A DNA stretch of 40,542 nt, taken from assembly GCA_026990595.1 (NCBI GenBank), contig JALXCZ010000046.1:1-40542 (forward strand), in the 5' to 3' direction. Made by a program: the position numbers and the translations under genes. The stretch comes from Sulfurovum sp. GTDB lineage: Bacteria; Campylobacterota; Campylobacteria; Campylobacterales; Sulfurovaceae. The notes below the pieces were generated by a model that did no database searches, was not told the origin of the DNA, and saw only the letters and a program-made list of their open reading frames with translations. This document shows, piece by piece, positions 1 through 40,542 of this stretch (position 1 is its first letter; each line of letters opens with the position of its first letter).

Positions 1-301
1 CTCCGTCAAAGTGTATGGCAACGGCTATTTTGGCTCTGGTAAAACGTACACGTGCGGGCATACGCTTGACATCTATGTTCCATGAGCGTAACGTTTTTGC
101 TACTTCATCTGCTACAAGGATGTTCCAATCTTCTTCCCTGTAAAGTTTACATTCTGCACCGGTATTCCCACATGTTCTGCCCTCATGCCCTGCCTGAATG
201 ACTACAGAGACAGGCTTGGTTGTACTCCAGTAGAGGATGAATACCATGAGGAGGAGGATGAGCAGGGCAAAGAAGGTTGCGGGTTTGTTTTTGATGTTCA
301 T
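1..301 (-). CDS. Amidase_3-like exported protein, cut by left edge
   Basis: The frame starts at ATG 301 and runs off the left edge, so only about 100 N-terminal residues are visible. Residues 7-22 are one hydrophobic segment (FFALLILLLMVFILYW), a signal peptide or membrane anchor, so the rest should be periplasmic. It continues with VVIQAGHEGR and LYREEDWN and ends near the edge with VAIHFDG. These resemble the first zinc-ligand motif (AGHGG), the Glu-ligand region and the IHxD strand of the Amidase_3 family, which cuts the bond between N-acetylmuramic acid and L-alanine in peptidoglycan. The catalytic C-terminal part lies outside the window, so activity cannot be judged. The gene is divergent from the toxin-antitoxin cassette. 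The family call is by resemblance only. Confidence 0.6.
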   Translation of the reverse strand, partial: MNIKNKPATFFALLILLLMVFILYWSTTKPVSVVIQAGHEGRTCGNTGAECKLYREEDWNILVADEVAKTLRSWNIDVKRMPARVRFTRAKIAVAIHFDG

Positions 302-324
302 AGGTAGGATTATAGCGAAAGAGT

Positions 325-353
325 TTGACATATTTATTTTAATGTAGTATTAT
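325..353 (+). promoter_or_regulatory. Promoter of toxin-antitoxin cassette
   Basis: TTGACA at 325-330 and TATTAT at 348-353 are separated by exactly 17 bases, an almost ideal sigma-70 promoter and the best -35/-10 pair noticed in the window. The bases downstream (354-378) are almost pure A/T. TATTAT 348-353 and ATAATA 373-378 form an inverted pair that could be an operator for antitoxin autoregulation, which is usual for such modules but is inferred here. AAGGA at 378-382 is the ribosome-binding site for the ATG at 389. Confidence 0.75.
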
Positions 354-388
354 ACATATAATTATATATAAAATAATAAGGATATAAG

Positions 389-679
389 ATGGTGGCATAC
401 ACAAGAGATGAGATTATCTCCGCGACAGATTTGGCTCGTAATGTTTCTGGTACGCTTAGTAGTATTACAAAAAATATAAAAGATAAAGTAGCTATTTCGA
501 AAAACAATAAGCTTGAAGCAGTTATTATAGACATAGAAGAGTATGAACGTCTAAAAGAAGCCTATGAACTTATGGAACATATAGAGATAGCGAAGATGGT
601 GGAAGAGAGAAAAGACTCTAAGACTATTGATTTTGAAACATTGTTAGAAAAAGAAGGTATTTCATACGATGAACTATAA
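389..679 (+). CDS. Antitoxin, Phd/YefM or RelB-like
   Basis: A 96-residue protein that is the likely antitoxin of the adjacent RelE-type toxin. The N-terminal part (ARDEI-like TRDEIISATDLARNVSGTL, then KVAISKNNKLEAVIIDIEEYERL) matches the pattern of Phd/YefM-type antitoxins: a short DNA-binding and dimerisation domain ending in the conserved block where a residue such as E-Y follows the strand VAVLVSxEEY. The C-terminal part (from about residue 55) is charged and helical and should wrap around the toxin. The stop overlaps the toxin start by 11 bases, which implies translational coupling with the antitoxin made first. Base composition is more AT-rich than the housekeeping genes nearby, suggesting acquisition by transfer. 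The family assignment is firm; the exact subfamily is not. Confidence 0.8.
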   Translation: MVAYTRDEIISATDLARNVSGTLSSITKNIKDKVAISKNNKLEAVIIDIEEYERLKEAYELMEHIEIAKMVEERKDSKTIDFETLLEKEGISYDEL

Positions 680-965
680 GCTGAAAGTCAAGGAAGAGGT
701 AGAAAAAGATTTATCTAAACTTTCGACTACTCAGAAGATGCTTGTACTTAAACAGTTCAAAAAACTCCAAACCTCACCAGAGTTAGGGCAATTACTTGGT
801 AACAAAAGTGGCTACAACCTAAGTGGATGTAGAAAAATGTATGTAGATAAAAAGAAAGTACGTATTGTCTATAGTATTTTAGAAGAGATTATTACTGTTG
901 AGGTGATTGCTGTGGGGAAGAGGGATGATATGGCTGTTTATGAGAAGGCTGGGGAGAGGAGATGA
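669..965 (+). CDS. RelE/ParE-superfamily toxin
   Basis: A 98-residue basic protein. The order of segments is that of RelE-type toxins: an N-terminal strand and helix (YKLKVKEEVEKDLSKLS), a middle strand with YNLSGCRKMYVDKKKVRIVYSI, and a C-terminal strand EVIAVGKRDDMAVYEKA. The last motif is very typical of RelE/StbE toxins, which cut mRNA in the ribosomal A site; ParE relatives instead poison gyrase. The conserved Arg in VRIVY and the C-terminal Tyr in AVY are present, so it looks intact. It starts 11 bases before the antitoxin stop, and its stop overlaps the next gene in an ATGA, so all three genes probably form one transcript. Confidence 0.85.
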   Translation: MNYKLKVKEEVEKDLSKLSTTQKMLVLKQFKKLQTSPELGQLLGNKSGYNLSGCRKMYVDKKKVRIVYSILEEIITVEVIAVGKRDDMAVYEKAGERR

Positions 966-1447
966 ATTTGGATAAAGAAAAATTAATTTCAGAAATAGAA
1001 GAGACATTCAAGAATGTAAAATTAGAAGATGGTATTGGAATATTTGAAGCTGAAGAATTGGATGCTTGTAGTAGTGATAAAAAACTAAAGCAAGCTAAAG
1101 AAAAAGATAGGTCTTGGTGGAGAGATTGGCATTATATAGAAGATAAACATTTAGCATATTACACTTCACCAATGTGTTTTATGGATTCTCAAGGTATAAA
1201 ATGGGCATTACCAGCTTATATGATTTTTTCTTTGAAAAATTATGATAAAAGTTATTTTTCTATAGACACAACAATTTATGCAATTGAACGTGGAGCAATA
1301 GGTAAGGATAAAAAAGATTTCTATACATTAGGACAAAAAAGAGTCATCGCCAAGTTTTTAGTGTTTATGGTTGAGGTAGGTGAAGATTTTGTTGATACTG
1401 ATTCTGCAAAGATGGCATTAGACAAAGAGTGGAGTAAGTATCTTTAA
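962..1447 (+). CDS. Hypothetical protein, DUF6714-like
   Basis: A 161-residue soluble acidic protein. It starts in the ATGA overlap with the toxin gene. The order of features (a long N-terminal helix, a stretch rich in W, R and D around residues 53-60, SPMCFMDSQGIKWALPAYMIF around 70-90, and a C-terminal helix with AKFLVFMVE) resembles the DUF6714 family of unknown function, proteins often found scattered in bacterial genomes. I base this on resemblance only. Codon use is strongly AT-biased like the toxin-antitoxin pair, so it is probably part of the same transferred cassette. It may be a passenger gene or a third component; nothing in its sequence shows catalysis. Confidence 0.6.
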   Translation: MNLDKEKLISEIEETFKNVKLEDGIGIFEAEELDACSSDKKLKQAKEKDRSWWRDWHYIEDKHLAYYTSPMCFMDSQGIKWALPAYMIFSLKNYDKSYFSIDTTIYAIERGAIGKDKKDFYTLGQKRVIAKFLVFMVEVGEDFVDTDSAKMALDKEWSKYL

Positions 1448-1453
1448 ATAAAA

Positions 1454-1477
1454 GGTGCGTTAGCAAACGCACCCTAC
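1454..1477 (-). repeat. GTAG-type palindrome after hemB (also possible terminator)
   Basis: On the plus strand GGTGCGTT (1454-1461) and AACGCACC (1466-1473) form a perfect 8-bp stem with loop AGCA, followed by CTAC (1474-1477). Read on the minus strand this is GTAG followed by a hairpin, the layout of REP elements. It starts two bases after the hemB stop codon and lies between two convergent genes, where it may also stop transcription, although there is no long U-run. Confidence 0.7.
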
Positions 1478-1479
1478 GA

Positions 1480-2451
1480 CTACTTCTGCAACAACTCCGC
1501 CGCTTCCTTAGCATGATACGTAATAATAATATCCGCTCCCGCACGTTTAAACCCTAGCAATGTTTCCATCATCACAGCATCATAGTCTATAACCCCTGCT
1601 TTGGCAGCCATTTTGAGCATGGAGTATTCGCCACTAACGTTGTAGACTGCCAGTGGTAGGGTAGTGTTGTTTCGTACGTCACGGATGACATCCATGTAGG
1701 CTAGGGCTGGTTTGACCATGAGGATGTCTGCACCCTCTGCTTCATCGCTCACGGATTCGGCTATGGCTTCGTTGCGGTTGGCTGGGTTCATTTGGTAGCT
1801 TTTTCTGTCGCCTTTTCCAGGACTGCTTTCTGCTACATCACGGAAAGGTCCGTAGTAGGCTGAAGCAAACTTGGTAGAGTAGCTCATGACGGGGAGGTTT
1901 TCAAATCCTGCAGCATCAAGTCCACCTCTGATGGCTTGTATCATACCATCCATCATACCAGATGGAGCAATCATATCTACCCCCGCTTTGGCATGGACGA
2001 TGGCCTGTTTGGCTAGGTTGTCCAGGGTGATGTCATTGTCTACAGTTTCTAACACAGGGTCTATGACACCACAGTGACCGTGGTCTGTGTATTCACAAAA
2101 ACAGAGGTCTGTGGTGACAAACATATCTGGGTGCGCTGCTTTTACCTTACGTACTGTCTGGGCAATGATGCCGTGTTCGCACATCGCATCGCTTCCGACA
2201 GAGTCTTTGACATTGGGGATACCAAAGAGAATAATGGACTTGATGCCAAGTGCTTTAAGTGTGTCACACTCTTTGACGATCTCGTCGATGCTCATTTGGT
2301 AGACACCGGGCATAGAGGCTACTTCGTCTTTGATGCCCGTACCACTTCTGGCAAAAAGAGGGTAGATGAAGTCATGGACACTCAAATGGGTCTCCTGAAG
2401 CAGGTCACGTAACACAGGGTTGATTCTTTTTCTTCTAAATCTAGCAAACAT
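1480..2451 (-). CDS. hemB: Porphobilinogen synthase (delta-aminolevulinate dehydratase)
   Basis: HemB condenses two molecules of 5-aminolevulinate to porphobilinogen, the first common step of heme, siroheme and cobalamin synthesis, in the cytoplasm. The 323-residue length is normal. The active-site lysines are visible in YSTKFASAYYG (about K194) and LMVKPALAYMD (about K247). The segment DLCFCEYTDHGHCGV carries three cysteines (about C117, C119, C127), so this is the zinc-dependent type. The start is ATG 2451. The gene is divergent from ribA with about 90 AT-rich bases between them and ends against a GTAG palindrome. Confidence 0.97.
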   Translation of the reverse strand: MFARFRRKRINPVLRDLLQETHLSVHDFIYPLFARSGTGIKDEVASMPGVYQMSIDEIVKECDTLKALGIKSIILFGIPNVKDSVGSDAMCEHGIIAQTVRKVKAAHPDMFVTTDLCFCEYTDHGHCGVIDPVLETVDNDITLDNLAKQAIVHAKAGVDMIAPSGMMDGMIQAIRGGLDAAGFENLPVMSYSTKFASAYYGPFRDVAESSPGKGDRKSYQMNPANRNEAIAESVSDEAEGADILMVKPALAYMDVIRDVRNNTTLPLAVYNVSGEYSMLKMAAKAGVIDYDAVMMETLLGFKRAGADIIITYHAKEAAELLQK

Positions 2452-2493
2452 ATTTTAACCTTCGCAAATAAATTAGGTTATTTTACACTAAAT

Positions 2494-2534
2494 ATTAATT
2501 GTTAATTATTAATTATTAATTGTTTCTGTATAAT
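2494..2534 (+). promoter_or_regulatory. AT-rich repeats and ribA promoter
   Basis: The gap between hemB and ribA holds repeated TTAATTATTAA-like units (about 2494-2522) followed by TATAAT at 2529-2534. The box is only six bases before ATG 2541, so either the ribA mRNA is leaderless or nearly so, or the true start lies further downstream. The A/T repeats could act as a bent upstream element, typical of promoters in this phylum that lack a -35 box. Confidence 0.5.
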
Positions 2535-2540
2535 CCTGCT

Positions 2541-3113
2541 ATGAATAACATAGAAATATCACAAATCGCTACTTTACCAACGAAACATGGTACCTTTAAG
2601 ATACAGGCATTTAAGCAGGATGATAAAGAGCATTTGGCTATTTTTACCGATAATTTCCAAGAAATAGAAGCTCCCATTGTGCGTGTACACTCTGAGTGTC
2701 TTACCGGTGATGCCATAGGTTCTGTCAAATGTGACTGTGGAGAGCAACTGGACTTTGCGTTGGAACGTATAGCTCTTGATGGTGGACTTGTGATCTACCA
2801 CAGACAAGAGGGTAGAAACATCGGTCTGCTGAACAAAGTCAATGCCTATGCCCTGCAGGATGAAGGACTTGATACCGTAGCAGCAAATCATCAGCTTGGG
2901 TTTAAAGCAGATGAGCGTACCTATGAAATAGTAGAGTATATTTTGCATCATTTAGGGGTTAAAAAGTTGAAACTGTTGACAAACAACCCTGCAAAGATAG
3001 AAAGCCTTTCAGATATAGAGATTGTAGAGCGTTTGCCTATTCAGATCACGCCAAATCCTTATAATGAAGCCTATTTGAAAGTAAAGAAAGAGCAATTAGG
3101 ACACTTGCTTTGA
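2541..3113 (+). CDS. ribA: GTP cyclohydrolase II
   Basis: RibA opens the imidazole ring of GTP with loss of formate and pyrophosphate, the first step of riboflavin synthesis. The 190-residue stand-alone form is seen here. The zinc site is visible as SECLTGDAIGSVKCDCGEQL (about C53, C64, C66), followed by the catalytic loop YHRQEGRNIGLLNK, then LGFKADERTYE and the LLTNNPAKIE nucleotide-binding motif. I chose ATG 2541 because a TTG further upstream (2520) would put the start inside the promoter box. The gene leads a run of co-directional genes (rsmG, two small unknowns, a rhomboid, a lipoprotein) that probably share a transcript. Confidence 0.95.
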   Translation: MNNIEISQIATLPTKHGTFKIQAFKQDDKEHLAIFTDNFQEIEAPIVRVHSECLTGDAIGSVKCDCGEQLDFALERIALDGGLVIYHRQEGRNIGLLNKVNAYALQDEGLDTVAANHQLGFKADERTYEIVEYILHHLGVKKLKLLTNNPAKIESLSDIEIVERLPIQITPNPYNEAYLKVKKEQLGHLL

Positions 3114-3145
3114 ATGAGGAGTAGGGAGTGAAGAGTGAGGAGCTG
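3114..3145 (+). repeat. Purine-rich AGTGAGGAG repeats at rsmG start
   Basis: Between the ribA stop and rsmG the sequence is a run of GAGGAGT / GGGAGTG / AAGAGTG / AGGAG units. It supplies both a purine-rich ribosome-binding site and the GTG start of rsmG. Similar repeats lie at the folC start, inside folC and before the last gene. Confidence 0.6.
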
Positions 3146-3727
3146 AAGAGAAGATTGGCAGCTGAAAATATTATTTTGAGTCATGAGATTATCATGAAGT
3201 TGGAGAGGTTTGCAGCACTTCTGCACGAGTGGAATCAGATACACAACCTTACCGGGGCAAAAAATATAGAGGCGATCTATGACAACATCATTGACTCACT
3301 CTATCCTTTAACCTTTATAGAAAAACCAAAAACACTGTTAGATGTAGGCACTGGTGCCGGGTTTCCGGGGCTTGTGCTGGCTATTGCCTTGCCGCAAACA
3401 GAAGTGGTACTGGCAGAACCTCTGAAAAAACGTGTCTCATTTTTAAAATATGCAGCTATAGATCTGGAGCTTTCAAATGTAAGTGTAGAGGCAAAAAGAG
3501 TAGAAAAAGTAGAGCATGTACCTTTTGAACTCATCTCTTCCCGTGCGGTGACCAATACCAGACTGCTGCTTGAGTTGACAGAGAATATCTCCAATGAACA
3601 AACAGCCTATCTTTTCTATAAAGGCTCGCGTGTTTTTGATGAAGTAGCCGATGTACAACATCAGTTAGATTATGATATAGTACAGAAAAATCAACGAAAT
3701 TATTTATATATTAAAGGTAAGGTATGA
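3128..3727 (+). CDS. rsmG: 16S rRNA m7G527 methyltransferase
   Basis: RsmG (GidB) methylates N7 of G527 in 16S rRNA using S-adenosylmethionine; its loss gives low-level streptomycin resistance in other bacteria. The 199-residue length is normal. [19 protein letters not shown] is the usual N-terminal signature, [17 protein letters not shown] (about residues 68-84) is SAM-binding motif I, and ISSRAVTN (about 138-145) is the conserved ISRAF-like motif. The start is GTG 3128 inside a purine-rich repeat, so the first residues (MKSEELKRR) may be repeat-derived; no ATG start exists before the conserved region. Its stop overlaps the next gene in an ATGA. Confidence 0.95.
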
Positions 3728-3936
3728 TCTTAAAACTTATTATTTTTGCTTTTGTAGGATTGATGATCTACAAGTTTCTTGGTGGAAAACTGCCAACCAT
3801 AGGTAAAAGTTCCGAAGAAAAAAAGTTAGATGAAGATACACTGGTAGAATGTGAAAAATGTGGTACTTATGTCACAGTCAAAGAGAGTATTATGATGCAT
3901 GGAAAGTACTACTGTTCCAAAGAATGTTTAGATTAA
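3724..3936 (+). CDS. Small membrane-anchored zinc-ribbon protein (PP0621-like)
   Basis: A 70-residue protein with one N-terminal membrane helix (about residues 2-20, [18 protein letters not shown]), a short charged linker, and a C-terminal metal site [28 protein letters not shown] with two CxxC-like pairs. This is the arrangement of the PP0621/YHS-like small proteins, expected to bind zinc at the cytoplasmic or periplasmic face; the role is unknown. It overlaps rsmG by four bases, so it is translated with it. Confidence 0.7.
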
Positions 3937-3955
3937 AAGTGAATAAGGAGTAACT

Positions 3956-4336
3956 ATGATTATCATTGGTCATCCGTGGATTGAAAGTCCCAAATTCTAT
4001 AAGGTGTTCTCTTTGGAAGATATTAAGAAAAGTAAAGCAGAAAATATTGTGCTGCTTGAGCCTTTAGTTGATTCGCATGTGCTTGCCAAGTATTGTAAAG
4101 AAAATGGGATTCCTTTTGCCGCAACGGTCAATACACTGCAAGAAGCGATCTTTTCCAATGCTCTAGGTGCATCTTACATGGTATGTGAAGAAGATGATGC
4201 ATTGATCATCCAGCCTATTGCTCAGGAGTATCTGTTCGATACACGTATATTGGCTCTGATCCACGAAGAAAAAGAGATAACAAAGATCGCACGTTCGGGC
4301 ATAGACGGAGTGATTTTCCCAGAGGCGATCTGTTAA
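3956..4336 (+). CDS. Conserved hypothetical protein
   Basis: A 126-residue soluble protein I do not recognise beyond a feeling that it is common in Campylobacterota. The alternation of strands and helices (NIVLLEPL, AKYCKENGIPFAATVNTLQEA, ALGASYMVCEEDDA, ITKIARSGIDGVIFPEAI) suggests half of an alpha/beta fold, perhaps a partial TIM-barrel-like or Rossmann-like unit, but no catalytic motif is evident. ATG 3956 is preceded by a good AAGGAG ribosome-binding site. It sits between the small zinc protein and a rhomboid protease in the same transcript. Confidence 0.6.
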   Translation: MIIIGHPWIESPKFYKVFSLEDIKKSKAENIVLLEPLVDSHVLAKYCKENGIPFAATVNTLQEAIFSNALGASYMVCEEDDALIIQPIAQEYLFDTRILALIHEEKEITKIARSGIDGVIFPEAIC

Positions 4337-4342
4337 ATTTTC

Positions 4343-5023
4343 ATGTTAGGTGAATTTCAAAGATACAAGATCACTTACAGTCTTATAGGGCTTAATATTT
4401 TTGTTTATCTTCTTTCCTCTTTTTTAAGCCGTGATATGATGAATATGGATATGCGGGTGCTTGTAGAGCTGGGTGCATTGTACGGTCCGTTAACTGTATT
4501 AAAAGAACAGTGGTGGAGACTTTTTACGGCGATGTTCCTGCACGGAGGTATGACCCATATACTGATGAATATGGTATCACTCTATATCATAGGACGTGGT
4601 GCAGAGATGTACTTTGATACGAAATCCTATCTAAGCATCTATCTTTTTTCCGGTCTTCTTGGGGGTGTAGTATCGCTTTATATGCATCCGGCAACGGTAG
4701 GTATTGGAGCTTCGGGAGCTATTTTTGGTGTCTTTGGTGCTTTGGCAGGATTTTTTCTGGCACACAGAGAGAGAATAGGAGAGCATACCAAAGCCTTTAT
4801 GAAAGAGTTTGCAATTATTATAGGGATCAACCTTGTCATAGGTTTTTCTATTGAATCAGTGGATGTCAGTGCACATATTGGGGGTCTTTTTATTGGGTTT
4901 ATCGGTGGATATATCCTTTCTAAAGATCCAAAATGGGTCTGGACATACAGTGTTGCGATGGTATTTTTGATCTTTATAATGATGAGTTATCTACCCGGTT
5001 ATTATGCACAGAAATCATTTTAA
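4343..5023 (+). CDS. Rhomboid-family intramembrane serine protease
   Basis: A 226-residue polytopic inner-membrane protein with about six transmembrane helices. The rhomboid signatures are all present in order: LHGGMTHILMNMVSLYIIG (about 67-84, with the oxyanion-hole Asn), GIGASGAIFGVFGAL (catalytic Ser about 124), and VSAHIGGLFIGFIGG (catalytic His about 178). Such enzymes cut the transmembrane segments of membrane proteins; the substrate cannot be told. The start at ATG 4343 lies six bases after the previous stop. The last 20 bases overlap the start of the lipoprotein gene downstream, suggesting coupled translation. Confidence 0.92.
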   Translation: MLGEFQRYKITYSLIGLNIFVYLLSSFLSRDMMNMDMRVLVELGALYGPLTVLKEQWWRLFTAMFLHGGMTHILMNMVSLYIIGRGAEMYFDTKSYLSIYLFSGLLGGVVSLYMHPATVGIGASGAIFGVFGALAGFFLAHRERIGEHTKAFMKEFAIIIGINLVIGFSIESVDVSAHIGGLFIGFIGGYILSKDPKWVWTYSVAMVFLIFIMMSYLPGYYAQKSF

Positions 5024-5540
5024 ACTTTTGCTTTTTGTTTTCTTTTTTTCGGGTTGTACAGTCACTCCGGTGCATGTTTCCCAAAATAGAATAGATCACT
5101 TGTCCATTGAGCTGCGTTCGCTTGATGATGCCATTCCTCCCAAAGAAGCCAAAGCGCTTTCCGAAGATATTTTTCATGAGACAGCTGAACTTACGAAAGA
5201 ATTTAAGCTGACCTCTCCTCCCTGGTTTCATAATTTTTTAGTCAATATCGGACTGAGAGAAAAAGGGCTTTGTTACCAGTGGAGTGACGCGCTTTATATA
5301 CATTTTTTAAAAAAGCACTATCCGCATTTTTCATTTCATTTGGGCGGAGCCAATATAGGAGAGTATTTTTTTGAGCACAATGTTCTGGTGGTTACAGGGA
5401 AAGGTGGAAAGTTTGAAGAAGGGATCGTGATAGATCCCTGGAGAGATTCCGGAAAACTCTATTTTTCAAAGCTCAAAGATGACACCAAGTATAAATGGAA
5501 ACACAGAGCAAATAGGGAGTTTTGTCAAAATGGTAAATAA
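5004..5540 (+). CDS. Putative lipoprotein with Cys-His-Asp pattern
   Basis: A 178-residue protein. The N-terminus is a lipoprotein signal: basic start, hydrophobic FKLLLFVFFFSGC with the lipidated Cys at about residue 18. The mature part contains GLCYQWSDAL (C90), FFEHNVLVV (H125) and GIVIDPWRDSG (D144), the spacing and local context of a papain/transglutaminase-like Cys-His-Asp triad. That is my inference from the motifs; I do not recognise a named family. The gene starts 20 bases inside the rhomboid gene and its 3' end overlaps the convergent pabB by 16 bases. Confidence 0.65.
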   Translation: MHRNHFKLLLFVFFFSGCTVTPVHVSQNRIDHLSIELRSLDDAIPPKEAKALSEDIFHETAELTKEFKLTSPPWFHNFLVNIGLREKGLCYQWSDALYIHFLKKHYPHFSFHLGGANIGEYFFEHNVLVVTGKGGKFEEGIVIDPWRDSGKLYFSKLKDDTKYKWKHRANREFCQNGK

Positions 5541-6496
5541 ATTTTGTCAATTAGCTCTTCATATTCATCTTTCGCATCAGAATCAATAGTAATGCCTCCA
5601 CCACTTTTGTAAAGAAGTTCATTATTTTTTTTCTCAATAAAACGTATCATCACCCCCGAACGTAGACTCTCCCCGTCAAATACGCCAAAGACTCCGGTGT
5701 AAAACCCTCTGTTGTAGTTTTCTACACGGTTGATGATATTGACAGTACTTTTTTTCGGTGTCCCTGTGATGGAGCCTGCCGGAGTGAGTTGATCAAGCAG
5801 TATGCCTATGGTGTCTCTCCAGTTTGTCTGAAGTCTGGCAGTGATCTTTGAACTTACCTGTAGCAACTCTTTTTTACCGGCTTTGATCTTGTCCACATAA
5901 CGGAATTTCTCTACTTTAATATCCTCTCCTATGATACCAAGATCGTTACGCATAAGGTCAACGATCATTACATGTTCTGCCATCTCCTTTTCGTTGCTTA
6001 AAATATGCTCTTTTGCATGGGGAAGATCCGCATCAATAGTACCTTTCATAGGATAGGTCGCTATTGTGTTTCCTTGAATGTTTACAAAACGCTCAGGAGA
6101 GAAGCAGATGAACTTCCCTTTGAAATAGAGCTTAAATTTGGCTCTTGCATAAGTAAAGATCTCCTCAAGGCTGAAGTTGCTCTCTACAGGAGTCTTGAAT
6201 GTCAAGTTGAGAAGATAGGTATTGCCTGAACGTATATCTTCGAGTATCTCTTCCATGGCACTTTTGTAAGTAGAAAAATCTACGGGGCTTTTGGAAAATG
6301 TAAAATCTTTCTCTCTTTTTTTGACAGGGTAGTTTCGCCAATCTTCTAATTTATAGAAAATGTCATTGTCCAGATGGGCTAAAGGTTGTGCGAAGATCTT
6401 GGTCTTGTCGTAGGAGACAATGAAGAGAAAAGGGGTGCGTGATTGACCAAGTTGGTCAATCTCTTCAAAACCATTTTTTTTATTGAACCAACACAT
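5525..6496 (-). CDS. pabB: Aminodeoxychorismate synthase component I
   Basis: PabB converts chorismate plus ammonia (from a PabA partner) to 4-amino-4-deoxychorismate for folate synthesis. The 323-residue form is essentially the chorismate-binding domain alone, shorter than the E. coli enzyme (about 450). Motifs seen in order: EDIRSGNTYLLNLTF, TYPMKGTID (active-site Lys in the PIKGT-like motif, which marks PabB rather than anthranilate synthase), LMRNDLG, PAGSITGTPK, YTGVFGVFDG and YKSGGGITIDSD. Residues 6-10 are coded over an A8 tract, and a 19-base palindrome (6442-6460) lies just downstream. It is the last gene of bioD-pyrB-pabB; a GTAG inverted-repeat pair fills the gap to pyrB. Confidence 0.93.
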   Translation of the reverse strand: MCWFNKKNGFEEIDQLGQSRTPFLFIVSYDKTKIFAQPLAHLDNDIFYKLEDWRNYPVKKREKDFTFSKSPVDFSTYKSAMEEILEDIRSGNTYLLNLTFKTPVESNFSLEEIFTYARAKFKLYFKGKFICFSPERFVNIQGNTIATYPMKGTIDADLPHAKEHILSNEKEMAEHVMIVDLMRNDLGIIGEDIKVEKFRYVDKIKAGKKELLQVSSKITARLQTNWRDTIGILLDQLTPAGSITGTPKKSTVNIINRVENYNRGFYTGVFGVFDGESLRSGVMIRFIEKKNNELLYKSGGGITIDSDAKDEYEELIDKIYLPF

Positions 6497-6506
6497 CTAT
6501 TTTCCT

Positions 6507-6607
6507 GTAGGTCGGGGTGCCCTCACCCTCGACGGTTTAAATTAAATCAAAAACAGAAGCTTTTTTCTTATGCAAGTTGATGTCGGGGTGAGGGCACCCC
6601 GACCTAC
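6507..6607. repeat. Inverted pair of GTAG hairpins (BIME-like)
   Basis: The left arm (6507-6528, starting GTAGGTCGGGGTG) and the right arm (6586-6607, ending CACCCCGACCTAC) are perfect 22-base inverted copies separated by 57 bases. Each arm is itself a hairpin: GTCGGGGTG pairs with CACCCCGAC in the right arm with loop AGGG, and with one bulge in the left arm. GTAG outside, hairpins inside and head-to-head orientation is the layout of bacterial interspersed mosaic elements. The right arm begins two bases after the pyrB stop. A single copy of the same family occurs at 40157. Confidence 0.85.
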
Positions 6608-6609
6608 GG

Positions 6610-7485
6610 TTATGCATCCAGCAATAATAATTTCAAAATAGCCATACGCATAAAGACACCGTTTTTGACCTGCGTCAAAACTTTACAGCGGGGATCTTCG
6701 AGCATCTCATCAGAGATGTCTATGTTTCTCATTACCGGTCCCGGGTGCAGAAGCAGGATGTCTCTGTCCTGCATGCGCTTTTTGGTGATGCAGTACTGTC
6801 TGGCATAATCCTCATAATTTTCAAAAAGTTCTGTCTCATGACGTTCAAGTTGGGCACGCAGGCTCATAATGACATCTACTTTGTCCATAACGTTTTCCAG
6901 TTTCTCATACTGAGGGAGATCACTTTGAGGCATGAATTGTTTGGGTGCAACAAGGATGACATGCATTCCCATACGCTTCATGAGTCTGATACCGGAACTG
7001 GCTACGCGTGAACTAACAATATCCCCCACAATAGCAATGGTCTTTCCTTTGACATCTCCAAAGTGCTCCACCATGGTAAAAAGATCAAGCAGGGCCTGAG
7101 TGGGATGTGCATAATTTCCTGCACCTGCGTTGATGACAGGTGTGGTTTGCATATCAGCAAGAATTTGCGGTGTTTCATTTTGAGCATGTCTGACGATGAC
7201 TCCGTCAGGTTCCATGGCACACAAGTTTGCGAATGTATCTTTCAGACTCTCTCCTTTTTTAGTAGAAGAACGGCTTGGGTCAAGGTGTACTACGGCAGCT
7301 CCAAGTCTTTTGGCTGCTACTTCAAAAGAACTTCTTGTTCGCGTAGAAGCTTCAAAGAAAAGAGTGATGAGAAGTTTGTCTCTGAGCAGTTTAGGCGGGC
7401 ATTGTGTTTTAAAGTTTTTAGCATCGCTTAAAAGTTGTTCGATTTGAGCATCAGAAAAGTTATTGGTGTCTACGAGGTGTTGCAT
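6610..7485 (-). CDS. pyrB: Aspartate carbamoyltransferase catalytic subunit
   Basis: PyrB joins carbamoyl phosphate and aspartate, the first committed step of pyrimidine synthesis. The 291-residue length fits the short Campylobacterota form. FFEASTRTRSSFE (about 43-55) is the carbamoyl-phosphate-binding motif, SSTKKGES the mobile loop from the neighbouring subunit, GAGNYAHPTQALLDL (about 121-135) the HPTQ motif, and LLLHPGPVMRN the aspartate-binding loop. ATG 7485 follows an AAGGA site. No regulatory pyrI is next to it; its neighbours are bioD upstream and pabB downstream in what looks like a mixed-pathway operon. Confidence 0.96.
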   Translation of the reverse strand: MQHLVDTNNFSDAQIEQLLSDAKNFKTQCPPKLLRDKLLITLFFEASTRTRSSFEVAAKRLGAAVVHLDPSRSSTKKGESLKDTFANLCAMEPDGVIVRHAQNETPQILADMQTTPVINAGAGNYAHPTQALLDLFTMVEHFGDVKGKTIAIVGDIVSSRVASSGIRLMKRMGMHVILVAPKQFMPQSDLPQYEKLENVMDKVDVIMSLRAQLERHETELFENYEDYARQYCITKKRMQDRDILLLHPGPVMRNIDISDEMLEDPRCKVLTQVKNGVFMRMAILKLLLLDA

Positions 7486-7512
7486 GGATATCCTTGAAGA
7501 GTGATTATGTGA

Positions 7513-8160
7513 TTATAGCAGATGGGTGGTAAAGGTTGAGATAAATTTATCTAAGCCCTCCTCAACACTCCACCACTTAGGAAACACAGCATCATAATAG
7601 GGCTTTGTTGTTTGAGTAAAATTCTCTTTGTCTTCATACAAATTCACACACCAGTCAAAGTCAACATCAAATGTTCTTAATGCCAAAATAGATAAAAGAG
7701 TGTCATTGATGCATCCAAGTCTACTTGGAGTGACCAATAGTGTTTTTGCATTGAGCTCTTTAATAAGGTTGATCATCATGTACTCTTTGGTAATGGGAAC
7801 CATGAGTCCGCCTGCACCCTCTATTAAAAGGATGTCACACAGCTTTGAGAGCTCTTCATGTTTGTCCATGATATGTTGAAGGTTGATGGTTTTGTCAATA
7901 TCGGCACAAAATGGAGCAGCCGGCAGTTTAAAAGTGTAGGCTGTAATATCCTGTGGTGTAAGATTTTCAAAATGCGTGTTGACCTTCCGACAAGCTTCGA
8001 GGAGTATAGTTGCATCAGGAGCAGTACTGGTTACACCGGTTTCAATGGGTTTAAAGACACCGATCGAGTAACCTCTGTCTGCCAATGCTTCTATGAGCTT
8101 AAGTGTAGTATGGGTTTTACCGATATTGGTATCTGTGGCAGTGATAAAAAGTGATGGCAT
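7513..8160 (-). CDS. bioD: ATP-dependent dethiobiotin synthetase
   Basis: BioD closes the ureido ring of dethiobiotin from 7,8-diaminopelargonate, CO2 and ATP. The 215-residue protein has the glycine-rich loop TATDTNIGKTHTTLKL (about 7-22), FKPIETGV with its substrate-contacting Lys, and LLIEGAGGLMVPI (about 108-120). ATG 8160 is preceded by AAAGGA. It heads the minus-strand run with pyrB and pabB. The other biotin genes are not in the window. Confidence 0.95.
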   Translation of the reverse strand: MPSLFITATDTNIGKTHTTLKLIEALADRGYSIGVFKPIETGVTSTAPDATILLEACRKVNTHFENLTPQDITAYTFKLPAAPFCADIDKTINLQHIMDKHEELSKLCDILLIEGAGGLMVPITKEYMMINLIKELNAKTLLVTPSRLGCINDTLLSILALRTFDVDFDWCVNLYEDKENFTQTTKPYYDAVFPKWWSVEEGLDKFISTFTTHLL

Positions 8161-8184
8161 TCACAATTCCTTTACAGTTTTTGA

Positions 8185-8218
8185 TATAATTATAGTGAAA
8201 TAGAAAAATGATTATACT
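8185..8218. promoter_or_regulatory. Divergent bioD / clpS promoter region
   Basis: The 83-base gap between the divergent genes contains TATAAT (8185-8190) and TATACT (8213-8218) on the plus strand, the second about 25 bases before the clpS start. On the minus strand the same A/T blocks also read as TATAAT (complement of 8211-8216 and 8189-8194), suited to bioD. Overlapping -10 boxes suggest the two directions compete or are co-regulated. Confidence 0.5.
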
Positions 8219-8243
8219 ATAGTAGATATTTTAAGGATATGAA

Positions 8244-8543
8244 TTGCCAAAGTTTGAAGAAGAGTTAGACGTAGAACTGGAGATAGCTGAGCCGCAGATG
8301 TTCAGAGTGGTGTTGCATAACGATGACTATACCAGTATGGATTTTGTTGTAGAGGTACTCACAACGATCTTTCATAAAAGTGAACCTGAAGCTGTACAGA
8401 TCATGCTTCAGATCCATGAGAAAGAGAGAGCAGTGTGTGGGGTTTACAGTTTTGAGATCGCTCAAACAAAAGCAGAGCAGGTGAAACAGCTCGCAAAGAA
8501 AAATGAATTTCCGTTATTGGCAACAATAGAGGAAGATGCGTAA
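8244..8543 (+). CDS. clpS: ClpS adaptor protein
   Basis: ClpS binds N-terminal Leu, Phe, Trp or Tyr of N-degron substrates and hands them to ClpAP. The 99-residue protein carries the recognition pocket signature VVLHNDDYTSMDFVVEVL (about 21-38) and the conserved HEKERAVCGVYSFEIAQTKAEQV block that contacts ClpA. The start is TTG 8244 with AAGGA at 8233-8237; the nearby ATG at 8239 is in another frame. It is followed at once by clpA and aat, so the adaptor, unfoldase and degron-making transferase are together. Confidence 0.96.
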   Translation: MPKFEEELDVELEIAEPQMFRVVLHNDDYTSMDFVVEVLTTIFHKSEPEAVQIMLQIHEKERAVCGVYSFEIAQTKAEQVKQLAKKNEFPLLATIEEDA

Positions 8544-8554
8544 AAGGATAATAG

Positions 8555-10753
8555 ATGATAAGTGTAGCATTAAACGATGTATTTAAAAATGCTGTAATGT
8601 ATGCAAAGGAGAATAGACATGAATATCTGACGGTAGAGCATGTATTTTTGTCTATTGTAAGAAGCCAGCCGGGTGTGGAGATACTCTCCACGCTGGATGC
8701 AAATCTGGAGATATTGGAAGAAGGGATCATTGAGCATATCAATAAGACCATCCCTTCTCTCAAAGAGGCAGTAGAGCCGTTTGAGACCGTAGCACTCTCA
8801 CGGGCTATTAACGATATGATGACCCATATTCACAGTTCAGGTCGTACAGAAGCCAGTATAGGTGATATGATCGCAGCGATCTTCATGCAGGAGCACTCGT
8901 ATGCGGTCTACCTCATGAAAAAAGAGGGACTCAGCAGAGTAGATATTTTAGAAGTGATCTCTCATCGTAATCTGCCTAAAGAGGGAATGCCAAAAGAGGG
9001 TGAAGAGAAAAAAGACGAAACGCTTCTTGACCAGTTCACTATGGAGTTGGTAGCCCTTGCAAAGACTGGAAAGATCGACCCGGTAGTCGGACGTATAGAT
9101 GAAATAGAACGTGTGATGCAGACACTCTGCCGCCGAAAGAAGAACAACCCTCTGCTCGTGGGTGAACCTGGAGTAGGTAAAACTGCCATTGCTGAGGGGT
9201 TGGCACTGAAGATTTCCGAGGGTGAAGTACCTGATATTTTAAAAGACTCAAAAGTTTTTGCTTTAGATATGGGGGCATTGGTGGCAGGAACGAAATACAG
9301 AGGTGATTTTGAGAAGCGTCTTAAGGGGATCATTTCTGAACTGAGCCGAATGGATGATGCTATCTTGTTCATAGATGAGATACATACGATGGTAGGTGCA
9401 GGTGCTACAAGCGGAGGAAGCATGGATGCCTCCAATCTGCTTAAACCGGCACTTGCTCGCGGTGATCTTAAGTGTATCGGTGCAACGACCTATCAGGAGT
9501 TTAGAAACTTTTTTGATAAAGACAAGGCACTCAGCCGTAGATTTGCGAAGATCGATGTGGAAGAACCGAGTATTGAAGATACCTTTACCATTTTAAAGGG
9601 CGTGCAGCATAAGTATGAGGATTACCATAACATTAATTTTACTGATGCAGCATTGCAGTCAGCTATAGACCTTTCCGTGAAATACCTGCATGACAGATTT
9701 CTACCGGATAAGGCGATGGATATCATCGATGAGGTAGGGGCGCACTTTATGCTTAGAGGGCAAGAGGGTGTGAGAGTGAAGCCAAGAGATATTGAAGAGA
9801 GTGTGGCAAAGATCATGAAACTTCCTTCAACTGTTATAGGGACAGATGATACGAAAAAACTTAAAACACTTGAAAAAGATCTGGCATCACATATCATCGG
9901 ACAGGATGAGGCTATTAAAGCTTTGACAACAGCAATAAAACGCTCCTATGCAGGGCTCAATGCGAGAGATAGACCTATAGGTTCTTTTCTCTTCGTGGGA
10001 CCTACCGGTGTAGGAAAAACAGCTTTGGCAACACAACTTGCCCAAACAATGCATGTACATTTTGAGCGTTTGGATATGAGTGAATATATGGAAGCACATA
10101 CCATCAGCCGTCTGGTCGGTGCACCTCCGGGATATGTCGGGTATGAACAGGGTGGACTGCTGACCGAGATGATCAAAAAGCATCCGCATACCGTACTGCT
10201 GCTTGACGAGATAGAAAAAGCACACCCTGATATTATGAACATTCTGCTTCAGGTGATGGATGGGGCGAAGTTGACAGATAACAACGGTGTCGTGAGTGAC
10301 TTTAAGAATGTTGTTCTCATTATGACCTCCAATATCGGGACCAAAGAGGCGAATGTGATGGGCTTCAACAAAGATAACTCTATGAAAACGGACAAAGCAC
10401 TCAAAGCATTCTTCTCTCCGGAGTTCAGGAACCGTTTGAGTGCAACAATTGAGTTCAATAGATTGAATCTGGATGCACTTATTGAAATTGTAGATAGAGA
10501 ACTGGACAAATTAAATGCATTACTCAAGTCTAAAAAAGTAAAAGTCAAACTCAGCAAAAAAGCTAAAGAGTACTTGGCAAATGAAGGCTATGATGAGCGT
10601 TACGGAGCAAGACATATTGCCCGTGTCATAGATGAGAAGATCAAAGAGGCTCTGACTGATGAAATACTCTTTGGAAAATTGAAAAAAGGCGGCTTTGTTA
10701 AAGTAGGCTTTAAAAATGAAAAATTAGATTTTACATTTGAAAGAAAAAGGTAA
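8555..10753 (+). CDS. clpA: ATP-dependent Clp protease ATP-binding subunit ClpA
   Basis: ClpA is a double AAA+ unfoldase that feeds proteins into ClpP. At 732 residues it is close to E. coli ClpA (758). The order is an N-domain of two Clp repeats (about 1-140, where ClpS docks), AAA module 1 with Walker A GEPGVGKTAIAEG (about 203) and Walker B LFIDEIHTMVGAG, and AAA module 2 with GPTGVGKTALATQ (about 482) and VLLLDEIEKAHPD. There is no long middle coiled coil, which separates it from ClpB. NVMGFNKDNS lies where E. coli has the ClpP-binding IGL loop. It begins 11 bases after clpS and its end overlaps or abuts the aat start. Confidence 0.96.
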   Translation: MISVALNDVFKNAVMYAKENRHEYLTVEHVFLSIVRSQPGVEILSTLDANLEILEEGIIEHINKTIPSLKEAVEPFETVALSRAINDMMTHIHSSGRTEASIGDMIAAIFMQEHSYAVYLMKKEGLSRVDILEVISHRNLPKEGMPKEGEEKKDETLLDQFTMELVALAKTGKIDPVVGRIDEIERVMQTLCRRKKNNPLLVGEPGVGKTAIAEGLALKISEGEVPDILKDSKVFALDMGALVAGTKYRGDFEKRLKGIISELSRMDDAILFIDEIHTMVGAGATSGGSMDASNLLKPALARGDLKCIGATTYQEFRNFFDKDKALSRRFAKIDVEEPSIEDTFTILKGVQHKYEDYHNINFTDAALQSAIDLSVKYLHDRFLPDKAMDIIDEVGAHFMLRGQEGVRVKPRDIEESVAKIMKLPSTVIGTDDTKKLKTLEKDLASHIIGQDEAIKALTTAIKRSYAGLNARDRPIGSFLFVGPTGVGKTALATQLAQTMHVHFERLDMSEYMEAHTISRLVGAPPGYVGYEQGGLLTEMIKKHPHTVLLLDEIEKAHPDIMNILLQVMDGAKLTDNNGVVSDFKNVVLIMTSNIGTKEANVMGFNKDNSMKTDKALKAFFSPEFRNRLSATIEFNRLNLDALIEIVDRELDKLNALLKSKKVKVKLSKKAKEYLANEGYDERYGARHIARVIDEKIKEALTDEILFGKLKKGGFVKVGFKNEKLDFTFERKR

Positions 10754-10757
10754 AATA

Positions 10758-11519
10758 TTGGGTTCTATGTTTGATGAGGAGGAGTACTTTATTCCTCCTT
10801 TAAGTCATTATTCTTATATTTTTCCAAATCCACGTGATGCCTCAGATGAAGGGCTTTTGGCGTATGGGGGTGATCTCTCTTCTTCCAGACTCCTCACAGC
10901 GTACCGCAACGGGATCTTTCCCTGGTATGCGGAAGGAGATCCTATTTTATGGTGGTCTCCCGATCCGAGACTGTTGCTTTATCCTGAAAATTTCAAAGTC
11001 AGAAAATCATTTGCAAGAGTGCTGCGCAGCGGTAAATTTACAGTAACTTTCGACAAACATTTTTCTGAAGTGATCTCTTTGTGTGCTACTGTACCAAGAG
11101 AAGGACAGAGTAGTTCCTGGATATTGCCCCAGATGCAGGAAGCGTATATCCGTCTGCATGAAGAAGGATTTGCACACAGTGTGGAAGTACATAAAGAGGG
11201 GAAACTTGTAGGAGGGCTTTACGGTTTGGCCATGGGAAAAGCCTTTTTTGGAGAGTCGATGTTCTCTTTGGTCAGTGATGCTTCAAAAGTAGCCTTTAAA
11301 GCACTAAGTGATGTTTTAGGAGATAGAGGTTATGATTTTATAGATTGCCAGATGAAAACTGATCATATGGTGGGATTGGGTGCACAGACAGTTGCAAGGG
11401 ATATTTTCCTTGATGCACTGCACAAAGCATTACAAAAGCCCAGTGATCTGGGGTATTGGCATGATTTTAACTGGGAATATAAAGACCCTGTACACGAAGG
11501 AAAAAAAGATGGTAAATAG
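10758..11519 (+). CDS. aat: Leucyl/phenylalanyl-tRNA-protein transferase
   Basis: Aat attaches Leu or Phe from aminoacyl-tRNA to proteins with N-terminal Lys or Arg, making them ClpS substrates. The signature FPNPRDASDEGLLAYGGDL, GIFPWY and WWSPDPRLLLYPENFKV (about 20-85) and the later GGLYGLAMGKAFFGESMFS are all present, and the length (about 250) is normal. I prefer TTG 10758 because AAAAAGG lies seven bases before it, just past the clpA stop; ATG 10767 is the alternative and has no clear ribosome-binding site. With clpS and clpA it completes the N-end-rule pathway. It overlaps tal by 11 bases. Confidence 0.94.
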   Translation: MGSMFDEEEYFIPPLSHYSYIFPNPRDASDEGLLAYGGDLSSSRLLTAYRNGIFPWYAEGDPILWWSPDPRLLLYPENFKVRKSFARVLRSGKFTVTFDKHFSEVISLCATVPREGQSSSWILPQMQEAYIRLHEEGFAHSVEVHKEGKLVGGLYGLAMGKAFFGESMFSLVSDASKVAFKALSDVLGDRGYDFIDCQMKTDHMVGLGAQTVARDIFLDALHKALQKPSDLGYWHDFNWEYKDPVHEGKKDGK

Positions 11520-12504
11520 AGATATAAACTTCTCTTTATGGTTGGATTTTGTAGAGAGAGACTATTTGAAAAACGCGTTTTCGGCATGGGTCGAAAAAGG
11601 TATTATTAACGGTGCAACCAGCAACCCATCTATTTTTGCTTCGGCAATCACTACTTCACCTGCCTATCAAGAACAGTTAGCCTCGCTCAAAGGGAAAAGT
11701 CCCAAAGAGAAATATGAAGCATTGGCAATTGATGATATACGTACAGCTGCACAGGCACTTAGAGAGAGTTACGATGAAGGGAATGACGGATATATTTCAA
11801 TAGAAGTAGATCCATTTTTGTCAAATGATACACAAGGAACGATCGAAGAAGGGAAAAGACTTTTTGCAGCCATAGATGAACCTAATGTCATGATCAAGGT
11901 ACCTGCTACCAATGCTGGATATGCAGCGATGACAGAATTGCTTGCCATAGGAATATCGGTGAATGCAACACTTATTTTTTCTCCGGATCAGGCAAAACGT
12001 TGTCTAAAAGCAATGAAAGAGGGAATCGATACTTTCTCGAATGAGGGAGGTTGTCGGGTTGAAGCAGTTATCTCTGTATTTGTCAGCCGTTTTGACAGAC
12101 TTTTGGATCCTGATTTGGAAAAAGAAGGTATCGAAGTTGCCAAAACCGGTATCTATAATGCTGCTAAAATTTACAATCTCATCGAAAAGAACCATACACC
12201 CTCTGTACGAACACTTTTTGCCAGTACAGGAGTCAAAGGTGATAACCTGCCTACAGATTATTACATAAGGGAACTTTTGGCACCACACTCTGTCAATACG
12301 GCACCATTGGCAACGATTGAAGCATACATAGCAAAAAAAGAAACTGCGCCGAAATTACCTATAGAAGATGATGTGATAAACGGATATTTTACCAAATTGG
12401 CGGATAACGGATTTGATATGGATGAAGTCTATGCAACTTTATTGAAAGACGGACTTGAAGCATTTGAAAAAGCATTTGAAGAGATGCTTGACAGTCTCAA
12501 GTAA
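11509..12504 (+). CDS. tal: Transaldolase
   Basis: Transaldolase moves a dihydroxyacetone unit between sugar phosphates in the non-oxidative pentose phosphate pathway. The 331-residue protein shows INGATSNPSIFASAI (about 34-48), ISIEVDPFLS (SxEV motif), VMIKVPATNAGYAAM with the Schiff-base Lys (about 130), and VFVSRFDRLLD. Length and motifs fit the long TalB-like class as found in Campylobacterota. ATG 11509 has GAAGGA seven bases upstream and lies 11 bases inside aat. Confidence 0.94.
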   Translation: MVNRDINFSLWLDFVERDYLKNAFSAWVEKGIINGATSNPSIFASAITTSPAYQEQLASLKGKSPKEKYEALAIDDIRTAAQALRESYDEGNDGYISIEVDPFLSNDTQGTIEEGKRLFAAIDEPNVMIKVPATNAGYAAMTELLAIGISVNATLIFSPDQAKRCLKAMKEGIDTFSNEGGCRVEAVISVFVSRFDRLLDPDLEKEGIEVAKTGIYNAAKIYNLIEKNHTPSVRTLFASTGVKGDNLPTDYYIRELLAPHSVNTAPLATIEAYIAKKETAPKLPIEDDVINGYFTKLADNGFDMDEVYATLLKDGLEAFEKAFEEMLDSLK

Positions 12505-12527
12505 AATATATTTAAAGAGGAAGTGCC

Positions 12528-13667
12528 ATGGAAGAAAAACTCAAACTCTATCTAAGAAGTATGATCAGTAATCAGGGAAGTGACCTTCATATTAAGTCTA
12601 GTTCTCAGGTGAGAGTGCGTATTCATGGTATTCTGAAAGTTTTGGGAAAAGATATTCTGAGTGCTGATATGGTAGACAAACTTGCCCAGGAGATCACAAC
12701 AGATGAGCAGTATGAAAGACTGAAAAATGACAGAAACCTGGATTTTTCATATGTTTTAGATGCCCAGAACCGATTCCGTGTGAATTTCTTTTATCAGATG
12801 GATGGGTTAAGTGCAGTTTTCCGTATCATTCCCGTAAAGATACTGACACTCGATGAGTTGAATCTTCCGGAGGTCATTAAAACATTTACCGATATCCAGC
12901 GTGGACTTGTCCTTGTAACCGGTGTTACCGGATCGGGTAAGTCAACTACACTCGCGGCTATATTGGACAAGATAAACAGAGAGACAAAAAAGCATATTAT
13001 TACTATTGAAGACCCTATAGAATTCATACATAAAGACAGAGGATGTCTGATCAATCAGCGTGCTATCGGGCAGGATACACACTCCTTCTCTGATGCGCTT
13101 AGAGCTGCATTGAGAGAAGACCCGGACATCATCCTGGTTGGAGAGATGAGGGATCTGGAAACCATCGATATTGCACTGCATGCTGCGAATACAGGTCACC
13201 TTGTATTCTCAACCCTGCATACACTGGATGCAAAAGAGACCATAGACAGGATCGTCGGTATGTTCTCCAAAGAAGAGCAGACCCGTATCAGGAGTTCACT
13301 GGCTTCTGTCCTTGAAGGAGTAGTTTCACAAAGGCTTGTACCTACAAAGCAGGGAGGAAGAACAGCTGCGATCGAAATATTGAAGAAGACAGCAAGGATT
13401 GAACAGCTTATTATGGAAGACCGTGACTATGAGATACCCGATGCCCTCTTTGAAGGTAAAGAGATCTATGGTACGCAGACATTCGATCAGGCACTTCTAG
13501 ATCTTCTTCGTGAAAGAAGGATCACAGAAGAAGTGACCCTTGAATATGCAACAAACCCATCAGATATGAAACTGAAAATGGAAGGGGTAGGGAAAGGTGC
13601 CATTGTTGATGAATATGCAGATGAAAGAGAAGTGGAAGTATTTGAATTTAAAGAGGAAGAAGATTAA
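12528..13667 (+). CDS. pilT: PilT/PilU-type twitching ATPase
   Basis: This is a secretion-ATPase-superfamily protein of the PilT/PilU branch that powers type IV pilus retraction. The 379-residue protein has SDLHIKSSSQVRVRIHG (N-terminal domain), Walker A GVTGSGKSTTLAAIL (about 132), the Asp box IEDPIEFIHKD, Walker B DPDIILVGEMRDLETI and the His box TGHLVFSTLHT, all in the usual order. No other pilus genes are in the window. The C-terminal tail is acidic (EEED) and slightly longer than in standard PilT, so a PilU-like role is possible. Confidence 0.88.
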   Translation: MEEKLKLYLRSMISNQGSDLHIKSSSQVRVRIHGILKVLGKDILSADMVDKLAQEITTDEQYERLKNDRNLDFSYVLDAQNRFRVNFFYQMDGLSAVFRIIPVKILTLDELNLPEVIKTFTDIQRGLVLVTGVTGSGKSTTLAAILDKINRETKKHIITIEDPIEFIHKDRGCLINQRAIGQDTHSFSDALRAALREDPDIILVGEMRDLETIDIALHAANTGHLVFSTLHTLDAKETIDRIVGMFSKEEQTRIRSSLASVLEGVVSQRLVPTKQGGRTAAIEILKKTARIEQLIMEDRDYEIPDALFEGKEIYGTQTFDQALLDLLRERRITEEVTLEYATNPSDMKLKMEGVGKGAIVDEYADEREVEVFEFKEEED

Positions 13668-13683
13668 ATTAAACTTTTTTCGG

Positions 13684-13689
13684 TATAAT
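13684..13689 (+). promoter_or_regulatory. rplY promoter -10 box
   Basis: TATAAT at 13684-13689 within TTTTTTCGGTATAATCCGC, 31 bases before the rplY start. A T-run followed by GGTATAAT and no -35 box is the housekeeping promoter style in this window; the same pattern precedes ndk. Confidence 0.7.
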
Positions 13690-13719
13690 CCGCATCTATT
13701 TTAAATTTAAGGACAAAAT

Positions 13720-14256
13720 ATGTTAGAAGGTATCGTTAGAGAGAGTATCGGAAAGACTACTGCAAAGAAGCTTAGAAGAGATGGTTATCTAACTGCGAAT
13801 TTATATGCAAATGGTGTTGAAAACATTCAAGCTGCGTTCAAGCGTGGTGAATTTGTAAGAGCAGTTAGAAATAAAGAGAACCTTGCATTCCCTGTAAAAG
13901 TGGGTGATAAAGAGTTGAATGTTGTCATTCAAGAATATCAACTGCACCCGGTTCACGGTGAAGTAGTACATGTTGACTTAAGAGTAACTGTACCAGGTCA
14001 AGTAACAGATTTCTTAGTACCGGTTGTTACACACGGAACACCGATTGGTCTTAAGAACAAAGGTGTACTTGTTATCTCTAAAAAAAGAGTAAAAGTGAGA
14101 GGGGCTATTGAAAATATGCCTGCAAAATTTGATCTTAATGTTGAACCGCTTGAGAGAGATGACTCTATTCTTGTAAGAGATGTGGAAGTACCGGCAAATT
14201 GTAAAATGATGGATAGACCGGATGTTGCAGTTTGTGGTGTGATCAAATCTAAATAA
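13720..14256 (+). CDS. rplY: 50S ribosomal protein L25 (long Ctc form)
   Basis: L25 binds 5S rRNA in the large subunit. The 178-residue protein is the two-domain Ctc form: an N-terminal rRNA-binding domain (about 1-90, with RESIGKTTAKKLRRDGYLTANLY and EYQLHPVHGEVVHVDL) and a C-terminal beta domain ending in VPANCKMMDRPDVAVCGV. ATG 13720 has an AAGGA site. It precedes pth, a frequent pairing in bacteria. Confidence 0.95.
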   Translation: MLEGIVRESIGKTTAKKLRRDGYLTANLYANGVENIQAAFKRGEFVRAVRNKENLAFPVKVGDKELNVVIQEYQLHPVHGEVVHVDLRVTVPGQVTDFLVPVVTHGTPIGLKNKGVLVISKKRVKVRGAIENMPAKFDLNVEPLERDDSILVRDVEVPANCKMMDRPDVAVCGVIKSK

Positions 14257-14278
14257 TCTATGTTGTAAAAGCAGAATT

Positions 14279-14851
14279 GTGACACTTTTCGTAGGTCTAG
14301 GTAATCCGGGATCACAGTACGAAAATACACGGCACAATATCGGCTTCAAGGTCATTGACAAACTTGTTGATGATCTTGGAGCCAGAGACATCTCCAAAAC
14401 TTCTTTTCAAGGTAAGCTTTACCGCTCTGCCAATTCACTTTTTTTAAAACCTACTACATTTATGAATCTTTCGGGTAAAAGTCTGCAGACAGTAAAAAAC
14501 TTTTTCAAAATAGAGTTGGAAAATATTATTGTGATCCATGATGATATTGACCTGCCGTTTGGTGCAGTGCGTTTTAAAAAAGGCGGTGGTCATGGCGGAC
14601 ATAACGGACTCAGATCCATTGATAGCCATATTACCAAAGAGTATTTGCGTGTAAGGGTAGGGGTTGGGAAACCTGAACATAAAAGCCAAGTATCCGATTA
14701 TGTACTGCATGATTTCAATGATGAAGAGAAAAAGGTACTACAGAGGCTGATTGAACATGTTGTAAAGGCATGCAAGGCATTACTTCAGGAAGAGTTGAAT
14801 GAGGTACGATCCAAGTACAGTTTAAAGTCCATTGAAGGACTGAATGTATGA
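14279..14851 (+). CDS. pth: Peptidyl-tRNA hydrolase
   Basis: Pth frees tRNA from peptidyl-tRNA that has dropped off ribosomes. The 190-residue protein has LFVGLGNPGSQYENTRHNIGF (catalytic His about 20, Asn about 10), LKPTTFMNLSGKS, IIVIHDDIDLPFG (catalytic Asp) and KKGGGHGGHNGLRSI. The start is GTG 14279, with only 22 bases after rplY. Its stop overlaps the next gene in an ATGA. Confidence 0.96.
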   Translation: MTLFVGLGNPGSQYENTRHNIGFKVIDKLVDDLGARDISKTSFQGKLYRSANSLFLKPTTFMNLSGKSLQTVKNFFKIELENIIVIHDDIDLPFGAVRFKKGGGHGGHNGLRSIDSHITKEYLRVRVGVGKPEHKSQVSDYVLHDFNDEEKKVLQRLIEHVVKACKALLQEELNEVRSKYSLKSIEGLNV

Positions 14852-15930
14852 GTCTTTTTTCTCCCTCATTGCATTTCAGGTACCTCTCAAAACTTTATAT
14901 AAAGAATTTACTGGCAATTTTATTTGGACTCTCTTTTGCTTTTGCTGCCATTGACTACTTTCAACATGTACAACAGTTGGATGTCGCAGGAAACTACAAG
15001 ATACTCTATATCTTCTATATGTGGCAGGAGGCATTGGGGTTACTTTATCCCTTAGCTATTGTATTTGCGTTGATCATGACAAAACTCTCTTTGGTCAAAA
15101 ATAATACGATGGGTGCATTGCATGCTTTCGGATATAACAAAAAAAGGCTTTTCCTTCCTTTTATGGCAGTAGCTTTTGTTACCTATGCTCTCTTCACTTT
15201 TTTGCATACAACAGAATTTTCCTATGCGAAAGACAAAGCTTCTTTTTTATTGAAAAATGAGCTTGGTGCCTATGATGTGAAAGATCTTTTTTTTAAATAT
15301 AATGATACTTTTGTCTATATTAAAAATCTTGATCCTGTAGAAAAAAAGATAGAAGATATCACTATTTTTAAAGTAGAGGGGTATCAGATACGTTATACGA
15401 TCCATGCACCTGTTGCATTCTTTGACGGGGAAGAGTGGGATGCAAGAGATGCTACACTGAAAACGCATATCTATAAAAACGGTGAATTGGAAAAATACAG
15501 AGTTGAGCATAAAAAAAGTATCAAAACACTCAAAGGGTATAAACCAAAGATCATAGAGTCACTTTACGAAGGGAAGGCACTGAATATTGAGGATGCATTC
15601 AATACCTGGAGACTACTTGAGAAACAGCATCTTAATTCAGACAAGATCCGTGCTGTATTCTATGATAAGGTCATTGTTCCTCTTTTTGCTCTGGCACTTC
15701 TGTTGATACTCTTTTTTAAACTTCCTTTTCATGCCAGGATGATGAATTTCGGAAGTATTATTGCACTCTCTTTGGGAGCAACATTTGTTATATGGGGTAT
15801 TTTGTTTGGCTTGAATCAGATAGGATCCAATGGCGTATTAGCTCCTGAACTTACTGCAATCCTGCCTATTATTCTTTTATGGTTTTATGCAATATATGTC
15901 TATGTGACAGATGAAAAAAGTATTGTTTAA
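14848..15930 (+). CDS. LptF/LptG-family lipopolysaccharide export permease
   Basis: A 360-residue inner-membrane protein of the YjgP/YjgQ family. Three N-terminal membrane helices (about 20-130), a periplasmic beta domain (about 130-275) and three C-terminal helices (about 277-355) are visible, the normal layout. LptF and LptG form the membrane part of the LptB2FG transporter that lifts LPS toward the outer membrane. LptF and LptG cannot be told apart safely from sequence alone; LptG-like is my guess. ATG 14848 overlaps the pth stop. The lipoprotein LptE is coded separately at 32976. Confidence 0.85.
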   Translation: MSLFSPSLHFRYLSKLYIKNLLAILFGLSFAFAAIDYFQHVQQLDVAGNYKILYIFYMWQEALGLLYPLAIVFALIMTKLSLVKNNTMGALHAFGYNKKRLFLPFMAVAFVTYALFTFLHTTEFSYAKDKASFLLKNELGAYDVKDLFFKYNDTFVYIKNLDPVEKKIEDITIFKVEGYQIRYTIHAPVAFFDGEEWDARDATLKTHIYKNGELEKYRVEHKKSIKTLKGYKPKIIESLYEGKALNIEDAFNTWRLLEKQHLNSDKIRAVFYDKVIVPLFALALLLILFFKLPFHARMMNFGSIIALSLGATFVIWGILFGLNQIGSNGVLAPELTAILPIILLWFYAIYVYVTDEKSIV

Positions 15931-15977
15931 AACCGCTACTCAGGCTTCTTTTTTCGCTAAGGCACCCTTTAATCAAC

Positions 15978-15990
15978 TTTTAGCTAAAAT
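15978..15990 (+). promoter_or_regulatory. lysA promoter with palindrome
   Basis: TTTTAGCTAAAA (15978-15989) is a perfect 12-base palindrome that also contains TAAAAT (15985-15990), placed like the -10 box of the GGTATAATCC promoters elsewhere. The 100-base gap before lysA holds no other signal apart from TTAGGA before the start. Confidence 0.4.
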
Positions 15991-16030
15991 CACCCTAAAA
16001 TAGATATGACTATAAATTAGGATTTTATAA

Positions 16031-17242
16031 ATGGAAATTGACACTAAAGCATTGGCAAAGAAATACGGTACGCCATTGTATATGTATGATTTTGACTATA
16101 TTGAAAACAGATATACAACACTGAAAGATGCCTTTGCAGGTAAAAAATCAATCATTAACTATGCAGTAAAAGCAAACTCAAACCTCTCAGTGATTGCACA
16201 TCTTGCCAAACTGGGGGCCGGAGCAGACTGTGTGAGTATAGGTGAAGTCAGACGTGCTTTGGATGCAGGCATAGATAAGTATAAGATCATTTTTTCCGGT
16301 GTGGGAAAGCGTGATGATGAGATTCGTGAAGCGCTGCAAAAAGATATTTTGATGCTGAACCTTGAGAGTGAAGCAGAAATGAAGCGTGTAGAGTTGGTAG
16401 CGCTTGAGTTAGGGAAAGAAGCACGTATCTCTATTCGTGTCAATCCGAATATTGATCCGCAAACACATCCGTATATCTCTACAGGTTTGCATGAGAATAA
16501 ATTTGGTGTTGAGATAGATATGGCAAAACGTATGTATATTTATGCGAATAAGTCAGAATATCTCAATCCTGTGGGTATTCATTTCCATATTGGATCACAA
16601 CTCACGAAACTTTCTCCTATTCGTGAAGCTGCCATGATCGTAGCTGATCTGGTACGTTCTCTTAAAGCGATCAAGATCGATATCAAATTTTTTGATGTGG
16701 GTGGCGGTATTGGTGTAGTGTATGATGATGAAGTGACCATCTCTGCAACAGACTATACGCAGGTGATCTTTGAAGCAACCAAAGGACTTGATCTGACATT
16801 ACTATGTGAACCGGGACGCTATATGGTTGCCAATGCAGGGGCATTTTTTACTAAAGTCCTCTATGAGAAGAACAATGGCGGTAAACGTTTTGTTATCGTT
16901 GATGGTGGTATGAATGACTTGATCCGCCCAAGTTTGTATAATGCGTATCATAAGATAGAGGCTGTGGGTGTAGAAGGTGAAAAAACACCTGCAGATGTAG
17001 TGGGGCCAGTCTGTGAAAGCGGTGACTTCTTCGGAAAAAATGTGCCGTTGCCTCCGCTGGAGCATAATGATATTATCGTGGTGCATTCTGCAGGTGCCTA
17101 TGGATTTACTATGGCAAGTAACTACAATACCCGTGCAAAACCGGCAGAAGTAGCGCTGCAAAACGGAAAAGACAGATTAATACGTAAACGTGAAACCTAT
17201 GAGGATCAAGTACGTTTAGAACTTGAATATTTAGAAAAGTAA
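16031..17242 (+). CDS. lysA: Diaminopimelate decarboxylase
   Basis: LysA makes L-lysine from meso-diaminopimelate with pyridoxal phosphate. The 403-residue protein carries INYAVKANSNLSV (PLP Lys about 47), GIHFHIGSQLT, FDVGGGIG, LLCEPGRYMVANAG and VVGPVCESGDFFG (active-site Cys), ending with YNTRAKPAEV. It is followed 16 bases later by pheA, so lysine and aromatic amino acid genes are co-transcribed. Confidence 0.97.
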   Translation: MEIDTKALAKKYGTPLYMYDFDYIENRYTTLKDAFAGKKSIINYAVKANSNLSVIAHLAKLGAGADCVSIGEVRRALDAGIDKYKIIFSGVGKRDDEIREALQKDILMLNLESEAEMKRVELVALELGKEARISIRVNPNIDPQTHPYISTGLHENKFGVEIDMAKRMYIYANKSEYLNPVGIHFHIGSQLTKLSPIREAAMIVADLVRSLKAIKIDIKFFDVGGGIGVVYDDEVTISATDYTQVIFEATKGLDLTLLCEPGRYMVANAGAFFTKVLYEKNNGGKRFVIVDGGMNDLIRPSLYNAYHKIEAVGVEGEKTPADVVGPVCESGDFFGKNVPLPPLEHNDIIVVHSAGAYGFTMASNYNTRAKPAEVALQNGKDRLIRKRETYEDQVRLELEYLEK

Positions 17243-17258
17243 AAATAAAGGCTGCAAG

Positions 17259-18317
17259 ATGACTTTAGATGCATTAAGAGAGAAGATAGATCATATTGAT
17301 GATACACTGCTCAAGCTTTATAATGAACGCATGGAATTGGTACATCAGGTAGGTGAATTGAAAAATACAACCGGTGCACCGATCTATCGCCCTGAAAGGG
17401 AACAGGCTATTCTTAACCGTCTTAAAAGTCAAAACAGCGGTAAATTAACCCCTAGTGCCATTGATGCACTTTTTTTAGAACTTTTTGCCGTAGCAAGGAA
17501 CCTTGAGTTGCCTGAAGCAGTAGCCTATCTTGGACCAGAGGCCAGTTTTACACATCAGGCAGCGGAGAAGAAGTTTGGTGCTATGAGTCGTTATTTGCCT
17601 GTTAGCTCGATCAGAGGTATTTTTAGAGAAGTACAAAAAGGCACAGCAAAATTCGGTGTTATACCGATTGAGAATTCTTCCAACGGTATTGTCAGTGATA
17701 CGATCAACTGTTTGGATGAATATGATTTGAAGATCATTGCCGAAGTGATGATAGATGTACATCTCAGTTTTGCTACCTTGGTAGAAGACGTTAAACATAT
17801 CACAAAAATATATTCAAAAGATATTGCTTTTGGTCAGTGTAGGAATTTTTTACAGGATCTTGGACTCGATGAAATCGAACTAATACCCGTAGAATCTACT
17901 GCAAAAGCGGCCAAATTGGCACTGGAAGATGAAACTGCAGCAGCGCTTTGTCCTTCTGTTGCCGCAAAACTCTATAATCTTCCCATTCTATTTGAAGATG
18001 TAGAGGATAATACCAATAACAGAACACGCTTTTTCATTATTTCAGATTTTAAAAATGTACCTTCAGGAAACGATAAAACGTCACTGCTTGTAAGATTACC
18101 TGACAAACCCGGATCTTTGGTAGAGTTTTTAAATGATTTTGAAAGAGTACATATTAACCTGACAAAGATCAAATCGCATATTGTTGAGGGAGAGTCTATT
18201 TTCTTTATAGAGTTTGACGGGCATCAAAATGATGAAAAGATAAAATCTATTTTAGAAAAACATCAAGAGTCTGTCAAAGTGCTCGGTTCGTATGTAAAAG
18301 AGACAGATGATGTATAA
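17259..18317 (+). CDS. pheA: Bifunctional chorismate mutase / prephenate dehydratase
   Basis: The 352-residue P-protein converts chorismate to phenylpyruvate. Domains in order: AroQ chorismate mutase (about 1-85, LREKIDHIDDTLLKLYNERM), prephenate dehydratase (about 90-268, VAYLGPEASFTHQAA, FGVIPIENSSNGIV, and NNRTRFFII with its TRF motif), and a C-terminal ACT domain (about 275-348, SLLVRLPDKPGSLVEFLNDF, ESIFFIEFDGH) for phenylalanine feedback. The usual regulatory GALV/ESRP motifs are seen as PGSLVEFL and KIKSHIVEG, so the ESRP motif is diverged. It is followed by hisC with a 49-base gap. Confidence 0.95.
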   Translation: MTLDALREKIDHIDDTLLKLYNERMELVHQVGELKNTTGAPIYRPEREQAILNRLKSQNSGKLTPSAIDALFLELFAVARNLELPEAVAYLGPEASFTHQAAEKKFGAMSRYLPVSSIRGIFREVQKGTAKFGVIPIENSSNGIVSDTINCLDEYDLKIIAEVMIDVHLSFATLVEDVKHITKIYSKDIAFGQCRNFLQDLGLDEIELIPVESTAKAAKLALEDETAAALCPSVAAKLYNLPILFEDVEDNTNNRTRFFIISDFKNVPSGNDKTSLLVRLPDKPGSLVEFLNDFERVHINLTKIKSHIVEGESIFFIEFDGHQNDEKIKSILEKHQESVKVLGSYVKETDDV

Positions 18318-18366
18318 AGATAATGCAGAGTATTGTCTTTTGATAACACCAATAAGGTAAAAAGAA

Positions 18367-19461
18367 ATGAAGTTTAACAAAGTACTTGAAAATATAAAGA
18401 CCTATGAAGCGGGTAAGCCTATAGAGTTGGTTGTGCGTGAATTTGGGATTGCTCCTGAAGAGGTGGTGAAACTGGCTTCCAATGAAAATCCTATAGGGAC
18501 AAGTCCTGCAGTCAAACAGACGATCATAGAGAATGCTGACAGAGCACATCTTTATCCGGATGACAGTATGTTCGAACTCAAAGCTGTACTCTCTGAAAAA
18601 TATGATGTACATGATGACAATATTATTATCGGTGCAGGATCAGACCAGGTATTAGAGTTTATCTCCCGCTCACTGCTTAATGAGAATGAATCTGTATTGA
18701 TGTCAGCAGTGACATTTGCAATGTATGAGATCTATGCCAAGCAGATGGGAGCAAAGATCTACAAAACAGCTAGCTATGAACATAAATATAATGAGTTTAT
18801 GGAAGCTTACAAAATGTACAGACCGAAGATCATTTATATCTGTACTCCGAACAATCCTACTGGGGATGCAACCAGTAAAGCCGAAGTAATGAAGATTATT
18901 GGATCCATAGATAAAGAAACATTGATCGTGGTGGATGGTGCCTATATGGAGTATGCTGCAGCCAAAGATAAAAAATATGCTATCACTCCTAAGGATATAC
19001 TGGGATATGAAAATGTCATTTATCTTGGTACCTTTTCCAAAGCTTATGGTTTGGGAGGTATGCGTGTTGGGTATGGTATTGCACAAGCTGGACTTATACA
19101 TGAACTGTATAAAATGAGACCACCCTTTAATATCTCTACACTCTCTCTTGCGGCAGCGATTGCTGCCTCTAAAGATGATGTGTTTGTAGAAGAGTCAATT
19201 GCTTTGCATCAGGAGCAGATCAAGCGTTATGAATTGTTTGCGAAAGAGAATGGATTGGTATATATAGAGAGTTATACCAATTTCATTACCTATCTGTTTG
19301 ATGAGAAGATGGATTCAAGCAAGATGGCAGATGCACTGCTTAGACGGGGTGTGATCATCCGTGATCTTGCTTCTTACGGAATGAATGCAATACGTATAAC
19401 TATCGGTACAGCAAAACAGAATGATACATTCTTTAGACATTTTTCGGAGGTTATCTCTTGA
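18367..19461 (+). CDS. hisC: Histidinol-phosphate aminotransferase
   Basis: HisC transfers an amino group to imidazole-acetol phosphate in histidine synthesis; in this clade it may also act on aromatic keto acids, which would fit its place after pheA. The 364-residue fold-type I enzyme shows [38 protein letters not shown], and the PLP-lysine motif [18 protein letters not shown] (about 223-240). The TTGA overlap at its end joins it to the next small gene. Confidence 0.94.
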
Positions 19462-19673
19462 GAAAAATAGAAGTAGTCAAGGCAAATGAAGTAGAAGTAA
19501 AACCTTTTATTTTGGATGATTTTAACCAAAACAAAGCCAAAAGCAGTACTATGGAAAAAGTAAGTAAAAAAGAGCTCAAATCCTTAGCTAAAAAGTTAGG
19601 TCTTGACTACGATGATAAGCAGATAGCGTTTGCAAAAAAACTGATAACAGCATATGTATCGGCACAGAGATAA
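19458..19673 (+). CDS. Small hypothetical protein between hisC and dxs
   Basis: A 71-residue basic protein starting at TTG 19458, four bases before the end of hisC, with CGGAGG seven bases upstream. It is rich in Lys ([34 protein letters not shown]) and the second half looks like a small helical SAP-like or Rho-N-like unit, but I do not recognise a family. It ends 10 bases before dxs. The strong ribosome-binding site and tight packing argue that it is real. Confidence 0.6.
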
Positions 19674-19683
19674 AGAAAAGAAA

Positions 19684-21483
19684 ATGGATATAAAAGCATA
19701 CTCAGTAGAAGAACTTAGCACATTGGCCGAAAATATCAGACAAAAAATATTGGAAACTGTGAGTAAAAATGGTGGACACTTGAGTTCAACGATGGGTGCC
19801 ACTGATCTTATTGTTGCGATGCATAAAGTATTTGATGCAGGTAAGGATCCTTTTATTTTCGATGTAAGTCACCAGTCCTATGCACATAAACTCCTGACAG
19901 AGAGATGGGATGATTTTGATACTTTACGTCAGTTTGGCGGGATCTCAGGGTATACAAAACCAAGTGAATCTCCGTATGACTATTATGTAGCCGGGCACAG
20001 TTCGACTTCCATCTCATTGGCTGTGGGTGCAGCAAAAGCTATAGCGCTAAAAGGAGAAGATAGGATTCCTATTGCTTTCATAGGAGATGGGAGTATGAGT
20101 GCAGGGATGGTATATGAGGCACTCAATGAGCTGGGAGACAGAAAGTACCCTGTGATCATTATTCTTAATGATAATGAAATGAGTATTGCCAAACCGATCG
20201 GAGCCATTTCCAAACTGCTTTCCCAGACTATGGCAAGTCCGTTTTATCAAAAGTTTAAAACGAAAGTGGAAAAGGTTGTAGATATGATGCCCGAGGGTAC
20301 AAGCTATATAGCCAAACGACTTGAAGAGTCATTTAAACTGATCACACCGGGTATTCTTTTTGAAGAGATGGGTATTGAGTATATTGGTCCGGTAGACGGG
20401 CATAATATCGAAGCTTTAATTGAGACTATGGAAGTAGCAAAATCGCTTAGAAAACCGGTGATCATACATGCACAAACGACAAAAGGCAAAGGGTATGAGA
20501 TCGCTGAAGGGACAAAAGAACATTGGCATGGGGTAAGTGCTTTTGACTTAAAAACAGGAGAAACTCCCAAGAAAACAGGTGCAAAATCAGCCACAGCTAT
20601 TTTTTCGGAAACACTTGTAGCACTTGCAGATGCAGATGAAAAAGTGGTGGGTGTCACTGCTGCCATGCCAAGCGGCACAGGCATGAGTGCAGTGATAGAG
20701 AAATATCCCGAACGTTTTTGGGATGTGGCCATAGCAGAACAGCATGCAGTTGCTTCCATGGGACCGCTCGCCAAAGAGGGATTCAAGCCTTTCTGTACGA
20801 TTTACTCGACTTTCCTGCAACGTGGATATGATCAGGTGATCCATGATATCTGTCTCATGGACTTAGGTGTGGCTTTTGCGATGGATAGAGCAGGGATCGT
20901 TGGTGAAGATGGAGAGACACACCAAGGTGTTTTTGATATCTCTTTTTTACGGGCTATCCCCAATATGACACTTTTGGCTCCTTATAATGAAACAAGCATG
21001 AAAAAAGTGATGGTATTTTCCAAAGGGTATGACCATCCGTGTGCTTTCAGATATCCAAGAGGTGCATTTATAGCCGAAGATGCTGATGTGCCTGATTATG
21101 AATTGGGGGAATCCCATCTTTTAAAAGAGGGGAATAATATACTTTTTATTGGATATGGTAACGGTGTGGGTAGAGCCAAGCAGGTATCTGAGCTTGTCAA
21201 AGCTGATATTGCTATGTTAGATCTGCGTTTTGTAAAACCGTTAGATGAAAAGATGCTGATTGATCTAAGTAAAAAGTATAAAAAGTGGTTTATATTCTCA
21301 GATTCTGTAAAACAAGGTGGTGTAGGCTCAGCAATACTTGAATTTTTAAGCCAAAAACAGATAAAAGATATTTCATTAACTACTTTTGAGTATGATGATG
21401 CCTTTATTACCCATGGCAATACGAAGAAGGTGGAAGAGAGTTTGGGGTTACTTCCTGAGCAATTGGCAAAAAAGATAGTGTAG
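19684..21483 (+). CDS. dxs: 1-deoxy-D-xylulose-5-phosphate synthase
   Basis: DXS condenses pyruvate and glyceraldehyde 3-phosphate with thiamine diphosphate, starting the MEP isoprenoid pathway. The 599-residue length fits the short Campylobacterota form. GHLSSTMGATDL, DVSHQSYAHKLLT, AGHSSTSIS, IGDGSMSAGMVYEALN (thiamine-binding, about 134), YIGPVDGHN and AIAEQHAVASMG are present; these exclude an ordinary transketolase. I take ATG 19684 because an upstream start (19654) lies inside the preceding gene. The stop codon is TAG 21481-21483, which is the TAG of a GTAG repeat. Confidence 0.96.
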   Translation: MDIKAYSVEELSTLAENIRQKILETVSKNGGHLSSTMGATDLIVAMHKVFDAGKDPFIFDVSHQSYAHKLLTERWDDFDTLRQFGGISGYTKPSESPYDYYVAGHSSTSISLAVGAAKAIALKGEDRIPIAFIGDGSMSAGMVYEALNELGDRKYPVIIILNDNEMSIAKPIGAISKLLSQTMASPFYQKFKTKVEKVVDMMPEGTSYIAKRLEESFKLITPGILFEEMGIEYIGPVDGHNIEALIETMEVAKSLRKPVIIHAQTTKGKGYEIAEGTKEHWHGVSAFDLKTGETPKKTGAKSATAIFSETLVALADADEKVVGVTAAMPSGTGMSAVIEKYPERFWDVAIAEQHAVASMGPLAKEGFKPFCTIYSTFLQRGYDQVIHDICLMDLGVAFAMDRAGIVGEDGETHQGVFDISFLRAIPNMTLLAPYNETSMKKVMVFSKGYDHPCAFRYPRGAFIAEDADVPDYELGESHLLKEGNNILFIGYGNGVGRAKQVSELVKADIAMLDLRFVKPLDEKMLIDLSKKYKKWFIFSDSVKQGGVGSAILEFLSQKQIKDISLTTFEYDDAFITHGNTKKVEESLGLLPEQLAKKIV

Positions 21484-21543
21484 GAGCAGACCTACGTGTC
21501 CGCCCTTTGAAGTTGAAGGGTAAACATACAGGTTTACCCCTAC
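21480..21543 (+). repeat. GTAG hairpin pair on dxs stop codon
   Basis: GTAGGAGCAGACC (21480 onward) forms a degraded first hairpin with GTCCGCCC (to 21505). A perfect second hairpin follows: GGGTAAAC (21518-21525), loop ATACAG, GTTTACCC (21532-21539), then CTAC (21540-21543). GTAG at one end and CTAC at the other give an inverted pair. The same element, better preserved and lacking 10 bases of the middle, lies in folC at 34169-34222; both are followed by a G-rATTGGA-like stretch. Confidence 0.8.
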
Positions 21544-21708
21544 GAATTGGATTTAAAAAAATACCTTGAGAGATATTTTTTTAAGTTCAGTGACAGTGAA
21601 CAAATTCTAAAAAAATTCTTTTATTGGAGTATTCTGAGCCTAAGGCAAAGCTTCAGTGAAATGAATTGAAAGATTGGCCTTGCCAATTTTCAAGAAGAAG
21701 GAGCATGA
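21544..21708 (+). promoter_or_regulatory. metK leader with strong hairpin
   Basis: The 165 bases before metK hold TTCAGTGA twice (about 21583 and 21651), a CTGAGCC / GGCTTCAG-like imperfect hairpin near 21634-21656, and a strong hairpin at 21666-21693: TTGAAA-ATTGGC pairs with GCCAAT-TTTCAA, 12 bp with one bulged G and loop CTT. The ribosome-binding site AGAAGGAG (21696-21703) follows at once. No known SAM riboswitch consensus is recognisable. The hairpin is not followed by a U-run, so it is not a classical terminator; it may stabilise the mRNA or control access to the start. Confidence 0.45.
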
Positions 21709-22863
21709 ATGAACGAATACATTTTTACAAGTGAATCGGTAACCGAAGGTCATCCGGATAAAATGGCTGATCAGATCTCTGATGCTGTATTAGATTATAT
21801 CATTGCAAGAGATCCGCAGGCCAGAGTGGCTTGTGAGACGTTATTGAGTAATGGTTTTTGTGTTATTGCAGGAGAACTGAAAACAACCGCATATGCACCT
21901 ATGCAAGAGATTGCAAGAGAGGTAGTAAGAGAGATCGGCTATACCGATGCAAGTTATGGTTTTGATTATAGAAGCGCCGGCGTACTTAACGGTATAGGTG
22001 AACAGAGTCCAGATATCAATCAGGGTGTGGATCAGGCTTCAGGAGAGATAGGTGCTGGTGATCAGGGATTGATGTTCGGATATGCGTGTAAAGAGACACC
22101 TGAATTGATGCCTTTACCGATCTCTCTGGCTCATAAGATCACAGCTAAACTTGCCCAAGTACGTAAGAATGGTACGGTACCCTTTCTTCGCCCGGATGGA
22201 AAAGCACAGGTCTCTGTAAAATATGTAGATGGTAAACCCGTAGCGATCGATACGATCGTTGTTTCCACACAGCATCATCCGGAAGTAAGCTTGGAACAGG
22301 TACAAAAAGCAGTACTTGAAGAGGTGATCAAAGCGGTGATCCCGGCAGAATTAATGAGTGATGATATTACGTATCACATCAATCCTACAGGGCGTTTCGT
22401 GATCGGTGGACCGCAAGGTGATGCAGGACTTACCGGACGCAAGATCATTGTTGATACCTATGGTGGTTCATGCCCTCATGGAGGAGGTGCTTTCTCAGGA
22501 AAAGATCCAACCAAAGTAGACCGTTCAGCAGCATATGCCGCAAGATATGTAGCAAAGAATCTTGTAGCTTCGGGTGTATGTGAAAAGGCAACCCTTCAGA
22601 TCGCTTACGCGATTGGTGTGGCTGAGCCGGTCTCTATCTATGTAGATACCCATGGAACAGCTGCTGTTGATGAAGATAGAATTACTCAATGTGTAGAAGC
22701 ACTTTTTGATCTGACACCAAAGGGGATCATGGAAGAGTTGGATCTGTTAAGACCGATCTACCGTAAGACAGCAGCTTATGGACACTTTGGTAGAGAAGAT
22801 GCTGATTTCACTTGGGAACAATTGAACAAGGTTGATGAGATTAAAGCCTATTTCGGCATATAA
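21709..22863 (+). CDS. metK: S-adenosylmethionine synthetase
   Basis: MetK makes S-adenosylmethionine from methionine and ATP. The 384-residue protein is of standard length, with [20 protein letters not shown] (about 5-24), [12 protein letters not shown] (about 117-128), the glycine-rich [22 protein letters not shown] (P-loop-like) and [22 protein letters not shown] 21709 is chosen over the overlapping ATG 21705, which is out of frame. It has an unusually long structured leader. Confidence 0.97.
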
Positions 22864-22923
22864 TTAAAGAATAATTTAAATAAGTTTTGATATAGTTTGT
22901 TAACTTTAAATTAAGGAGTAAAT

Positions 22924-23199
22924 ATGGCAGTAATAATTACAGATATCTGTATTAACTGTGCGGCATGTATTGATGAATGTCCCGTAGAAGCAATTGTAGA
23001 TGAGGATGATAACCCAACAGGTGAAGAGATTTACTATGTATACGCAGATAAATGTGTTGAATGTGTGGGTTACCATGATGTTCCGGCATGTGCTGAAGCA
23101 TGTCCAACCGAAGGCTGTATCCAATGGGATGATGTCGTAGAGGGGATGCCTGCTTCTGAGAACAGAGGTGAAAAGGGTACACCAGTTATCGAAGACTAA
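22924..23199 (+). CDS. 2[4Fe-4S] ferredoxin (YfhL/Alvin type)
   Basis: A 91-residue electron carrier. The two cluster motifs are CINCAACIDECPVEA (CxxCxxCxxxCP, about 10-24) and CVECVGYHDVPACAEACP (CxxC-x8-CxxxCP, about 46-63), the second with the insert typical of Alvin-type ferredoxins, which have very low potential clusters. The C-terminal tail is about 25 residues. It may serve reductive reactions such as those of the reverse TCA cycle in this phylum, but nothing here proves the partner. A strong hairpin follows. Confidence 0.9.
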   Translation: MAVIITDICINCAACIDECPVEAIVDEDDNPTGEEIYYVYADKCVECVGYHDVPACAEACPTEGCIQWDDVVEGMPASENRGEKGTPVIED

Positions 23200-23208
23200 A
23201 TTTCTCTC

Positions 23209-23231
23209 TGTATCGGGTTTTACCCGATACA
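23209..23231 (+). terminator. Rho-independent-like terminator after ferredoxin gene
   Basis: TGTATCGGGT (23209-23218), loop TTT and ACCCGATACA (23222-23231) form a perfect 10-bp stem nine bases after the stop, followed by CCTTTCTCT. The tail is T-rich but not a pure U-run, so termination is likely but maybe not complete. Confidence 0.75.
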
Positions 23232-23285
23232 CCTTTCTCTAAAACTATTTTCTTCATTTTTAATAAAATTTTAATTTGATTTTCG

Positions 23286-23292
23286 GTATAAT
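23286..23292 (+). promoter_or_regulatory. ndk promoter -10 box
   Basis: GGTATAAT in TTTTCGGTATAATGCCGC lies about 65 bases before the ndk start and repeats the style of the rplY promoter. A T-rich stretch upstream replaces a -35 box. Confidence 0.65.
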
Positions 23293-23355
23293 GCCGCCCA
23301 AATACTTCGTGTGCATGTTATAGCAAGAAGTAAATTATCCTTTAGGAATATTAAG

Positions 23356-23769
23356 ATGGAACAAACATTATCGATCATCAAACCGGATGCAGTGGCAAAA
23401 AATGTTGTAGGACAGATACTTGCAAGATTTGAAGCAGCAGGACTTAGAATTGCAGCAACGAAAAAGATCAGACTTTCTCGTGTGGATGCAGAAGCATTTT
23501 ATGCGATCCATGCTGAGAGACCTTTCTTTAAAGATCTTGTGGAGTTCATGGTATCAGGTCCAGTTGTCGTAACTGTGCTTGAAGGTGAGAATGCAATGGC
23601 TAAGAACAGAGAACTTATGGGTGCTACCAATCCCGCAGAAGCAGAAGCCGGAACTATCAGAGCTGATTTTGCAGAGAGTATTGATGCAAATGCTGTGCAT
23701 GGTTCTGATTCTGTAGAAAATGCAAAAAATGAGATTGCTTTCTTCTTTGCACAGAGAGAGATCAACTAA
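23356..23769 (+). CDS. ndk: Nucleoside diphosphate kinase
   Basis: Ndk exchanges the gamma phosphate between nucleoside di- and triphosphates through a phosphohistidine. The 137-residue length is standard when starting at ATG 23356 ([16 protein letters not shown]), with TTTAGGA before it; a longer in-frame start at 23311 would overlap the promoter and add residues not seen in the family. The active-site block is [21 protein letters not shown] (His about 116). [27 protein letters not shown] is also typical. YceD and L32 genes follow. Confidence 0.96.
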
Positions 23770-23781
23770 GACGATTTTCTT

Positions 23782-24156
23782 TTGAAAATAGTTTTTGATA
23801 AAGTAGGTTCTACTTCTAAACCGATTGAACTTGAAGTTCAAGGAGTAAAACTGGAGGGAACACTGCAGAAAAATGGTTATCATCGTGTAGCTTTAGATGC
23901 CAGGTTGAGTGGATCTTTGAGATTAGATTGTGACAGATGTGGTCAAGCTTTTGACTATGATATGAACACACCTCTTAAATTGACACTGAGTGACAGAGTA
24001 TCTGAAGATAAAGATGATTTGGATATAATTGAGTTTTTAAATGGCGTAATAGACATTACGTACATTCTTGAGAGCGAAATTAGCGCAATAGAAGTTGCTT
24101 TTCATTACTGTGACAGTTGTGACGGTAATGAAGAAGCACTTGAGATAGAATATTAA
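23782..24156 (+). CDS. yceD: YceD/DUF177-family protein with zinc-ribbon cysteines
   Basis: A 124-residue protein of the YceD (DUF177) family, encoded before rpmF in most bacteria and linked to 23S rRNA accumulation in plants and E. coli. The core is LSGSLRLDCDRCGQAFDYDMNTPLKL, with a second pair HYCDSCDG, giving a CxxC...CxxC set that could hold zinc. The start is TTG 23782; no ATG alternative exists. The genes yceD-rpmF-plsX-fabH follow each other as in many bacteria. Confidence 0.88.
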   Translation: MKIVFDKVGSTSKPIELEVQGVKLEGTLQKNGYHRVALDARLSGSLRLDCDRCGQAFDYDMNTPLKLTLSDRVSEDKDDLDIIEFLNGVIDITYILESEISAIEVAFHYCDSCDGNEEALEIEY

Positions 24157-24174
24157 TTGATAAAGGAATAAATT

Positions 24175-24336
24175 ATGGCAGTACCTAAGAGACGAGTGAG
24201 TCACACAAGAGCAGCAAAAAGAAGAACACATTACAAGTTGACATTACCAATGCCGGTAAAAGATGCTGATGGAACATGGAGAATGCCTCACCACATGAAT
24301 ATGACTACCGGTGAGTACAAAACAACAAAAGCGTAA
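24175..24336 (+). CDS. rpmF: 50S ribosomal protein L32
   Basis: A 53-residue ribosomal protein: [20 protein letters not shown] is the classic L32 start, followed by [20 protein letters not shown]. It has no zinc cysteines, so it is the zinc-independent form. AAAGGA lies eight bases before ATG 24175. plsX starts three bases after the stop. The usual bacterial order yceD-rpmF-plsX-fabH links ribosome and membrane-lipid genes. Confidence 0.96.
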
Positions 24337-24339
24337 TTG

Positions 24340-25326
24340 ATGATCAAGATCGCAATTGATGCTATGGGTGGGGACTTTGGTCCTGAACCTATTATTGAAG
24401 GTGTAGTACAAGCACTCGAAGAAAGAAAATTCCTCCCTATTTTAGTAGGTGATAAGACAGAGATACTCTCTCTCCTCCCCCAATATTATATTGATAAAGT
24501 TGAGATCGTTGAAGCAAATGATGTAATCTCTATGAGTGATCAGGCAACAAATGCATTAAAACGTAAAGATTCCTCTATCTATAAAGCAGTTGAACTTGTG
24601 CGCAATAAGGAAGCAAATGCTGTAGTTTCAGCGGGACACAGCGGGGCAACCATGACGCTTGCAACTCTTCGTATAGGAAGACTTCCACATATTTCAAAAC
24701 CCGGTTTAGCTACTTTGATGCCAAGTATTACAGATATAAAAACATTGGTATTGGATGTGGGTGCAGTCACAGACTGTACACCTCAAAATCTGTATGAATT
24801 CGGTGCAATGGGCGAAGCCTATGTACAAAAAATATTGGGTGTTAAGTCTCCACGTGTAGGGCTTTTATCTAATGGATCCGAAGAGAGTAAAGGGAATGCT
24901 TTAACAAAAGAGGCTTTTGGACTTTTAAAGGGGCTGAAAGGTTTTATAGGGAATGTTGAAGGGAAAGATATTTTCAACGGCAGTGTCAATGTTGTAGTAT
25001 GTGACGGATTTACTGGGAATATTCTGCTTAAAACCAGTGAAGGAGTTGTTACAACTGTTTTTGATCTGATGAAACAGTATATCCGAAGATCACTTCCTGC
25101 AAAGATCGGTGCATTGATGATGAAGAAGAAAGTCTTTGCCAATATGAAAAAACAAGTAGACAAAGATGAGTATGGTGGTGCACCGTTACTCGGAATTGAT
25201 GGCTGCGCTATAATTTCTCATGGTGCATCCAGTGCAAAAGCAATGAAAAATGCTATTTTTCAAGCAATTCTTTATACCCAATCAGATGTAAATAGTAAGA
25301 TAGAAGAACTTCTTACAAATAATTAA
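24340..25326 (+). CDS. plsX: Phosphate acyltransferase PlsX
   Basis: PlsX turns acyl-ACP into acyl-phosphate for the first acylation of glycerol 3-phosphate. The 328-residue protein has [18 protein letters not shown] at the start, [39 protein letters not shown] and [17 protein letters not shown], in the usual order. ATG 24340 is preceded by an in-frame TTG (24337); the ATG is preferred. No ribosome-binding site is obvious, so translation is probably coupled to rpmF. Confidence 0.96.
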
Positions 25327-25364
25327 TAAGTCTAATCGTGTATCTACACTTTTAGACTGACTAC

Positions 25365-25562
25365 ATAAGCTTTCAAATCTCTCGTTAGAAAACAGATTCA
25401 CCACAATTATTGTGTGTATGGGCTTCGTGTAAAATCATCATCGAACCTACGGGTGTAACTGCCCGGAGGAAATACCCTTGGGGTGCAAATTTTACATAAA
25501 CCCCTTACACACGAGCATTGCACTGACTATAAGTTTTCTATTTCGAGATTTGGGAAGCTTAA
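25365..25562 (+). ncRNA. ssrS: Structured RNA, candidate 6S RNA
   Basis: The 302-base gap between plsX and fabH folds into one long interrupted rod. Closing stem: AAGCTTTC and AAATCTC (25367-25381) with GAGATTT and GGAAGCTT (25545-25560), 15 bp with one bulged G. Second stem: TAGAAAAC (25386-25393) with GTTTTCTA (25533-25540), 8 bp. Then unpaired strands on both sides (25394-25411 and 25513-25532) form a central bubble. Terminal stem: GTGTGTA (25412-25418) with TACACAC (25506-25512), GGG with CCC, and TGTAAAAT (25428-25435) with ATTTTACA (25489-25496), then a C/G-rich apical loop. A rod of about 200 nt with a central bubble is the layout of 6S RNA, which mimics an open promoter to hold sigma-70 RNA polymerase. 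TACACT (25345-25350) could be its -10 box. The name is inferred from shape only. Confidence 0.55.
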
Positions 25563-25590
25563 ATATCTCCTAAAACTTAGAAAATTATGG

Positions 25591-25596
25591 TAAAAT
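25591..25596 (+). promoter_or_regulatory. fabH promoter -10 box
   Basis: TAAAAT in TTATGGTAAAATAATAG, about 33 bases before fabH and just past the structured RNA. It resembles the GGTATAAT boxes elsewhere with one change. It would let fabH-ymdB be transcribed apart from plsX. Confidence 0.5.
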
Positions 25597-25628
25597 AATA
25601 GACTTTATATTATTTGTTAAGGACAACT

Positions 25629-26636
25629 ATGTCACATATATATGCTTCATTTAGATCAATAGGTGCTTATGTACCGGAAAAGATTTTGAGTAATGCCGAT
25701 CTTGAAAAGATGGTCGATACTACGGATGAATGGATCGTAAAACGTACAGGTATCAAAGAGAGGCATATTGCAGCCCAAAATGAAGTAACAAGTGATATGG
25801 GAGCAAAAGCTGCCCAACTTGCCATTGACAGAGCTGATATAGGAAAAGAAGAGATAGATCTTGTTCTCTGTGCAACAGTGACACCGGATTACTTCAATAT
25901 GCCTTCAACAGCATGTATTATCTCTGATAAATTGGGAATAAAGAATGTTCAAGCTTTTGATATTTCTGCCGCATGTAGTGGATTTGTCTATCTTCTTTCT
26001 GTTGCTAAAGCATTTATTGAGTCTGGTATGAAAAAGAATGTACTGATCATCGGTGCCGAGAAGTTTTCCTCTATTGTAGACTATACGGACAGGGGTACCT
26101 GTATTTTGTTCGGTGACGGTGCCGGTGCAGCGATCATTAGTGCTACAGAGAATAAAAAAGAGGCTTTGATCGATATTCATGCCAGTGCAGATGGTGCCTA
26201 TGCAGACTTTTTAGTGACACCTGCTCCCGGTTCTGTGAACCCTGTTAGCCAGAAAGTTATTGACGAGGGACTAAACTTTGTTCAGATGAAAGGTAATGAG
26301 ACCTTTAAATTGGCTGTCAAGACATTGACAAAAGATGTCAAGGAAATTCTTGCAAGGAATGAAATAGCCTCAGCAAATATCCCTCACTTTATTCCTCATC
26401 AGGCAAATTATCGTATTATTAAGGCTGTAGGGGATGCATTGAAAATGACGGAAAAACAAGTGGTGCTTACAGTAGGAAAATATGGAAATACTTCAGCAGC
26501 TTCCATTCCCATGGCGATCAATGATATTTGGGAATCTGGCAGATTGCAAAATGGTGATCTAATGTTACTTGATACGTTTGGTGGAGGACTCACATGGGCC
26601 TCTGCACTTCTTCCTTTTGCAGGGAAAGCTAAATAA
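25629..26636 (+). CDS. fabH: 3-oxoacyl-ACP synthase III
   Basis: FabH starts fatty acid synthesis by condensing acetyl-CoA with malonyl-ACP. The 335-residue protein has [34 protein letters not shown] (catalytic Cys about 117), [16 protein letters not shown] (catalytic His) and [15 protein letters not shown] (catalytic Asn). ATG 25629 has AAGGA six bases upstream and is preferred over an in-frame start at 25614. The gene is three bases from the next. Confidence 0.97.
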
Positions 26637-26639
26637 TTT

Positions 26640-27452
26640 GTGAAAATAGCTTTTATAGGCGATATAGTTGGTAAACCCGGTCGTTTGATGCTTAAAAAGC
26701 ATTTGAAAAGACTACAGCAAGAGCATTTCATCGACTTTACCATTGCCAATTATGAAAATGCAAGTCATGGCTTTGGACTGACTGAAAAAAATTGTATGGA
26801 ACTGTTGGGTTACGGTGTTGATATGATGACCGGAGGTAACCACAGTTTCGATAAGAAAGAAATATTGGATCTTTTTGATACCTATCCGCTTATCCGTCCC
26901 ATGAACTACCCGCAAGCCACACCTGGAAAAGGTATTTACCAAACCATACTTTTAGACAAGCAAGTCGCTATCCTTAATCTTATGGGGCACTATACCATGC
27001 CTCTGGCAGATAATCCATTTACGATGATCGTCTCGGTTGTTGCTTCCCTCAAAGCTCAGGGTATTAAGCACATTATTATCGATATGCATGCAGAAGCAAG
27101 TTCTGAAAAACAGGCACTTTTACATATGCTTAAAGAGGATGTCTCTGCAATACTTGGAACACATACCCATGTGGCAACGGATGATCTTTATGTAACTGAA
27201 GAAGGGTGCTGTTATGTGACAGATGTAGGACTGACAGGTTGTCGTGACGGTGTTATCGGTATGGACAGCGAAGTCCCTGTAAAACGTTTTCTTACAGGAT
27301 TAAGTGGACATTTTGATGTATCGGATGTGTGTAAAACGCTCTTGCAAATGGTGGTGTTTGAGCTTGATGATGAGGGACGTTGCCTGAGTGCTGAAAAAAT
27401 TAAAATTTATGATGATAAGCCTAAGATTGTTTCTCAGGCATGGATGGATTAG
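26640..27452 (+). CDS. ymdB: YmdB-family metallophosphoesterase
   Basis: A 270-residue protein of the TIGR00282/YmdB family, calcineurin-like phosphodiesterases that hydrolyse 2',3'-cyclic AMP and affect RNA turnover and biofilm choice in Bacillus. Metal-binding motifs in order: FIGDIVGKPGR (first Asp), TIANYENASHGFGLT (Asn-Glu), TGGNHSFDKKEI (GNH), IIIDMHAEASSEK, and ILGTHTHVATDD (two His). The start is GTG 26640, three bases after fabH. It overlaps the convergent dnaX by four bases. Confidence 0.9.
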   Translation: MKIAFIGDIVGKPGRLMLKKHLKRLQQEHFIDFTIANYENASHGFGLTEKNCMELLGYGVDMMTGGNHSFDKKEILDLFDTYPLIRPMNYPQATPGKGIYQTILLDKQVAILNLMGHYTMPLADNPFTMIVSVVASLKAQGIKHIIIDMHAEASSEKQALLHMLKEDVSAILGTHTHVATDDLYVTEEGCCYVTDVGLTGCRDGVIGMDSEVPVKRFLTGLSGHFDVSDVCKTLLQMVVFELDDEGRCLSAEKIKIYDDKPKIVSQAWMD

Positions 27453-29290
27453 GAATTTCTTTTAATTCTTACTTTTTTGGGGTCGAAGAGGGCTATGGCT
27501 TCTTTGATCATAGGTTCTTCAAGAAGTGAAGAGGGGTCTTTCTCTTTAGCTGCTTCTGTTTCTCCTGCTTCGGGTGCGATACAGGAGCTTTTCATCTCGA
27601 CCTCTTCGATCATGGAGCTGCTGTCGGCATCGGTATGTGGGGCATCGACAGGCTCAGCCACCGATTTTATGGGGGTATGGGTAGTTACTTTATTTTCTGC
27701 GGTTGCTGAGTTTGTCGAAGTGTTAACTACTTTTTTTTTAGCGATATTGACTATTTTTGTCTCAAAACCAAAGAGCTCTTTGACAAACATATTAATGAGC
27801 CCCCAATGGGTGATGAGTTGTTTTTTCTCTTCCCCTTCGGCGGTGGACTCCCAAGTGAGTTTCTGTGCTTTAAAAGTAACAAAAGTAATATTCTCTTCAA
27901 AGAGTTTTCCAAGGTCATAATCTCTGTCGTAAATCTTTTTGATGAGAGCAGTAAAGGTTTTTTGATGAGGGTTGGCTTCGACAGGCTCAGCCACTTTATT
28001 CACTTCATCCACTGAACTTATCGAAGTGCTGGTTACTGTATCCTGATCATGGTCAGTCATACTATTCTTATTTTGTATATTGTTTGATTCTTGAACTTCT
28101 GATACTTGAGTCTGCCGAAGGTCATTTTCCTTCTTTTTTGGAAGCGTAGCAACAATCTCATCTTCAGTAATGGTGATCACCTCAGTTTCAGGTTGTTTTG
28201 TCACCATGATCTCGGAGACTTCAACACCTTTGAGTTCTTTCTCCAATCCACGTATCATTGCATCAATATCTTTGATCTCAAGGGCTTCCATCATTTTAAA
28301 GAGTGTGAGTGTCAAGACAAACTCTCCATCGCTTCCCAAAGCAAGCAGTCCTTTGGCATCTGCAATGACCCTGAAAAATCGTTCTATGATCATAGGGGTA
28401 AATTTACTGTTCTGTGTAAGCAGTAACTCTTTAAGATAAAGGGTAAGTTCATCAAGTATCATCTCTGCTTCATAGTCTGCTGCGAGTTTGATGAATGCCA
28501 GTATTTTGCTTTTATCTTTACGGTTAATGTCATCAAGTAATTGCTCAAGAAGAGTGGGTTCTATGATCCCCAACATCCCAGTTATAGTGCTTACATCTAC
28601 GAAGTTTTTCGAGTAGACAATGGCTTGATCCATAAGTGTAAGGGAGTCTCTTAAACTTCCTGCTCCGGAACGTGCAATGATATCTAGAGCCTCTTTTTCA
28701 TATCCGATTTGTTCAAGATTTAAAATATGTTCCAAGTGCTTAAGTACAAGATTCTGAGGGATCTTTTTAAAGCGAAAATGCTGTGTCCGTGAAAGGATGG
28801 TTGCAGGTAGTTTCAGAGGATCGGTCGTAGCTAAGATGAATTTGACGAAATCAGGAGGCTCCTCAAGGGTTTTAAGCAATGCATTAAAAGCTTGATTGGT
28901 CAGCATATGGACTTCATCGATAATAAAGATTTTATACCGTGCAGAGCTTGGTTTGTATTTGGTATGTTCTATAAGATCTTTAATGTCATCGATCCCGCGA
29001 TTGGAAGCAGCGTCCATCTCAATGATGTCCATATGACGATTCTCTGCAGCCATGATACAATGGGTACAGGTGCCGCAAGGATGGGATGTTGTTCCCTTTT
29101 CACAAAGCAGAGCTTTGGCAAAGATGCGAGCTGTAGAAGTTTTCCCTGAGCCTCTTAGACCTGAGAAAAGATAGGCATGAGAGAGCCGGTTGCCATCAAG
29201 TGCAAGAGATAAAGTTTGAGAGACTGCCTCTTGACCGATAAGATCATCAAATGTAGCAGGTCTATATTTTCTTGCAAGGGCTAATGACAC
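27449..29290 (-). CDS. dnaX: DNA polymerase III subunits gamma and tau
   Basis: DnaX is the clamp-loader motor. The 613-residue product has Walker A FSGLRGSGKTSTARIFAKAL (about 43-62), a four-Cys zinc site (CEKGTTSHPCGTCTHC), Walker B IIDEVHMLTNQAFNALLKTLEEPP and the SRC-like LSRTQHFRF (sensor 1 region), then domain III to about residue 365. After that comes a long low-complexity linker and a C-terminal tau part. The slippery A-AAA-AAG site at 28139-28133 (Lys codons 385-386) is followed in the -1 frame by GAA GGA AAA TGA, which would give a 389-residue gamma. Two inverted-repeat elements code for the VAEPVEA and VAEPVDA segments of the linker. The start is GTG 29290 after AGGAGA. Confidence 0.95.
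   Translation of the reverse strand: MSLALARKYRPATFDDLIGQEAVSQTLSLALDGNRLSHAYLFSGLRGSGKTSTARIFAKALLCEKGTTSHPCGTCTHCIMAAENRHMDIIEMDAASNRGIDDIKDLIEHTKYKPSSARYKIFIIDEVHMLTNQAFNALLKTLEEPPDFVKFILATTDPLKLPATILSRTQHFRFKKIPQNLVLKHLEHILNLEQIGYEKEALDIIARSGAGSLRDSLTLMDQAIVYSKNFVDVSTITGMLGIIEPTLLEQLLDDINRKDKSKILAFIKLAADYEAEMILDELTLYLKELLLTQNSKFTPMIIERFFRVIADAKGLLALGSDGEFVLTLTLFKMMEALEIKDIDAMIRGLEKELKGVEVSEIMVTKQPETEVITITEDEIVATLPKKKENDLRQTQVSEVQESNNIQNKNSMTDHDQDTVTSTSISSVDEVNKVAEPVEANPHQKTFTALIKKIYDRDYDLGKLFEENITFVTFKAQKLTWESTAEGEEKKQLITHWGLINMFVKELFGFETKIVNIAKKKVVNTSTNSATAENKVTTHTPIKSVAEPVDAPHTDADSSSMIEEVEMKSSCIAPEAGETEAAKEKDPSSLLEEPMIKEAIALFDPKKVRIKRNS
27643..27720 (-). repeat. CTTCGACAGGCTCAG inverted-repeat element in dnaX, copy A
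   Basis: CATCGACAGGCTCAG (27643-27657) and CTGAGTTTGTCGAAG (27706-27720) are inverted copies of one 15-base motif, 48 bases apart, all within the dnaX frame. The reading on the coding strand includes STNSATAEN and KSVAEPVDA. It lies in the tau linker, where an insertion would be tolerated. Confidence 0.75.
27976..28026 (-). repeat. CTTCGACAGGCTCAG inverted-repeat element in dnaX, copy B
   Basis: CTTCGACAGGCTCAG (27976-27990) and CTGAACTTATCGAAG (28012-28026) are inverted copies 21 bases apart. The coding strand reads SISSVDEVNKVAEPVEA. The copy matches element A in both arms, in order and orientation. A more diverged relative (CTTGAGTCTGCCGAAG) may lie at about 28105-28120. Confidence 0.75.
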
Positions 29291-29346
29291 AATTTCTCCT
29301 CAATTTTTCAATAATACTATTGTAGTTAAATTTTACTTTTGACTGG

Positions 29347-29352
29347 TATAAT
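29347..29352 (+). promoter_or_regulatory. Promoter -10 box of the YpfJ-type gene
   Basis: TATAAT at 29347-29352 in GACTGGTATAATTAAGC, 29 bases before the start at 29381. The 90-base gap to dnaX is otherwise AT-rich and divergent, so the dnaX promoter should lie here too on the other strand, though I see no clear box for it. Confidence 0.6.
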
Positions 29353-29380
29353 TAAGCAAATATTACACTAAGGTTTTCGT

Positions 29381-30268
29381 ATGAGAATGGATGATGAACG
29401 TGAAAGTAGAAATGTAGAAGATAGAAGAAACTCTTCAGGAGGTGGTGGACGTGGTTTGCCTTCCATGGGAACTATGATGATGATCTGGCCTCTTATTAGG
29501 CCACTGCTTCGAACAAAATTTGGTTGGGCAATCCTGGGATTAGGTGCGGTAGCATATTTTTCCGGATTTAATCCTCTATCTCTGGTAGGTGTTGGAGGAA
29601 GTCATTCCAGTCCGGTCAATAAAGCGCATGATGAAAAAGAGGCAGTATTTATCAAAAAAGTACTGGCAAGTACAGAAGATGTCTGGAGTCAGGTATTATT
29701 AAAATATGGTATACGATATAAAAAACCGATTATGGTACTTTACCGTGGCAGTACACGAAGCGGCTGTGGACATGCCAGTGCACAGATGGGTCCCTTTTAC
29801 TGTCCTGTAGATCAGAAAGTCTATTTGGATCTGGGCTTCTTTGATGAACTTGCACGTCGTCATAATGCTCCTGGTGATTTTGCTCAAGCGTATGTACTTG
29901 CACATGAGATAGGACACCATATCCAAAATATGCAAGGAACGCTGGATAAAGTACAACGTGCAAAACAGAGCTGGGGCGGCAACAGTGTCAAATCTAATGC
30001 GCTTCAAGTAAGAGTAGAGCTTCAGGCAGACTGTTATGCAGGAGTATGGGCGAATCGCGCACATAAACAGTTCAATATTCTGGAACCGGGGGATGTGGAA
30101 GAAGCACTGAGAGCTGCAAGCTCCATCGGGGATGATAAACTTCAAAAAGAGACGACAGGGTATGTAAGACCAGATAGCTTTACACATGGAAGTTCCCAAC
30201 AGCGTGTAGAGTGGTTCAGGCGAGGACTCAGTTCAGGTGATCTGAGTCAGTGTAATACGTTTCAGTAA
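29381..30268 (+). CDS. ypfJ: YpfJ-family neutral zinc metallopeptidase
   Basis: A 295-residue protein of the YpfJ (Zn_peptidase_2-like) family, of unknown physiological substrate. A charged, Gly-rich N-terminus (residues 1-28) precedes one membrane helix (about 48-68, GWAILGLGAVAYFSGF). The outer domain has the metal motif AYVLAHEIGHHIQNMQG (HExxH, about 175-190) and a downstream LQADCYAGVWA with the third-ligand-type Glu/Asp region, then the conserved SFTHGSSQQRVEWFRRG. It looks intact and stands alone between divergent dnaX and leuS. Confidence 0.9.
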   Translation: MRMDDERESRNVEDRRNSSGGGGRGLPSMGTMMMIWPLIRPLLRTKFGWAILGLGAVAYFSGFNPLSLVGVGGSHSSPVNKAHDEKEAVFIKKVLASTEDVWSQVLLKYGIRYKKPIMVLYRGSTRSGCGHASAQMGPFYCPVDQKVYLDLGFFDELARRHNAPGDFAQAYVLAHEIGHHIQNMQGTLDKVQRAKQSWGGNSVKSNALQVRVELQADCYAGVWANRAHKQFNILEPGDVEEALRAASSIGDDKLQKETTGYVRPDSFTHGSSQQRVEWFRRGLSSGDLSQCNTFQ

Positions 30269-30344
30269 GTATTTGGTATATTAAGATCTCTGTAAGGGGC
30301 AACTGCTATTACACCTTTACAGACACATCTAACCCCATCTTAGA

Positions 30345-30350
30345 TATAAT
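30345..30350 (+). promoter_or_regulatory. leuS promoter -10 box
   Basis: TATAAT at 30345-30350 in TTAGATATAATCCTTT. It leaves a leader of about 115 bases that includes the palindrome at 30420-30441. A weak hairpin (CTGTAAGG with CCTTTACAG, 30290-30322) just before it may end the previous transcript. Confidence 0.55.
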
Positions 30351-30419
30351 CCTTTTAATTAAATTAATCACCTAAAAGTATGCACCCCAAGGGCACTTCT
30401 TTCTTTGAGTCAGGGCGCA

Positions 30420-30441
30420 TTCCCAACGAGAATGTTGGGAA
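30420..30441 (+). repeat. TTCCCAAC palindrome in leuS leader
   Basis: TTCCCAAC (30420-30427) and GTTGGGAA (30434-30441) form a perfect 8-bp stem with loop GAGAAT. The flanks (GCA before and CGAGA after) match the style of a palindrome I know from many bacterial genomes (CATTCCCA...TGGGAACG). It is inside the leuS 5' leader, 29 bases before the start codon. Confidence 0.6.
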
Positions 30442-30469
30442 CGAGAGGTAATGTGAAGGACGAGAAACA

Positions 30470-32911
30470 ATGAATTACAATCCAAGCCAGATTGAAACCA
30501 AGTGGCAAGAGAAATGGGAAGAGGAACAGGCTTTTGAACCTTCCGATTCTTTAACACAAAAGAAAAAATATATCTTAAGTATGTTTCCTTTTCCCAGTGG
30601 AAGATTGCATATGGGACATGTGCGTAACTATGCCATAGGAGATGCCTTCGCAAGATATTACAGAAAGCAGGATTTTAATGTACTGCATCCCATAGGTTGG
30701 GATGCTTTTGGTATGCCTGCTGAGAATGCGGCCATTAAACACGGACGTCATCCTAAAGAGTGGACCTACAGTAATATTGACTATATGAGAAAAGAGCTTA
30801 ATGCTTTAGGGCTTTCATTTTCAAAAACACGGGAGTTTGCTACCTGTGATGAGCTTTATACCAAGTGGGAGCAGGAGTTCATTATCAAGATGTTTGAAGA
30901 GGGACTACTCTACCGTGAGTCAACAACGGTGAACTGGTGCGAGTCCTGTCATACAGTTCTTGCCAACGAACAGGTAGAAGAAGGATGTTGCTGGCGTTGT
31001 GACAATGAAGTACAACTCAAAGAGATGCCAGGGTACTATCTTGATATTATCAAGTATGCTGATGAGTTACTGGATGATCTGAGCCTGCTTGAGGGGAAAT
31101 GGCCAAATCAGGTACTGACTATGCAGGAAAACTGGATAGGTAAATCACAAGGACTTGAGTTTGAATTTGAACTGAGTCCAGAGAGTAAAGCGAAACTTGG
31201 TGGGAACTTTGAGAAGTACACAGTATTTACTACCCGTCCAGATACTATTTATGGTGTGACTTATTCTGCACTTGCAGCAGAACATCCTATAACTAAATAT
31301 TTGTTAGAAAACAATCTGTTAGATAGTGCTGTGGCAGAAAAAATAGTCACTATCACAAATATGACAGAGATAGAGCGTGCCAAAGAAGGAAAAGAGGGGT
31401 ATGACTTAGGGCTTACAGTCATCCATCCTCTTACCGGCGAAGAAATACCGGTATGGACGGCAAATTTTGTACTTGGTTCTTACGGTGGAGGTGCAGTGAT
31501 GGCTGTTCCTGCACATGATGAGAGAGACTTTGAATTTGCTACAAAATATCATTTACCTATTAAACGCGTCATAGAAGGCGGAGATGAACTACCCTATACA
31601 GGAACAGGTAAGCTTATTGACAGTAACCGTTTTTCCTGCGTAGACAGCGATGAAGCAAAAATAGCAATTATTAATGAGTTTGAAGAGAGAGGTGTAGGTA
31701 AAGGGACAACCAATTACAAGCTGAGAAACTGGGGGATCAGCCGTCAGCGTTACTGGGGTGCACCGATTCCATTCGTGCATTGTGACAGTTGTGGACTTGT
31801 GGCTGAAAAAGTGGAAAATCTGCCTATTGCTTTGCCTGAAGATGTGGAGATTACCGGTAAAGGAAATCCACTGGACAATCACCCGACATGGAAGCATTGC
31901 GTCTGTCCAAAGTGTGGAGCAGAGGCTACCCGTGAAACGGACACACTTGATACCTTTGTGCAGTCAAGCTGGTATCAGTTCCGTTATGCCACCAACCCCA
32001 AGAAGTGGGAAGAAGTAGGTATAGACAAAGAAGATGCCAATTACTGGTTGGGCGTGGATCAGTATATTGGGGGGATTGAGCATGCGATCCTTCATCTGCT
32101 TTATGCACGTTTCTTTACCAAAGTACTTCGTGATTTGGGATACCATGATATAGATGAGCCATTTGAAAATCTGCTTACGCAGGGTATGGTGCTTATGGAT
32201 GGAGCAAAGATGTCAAAGTCTAAAGGAAACACAGTTGATCCTGATGCCCTGGTAGAGAAGTATGGTGCAGACACAGCGCGTCTCTTTACTCTTTTTGCTG
32301 CACCTCCTGCCAAAGAGCTTGAGTGGAATGACTCAGCGGTTGAAGGAGCATTCAGGTTCATTAAAAAGCTTTATGACAGAAAATCCAAAGTGACAGGCAC
32401 AATGTTGCCAATGATTGAGCAAAGCAGTTTGGACAAAGTATCCAAACTTGCCCGTGTGAAAGTTTATGAAGCATTGCAAAAGTCAACGGATGTCTATGAG
32501 AAGACTTTTGCCTTCAATACACTTATTGCAGCATGTATGGAAGCACTTAATGCTTTAGACAAGCAAGATAATGCTGAAGTGTGGACAGAAGGAATGTATA
32601 TTATGCTTAACCTCTTGGAGCCTATTATCCCTCATGTTGCAACTGAATTAAGTGAAGCATTGTTCAATAGAGAAAATCTTGGTGCTATATTGAAAGTAAA
32701 AGAAGAAGTGTTTGAGCAAGACAGCATTTTATATATGGTGATGATAGGCGGGAAAAAACGTACAGAGATTGAAGTAGATCCTTCGGCAGCAAATGATGAG
32801 ATACTTGCAGCTGCGAAAGAAGCCGGTGCCAAATGGCTTGAGGGCATGACAGTAGTCAAGGAGATCGTTGTACCTGGTAAACTTGTCAACCTTGCGGTGA
32901 AACCGATATAA
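30470..32911 (+). CDS. leuS: Leucyl-tRNA synthetase
   Basis: The 813-residue class I synthetase charges tRNA-Leu. Visible: the HIGH-type motif [18 protein letters not shown] (about 42-59), the editing domain (about 225-415, with [12 protein letters not shown]), a zinc finger-like CDSCG...CPKCGAEA (about 438-485), KMSKS in [17 protein letters not shown] (about 577-593), and an anticodon-binding end. GAAGGA nine bases before ATG 30470. The leuS-lptE order is the same as in E. coli. Confidence 0.97.
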
Positions 32912-32915
32912 GTGC

Positions 32916-32940
32916 GTAGGGTGTGGCGAGTAGTGCGTAG
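32916..32940 (+). repeat. GTAG-rich remnant after leuS
   Basis: Four bases after the leuS stop lies GTAGGGTGTGGCGAGTAG followed by TGCGTAG. It contains GTAG and GCGAGTAG, the latter being the complement of the end of the heptamer array in lptE. It may be a decayed copy of the GTAG palindromes; no full hairpin is left. Confidence 0.35.
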
Positions 32941-32975
32941 AGAATTTAAAGATACTATTGATTAAAGGAAAAAGA

Positions 32976-33515
32976 TTGAAGCGGATACAAAATATTTTAA
33001 AACAATTTCTACCCTCTACCCTCTACCCTCTACTCGCTATCATGACAATGGTCATGATTTCAGCCTGTGGCTACAAACCCTCTTCTCATATGATCAAACA
33101 ACTGTTTACAGACAGTGTGTATGTAGAAGTCATAGTAGACAGGGCAGAACCGGAAAATGCGCCATTTGTAAAAGATGAAATGAATCGTCTGGTTTATACA
33201 CGTTTTAAAGGACGAATCGTTCCAAAAGCTCAGGCGGAGAGTCAAATACGTATTGCCTACAGCGGCAGTACATTTACACCTCTTGCTTATGAAGACGGAT
33301 ATGTAACACGTTATCGTGCCAATATCAAAGTCCGTTTTGATATGATAACCAAAAAGGGTAGAATGACAAAAAATATCTCTACTATTTTTGAATCCGATAT
33401 CCAAGCCAGTTCACTAGCCTCTTCTACACTCCGAACAGAAGCAATACGTAAAGGATTGGAGAAAGCGTTGGATGAATTTTTGGCATATGTAAGTGCGAAG
33501 TCAGTAAGCAGGTAA
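32976..33515 (+). CDS. lptE: LPS-assembly lipoprotein LptE-like
   Basis: A 179-residue lipoprotein. Starting at TTG 32976 (AAAGGA six bases upstream) it has a basic n-region, a hydrophobic core (LYPLLAIMTMVMISACG) and the lipidated Cys at about 30 followed by GYKPSS, which is the mature start of LptE proteins. LptE plugs the LptD barrel that puts LPS in the outer membrane. It sits between leuS and folC, as lptE follows leuS in E. coli. A heptamer repeat array (33009-33036) codes for part of the signal-peptide core. Confidence 0.8.
   Translation: MKRIQNILKQFLPSTLYPLLAIMTMVMISACGYKPSSHMIKQLFTDSVYVEVIVDRAEPENAPFVKDEMNRLVYTRFKGRIVPKAQAESQIRIAYSGSTFTPLAYEDGYVTRYRANIKVRFDMITKKGRMTKNISTIFESDIQASSLASSTLRTEAIRKGLEKALDEFLAYVSAKSVSR
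33009..33036 (+). repeat. CTACCCT heptamer array in lptE signal peptide
   Basis: Three perfect CTACCCT units (33009-33029) plus a diverged fourth CTACTCG (33030-33036). On the protein level they give PSTLYPLLA in the hydrophobic core. Seven is not a multiple of three, so gain or loss of one unit would shift the frame. Confidence 0.85.
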
Positions 33516-33534
33516 CAGTGAGCAGTGAGCAGTT
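33496..33534 (+). repeat. Purine-rich repeats at lptE end / folC start
   Basis: AAGTCAGTAAGCAGGTAAC and AGTGAGCAGTGAGCAG run across the lptE stop and the folC GTG start (33518). The core GCAGGTAACAG recurs before the last gene (about 38694). The lptE C-terminus (KSVSR) and folC N-terminus (MSSEQLK) are both inside the repeats. Confidence 0.55.
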
Positions 33535-34705
33535 AAAAAAGTTTTTAAACTCTAAACCTCTTTATTATAAAGAGATAGACCATGAGCGTGTACATATTGC
33601 TTACGGGATGCTCAAACCCTATATCAGACGACCAAAAACCGTACATATTGTGGGTACCAACGGTAAAGGCTCTACCGGAAGGATGATCGCATACCTTGCC
33701 TATCGGCAAGGAGTCAGAAGTGAGGAGTCAGAAGGTAGAAATTATAGTGTTGGTCATTACTCTTCGCCGCATATTCTGAAATTTAATGAACGTATCTGGA
33801 TAGATGGGCATGATGCATCTGATGAGGTACTTGAAGAGGCACATCAACGGCTTTTTGGCTTTTTGGGTAAAGAGATGAGTGATGCACTGAGCTATTTTGA
33901 ATACACGACACTTTTGGCTTTTGTAGTATTTGAGAATTGTGGTCTTATGGTACTTGAAGCAGGGCTCGGGGGTGAGTTTGATGCAACGAATGTTTGTGAT
34001 AAAGAGCTTACTGTCATTACCCCTATAGGTATAGACCATCAGGCATTTTTGGGTAATACGATTGAGCAGATCGCTGCAACGAAGATACGTAGTATTCAAA
34101 CGCAGGCATTGTTGGCACCACAACCTTATGAAAAGGTGGTTGAGGTGGCAAAAGAGATTGCAAGGGATGTAGGGGCAGACCTATGTGTCTGCCCAAAGGT
34201 CAACACACGGGTTGACCCCTACGGATTGGAAAAAATAGCCGAAGCCAAAGGTTGGGGAGACTACCTTGTAGACAATGCTACAATAGCTTTAAAGTCACTT
34301 GATATCTTAAATATACAATATGATATCAATGATTTAAAATCTTTAGAACTCTTTGGACGTTTTTATGCACTGACTCCTAATATTCGTATTGATGTAGGAC
34401 ACAATCCTTTAGCGGCATTTGCTATAGAAAAAGCCTTAGATGAAAAAGTAGTACTTGTTTATAACTCTTTGGATGACAAGGATTATGAAGAGGTGCTGCG
34501 AATACTTAAACCAAAAGTAAAACGTGTGGAGATCATTAAAATCGATTCACAGCGTGCAACAACTTTAGAAGAGATAGAAAAAGCGTTGCAAACCGTAGGT
34601 TTGGAATATAGTTATTTTAAGAATGAGATAAAAGAAGATGAAAATTATTTGGTTTTTGGTTCCTTTTATGTGGTTGAAGCATTTTTAAAACAAAGAAATA
34701 CGTAG
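33518..34705 (+). CDS. folC: Folylpolyglutamate / dihydrofolate synthase
   Basis: FolC adds glutamate to dihydropteroate or folate. The 395-residue protein has VHIVGTNGKGSTGRMIAYL (Walker A-like, about 42-60), VGHYSSPHILKFNERI, VLEAGLGGEFDATN, ITPIGIDHQAFLGNTI and DVGHNPLAAFAIEKAL. Two extra blocks are probably repeat insertions: the purine-rich segment (33711-33740) that codes RSEESEGR, and an exact 54-base GTAG hairpin element (34169-34222, 18 codons). Both keep the frame. The stop is the TAG of a third repeat at 34702. The start is GTG 33518 within another repeat. Confidence 0.9.
   Translation: MSSEQLKKFLNSKPLYYKEIDHERVHIAYGMLKPYIRRPKTVHIVGTNGKGSTGRMIAYLAYRQGVRSEESEGRNYSVGHYSSPHILKFNERIWIDGHDASDEVLEEAHQRLFGFLGKEMSDALSYFEYTTLLAFVVFENCGLMVLEAGLGGEFDATNVCDKELTVITPIGIDHQAFLGNTIEQIAATKIRSIQTQALLAPQPYEKVVEVAKEIARDVGADLCVCPKVNTRVDPYGLEKIAEAKGWGDYLVDNATIALKSLDILNIQYDINDLKSLELFGRFYALTPNIRIDVGHNPLAAFAIEKALDEKVVLVYNSLDDKDYEEVLRILKPKVKRVEIIKIDSQRATTLEEIEKALQTVGLEYSYFKNEIKEDENYLVFGSFYVVEAFLKQRNT
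33711..33740 (+). repeat. Purine-rich insertion inside folC
   Basis: AGTCAGAAGTGAGGAGTCAG-like purine-rich sequence codes SEESEGR between YLAYRQG and NYSVGHYSSPH. In other FolC proteins the helix here leads directly to the YSSPH-type loop (general family knowledge), so this is likely an in-frame repeat insertion. Confidence 0.5.
34169..34222 (+). repeat. GTAG hairpin pair inserted in folC, 54 bp in frame
   Basis: GTAG, then GGGCAGAC (34173-34180), loop CTATGT, GTCTGCCC (34187-34194), AAA, GGTCAAC (34198-34204), loop ACACGG, GTTGACC (34211-34217), C and CTAC (34219-34222). Both stems are perfect (8 and 7 bp). The element is exactly 18 codons and starts on the first base of a codon, reading VGADLCVCPKVNTRVDPY. 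It matches the element on the dxs stop at 21480. Confidence 0.85.
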
Positions 34706-34799
34706 GGTGTTGTCCCACGACAACACCATTAGTTGGAATATGATGAAAATTTAAAATTGTTATTTAAATATGTGGTGTTGTAATGGTACAACACCCTAT
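34702..34799 (+). repeat. GTAG hairpin pair between folC and mfd
   Basis: GTAG (34702-34705), with its TAG as the folC stop, then GGTGTTGT (34706-34713), loop CCCACG, ACAACACC (34720-34727). After 46 AT-rich bases comes the inverted arm GGTGTTGT (34774-34781), loop AATGGT, ACAACACC (34788-34795) and CTAT (34796-34799, one base off CTAC). Both stems are perfect 8-bp pairs. Confidence 0.8.
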
Positions 34800-34821
34800 A
34801 AAAAAGGATAGATAAAAGCAC

Positions 34822-37794
34822 ATGTACCAAAGCAATATATATGAATACCTAGAGACACTTGTCGAAGCCAAACTTCTCATTTGTAAAGATGACAAAGAAG
34901 CAACACAGATCGCAGATGTGGCAAATTTATTGGAGTACGATACCTTTGTTCTGCCTGATCTTCGTGTAAGTGTAGGGGAAGATCTTCGTGCATATGGTGA
35001 AGATATTCAGATGTTGTTTACGCAACTTTCATTGTATCATGCAAGTAAAAAGAAAAAACTGCTTGTTTCTCCTGTAAGAACAGTGCTTATTCCTTTTCCA
35101 AAGCCGGAACTTTTTGAGAAGATAAAAATTGAATTTGGTGATACGATTGATCTGAATAAACTAAAAGACAGGCTCTATCAGTGGGGATATCATTTTACCG
35201 ATATTGCAGCACAAAGAGGAGAAGTCTCTTTTCGTGGGGATATCATTGATATTTATCCTATCCATGTGGAGAAACCTTATCGTATCTCTCTGTTTGATGA
35301 AGAGGTGGAAGCCATACACTATTACGAGGAAGGTAGTCAAAAACGCCTCTCTGATGAGTTGGAGTCATTAGAGATCACTCCGGCATTTCTGGCACTGGAT
35401 AAAACAGAATATGAAGCGTTTAAAAACCGATGTGAACGAAGCAGTTATGACACATTCGTAAAAGATATAGACTCACTGGGGCTTTGGTACTTAGATGACT
35501 TGGGTGAAAGTGCACTTGAACAGTTTGAAGGTGTTTTGGCGAGCAATCTCGATGAGGAACTTAAGGAGATCTATGAGCTGGATGAGCCCTTGGTTCCAAG
35601 AAAATCTTTTTTACTTCCTGCTATTGGGGAAGGGACAAAATACCGTGATCTTGAAACCGTCGATCCTAATAAACTGTTGGAATCCCATAAAGATAAAAAG
35701 ATCACCATTATTGCCAAGAATGAGAGTATCGTTCGTGGTTCACAATTGGCTTCCTTTGAAAATATAGAATTCATCTATCAGGATGGTATTGTTAATCTTT
35801 TAGGAGCTGACAGGCTCATACTCTCATTGAATAAACCGGTAAAACGCAAACGTGTTAAAAAAGCCACGATCATTTTGGACGAACTCAAACCTGGGGACTA
35901 TGTGGTACATGAGAATCATGGTGTGGGTATCTTTAGGGGTATAGAAAAGAGAGAGATACTGGGGGCCTCTTCTGAGTTTGTAGTGATTCACTATCAGAAT
36001 GAAGATGCACTGCTTATTCCTGTAAGTAATTTGGAAACCATAGACCGTTACGTAGCAGAGGGCGGGGCGTTGCCGGTGCTTGACCGTATGGGGAAAGCCA
36101 GTTTCAAAAAGCTCAAAGCCAAAGTCAAAGAGAAACTCTTTGCCATCGCTTCACAGATCATTAACCTCTCTGCCCAACGTCATCTTAAAAAAGGAATTAA
36201 ATTAAAACGTAATATGGAAGAACATGCTATCTTTATGTCAGAAGCAGGGTTTGTCCATACAGAAGATCAGGAGCGTGCTATCAATGAAATGCTTGATGAT
36301 ATGGCAAGTGGAAAGATGATGGATAGACTGCTTTCAGCAGATGTGGGCTTTGGTAAAACAGAAGTTGCAATGAATGGAATGTTTGTGGCTATTAAAAATG
36401 GCTATCAGGCAATGATGATCGCTCCGACGACACTGCTTAGCTCCCAACACTACAAAAGTCTCAAAGAGCGTTTTTATGAACATGGTATCAGGGTGGCAAA
36501 GCTTGACAGGTTCTCTACAGCCAAAGAGAAGAATACCACACTAAAGGGACTTGCTGAGGGAACGATAGATGTAGTGGTGGGTACCCATGCACTGCTTAAC
36601 GCCAAATTTAAAAACCTCGCCCTTGTGGTCATTGATGAAGAGCATAAATTCGGCGTCAAACAGAAAGAGGCACTTAAAGAGATGGCAATCGATGTGCATT
36701 TGCTTTCTATGTCAGCCACGCCCATCCCGCGTTCACTGAACCTTGCACTCTCAGAGGTGAAGAGCTTCTCGGAGATACTTACGCCCCCGACAGAGCGCCA
36801 AGGGGTGCGAACTTTTGTGAAGAATTATGATGATAAAGTGATCAAAGAGGCAATACTTCGTGAGATGCGTAGAGGTGGACAGATTTTTTACGTTTTTAAC
36901 TCCATTGCCGGTATAGAGGAGAAGAAAAAAGTCCTACTTGAGATACTTCCTAAGCTACGCATTGCAGTGCTTCATTCCAAAATATCAGCCAAAGAGACGG
37001 AAGATGAGATGATGAAGTTTGAAGATGGAGAGTATGATGTGCTGCTCTCCACCTCCATTGTGGAGTCAGGTATTCATATGCCTCACGCCAACACGATGAT
37101 TGTTGACGGGGCAGACCATTTTGGTATTGCTGACCTCCACCAGCTTAGAGGGCGTGTAGGACGTGGTGGGAAAGAGGGGTACTGTTACTTTATGGTTACA
37201 GACAAAGAGAGACTGACAGATAATGCCAAACGACGTCTGTTGGCACTGGAGTCTCACTCCGATCTGGGAAGCGGTGCAGTACTTGCATTTCATGATCTTG
37301 AGATACGTGGTGGCGGGAATATAATCGGTGAAGCACAGTCCGGACACATTAAACAGATAGGGTACAGCCTTTACCTTCGCATGCTTGAAGATGCCATTAA
37401 AGAACTCAGCGGGCAGGATAAAGAGGTAGCTCAGAACATAGATATGAAGCTCTCGGTTGATGCCTACCTGAATGAAGAGCTTATCGAAGAAGACAGACTG
37501 CGTCTGGAACTCTACCGCAGGCTTTCACTTTGTGAGAGTACAGGAGAAGTGTACGAAATAGAAGCAGAGATCGCAGACAGATTCGGTAAACTTGACACCA
37601 TTACCAGACAGTTCATCGATGTCATCGTGATGAAGGTTCTGGCACGCAAACAGGGTATTTCCAAAGTCTCTTCTTATGGTGAAAATGTTTTTATTGAGTT
37701 CAGGGAAGAGGGTAAAGAGCGTGTTGTACTCAAATCCCGAAGTAAAGATGATGATGATATTATTGCTGCGGCAATGGGATATCTGAAAAAATGA
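34822..37794 (+). CDS. mfd: Transcription-repair coupling factor
   Basis: Mfd removes stalled RNA polymerase and recruits UvrA to DNA damage. The 990-residue protein is shorter than in E. coli (1148), as usual in this phylum. Order: UvrB-like N-terminal module (about 1-280, with RGDIIDIYPI), RNA polymerase-interaction domain (about 348-410, DYVVHENHGVGIFRGIEKRE), translocase with Walker A SADVGFGKTEVAM (about 506), DEEH box (about 604, VVIDEEHKFGVKQKE), SATPIPRSL, the GRVGR helicase motif in HQLRGRVGRGGKEGYCY, and the C-terminal UvrA-inhibiting domain. The stop overlaps the next gene in an ATGA. Confidence 0.96.
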   Translation: MYQSNIYEYLETLVEAKLLICKDDKEATQIADVANLLEYDTFVLPDLRVSVGEDLRAYGEDIQMLFTQLSLYHASKKKKLLVSPVRTVLIPFPKPELFEKIKIEFGDTIDLNKLKDRLYQWGYHFTDIAAQRGEVSFRGDIIDIYPIHVEKPYRISLFDEEVEAIHYYEEGSQKRLSDELESLEITPAFLALDKTEYEAFKNRCERSSYDTFVKDIDSLGLWYLDDLGESALEQFEGVLASNLDEELKEIYELDEPLVPRKSFLLPAIGEGTKYRDLETVDPNKLLESHKDKKITIIAKNESIVRGSQLASFENIEFIYQDGIVNLLGADRLILSLNKPVKRKRVKKATIILDELKPGDYVVHENHGVGIFRGIEKREILGASSEFVVIHYQNEDALLIPVSNLETIDRYVAEGGALPVLDRMGKASFKKLKAKVKEKLFAIASQIINLSAQRHLKKGIKLKRNMEEHAIFMSEAGFVHTEDQERAINEMLDDMASGKMMDRLLSADVGFGKTEVAMNGMFVAIKNGYQAMMIAPTTLLSSQHYKSLKERFYEHGIRVAKLDRFSTAKEKNTTLKGLAEGTIDVVVGTHALLNAKFKNLALVVIDEEHKFGVKQKEALKEMAIDVHLLSMSATPIPRSLNLALSEVKSFSEILTPPTERQGVRTFVKNYDDKVIKEAILREMRRGGQIFYVFNSIAGIEEKKKVLLEILPKLRIAVLHSKISAKETEDEMMKFEDGEYDVLLSTSIVESGIHMPHANTMIVDGADHFGIADLHQLRGRVGRGGKEGYCYFMVTDKERLTDNAKRRLLALESHSDLGSGAVLAFHDLEIRGGGNIIGEAQSGHIKQIGYSLYLRMLEDAIKELSGQDKEVAQNIDMKLSVDAYLNEELIEEDRLRLELYRRLSLCESTGEVYEIEAEIADRFGKLDTITRQFIDVIVMKVLARKQGISKVSSYGENVFIEFREEGKERVVLKSRSKDDDDIIAAAMGYLKK

Positions 37795-38669
37795 TACATC
37801 CTCAGTTACAGCAGCTTATCAATCTTGGGTTGTTGTTGCTTCTGGGGAAATATGCAGCGCATATCTATCTTCCATGGGAACATATTCTGCTGATCCTGTT
37901 TGCGACCATACTCATAGAACATTTGATGCTTTATGTGAAGGAAAAAGAGATTACTTTTTTTTCTTTCTCTTCCCTTTCTACCGCTATTGGTGTAATGCTG
38001 ATGATGGTTACACCGCATGTGTGGCTCACAATATTGCTTATAGCCTTTGGCTTGTTTCAGAAACATTTTTTAACATGGAAAGGAGAACATTTTTTTAATC
38101 CTTCCAATTTTGCATTGATGACAGGATTACTGTTTTTCTATGATGATGCCCATATTGTTCTGGGGCAATTGGGTGACAGTGTGTGGCTTGGAATAGTTGT
38201 CTCATTATTGGCGGCATCTATACTCTATAGAATAGATCGCTGGGTTATTCCTGTCAGTTTTTCTGTAATCTATCTGCTGTTACAATATTTTTTTCTTGTA
38301 AAGAGTGATCCGGTATTGATCATGGATACAGTGTATTACCGGTTCTATTCGGTCTCATTTATTGTCTTTATTCTTTTTATGCTGACCGATCCAAAGACCA
38401 CACCGAAAATGCATTGGCAGCAACTGCTGTTTACAGCGCTTATTGCTTTGGGTGCGACATTGCTTGATTACTACAACGGCTTTAGGGTACAGCATCTCTT
38501 TATGGCACTTTTTGCAAGTGCAGCTATGGTACCGCTTTGCGTGCACTGGCAAGATGTTGATCAGAGAAAAATATTAATACGTATGAGCAGTGCGATGCTA
38601 CTTTTAGCTCTAAGTGCTATAATTTACATCGAAATGCAACCCCCTTACTATTTTGAAATGAATGGATAA
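37791..38669 (+). CDS. RnfD/NqrB/UnbU-like membrane protein
   Basis: A 292-residue protein with about nine hydrophobic helices. The loop FFNPSNFALMTGLLFF (about 101-116) is like the flavin-attachment or quinone-side loop of the NQR2/RnfD/RnfE superfamily, and MLTDPKTTPKMHWQQ (about 197-211) is the second landmark of that family (DPxTxP). The threonine usually carrying FMN in RnfD is not in an obvious SGAT motif, so flavin binding is open. It starts in the mfd stop codon and precedes the copper-amine-oxidase-like gene, so the two may work together at the membrane. The call is by resemblance. Confidence 0.6.
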   Translation: MIHPQLQQLINLGLLLLLGKYAAHIYLPWEHILLILFATILIEHLMLYVKEKEITFFSFSSLSTAIGVMLMMVTPHVWLTILLIAFGLFQKHFLTWKGEHFFNPSNFALMTGLLFFYDDAHIVLGQLGDSVWLGIVVSLLAASILYRIDRWVIPVSFSVIYLLLQYFFLVKSDPVLIMDTVYYRFYSVSFIVFILFMLTDPKTTPKMHWQQLLFTALIALGATLLDYYNGFRVQHLFMALFASAAMVPLCVHWQDVDQRKILIRMSSAMLLLALSAIIYIEMQPPYYFEMNG

Positions 38670-38675
38670 ATAGCA

Positions 38676-38714
38676 GGATGCAAGCAGCAAGGAGCAGGTA
38701 ACAGGTGAACAGAG
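38676..38714 (+). repeat. Purine-rich repeats before last gene
   Basis: GCAGGATGCAAGCAGC, AAGGAGCAGGTAACAGGTG and AACAGAGAGAG fill the 35-base gap and run into the GTG start at 38705. The AGCAGGTAACAG core is shared with the folC start region. Confidence 0.5.
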
Positions 38715-40542
38715 AGAGTAAGATCAGTATAGGTATATTGCTCATTGGATTATTGGTAATCGCAGGGTATTGGTTTATGCCGCAAGAGAGTTCTACAGTA
38801 AAGCATTTAAAGTCAAAAGTATCTGTTGAAGAACGGGTTATTTTACCGCAGTATGAAAAGAATATCTATCAAAATATACCAGAAGTACAGAGCTATTTGT
38901 CAGATATCAAAGCAATGATCAAAAAGGGACAGGCTGTTCTTCCTCTGCAAAACAGTGAACTGGATAGTCAAGCCCAAGAAGTACAAAAAATTCTGCTTCA
39001 AAATGCAGATTTTCTTAAAGATACCAGACAAGGAAACAAACTTCTGCATAACGATATGATGCGTATTCTACCTGCTATTGTTAGTACATTGAATAAAAAA
39101 GCACAAAAAGTGTGTCAGGATCACAGCTGCTATCAGGCAGAGAAGTACAACTTTGTCACCAACACGACTACTAGAGCAGTAGTCGATACCGATGCAGGTC
39201 AAGTGCTCTTGGTAGAGCGTTACCCGGGGATGCAGCCTGATATCTCGTTACGTCTGACACATATTGCCCAGACCATTGCCCTGCATGCACCTGAAGTTAA
39301 AAAGGAATTGGGTTTTACGCCTGCGAAAAAAGATATCACTATGGCAAATGTCAGGGGAACCATGAAAGAGTCCCCATGTGAAAACAGTGATCACCTCTGC
39401 GTGGCTCCTACCTTCTCCGACCATGAAAAAGAGCAGGCACTTTGGGCAGTGGTGGATCTGACAGAGTTAAAACTTGCAGCTGCCAAATGGGCTGGTTTGG
39501 GTAAGACAACGACGCCTGCGTGTATCAGTGAACGAAGTTTGCAAAACCGTTATATTATGAAAAACTTTTGTCAAAAGAACAGTGTGCTGGAAAAGAACGG
39601 CTGGAAGATCACCTACCGACTGACAGGTTCGGATGGATTGGAGATCCGTGATGTTTTTTTCAAAGGTATGCCTGTAGTCACCTCTGCCAAGATCGTGGAT
39701 TGGCATGTAAGCTATCAGCAAAAAGGCGGAGAGAAGTTAGATACCAGTACAGAAACTTACATAGAAGGCAGAAGGGTAGAGTTTGTTCGGGGAGAAGACG
39801 GCAACTATCTCTTTGGTTACAACGATGCGATGGGATGTCCGCTTTTTTCTACCTCTGTTGTCTTAGCTTTTAACGGTCCTCAGGTAAGAGCGCTTAAAAA
39901 TGGAGATGGTTTTATGCTTACACAGGATTTCCGTAACCCGAAATGGCCAATGGCATGTAACTATCGTTATGAGAACCGTTTTGAGTTCTATGATGACGGT
40001 TCTTTTAGAGTAGTAGGCGTAAATAAAGGTAGAGGGTGTGGTGACAATGCAATCTACCGACCGGTCATGCGTATTGATATGGCGCTGGGAAAGAAAGAGA
40101 ATCTTTACAGCTATGACGGCAGTTGGAAACTTTGGGAGAAGGAAGGTAGCGAGTTTGTAGGTCGGGGTGCCCCCACCCCGACAATATCGACAGATAAATA
40201 CCCATACAAAATAGTCTCTGCTACCAATGAAAACAAGGGCTACTATATCGAGCCAAACCACGGGCAGTTTGGTGATAACAGCAGAGGAGACCATGCGACA
40301 CTCTTTGCCACTAAGTTCAAAGAGAATGAAGGCGATAAAGACCTGCTTACTTTGGGTTCATGTTGTGACCTGAAAGCAGATGGAGTAGAGCGTTACATAG
40401 AAAAACCGGAAAACATTGAGGGTGAACATGTGGTACTGTGGTATGTTCCCCGCATCCGTAATGATGCAAAAAAGGGAGAGGAGTACTGCTGGGCAGATAC
40501 GGTCATTGGAGATGACGGCAATCTTCATGTCAAAGTGTGGCC
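38705..40542 (+). CDS. Membrane-anchored copper amine oxidase-like protein, cut by right edge
   Basis: An open frame from GTG 38705 runs without a stop to the right edge (more than 610 codons). Residues 8-25 form one membrane helix (ISIGILLIGLLVIAGYWF), so the rest is periplasmic. Around residue 415-435 the motif NYRYENRFEFYDDGSF resembles the copper amine oxidase block NYD/EYxFxFxxDG, whose Tyr becomes the topaquinone cofactor; the upstream Thr is replaced by Met and the D/E after Tyr by Arg. GSDGLEIRDVFFKGMPVV also matches the family's GLVLRDVRY block. The copper His ligands lie partly outside the window. A GTAG hairpin (40157) is in frame. An oxidase function is unproven. Confidence 0.65.
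   Translation, partial: MNRESKISIGILLIGLLVIAGYWFMPQESSTVKHLKSKVSVEERVILPQYEKNIYQNIPEVQSYLSDIKAMIKKGQAVLPLQNSELDSQAQEVQKILLQNADFLKDTRQGNKLLHNDMMRILPAIVSTLNKKAQKVCQDHSCYQAEKYNFVTNTTTRAVVDTDAGQVLLVERYPGMQPDISLRLTHIAQTIALHAPEVKKELGFTPAKKDITMANVRGTMKESPCENSDHLCVAPTFSDHEKEQALWAVVDLTELKLAAAKWAGLGKTTTPACISERSLQNRYIMKNFCQKNSVLEKNGWKITYRLTGSDGLEIRDVFFKGMPVVTSAKIVDWHVSYQQKGGEKLDTSTETYIEGRRVEFVRGEDGNYLFGYNDAMGCPLFSTSVVLAFNGPQVRALKNGDGFMLTQDFRNPKWPMACNYRYENRFEFYDDGSFRVVGVNKGRGCGDNAIYRPVMRIDMALGKKENLYSYDGSWKLWEKEGSEFVGRGAPTPTISTDKYPYKIVSATNENKGYYIEPNHGQFGDNSRGDHATLFATKFKENEGDKDLLTLGSCCDLKADGVERYIEKPENIEGEHVVLWYVPRIRNDAKKGEEYCWADTVIGDDGNLHVKVW
40157..40182 (+). repeat. GTAG hairpin inside the last gene
   Basis: GTAG (40157-40160) then GTCGGGGTG (40161-40169), loop CCCC, CACCCCGAC (40174-40182), a perfect 9-bp stem. 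The first 16 bases equal the left arm at 6507. The frame reads VGRGAPTPT and is kept open. Only one arm is present, not a pair. Confidence 0.8.

Follow-up and report, generated by a model that had tools for sequence, protein, structure and literature searches.

A FolC loop repeatedly overwritten by short repeats in the genus Sulfurovum

The folC gene and its in-frame REP pair

The window, that is, the whole stretch of 40,542 nucleotides that was analysed, carries a folC gene with GTAG-type REP units and heptad-like repeats within and around it. The features are as follows.

21480..21543, plus strand: sister extragenic REP pair of the same family as the folC element (family A); its GTAG forms the TAG stop of dxs
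33502..33533, plus strand: heptad-like array (GTGAGCA)n from the end of the lptE-like gene to the folC start, coding for the N-terminus VSSEQ
33518..34705, plus strand: folC, a GTG-started ORF of 395 residues whose TAG stop is supplied by a REP
33710..33740, plus strand: second repeat-bearing FolC loop, heptad-like GGAGTCAGAAGTGAGGAGTCAGAAGGTAGAA, residues 65-75
34169..34222, plus strand: in-frame REP pair, FolC residues 218-235, with a predicted strand (221-224) and a loop up to helix 237-244
34169..34194, plus strand: left GTAG REP unit, family A, 8-bp stem and 6-nt loop
34198..34222, minus strand: right GTAG REP unit, inverted, GTAGGGGTCAACCCGTGTGTTGACC
34702..34727, plus strand: family E GTAG REP, GTAGGGTGTTGT..ACAACACC, which supplies the folC stop
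34774..34799, minus strand: the family E REP's inverted partner, with its tag eroded from GTAG to ATAG

The second loop, the eroded partner and the (GTGAGCA)n array are read from the sequence. The second loop, which follows YLAY, is filled with heptads in 11/68 relatives by a strict test. A TCTACCC heptad array also occurs at 33008-33035, near the N-terminus of the LptE-like ORF directly upstream of folC, and may precede the true start of that ORF.

The gene product is identified as FolC by TIGR01499 (265 bits, cut-off 162.65), and it is the only FolC found in its own genome (one match). An alignment-based AF2 model (pLDDT 86, pTM 0.88) has an FPGS-like fold, with H. pylori FPGS (PDB entry 6k8c) as the best PDB match (Z 40.4). 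In this model residues 221-224 form a strand, residues 225-236 a loop and residues 237-244 the next helix. The earlier note had proposed mapping the insert on a FolC structure to see whether it falls in a surface loop. The loop 225-236 is found, and the strand 221-224 is REP-coded as well; the REP is predicted to supply a β-strand of FolC.

The 54-bp element consists of two GTAG-type REP hairpins in inverted orientation, GTAGGGGCAGACCTATGTGTCTGCCC-AAAG-GTCAACACACGGGTTGACCCCTAC (contiguous form GTAGGGGCAGACCTATGTGTCTGCCCAAAGGTCAACACACGGGTTGACCCCTAC). Both hairpins are perfect, with stems of 8 bp and 7 bp and loops of 6 nt each. The element encodes the 18 residues VGADLCVCPKVNTRVDPY (codons 218-235) and starts exactly at codon 218. 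The ORF and the fold bear out the description in the earlier note of two perfect hairpins covering exactly 18 codons from a codon boundary. Its wording of an exact 54-bp palindromic element holds for the inverted pair and not for a single perfect palindrome, since the outer arms are 75% complementary. Folded as single-stranded DNA, the element reaches -14.6 kcal/mol, compared with -6.95 (sd 2.08) for shuffles (z -3.7). The GTAG tag is present at 34169 and, on the minus strand, at 34222, and is unpaired in the predicted fold. Stems and loops lie within the ranges given for GTAG-tagged REPs (stem 5-13 bp, loop 2-20 nt; PMC3733652), and the tag is GTAG rather than the CGTC of the Rickettsia RPE CGTC type. 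The paired inverted structure makes the element a candidate REPIN.

Copies of the element and a RAYT gene in the same genome

Single REP units, not full pairs, were used for counting. The left unit has 15 matches in the 2.05-Mb genome with up to three mismatches and 11 with up to one, while its reversed control pattern has 0 matches there; the chance expectation for the left unit in the window is 0.00. A strict full-length search (GTAGGGG..CCCCTAC) matched only the folC copy, because the pairs vary in arms and spacing. Outside folC the genome has at least 10 more copies of the arm, including the one at the dxs stop. The earlier note would have given up its reading had the sequence occurred nowhere else in the genome; its view of a mobile GTAG-type REP that is not a native FolC motif holds, and the sister copy it placed at the dxs stop is there, with the GTAG supplying the TAG. 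REPs also lie immediately after dxs in three other genomes (G008, G012 and G013).

In a 438-kb sample of stretches from the genome, genuine GTAG hairpins are mostly intergenic, including most family A and family E units. REP pairs occur at several loci, and GTAG is used as a stop at dxs, folC and other ORFs. The family E REP at the folC stop also flanks a RAYT gene and sits within folC of genome G067 (L084). This RAYT gene (L047, contig C52 of G000, about 55.3-56.1 kb) has GTAGGGTGTTGT..ACAACACC pairs on both sides. It encodes a REP-associated tyrosine transposase (NF047646, 138 bits, cut-off 80), and its stop codon is supplied by a family E REP. A RAYT gene with family A REPs at its flanks was not found in this genome.

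Repeats in the FolC loop across the genus

The FolC genes came from 66 loci in 78 genomes of the same genus, and further ones were added from named records, mostly 'Sulfurovum sp.' MAGs; many of the sampled genomes are fragmented MAGs. The 18 residues are absent from most orthologues, so the same 18 residues are not carried by all of them, the outcome that would have counted against the earlier note. Its expectation that orthologues lack the residues is right in this respect, but the site is not empty. Repeat-free orthologues have about 16 other residues there, e.g. EKGAKLYLSKCPSERVTQ in L028. The aligned region is ITEEKGAKLYLSKCPSERVTQLGVIA in L028 and IARDVGADLCVCPKVNTRVDPYGLEKIA in the window, and the REP codons for VGADLCV stand where the native KGAxLxL strand is. 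Because relatives have about 16 other residues at the site, the REP replaced a segment: about 16 native codons were exchanged for 18 REP codons, a net gain of about 2 residues and not a plain insertion of 18.

Loop DNA was read in 68 FolC genes from the genus and its close relatives, with types assigned by hand and weak cases labelled by eye. By this annotation the loop contains recognisable repeats in about 39/68 genes, and these belong to eight or more unrelated families:

family A REP pairs: 11 genes
family B, GTAGGGGCAACCCTTGTGGTTGCCC: 5 genes, one decayed
four further GTAG types: L023; L021 and L054; L084; L075
single hairpin GTCGGGG..CCCCGAC-CTAC: 3 genes, and also L122, from outside the genus set
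another GTAG pair: L110
GTGGGCA..TGCCCAC: L044
CTTCGACAAGCTCAG-type repeats (CTTCGACA..GCTCAG): 4 genes
heptanucleotide arrays: 8 genes, with 3 others in more distant relatives
CGTC-like pair with an ACCCACT array: one gene, L083

By a strict automatic test, hairpins of at least 8 bp occur in 20/68 loops and in 10/485 control folC windows (p 5e-13), and heptads in 6/68 loops and 1/485 control windows (p 2e-5). With a GC-filtered hairpin rule the loop scores 18/68, while the Dxs control gene scores 5/540 windows, and 0/540 for heptads. Two AT-rich hairpins that pass the automatic test, in L035 and L082, are probably due to chance. Counted by hand, 16/16 family A and B elements lie at the KGA position, compared with 0/10 of the other hairpin elements, which are further downstream. 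Family A occupies the identical codon position in its 11 genes. In L053, GTAGGGGCAG is joined to TCCTTCGACAAGCTCA, which gives the loop a mosaic look, and L037 has a decayed REP copy.

A tree of 109 FolC genes, built with both loops left out, requires at least 34 changes of repeat type, though many of its inner branches are weak. Well-supported (starred) sister pairs carry differing families, e.g. L017/L052, L036/L075, L093/L110 and L024/L038. L019 and L050 are 91.5% identical outside the loops, and the former has a CTTCGACA repeat and the latter a family A pair. Among the sampled genomes, no two strains were found whose folC genes are nearly identical except for the presence of the REP. The repeats in the loop follow the local supply. 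Family A is present in folC of 9/19 genomes that have A elsewhere and of 1/48 that lack it elsewhere (Fisher p 1.8e-5). Family D occurs in folC of two genomes, G068 and G013, which are the two D-richest of the 78 (19 and 9 matches), and 3/5 genomes with family B in folC hold further B copies. The FolC loop has been overwritten repeatedly by short repeats that are abundant in each genome of the genus. The earlier note was correct about the REP pair and missed this recurrent landing site for many unrelated repeats.

Other enzymes show in-frame repeats as well. HisH and RibD of the genome to which the window belongs contain in-frame GTAG units. In about half of 30 genomes the HisH loop between GWNELF and LF.GL is occupied by REPs resembling A or B, by CTTCGACA repeats or by heptads, and the remainder have a shorter native loop. 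RibD has a VGRG.L.PT unit at one fixed place in about 7/30 genomes. In Dxs, CTTCGACA repeats are found at residues 515-517 in two genomes, G014 and G018. Some of the Dxs matches L249, L253, L268 and L269 in relatives have a stop codon within the aligned range, near the ends.

Origin of the loop sequence and relation to known systems

We consider it probable (about 0.78) that a GTAG-type REP pair was copied in frame into a variable FolC loop that is a site of repeated repeat capture. That species acquired ready-made folC segments from one another by homologous recombination, with no fresh repeat capture, is an unlikely account of the whole pattern. The position common to the genes and the patchy tree support would suit it, but it predicts neither the match to each genome's own repeats nor the like behaviour of HisH, RibD and Dxs. 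Segment transfer could explain some of the patchiness. Rather less probable is retention of the hairpins for a function of the folC mRNA or protein, such as pausing, folding or regulation. Many copies retain intact stems, and several enzymes have similar loops filled, which speaks for it, but many species have no hairpin at the site or have a heptad array that forms none, and decayed copies exist (L037). We give slightly less credence still to a single ancient REP insertion that was passed on by vertical descent and has vanished or decayed in many lineages. The single codon shared by family A in 11 genes speaks for it; against it, family A requires 9 changes on the tree, at least 3 of them forced by starred branches, unrelated families occur in close sisters, and presence tracks the REP content of each genome. 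A native FolC motif or an assembly artefact is contradicted by the copies outside folC and by independent assemblies, including named Sulfurovum records, and with nothing found in its favour it can be dismissed.

The FolC loop (about residues 216-240, from a core helix to the next helix) tolerates foreign sequence, and selection would keep only those events that leave an open frame and a working enzyme. For GTAG REPs, GTA-GGx (Val-Gly) is the register that can be used, since a TAG stop arises in the next one. REP units may spread by REP-associated transposase activity or by template switching. Elements of families A and B are invariably found where native folC has AAA-GGT/G-GCA (the KGA codons), a sequence that has GG-GCA in common with GTA GGG GCA. 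Template switching at this microhomology would both replace the native segment and fix the codon register. The same pattern would be expected if selection favoured a strand-like VGAxLxV, and the data do not distinguish between these accounts. The REP-coded peptide is most likely near neutral, its first residues standing in for the native strand. The mosaic look of L053 favours recombination-like copying. RAYT-driven REP mobility is plausible in this genome, because the RAYT gene lies between pairs of family E, which also provides the folC stop and occurs within folC of G067. RAYT cannot be the whole mechanism, since it is not known to mobilise heptads or CTTCGACA repeats, which need another route.

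GTAG REPs in ORFs outside Rickettsia are already published, and so a GTAG-type REP adding a peptide to a protein, which the earlier note would call notable in a core folate enzyme, is not new in itself. The GTAG-tagged REP superfamily with intragenic units was described by Di Nocera, De Gregorio and Rocco (2013, PMC3733652), who describe both GTAG and CGTC REPs lying in frame within genes, name Sulfurovum sp. NBC37-1 as holding GTAG and CGTC repeats, report different REPs at about one site in recB of two Xanthomonas species, and class R. conorii RPE-4/6 as CGTC-tagged. The elements here share the GTAG tag, short stem-loops, inverted pairs, TAG stops from GTAG and in-frame units in ORFs with that superfamily. 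They differ in that one essential-enzyme loop is involved, with many families including non-REPs, genus-wide and with the native segment replaced, and in that several other enzymes behave likewise. The main text of PMC3733652 does not mention FolC. Rickettsia palindromic elements (RPE) are alike in encoding peptides within functional proteins, but belong to a different sequence class, whereas the elements here carry the GTAG tag and turn up at a single site in different species. In REPINs, two REPs in inverted orientation form a pair that RAYTs move (Bertels and Rainey 2011, PMC3116915). The two inverted REPs in one 54-bp unit and the RAYT with flanking REP pairs resemble that system, but the RAYT here is flanked by family E and not by family A. 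The literature on heptanucleotide repeats in coding sequence and on REPs in protein loops yielded nothing closer than PMC3733652, and no account was found there of a folC loop serving as a hot spot throughout a genus, or of a site supplied by several unrelated classes of repeat. The new part appears to be the repeated colonisation of one essential enzyme loop by many repeat families across a genus.

These observations tie extragenic repeats directly to the evolution of core enzymes, with 'junk' repeats continuing to supply pieces of essential proteins of this kind. One loop, replaced independently many times, can be traced in dozens of species, so that the old question of the entry and retention of coding palindromes becomes testable by comparison and by simple complementation. 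They also carry a warning that peptides common to unrelated proteins of such genomes may be repeat-derived. More tentatively, and with less than even odds, core-enzyme loops of Sulfurovum may be long-term docking sites for dispersed repeats, and GTAG REPs, pre-adapted by a stop-free sense register and, for families A and B, by standing in for the native FolC strand, may be portable coding modules that shape essential proteins.

Separately, repeats were also seen in frame at other sites. A dnaX-like ORF at 27449-29290 on the minus strand (DNA polymerase III gamma/tau) has a CTTCGACAGGCTCAG repeat in frame at 27976-27990, near residue 434. At 40157-40182, GTAGGTCGGGGTGCCCCCACCCCGAC is in frame (VGRGAPTPT) in an ORF at 38705-40542 that runs off the contig end and matches no family above cut-off. 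A CTACCCA heptad array lies in frame at G000:C8:98405-98434 (the L169/L170 junction), just before SHNPS of a phosphomannomutase-like protein.
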